5,463 bases of DNA, from positions 1 through 5,463 of the forward strand of contig SHMQ01000059.1 of assembly GCA_008534395.1 (NCBI GenBank). The letters are read 5' to 3'. The notes under the pieces are model-generated. The model was not told where the DNA came from and did no database searches. It saw only the letters and a list, made by a program, of their open reading frames with translations. The position numbers were made by a program, and so were the translations under genes. This DNA is from Candidatus Acidulodesulfobacterium acidiphilum. GTDB taxonomy: Bacteria > SZUA-79 > Acidulodesulfobacterales > Acidulodesulfobacteraceae. Below are positions 1 through 5,463 of this stretch, one piece after another (positions within the stretch are counted from its first letter, which is position 1; each line of letters starts with the position of its first letter).

Positions 1-980
1 ACAATGCAAATTCTGCCGGAAATAGGAATATCTTCTCCTTTAAGTCTGTTCGGGTATCCGTATCCGTCATATCTTTCATGGTGGGACAAAGCTATTTCCG
101 CTCCGAATTTCATAATTTTAGAATCCGAACCGCTAAGTATATCATATCCTTTTACTGTATGCGTTTTCATTATTTCAAACTCATCGTCGGTTAATTTTGC
201 AGGCTTTAGCAATACATAATCCGGAATAGATATTTTACCTATATCGTGCATAGGCGAAGCTTCTAAAATATCTATCTGAAAATCGTAGTCAAATCCCAAA
301 TGTTTCGCAATTATCATGCAGTAATAAGACATTCTTTCAATATGGGCTCCCGTATCTTCGTCGCGGAATTCGGCTATGCGCGACAGCCTTTTAATAAAAT
401 CGTCGCCAAGTTTTTCCTTTTCGTTTATTTCTTTACTGTAATAAGCTCTTATAACTAAGGTAATATCCAGATTTATAATTTTTTGTATGGAGTTGACGAT
501 ATTCAGAATTTCTTTGTGCGAAAAGCCGCGTTTCGGCAGTTCGTCTTTTATAAAATAGATAATTAAAGATAAGAAATAAGAATAGCTTCCCATAAAAACG
601 TTAAAGGGTATATTGACGTTTAAGTGGGTAAGACCAGTGTTAAATCTGAGAGCAAGATAATTGTCGTCGTACTTTAAGGAAAAAAGCTCTTTAAAATACG
701 ATGTATGCACTTTTCTTAAGTGTTCCACAAGTCCGGGCTTTTCAAGCATAATATCTTTCGTTTCTTTAAATTCAAGCAGATGGTCGTAAAATTTATCTAT
801 AAGGAAATCCATATTTTCAATAATCAATGAATTTATTTTTGAAAGATTTTCTAAATCGTTTTCGGTGAGTTCTAAAAATCTGTGTTCAAAATCTATGGAT
901 TTTGTAGAGAAGATATCTATAATTTTTTTTTCAATACTCGGTTTTAAATTTGCGTCTTTAATTGTTTTTAAAAGCTGCAT
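1..980 (-). CDS. Globin-coupled sensor HD-GYP c-di-GMP phosphodiesterase (partial, C-terminus off the left edge)
   Basis: The minus strand is open from ATG at 980-978 to base 1, giving 326 residues with no stop, so the C-terminus lies outside. Residues about 1-180 resemble the protoglobin sensor of globin-coupled sensors: an FYDHL helix near residue 64 and GLTHLNVNIPFNVFMGSY at 116-133, where H119 sits at the proximal heme-ligand position. A short linker leads to an HD-GYP domain from about residue 190: DTGAH (209-213), HDIGK (245-249), H274, HHE (300-302) and DGYGYP (305-310). The family hydrolyses cyclic di-GMP to pGpG/GMP in the cytosol. Inference: binding of oxygen or another gas to heme tunes c-di-GMP turnover. 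The residue four before H213 is Asp, where many HD-GYP enzymes have a Glu metal ligand. A GGGGGTG purine-rich stretch lies just before the ATG and supports this start. No transmembrane segment is seen. No operon partner is visible on its upstream side. Confidence 0.9.
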   Translation of the reverse strand, partial: MQLLKTIKDANLKPSIEKKIIDIFSTKSIDFEHRFLELTENDLENLSKINSLIIENMDFLIDKFYDHLLEFKETKDIMLEKPGLVEHLRKVHTSYFKELFSLKYDDNYLALRFNTGLTHLNVNIPFNVFMGSYSYFLSLIIYFIKDELPKRGFSHKEILNIVNSIQKIINLDITLVIRAYYSKEINEKEKLGDDFIKRLSRIAEFRDEDTGAHIERMSYYCMIIAKHLGFDYDFQIDILEASPMHDIGKISIPDYVLLKPAKLTDDEFEIMKTHTVKGYDILSGSDSKIMKFGAEIALSHHERYDGYGYPNRLKGEDIPISGRICI

Positions 981-1122
981 ATTCACCCCCACCGATATTT
1001 TAAATAAATTATTTAGGTTAATTTTTTTTCGGCAACAGATTTTCCATGTTTATAATTATTATATATTGCGCTTATTTTTCAATAGTTTGATGTTATTTAT
1101 ATTGTTAATTTATATTTTTATA

Positions 1123-1151
1123 ATTATACATATTTTATTATAATAAATCAA
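1123..1151 (-). promoter_or_regulatory. Candidate sigma70-type promoter for the globin-HD-GYP gene
   Basis: On the minus strand TTGATT (1151-1146) is followed after exactly 17 bp by a perfect TATAAT (1128-1123). The predicted start near 1116 would leave an AT-rich leader of about 135 nt before the ATG at 980. I saw no known c-di-GMP riboswitch motif in that leader. The DNA is very AT-rich, so chance matches are common; the spacing and the perfect -10 raise this one above background. Confidence 0.4.
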
Positions 1152-1192
1152 TGTTTATAGGGATGCCCAATTATACAGACCTCGAATTTACG

Positions 1193-1472
1193 CTATTTTG
1201 AGAAAAGCTCTTTGTATATTTTTATTTTTTCTTCGGAAACGGAATATCCTTTGTTAGTTTTTTGCGGGACGGGGCATAATTTAGGATATATGCAGCGAAC
1301 GCTCGTAATAAGGCAAAAGGTAAGACGGTAAAACGTTATAACTGCCTGAATTATAAAACTCTATCATAACTTTATTGAATTCCGGTTTTACGGCTATATG
1401 GTAAGACGAATTAACGGCATCTATTTCGTTTAAAGAAGTATTTAATTCTGAATCTATATTTTCTTTATTCAT
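1193..1472 (-). pseudogene. Small unrecognised gene, apparently frameshifted
   Basis: From ATG at 1472-1470 the minus strand encodes 63 residues and stops at 1281. A neighbouring frame, open from 1360 down to a TAG at 1193-1195, continues with protein-like sequence (CIYPKLCPVPQ, then GYSVSEEKIKIYKELFSK, with a typical hydrophilic helical end). A single indel somewhere between about 1283 and 1360 would join the two into a protein of roughly 93 residues. The first part is acidic and Asn/Ser-rich, then aromatic (VLPSYLLPYYER). No known domain, signal peptide or membrane helix is evident. The start has only a weak RBS (AGAG). A poor promoter-like pair, TTTACC (1532-1527) and TATTAC (1509-1504) with 17 bp between, lies upstream. 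It could be a decayed gene, a sequence error, or a chance open frame; the product is unknown. Confidence 0.3.
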
Positions 1473-1561
1473 TTACGGCTCTATTTAGTTTTTATGTTTT
1501 ATAGTAATACACAGCCTTTTTATTTCGGTAAAAAGATAACATTTTTATTTTGGTTTGACGC

Positions 1562-1588
1562 AAATTAATTTAACAAAATTAATTTAAC
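1562..1588 (+). repeat. Tandem 13-bp direct repeats upstream of the candidate sRNA promoter
   Basis: AAATTAATTTAAC occurs at 1562-1574 and again, identical, at 1576-1588, a period of 14 bp. The second copy ends 3 bp before the -35 hexamer at 1592. The position suits an UP element or paired activator sites on one face of the helix. The AT-only composition means slippage is an alternative origin. Confidence 0.6.
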
Positions 1589-1591
1589 GAC

Positions 1592-1619
1592 TTGAAATTT
1601 CAAAAATATGCGTTATAAT
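1592..1619 (+). promoter_or_regulatory. Near-consensus sigma70 promoter, plus strand
   Basis: TTGAAA (1592-1597), a 16-bp spacer and a perfect TATAAT (1614-1619) predict a transcript starting near 1626. No plus-strand protein gene lies downstream before the hairpin terminator at 1694-1776, so the promoter appears to serve a short RNA. It is among the best promoter matches in the window. Confidence 0.5.
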
Positions 1620-1625
1620 TAAAAT

Positions 1626-1776
1626 AAGAAAAGAAAATAAATTTTAAGAAACAATACATCACAATAAATTATAATAATATCTTTTTATGCAGCATGCCGC
1701 CGTCAGTCAGTTTAATGCTTAACTTTAAGCACATTGGACGTTAAAAACCAGTGACTGCTACGGCGGTATTTTTATA
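1626..1776 (+). ncRNA. Candidate small structured RNA (about 150 nt)
   Basis: The unit has its own promoter (1592-1619), a purine-rich unstructured 5' part (1621-1650), and a 3' structured domain. The outer stem pairs 1694-1703 with 1760-1769 (10 bp, including GCCGCC with GGCGGU) and extends through 1704-1709 with 1752-1757 after a two-base bulge. Two hairpins sit inside: 1716-1721 with 1726-1731, and 1732-1737 with 1748-1753. The second competes with the top of the outer stem for 1752-1753. A T-rich tract follows at 1769-1773. I recognise no known family; it is not 6S, SRP, tmRNA or a familiar riboswitch. It lies tail-to-tail with thiM, about 60 bp past the thiM stop. Alternative readings are a plain intrinsic terminator or a small palindromic mobile repeat (MITE or REP type). 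Confidence 0.4.
1694..1776 (+). terminator. Branched GC-rich hairpin followed by a T tract
   Basis: The 10-bp outer stem (1694-1703 / 1760-1769) ends directly in TATTTTTAT on the plus strand, the arrangement of a rho-independent terminator read left to right. On the minus strand the hairpin is followed by CATGCTGCATAAAAAG with no U run, so it is a poor terminator for thiM. The branched interior is larger than a simple terminator needs. Confidence 0.5.
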
Positions 1777-1838
1777 AATTAAATATAAATAAAATTAAAA
1801 TTTTCTGTCATTACGATTAATTGTTTGTTCTAGTAGTA

Positions 1839-2651
1839 TTATCGACAAACTTCTTCAAAATTTGCGTACTTATGAAGAATATCGGAGTTGAAACTTGACA
1901 GATTATTAAAAAATTCAACCTGAAAAGAACCTGAAAGTTTTGATTTTGAAGCGGCAAGTTCTCCGCATATTCCTATTAAAACTGCTCCGGTTAAACTTGC
2001 CTTAGCGTAATTTTTGTCTATTGCCGCAAAAGCGCCCATAACGGAAGACGATATGCAACCTGCGCCGGTCATTTTAGTTAAAGCGGCATCGCCATTTTTG
2101 ACGGAAAATACGTTAGAGCCGTCCGAGATAATATCTTCTTTTCCGCTGATACAAACCGTAGAGGAAACTTTTAAGGCTAATTCTTTTGCTAAACCTATTT
2201 TATCTTCCACATGCCCTTTTGAATCCACCCCTTTAGTTTCTAACTTAACGCCGTAAAGATTTGCTATTTCGGATTCGTTGCCTCTTATTATCGCAAGCTT
2301 AATATTTGAAACTATCTCTTTAGAAGCATCGTTTCTTAAACCGCTTGCCCCTGCTCCGACAGGGTCGAATATCACCGGAATATTTTTTTTATTGGCATAT
2401 TTGCCCGCTAAAAGCATAACGTCTATTATGTCTTTAGTTAAAGTTCCGATATTTAAAACTAAAGCGTCGGATATGGAAATAATATCTTTCATCTCCTCTT
2501 TAGCGTATGCCATTATCGGGCTTGCGCCTATGGCAAGAAGAGCGTTGGCCGTAACGTTAGTTACCACTACGTTTGTAATATTGTGAACTAAAGGGTTATG
2601 TTTTTTTAAAAGTTCTAAATTTGACGATAGGTCGTTAACCGATAAATTCAT
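1839..2651 (-). CDS. thiM: Hydroxyethylthiazole kinase ThiM
   Basis: This complete 270-residue protein matches the usual ThiM length. It phosphorylates 4-methyl-5-(2-hydroxyethyl)thiazole with ATP, salvaging the thiazole half of thiamine for joining to HMP-PP by ThiE. Visible family motifs, in order, are NPLVHNITN (19-27) at the thiazole-binding N-terminus, GASPIMA (42-48), DPVGAGAS (96-103), RGNESEI (123-129), GVDS (141-144) and TKMTGAGC (192-199) with C199 at the conserved active-site cysteine. The fold is ribokinase-like and cytosolic. The start at 2651 gives the normal N-terminus, but no convincing Shine-Dalgarno lies before it (ACTTTTATATG). No thiE or thiD adjoins it within the window, and the upstream 150 bp shows no TPP-riboswitch core, so regulation is not the usual thi-box kind as far as can be seen. 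A weak promoter, TTGTGA (2748-2743), 17 bp, TAAATT (2725-2720), may drive it. Confidence 0.95.
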   Translation of the reverse strand: MNLSVNDLSSNLELLKKHNPLVHNITNVVVTNVTANALLAIGASPIMAYAKEEMKDIISISDALVLNIGTLTKDIIDVMLLAGKYANKKNIPVIFDPVGAGASGLRNDASKEIVSNIKLAIIRGNESEIANLYGVKLETKGVDSKGHVEDKIGLAKELALKVSSTVCISGKEDIISDGSNVFSVKNGDAALTKMTGAGCISSSVMGAFAAIDKNYAKASLTGAVLIGICGELAASKSKLSGSFQVEFFNNLSSFNSDILHKYANFEEVCR

Positions 2652-3073
2652 ATAAAAGTATATCTAAATAGTAGTATATAATATTAAAAGATATATAAAA
2701 TTTAGGATAAATTAAATTAAATTTAATGTAATGTAAATTAAATCACAATTTAACGCTTTCGGCGGACTTTTAAATCTCGTTGCGATTAATTTTACATTTT
2801 TTAATATATTATATCATATATTCTTAATAAATAAGCTGCCATTAATACGATAAAAGATAGAATTATAGAATTAATATTCCTTACGACTATAAATATTTTT
2901 AATTTACAAGCGAGAATATGTTATAATTTTATTAATTAATTAAAACGATTAATGAAATAAAAATCAAACTGACACGGAATTTTAAGCGGTTTCCTTCTCT
3001 CTCGCGTTTTACAATTTTTTATTTTTATGATATAAATATTATGATATAAATAATAAACAGCAAACACGTAAAC
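2652..3073. other. Gene-free intergenic region between divergent thiM and tRNA-Gly
   Basis: No coding frame is supported here. The left part (2652-2750) is low-complexity A/T, with overlapping TTAAATT/AATTTAA runs and the weak thiM promoter. A small GC-richer island at 2751-2788 can form an imperfect stem (TTAACGC with GCGATTAA, about 25-nt loop) followed by T-rich sequence; I cannot assign it a function. The right end holds the tRNA promoter. An open minus-strand frame over 2936-3199 runs antisense through the tRNA and is not believed. Confidence 0.6.
3008..3051 (+). promoter_or_regulatory. Candidate tRNA-Gly promoter with duplicated -10 element
   Basis: TTTACA (3008-3013), 17 bp, then TATAAA (3031-3036) place a start near 3043, about 30 nt before the tRNA. 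The -10 region is duplicated: ATGATATAAAT occurs identically at 3027-3037 and 3041-3051, so a second TATAAA lies at 3045-3050. Confidence 0.4.
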
Positions 3074-3149
3074 GCGGGCATAGCTCAGTTGGTAGAGTAC
3101 AAGCTTCCCAAGCTTGGTGTCGCGGGTTCGAACCCCGTTGCCCGCTCCA
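3074..3149 (+). tRNA. tRNA-Gly, anticodon CCC
   Basis: The 76-nt sequence folds into a full cloverleaf. The acceptor stem GCGGGCA pairs with TGCCCGC, the D arm starts GCTC with a GG-containing loop, and the anticodon stem CAAGC/GCTTG closes the loop TTCCCAA (anticodon CCC at 3107-3109). The variable loop is 5 nt, and the T arm has GGGTTCGAACCCC. The discriminator is T and CCA is encoded. It decodes GGG, complementing a GCC or UCC isoacceptor elsewhere. tRNA 3' ends are common integration sites, and a decayed integrase lies about 550 bp downstream, though no duplicated 3' end is visible within the window. Confidence 0.97.
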
Positions 3150-3250
3150 TTCAAAACCGCAGTAAGTAAGGCACTTAAGGCAATATACCGCATTGACATA
3201 ATTTCTAAATTCTTATAGTGGGAAAAAAATAATAAAATTGACGAAAAATA

Positions 3251-3479
3251 CTACTTGATAAGCTTGAAAAATTCTTCTTTTGTCATTTCAATATCGGTTA
3301 ATATTTTCGACAAAAGGCCCCCTGCCTATCGTTTCACCGGAGTGGACGGGGACAACGGTTGACCTTCCGTCTTTATGGGAAAGAAAAACATGACTTCCTT
3401 TTTGCCTTTTTTCGATAAACCCAAGAGTTTTAAGAAAAGAAATAAGTTCCTTGCCGGTCAATAAAGGAAGCTTGCTCAT
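3251..3479 (-). pseudogene. hicA: HicA-family mRNA interferase toxin, frameshifted
   Basis: HicA is a small dsRBD-like ribonuclease that cleaves mRNA on translating ribosomes and is neutralised by HicB. From ATG 3479-3477 the frame gives typical HicA: SKLPLLTGKELISFL, LGF, then RQKGSHVFL with the catalytic histidine H30, DGR, and VPVHSGETIGRG (43-54). After residue 54 the frame turns to nonsense and stops at 3288. Removing one G from the run of five (C5 at 3318-3322 on the plus strand) restores GLLSKILTDIEMTKEEF and on to a TAG at 3251-3253. That makes exactly 75 residues, the normal family length, with a standard HicA C-terminus. The start overlaps the hicB stop by four bases (ATGA), the usual translational coupling. 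As read, the C-terminal helix is lost, so activity is probably absent. A homopolymer sequencing error or reversible slippage is the alternative. Confidence 0.88.
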
Positions 3480-3649
3480 ATTGCAATTTTTTGGACGTCA
3501 ATAAAATTAACGGCAGGATATCCATAACTTTTTTCCTCAAGATAAAGTTCTATCGCTTCTTTAATTCTATCTCTTAACTTATCTATAGACTTAGCTTGAG
3601 TATGGCATCCGTGTAATTCGGGAACGTCGGCAATATAATATCCGTCTTC
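3476..3649 (-). pseudogene. hicB: HicB-family antitoxin, 5'-truncated
   Basis: The minus strand encodes 57 residues, beginning EDGYYIADVPELHGCHTQAK and continuing IDKLRDRIKEAIELYLEE to a TGA at 3478-3476. This is the HicB (UPF0150) fold: the second strand, the PELxGCxTQ turn and the long helix. It is the short form, with no added DNA-binding domain. The expected first strand, about 10-14 residues before EDGYY, is missing. At 3650 the sequence jumps into a 75% GC stretch with no homology and no in-frame start codon before a TAG. The promoter and start of the hicBA operon are therefore gone. The antitoxin ORF order upstream of hicA and the 4-bp overlap identify a former hicBA operon. Loss of antitoxin is tolerable only because the toxin is itself frameshifted (inference). 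Confidence 0.82.
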
Positions 3650-3694
3650 ACCGCCCCGCCGTCGCGCAGGAGCAATTCCCCGTTCGGCCTACAG
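3650..3694. other. GC-rich junction between hicB and integrase relics
   Basis: About 30 of the first 40 bases (3651-3690) are G or C, against roughly 25-35% around it. The segment starts exactly where hicB homology ends and stops at the TAA of the integrase relic. It carries no recognisable gene and looks like a deletion or recombination scar from a higher-GC source. Confidence 0.5.
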
Positions 3695-4146
3695 TTAGAT
3701 GAAAGTGTTGATTTTTCCTCTTTGGCGGCCGCATTTGCACCAGATTCCCTTCATCATCAGAATATTTTCTTTTCCGGGGGCTGTGACCACATGCCCCTTC
3801 GTTAATTCAAAAACAACGTGAGCCGATTCCTCCCTGCGGAGTCCGTATGCTGCTTCGAGGCGGAGGGCGGCGGCTACTTCGGGATACTTTCCCGATTCCA
3901 GCTTTTTTAAAGAATTTTCGGAAATAACGGCGGCAAAATTTTCGTTATCAACATTTAAACCATTTCGTCATGGGACGCTGATTTCACCATTAGTAACATT
4001 GACTAAAGCTATATTACCGCTTTTTTAGAGATTTGTCTTACTGCTGTAGCTTTATTCTCGATAGTGCCGGCACTATCCCTATCCCCTTTTGTGAAATCCC
4101 AAATATTTTTTTTAACAATATTTTTTTTAACAATTGATTCTTTTAA
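3695..4146 (-). pseudogene. Tyrosine recombinase (phage/ICE-type integrase) relic
   Basis: The clearest part, 3967 down to a TAA at 3695-3697, reads NENFAAVISENSLKKLES, then YPEVAAALRLEAAYGLRREES, then a stretch ending MMKGIWCKCGRQRGKINTFI. The LRLxAAYGLRREE block is characteristic of the Integrase_1 group of tyrosine recombinases, where its arginine is the first catalytic Arg, and GIWCKCGRQR corresponds to the family's GSWTKGGRxR segment. Upstream, past an in-frame TGA at 3970-3968, the same frame gives SGNIALVNVTNGEISVP; one extra A in the A6 run near 4021-4026 would connect it to GDRDSAGTIENKATAVRQISKK, which resembles the end of the SAM-like core-binding domain. No start codon exists. The N-terminal region and the C-terminal HxxR...Y catalytic part are absent. 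Several independent lesions mark it as long dead. GC is higher than in the neighbours (over 60% at 3841-3900), suggesting foreign origin. Confidence 0.65.
4105..4134. repeat. Perfect 15-bp tandem duplication
   Basis: ATTTTTTTTAACAAT is present twice back to back (4105-4119 and 4120-4134). Each copy contains a T8 run, so slippage is the likely origin. On the minus strand it adds IVKKN twice to the frame leading into the integrase relic. Confidence 0.85.
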
Positions 4147-4185
4147 TTAAAAATTTGATATTATATAATATTGGTAAAGTAATAA

Positions 4186-4202
4186 TGGTCAACCAGTCTG
4201 GT
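4186..4202. promoter_or_regulatory. Overlapping inverted repeats, operator-like
   Basis: TGGTCAACCA (4186-4195) and ACCAGTCTGGT (4192-4202) overlap so that TGGT, ACCA and TGGT half-sites follow each other. A further TGGT lies at 4172-4175. The first palindrome fits the loose T-N-GT-N(0-3)-AC-N-A pattern of GntR-type operators. The site lies between the divergent integrase relic and hsdM. No regulator gene is visible, so the binding protein is unknown. Confidence 0.3.
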
Positions 4203-4289
4203 AATTAAAATAATTTACAGTATTTGTTTTTAATAAATGCGGTTAAAAATAATAAAAATTAGTTTATTGGACTATTTTACTAAATTCAA

Positions 4290-4335
4290 ATAAATAGATA
4301 TTTTTTAAAATCTATGTGTCTGACATAAATAGATA
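4290..4335. repeat. 11-bp direct repeats with an intervening inverted copy
   Basis: ATAAATAGATA occurs at 4290-4300 and 4325-4335. Between them ATCTAT (4310-4315) is the inverse of the ATAGAT core, so two mutually exclusive AT-rich hairpins are possible. The second copy overlaps the putative hsdM promoter, so the repeats could be operators. In such AT-rich DNA this may also be chance. Confidence 0.5.
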
Positions 4336-4346
4336 CCAAATATAAA
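4320..4346 (+). promoter_or_regulatory. Weak candidate promoter for hsdM
   Basis: CTGACA (4320-4325) and TATAAA (4341-4346) are separated by 15 bp, shorter than ideal, and would give a leader of about 50 nt before hsdM. No better plus-strand promoter is obvious in 4147-4405, which otherwise holds only AT-rich sequence and the repeats listed. Confidence 0.25.
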
Positions 4347-4405
4347 CTGTAATGTTAAAAATAATAATGAGGATTGCAAAATAATTTAAAATAAACAGGA
4401 GTATC

Positions 4406-5463
4406 ATGTCTGAAGAACAAAAAAGGCTTTTAGAGCAATCCCTTTGGGCTATAGCGGATTTACTAAGGGGCAGAATGAATGCCGACGAGTATAAAAACTA
4501 CGTATTGGGATTTATATTCTTAAAATATCTTTCCGAAAGGCAGGAAATTTATGCGGACGAACTGCTTAAGCGGGATAAAATAAAATATACAGACCTTATA
4601 GATGAAACCCCCGAAAACGATGAAATAGTTAATTTAATTAAACAGCAGAGTATTGAAAATAAAGGCTTTTTCTTAAAGCCCAATCAACTTTTTTCATACA
4701 TAGTCAGAAAAGGCAATAAAGAATTCGGAAGCGATAATTTTATTATAGAAGATTTAAAAAATATTTTAAATTCTATAGAACAGAATACCGTAGGGCATGA
4801 AAGCGAAGAAGACTTTATAGGATTGTTTGAAGACGTCGATTTAAGTTCCGCAAAACTCGGTAAAACCGAAAAAGAGAAGAACGATACCGTCATCGAGATA
4901 CTATCAAGACTTAACAGGATAGATTTTAACTTGACGGATGCCAAAAGCGATGTTTTAGGCGACGCTTATGAATATTTAATAGGGCAGTTTGCCGCAGGCG
5001 CCGGCAAAAAAGGCGGAGAGTTTTATACTCCTTCTCAGGTTTCCAGAATACTGTCCCAAATTGTAACAGCCGGTAAAGATAAAATAAAATCCGTTTACGA
5101 CCCTACCTGCGGTTCAGGTTCTTTGTTAATCCGCGTTAAAGATTATGCCGACGTTTCAGAAATATACGGACAGGAACTTAACAGAACTACATACAACCTT
5201 GCCAGAATGAACATGCTTTTGCACGGCATTAATTATACAAAATTTCATATAAGGCAGGGCGATACGTTAACAGACGACTATTTCCCGGATTTGAAAGCCG
5301 AAGCCGTTGTTGCCAATCCGCCTTTTAGCGCAAAGTGGAAGGGGGACTCCAATCCGCTGTTTAAGACTGACGAAAGGTTTAGTAAATACGGAAGCTTAGC
5401 TCCTAAAGACAAAGCCGATTATGCTTTTGCTACGCATATGATTCATCACTTAGCCGATAACGG
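4406..5463 (+). CDS. hsdM: Type I restriction-modification methyltransferase subunit HsdM (partial, C-terminus off the right edge)
   Basis: The frame is open from ATG 4406 to the edge: 352 residues of a protein usually about 500 long. An AGGAG (4397-4401) sits 4 nt before the ATG. HsdM is the N6-adenine methyltransferase that, with HsdS, methylates the recognition site and, with HsdR, forms the restriction complex. The N-terminal HsdM_N helical domain starts with LWAIADLLRG (13-22) and DEYKNYVLGFIFLKYLS (27-43). The methylase domain follows: LGDAYEYLIGQFA, then GGEFYTP (203-209), the AdoMet motif DPTCGSGS (232-239), GQEL (255-258) and the catalytic motif IV NPPF (304-307). All key motifs are intact, with no frameshift, unlike its neighbours to the left. 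It probably begins an hsdM-hsdS-hsdR operon continuing rightward. Placement next to an integrase relic and a tRNA suggests acquisition on a genomic island. Confidence 0.96.
   Translation, partial: MSEEQKRLLEQSLWAIADLLRGRMNADEYKNYVLGFIFLKYLSERQEIYADELLKRDKIKYTDLIDETPENDEIVNLIKQQSIENKGFFLKPNQLFSYIVRKGNKEFGSDNFIIEDLKNILNSIEQNTVGHESEEDFIGLFEDVDLSSAKLGKTEKEKNDTVIEILSRLNRIDFNLTDAKSDVLGDAYEYLIGQFAAGAGKKGGEFYTPSQVSRILSQIVTAGKDKIKSVYDPTCGSGSLLIRVKDYADVSEIYGQELNRTTYNLARMNMLLHGINYTKFHIRQGDTLTDDYFPDLKAEAVVANPPFSAKWKGDSNPLFKTDERFSKYGSLAPKDKADYAFATHMIHHLADN

Follow-up and report, generated by a model that had tools for sequence, protein, structure and literature searches.

Small RNAs (sRNAs) derived from the 3′ untranslated regions (3′ UTRs) of mRNAs constitute an established class in enterobacteria and Vibrio, with SdhX, MalH, FarS and OppZ among the examples, and one pair, MalH and MicX, shares a genomic location, one member having a promoter of its own and the other none (PMC9438474). 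A different association between an RNA and a reading frame is seen in SgrS, which in Yersinia appears without a functional SgrT (PMC4021124). DnrH of Deinococcus radiodurans is a heat-inducible non-coding RNA that acts on hsp20 and pairs with hsp20 mRNA (PMC6798082).

The locus described here, from Candidatus Acidulodesulfobacterium acidiphilum, is a new sRNA gene belonging to an existing general kind. As in the 3′-UTR-derived sRNAs, an RNA module ends in the intrinsic terminator of an mRNA and is tied to the 3′ UTR of a protein gene, here hsp20-A. Whereas members of that class have been studied mainly as Hfq-bound processing products beside an intact gene, in the present case the ORF appears to be gone genus-wide, the sRNA and the lost gene have related promoters, and the phylum is without detected Hfq. 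The likeness to SgrS/SgrT is that of an RNA with an ORF in some species and apparently no functional one in others, the RNA part staying in place. However, SgrT is an ORF of ∼40 amino acids at the 5′ end of the sRNA, whereas hsp20-A is a full chaperone gene of 145 amino acids with the RNA in its 3′ UTR; sequence relation to SgrS was judged by an Rfam scan alone. DnrH shares the link to Hsp20, but it base-pairs with hsp20 mRNA, has a different origin and no homology is indicated. A description of this RNA was not found in the literature.

The window, meaning the whole stretch of 5,463 nucleotides that was analysed, contains the following genes besides the sRNA:

3-992, minus strand: protein joining a protoglobin sensor to an HD-type (HD-GYP-like) domain, truncated at the window end
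1839-2651, minus strand: thiM-like gene for a hydroxyethylthiazole kinase, in convergent orientation with the sRNA
3288-3479, minus strand: HicA-type toxin-family protein, whose partner may be encoded just beyond
4406-5461, plus strand: HsdM, the methylase of a type I restriction-modification system, truncated at the window end

The first gene probably encodes a gas-sensing c-di-GMP phosphodiesterase, and the stretch 3640-4080 resembles the remnants of broken genes. The initial annotation had proposed a new sRNA with its own promoter and terminator and with no plus-strand gene to be served. The first plus-strand gene after it is indeed the type I methylase, 2.6 kb away, and the sRNA proposal is borne out by the promoter, the terminator fold, covariation in the outer stem, the lack of an Rfam match and the single copy. 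Its idea of a switch is not supported and covariation in the stem named P3 below, which it had put up for checking, is not apparent; it had also overlooked both the link to the hsp20 3′ UTR and the related promoter. We consider it likely that 1591-1773 is a free-standing sRNA gene of ∼150 nt descended from an hsp20-A transcription unit by loss of the ORF. Its parts, all on the plus strand, are as follows:

1591-1619, plus strand: promoter CTTGAAA-16-TATAAT, kept in all genus copies and related to hsp20-A promoters of other genera
1626-1694, plus strand: predicted A-rich 5′ leader of the sRNA, its start site placed from the −10 box; sequence and length vary, with indels
1695-1773, plus strand: conserved RNA module, a branched fold with an intrinsic terminator at its end (match to RNA model R1 of 90 bits, E 8.4e-15)
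1695-1703, plus strand: 5′ arm of the outer stem P1 (TGCCGCCGT)
1704-1709, plus strand: 5′ side of a P1 extension (CAGTCA) that rivals P3 for T1752-G1753, pair probability about 0.5
1711-1715, plus strand: junction TTTAA, nearly invariant across genera
1716-1731, plus strand: P2 hairpin TGCTTA-ACTT-TAAGCA
1732-1753, plus strand: P3 hairpin CATTGG-N10-CCAGTG, kept inside the genus, with other hairpins in its place in other genera
1760-1768, plus strand: 3′ arm of P1 (ACGGCGGTA), covarying with the 5′ arm
1769-1773, plus strand: T tract of the intrinsic terminator, seen in the sequence and conserved

TTGAAA-16-TATAAT at 1592-1619 is the top-scoring promoter site of the whole window and agrees with the consensus at 11 of 12 positions. 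In DNA this rich in A+T, sites of this sort abound (39 where 23 would be expected); the scan by itself is therefore weak proof, and conservation across species is what counts. On this count the near-consensus promoter first pointed out in the sequence stands well, as its position and sequence are kept in all copies of the genus. A scan of the organism's own genome with a pattern of the TTGAAA-16-TATAAT type returned two places. The −35 box, CTTGAAA, resembles those of heat-shock promoters, but the −10 box is sigma-70-like. At three loci (L184, L189 and L203) groES has CIRCE-like repeats in inverted arrangement upstream of it (TTAGCACT...GAGTGCTAA or similar); the same search, which resolved these groES repeats, found none before the sRNA, and control of the HrcA type thus seems to be distinct from the kind of promoter found at hsp20 and the sRNA.

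The module folds with an energy of −29.8 kcal/mol (1695-1773; z −4.4), a value that none of the shuffles equalled, and the longer stretch 1626-1776 gives a z of −3.4. P1 pairs 1695-1703 with 1760-1768, with an extra pair A1694-T1769, and encloses P2 (1716-1721/1726-1731) and P3 (1732-1737/1748-1753), which directly abut with no base between them. This is the branched arrangement of the initial annotation, recovered at the same coordinates down to the T tract, and P1 with the T tract forms a same-strand intrinsic terminator in all copies. A minus-strand terminator for thiM was considered and rejected, the minus strand having no T tract.

The competing extension of the outer stem is real as well: 1704-1709 pairs with 1752-1757 in about half of the ensemble and P3 takes the other half, a roughly 50:50 alternative in the window's genus. 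A switch-like interior is nevertheless not what emerges, given that the two folds exchange only a few junction pairs, other genera are without the competing pairing and nothing lies downstream to be switched. The lowest-energy prediction is a three-way junction in seven of nine representatives; two genomes (G019 and G016) favour another fold by energy alone, though P1 and the sequence of P2 are kept. The two about equally likely folds would suit a cis-acting leader, an attenuator that sets a terminator against an alternative fold ahead of a downstream gene, and in several genomes the terminator is indeed followed, after about 50-160 nt, by a same-strand uvrB or HIT-family gene. Yet the terminator stem is present in both folds, the adjoining gene in the window is the convergent thiM rather than one on the plus strand, and the neighbours vary elsewhere (uvrB, HIT, a ccdA-like gene, a convergent ATPase gene); moreover, in other genera the module closes an mRNA at its 3′ end. 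Attenuation is accordingly very unlikely, and a riboswitch or leader was rejected on the lack of a downstream gene in the window and the unlike downstream genes of other genomes. A free-standing sRNA acting in trans would be the most likely kind of function.

Comparison across genera was based on an alignment of 16 sequences from six genera; it predates the naming of the structure, and the P1 columns were nevertheless picked with these sequences in view. Pair cells are standard in 97% of cases, seven of the nine P1 pairs show changes on both sides, and P1 and P2 together reach a covariation score of 0.277, where shuffles give 0.121 and slid controls no more than 0.129. Compensatory changes are found at short range too: a G-C to A-T replacement in P1 within the genus (G006), and one further change that separates G021 from its close relative G023. 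The P2 stem is identical in all 16 sequences while its loop differs between genera (ACTT, ACTA, ATTA, ATCA, GTTA). P3 is nearly invariant inside the genus and unalignable beyond it, so that of the two stems originally nominated for compensatory changes only the outer one displays them. A palindrome of the P2 type, TGCTTA-N4-TAAGCA, also occurs 3′ of an apparent ammonium-transporter gene (L157 1501-1532, in G016; E 0.097), probably by chance.

The core of the module contains an ATG followed by a frame of nine codons (MLNFKHIGR), and action through this micropeptide instead of the RNA can be envisaged. The genus copies and those of genus g5 preserve the frame and the place of its stop, and two changes in one copy (G014b; TAA to TAG and ATT to ATC) are frame-neutral. 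The start codons and frame length nevertheless differ between genera, from 6 to more than 20 codons elsewhere and with a CTG start in G016, which leaves no conserved coding frame. The frame has no ribosome-binding site and lies inside a stable fold, and the third codon positions in P2 (CTT, AAG) are invariant beyond what coding needs. A coding role is thus highly improbable.

The RNA model finds a match in 12 of the 16 genomes of the window's genus. The four others are 59-86% complete, and missing sequence may explain them. The genus copies align from the −35 box through the terminator, and the sequence on either side is unrelated. In the six loci that have uvrB as a neighbour, over which identities were averaged, the folded element is 96.7% identical between species; the promoter is about 92-94% identical (mean 92.4% in these loci), the leader, with its indels, 64-67% (mean 67% in these loci) and the flanks about 41-46% (41-44% in these loci). 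The neighbouring uvrB shows 49.8% identity at fourfold sites in the same pairs. Only two to three changes in a 74-base stem-to-stem element at saturating divergence indicate strong purifying selection on a unit that has no ORF.

The genomic position is not constant in the genus, where uvrB, a HIT-family gene, thiM or other genes adjoin the sRNA. Such variation might be expected of a mobile repeat, a MITE or REP-like element, as might the pair of copies 1.7 kb apart in one genome. However, a DNA search finds the block once in the organism's own genome, and most other genomes also have one copy, with two in G003 and G014; no terminal repeats extend beyond the stem, and the promoter is part of the unit. 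The single copy argues against a MITE or REP, disposing of the many-copies outcome that the initial annotation had named as fatal to its proposal, and a mobile origin is extremely improbable. In G014 (L009 4182-5988) the two copies have the same orientation and flank a convergent ATPase-type gene; in G003 one of the two is more diverged. The exact core was absent from the viral contigs that were searched. The absence of a known RNA family also withstood a search: Rfam has no family matching the sRNA block of the window at E values up to 10, and a scan of nine hsp20-A loci in relatives returned nothing on the element, no gathering score being reached.

The phylum set comprises 30 genomes, and the class- and phylum-level sets are here identical to the family. 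The model matches in 24 of them, including two (G042 and G043) that were not part of it. Outside the genus, the element lies ∼20-200 nt past the stop codon of hsp20-A in 12 of 12 positive genomes; there the terminator is common to a protein-coding mRNA, which is not the case in the window's genus. hsp20-A encodes an HSP20 protein of ∼145 amino acids with the N-terminus MANVS-WDP or similar, and it was searched for and not found in the two element-negative outside genomes (G041 and G044). Copies of the genus type in G023 and G045, on short contigs with genus-type sequence, are probably misbinned. A search of the genus genomes revealed no hsp20-A ORF. Their best HSP20 is either hsp20-B, which is 51-57% identical to hsp20-A and lacks the element, or a more distant HSP20, and the sRNA leader showed no trace of the hsp20-A ORF.

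This distribution raises the question of whether the module is merely a robust terminator or 3′-end stabiliser of the hsp20-A mRNA, persisting in the window's genus as a leftover or as a terminator with a chance promoter. A terminator hairpin with a T tract ends the module in every genus, and P1 changes in sequence while its pairing holds, as terminators do. In the window's genus, however, there is no ORF to terminate, yet promoter and module are 92-97% identical at saturating divergence; the invariant P2 stem, the TTTAA and the conserved promoter are all needless for a bare terminator. We regard this explanation as unlikely.

The promoter provides a second connection to hsp20-A. The sRNA promoter was aligned to the 250 bases upstream of genes, for which a background of 225 genes gave a mean score of 21.8 (sd 4.1, maximum 38). 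The highest score, 63, belongs to the hsp20-A promoter of genus g3 (G017), and the match extends from the −35 box beyond the start into the A-rich leader. Other hsp20-A promoters score 40 in g6, 36-40 in four of the five g2 genes and 26-35 in g5 and g4; the fifth g2 gene scores 18, its upstream stretch being without such a promoter. The hsp20-B promoters score 19-35 and share a similar −35 box, so that shared regulation may account for part of the likeness. A shared regulator could explain part of the weaker scores, but not easily the g3 match. Each end of the sRNA gene thus resembles hsp20-A and the ORF in the middle is absent, so that the whole looks like an hsp20-A transcription unit minus its ORF.

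A promoter joined to the 3′ module, with and without an ORF, gives the same pattern in either direction, and the free-standing RNA could in principle be ancestral, the hsp20-A ORF having been inserted into an RNA gene in the other genera. In the hsp20 tree, hsp20-A and hsp20-B split with 100/100 support; the hsp20-A genes of five genera form one group apart from hsp20-B. The hsp20-B part places the window's genus beside g3 (fork 83/80) and inside g4 and g6, which carry both genes. As the tree has no outgroup, the direction of change depends on the A/B split, and this split, together with the nesting of the bare-RNA genus in the hsp20-B tree, indicates that the window's genus most likely lost hsp20-A. 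An ancestral RNA is decidedly unlikely. The 3′ module of the window's genus (g1) is closer to those of g5 and g4 than to that of g3, although for the promoter the closest genus is g3. One genus copy (L020) and the hsp20-A gene of G019 each have a glycosyltransferase gene upstream, with matching relative orientation and 52% identity over 392 amino acids, which supports an hsp20-A origin without proving it.

Transcription of the sRNA, its stress control, action in trans and ORF loss rather than gain are inferred, and a mechanism can be proposed on these terms. The window's genus would have lost the 145-codon hsp20-A ORF, while the promoter and 3′ module remained joined under strong selection. 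The stress-type promoter would fire alongside other chaperone genes, yielding a transcript that starts near 1626 and ends at P1 and the T tract, with P1 shielding the 3′ end. The invariant TTTAA-P2 unit would then be displayed in a constant context to its trans partner, which could be an RNA or else a protein, not Hfq, that binds RNA. The conserved part has no evident stretch resembling an anti-Shine-Dalgarno sequence. Hfq (PF17209) was detected in none of the 30 phylum genomes, control genomes being positive, which makes an Hfq-type mechanism unlikely. Opinion is evenly balanced on a wider proposal, in which the hsp20-A 3′ UTR would have a second, RNA-level function throughout the phylum and one genus would have lost the protein and kept a promoter-driven, Hfq-free sRNA with the TTTAA-hairpin motif.

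In acid mine drainage, hsp20 is among the most abundant transcripts of Candidatus Acidulodesulfobacterales (PMC6776010). Given the lack of detectable Hfq in the phylum, the invariant hairpin may indicate another RNA-binding partner. The birth of sRNA genes is seldom traceable, and this case, in which an sRNA gene would have arisen by ORF loss, has an unusually clear origin. A single small phylum shows the module in two states, once as part of an hsp20 mRNA and once as a gene standing free with a related promoter, and this makes the origin of the sRNA gene testable. The implication is that hsp20 mRNA would have an RNA function of its own, open to testing in those genera where the ORF persists.
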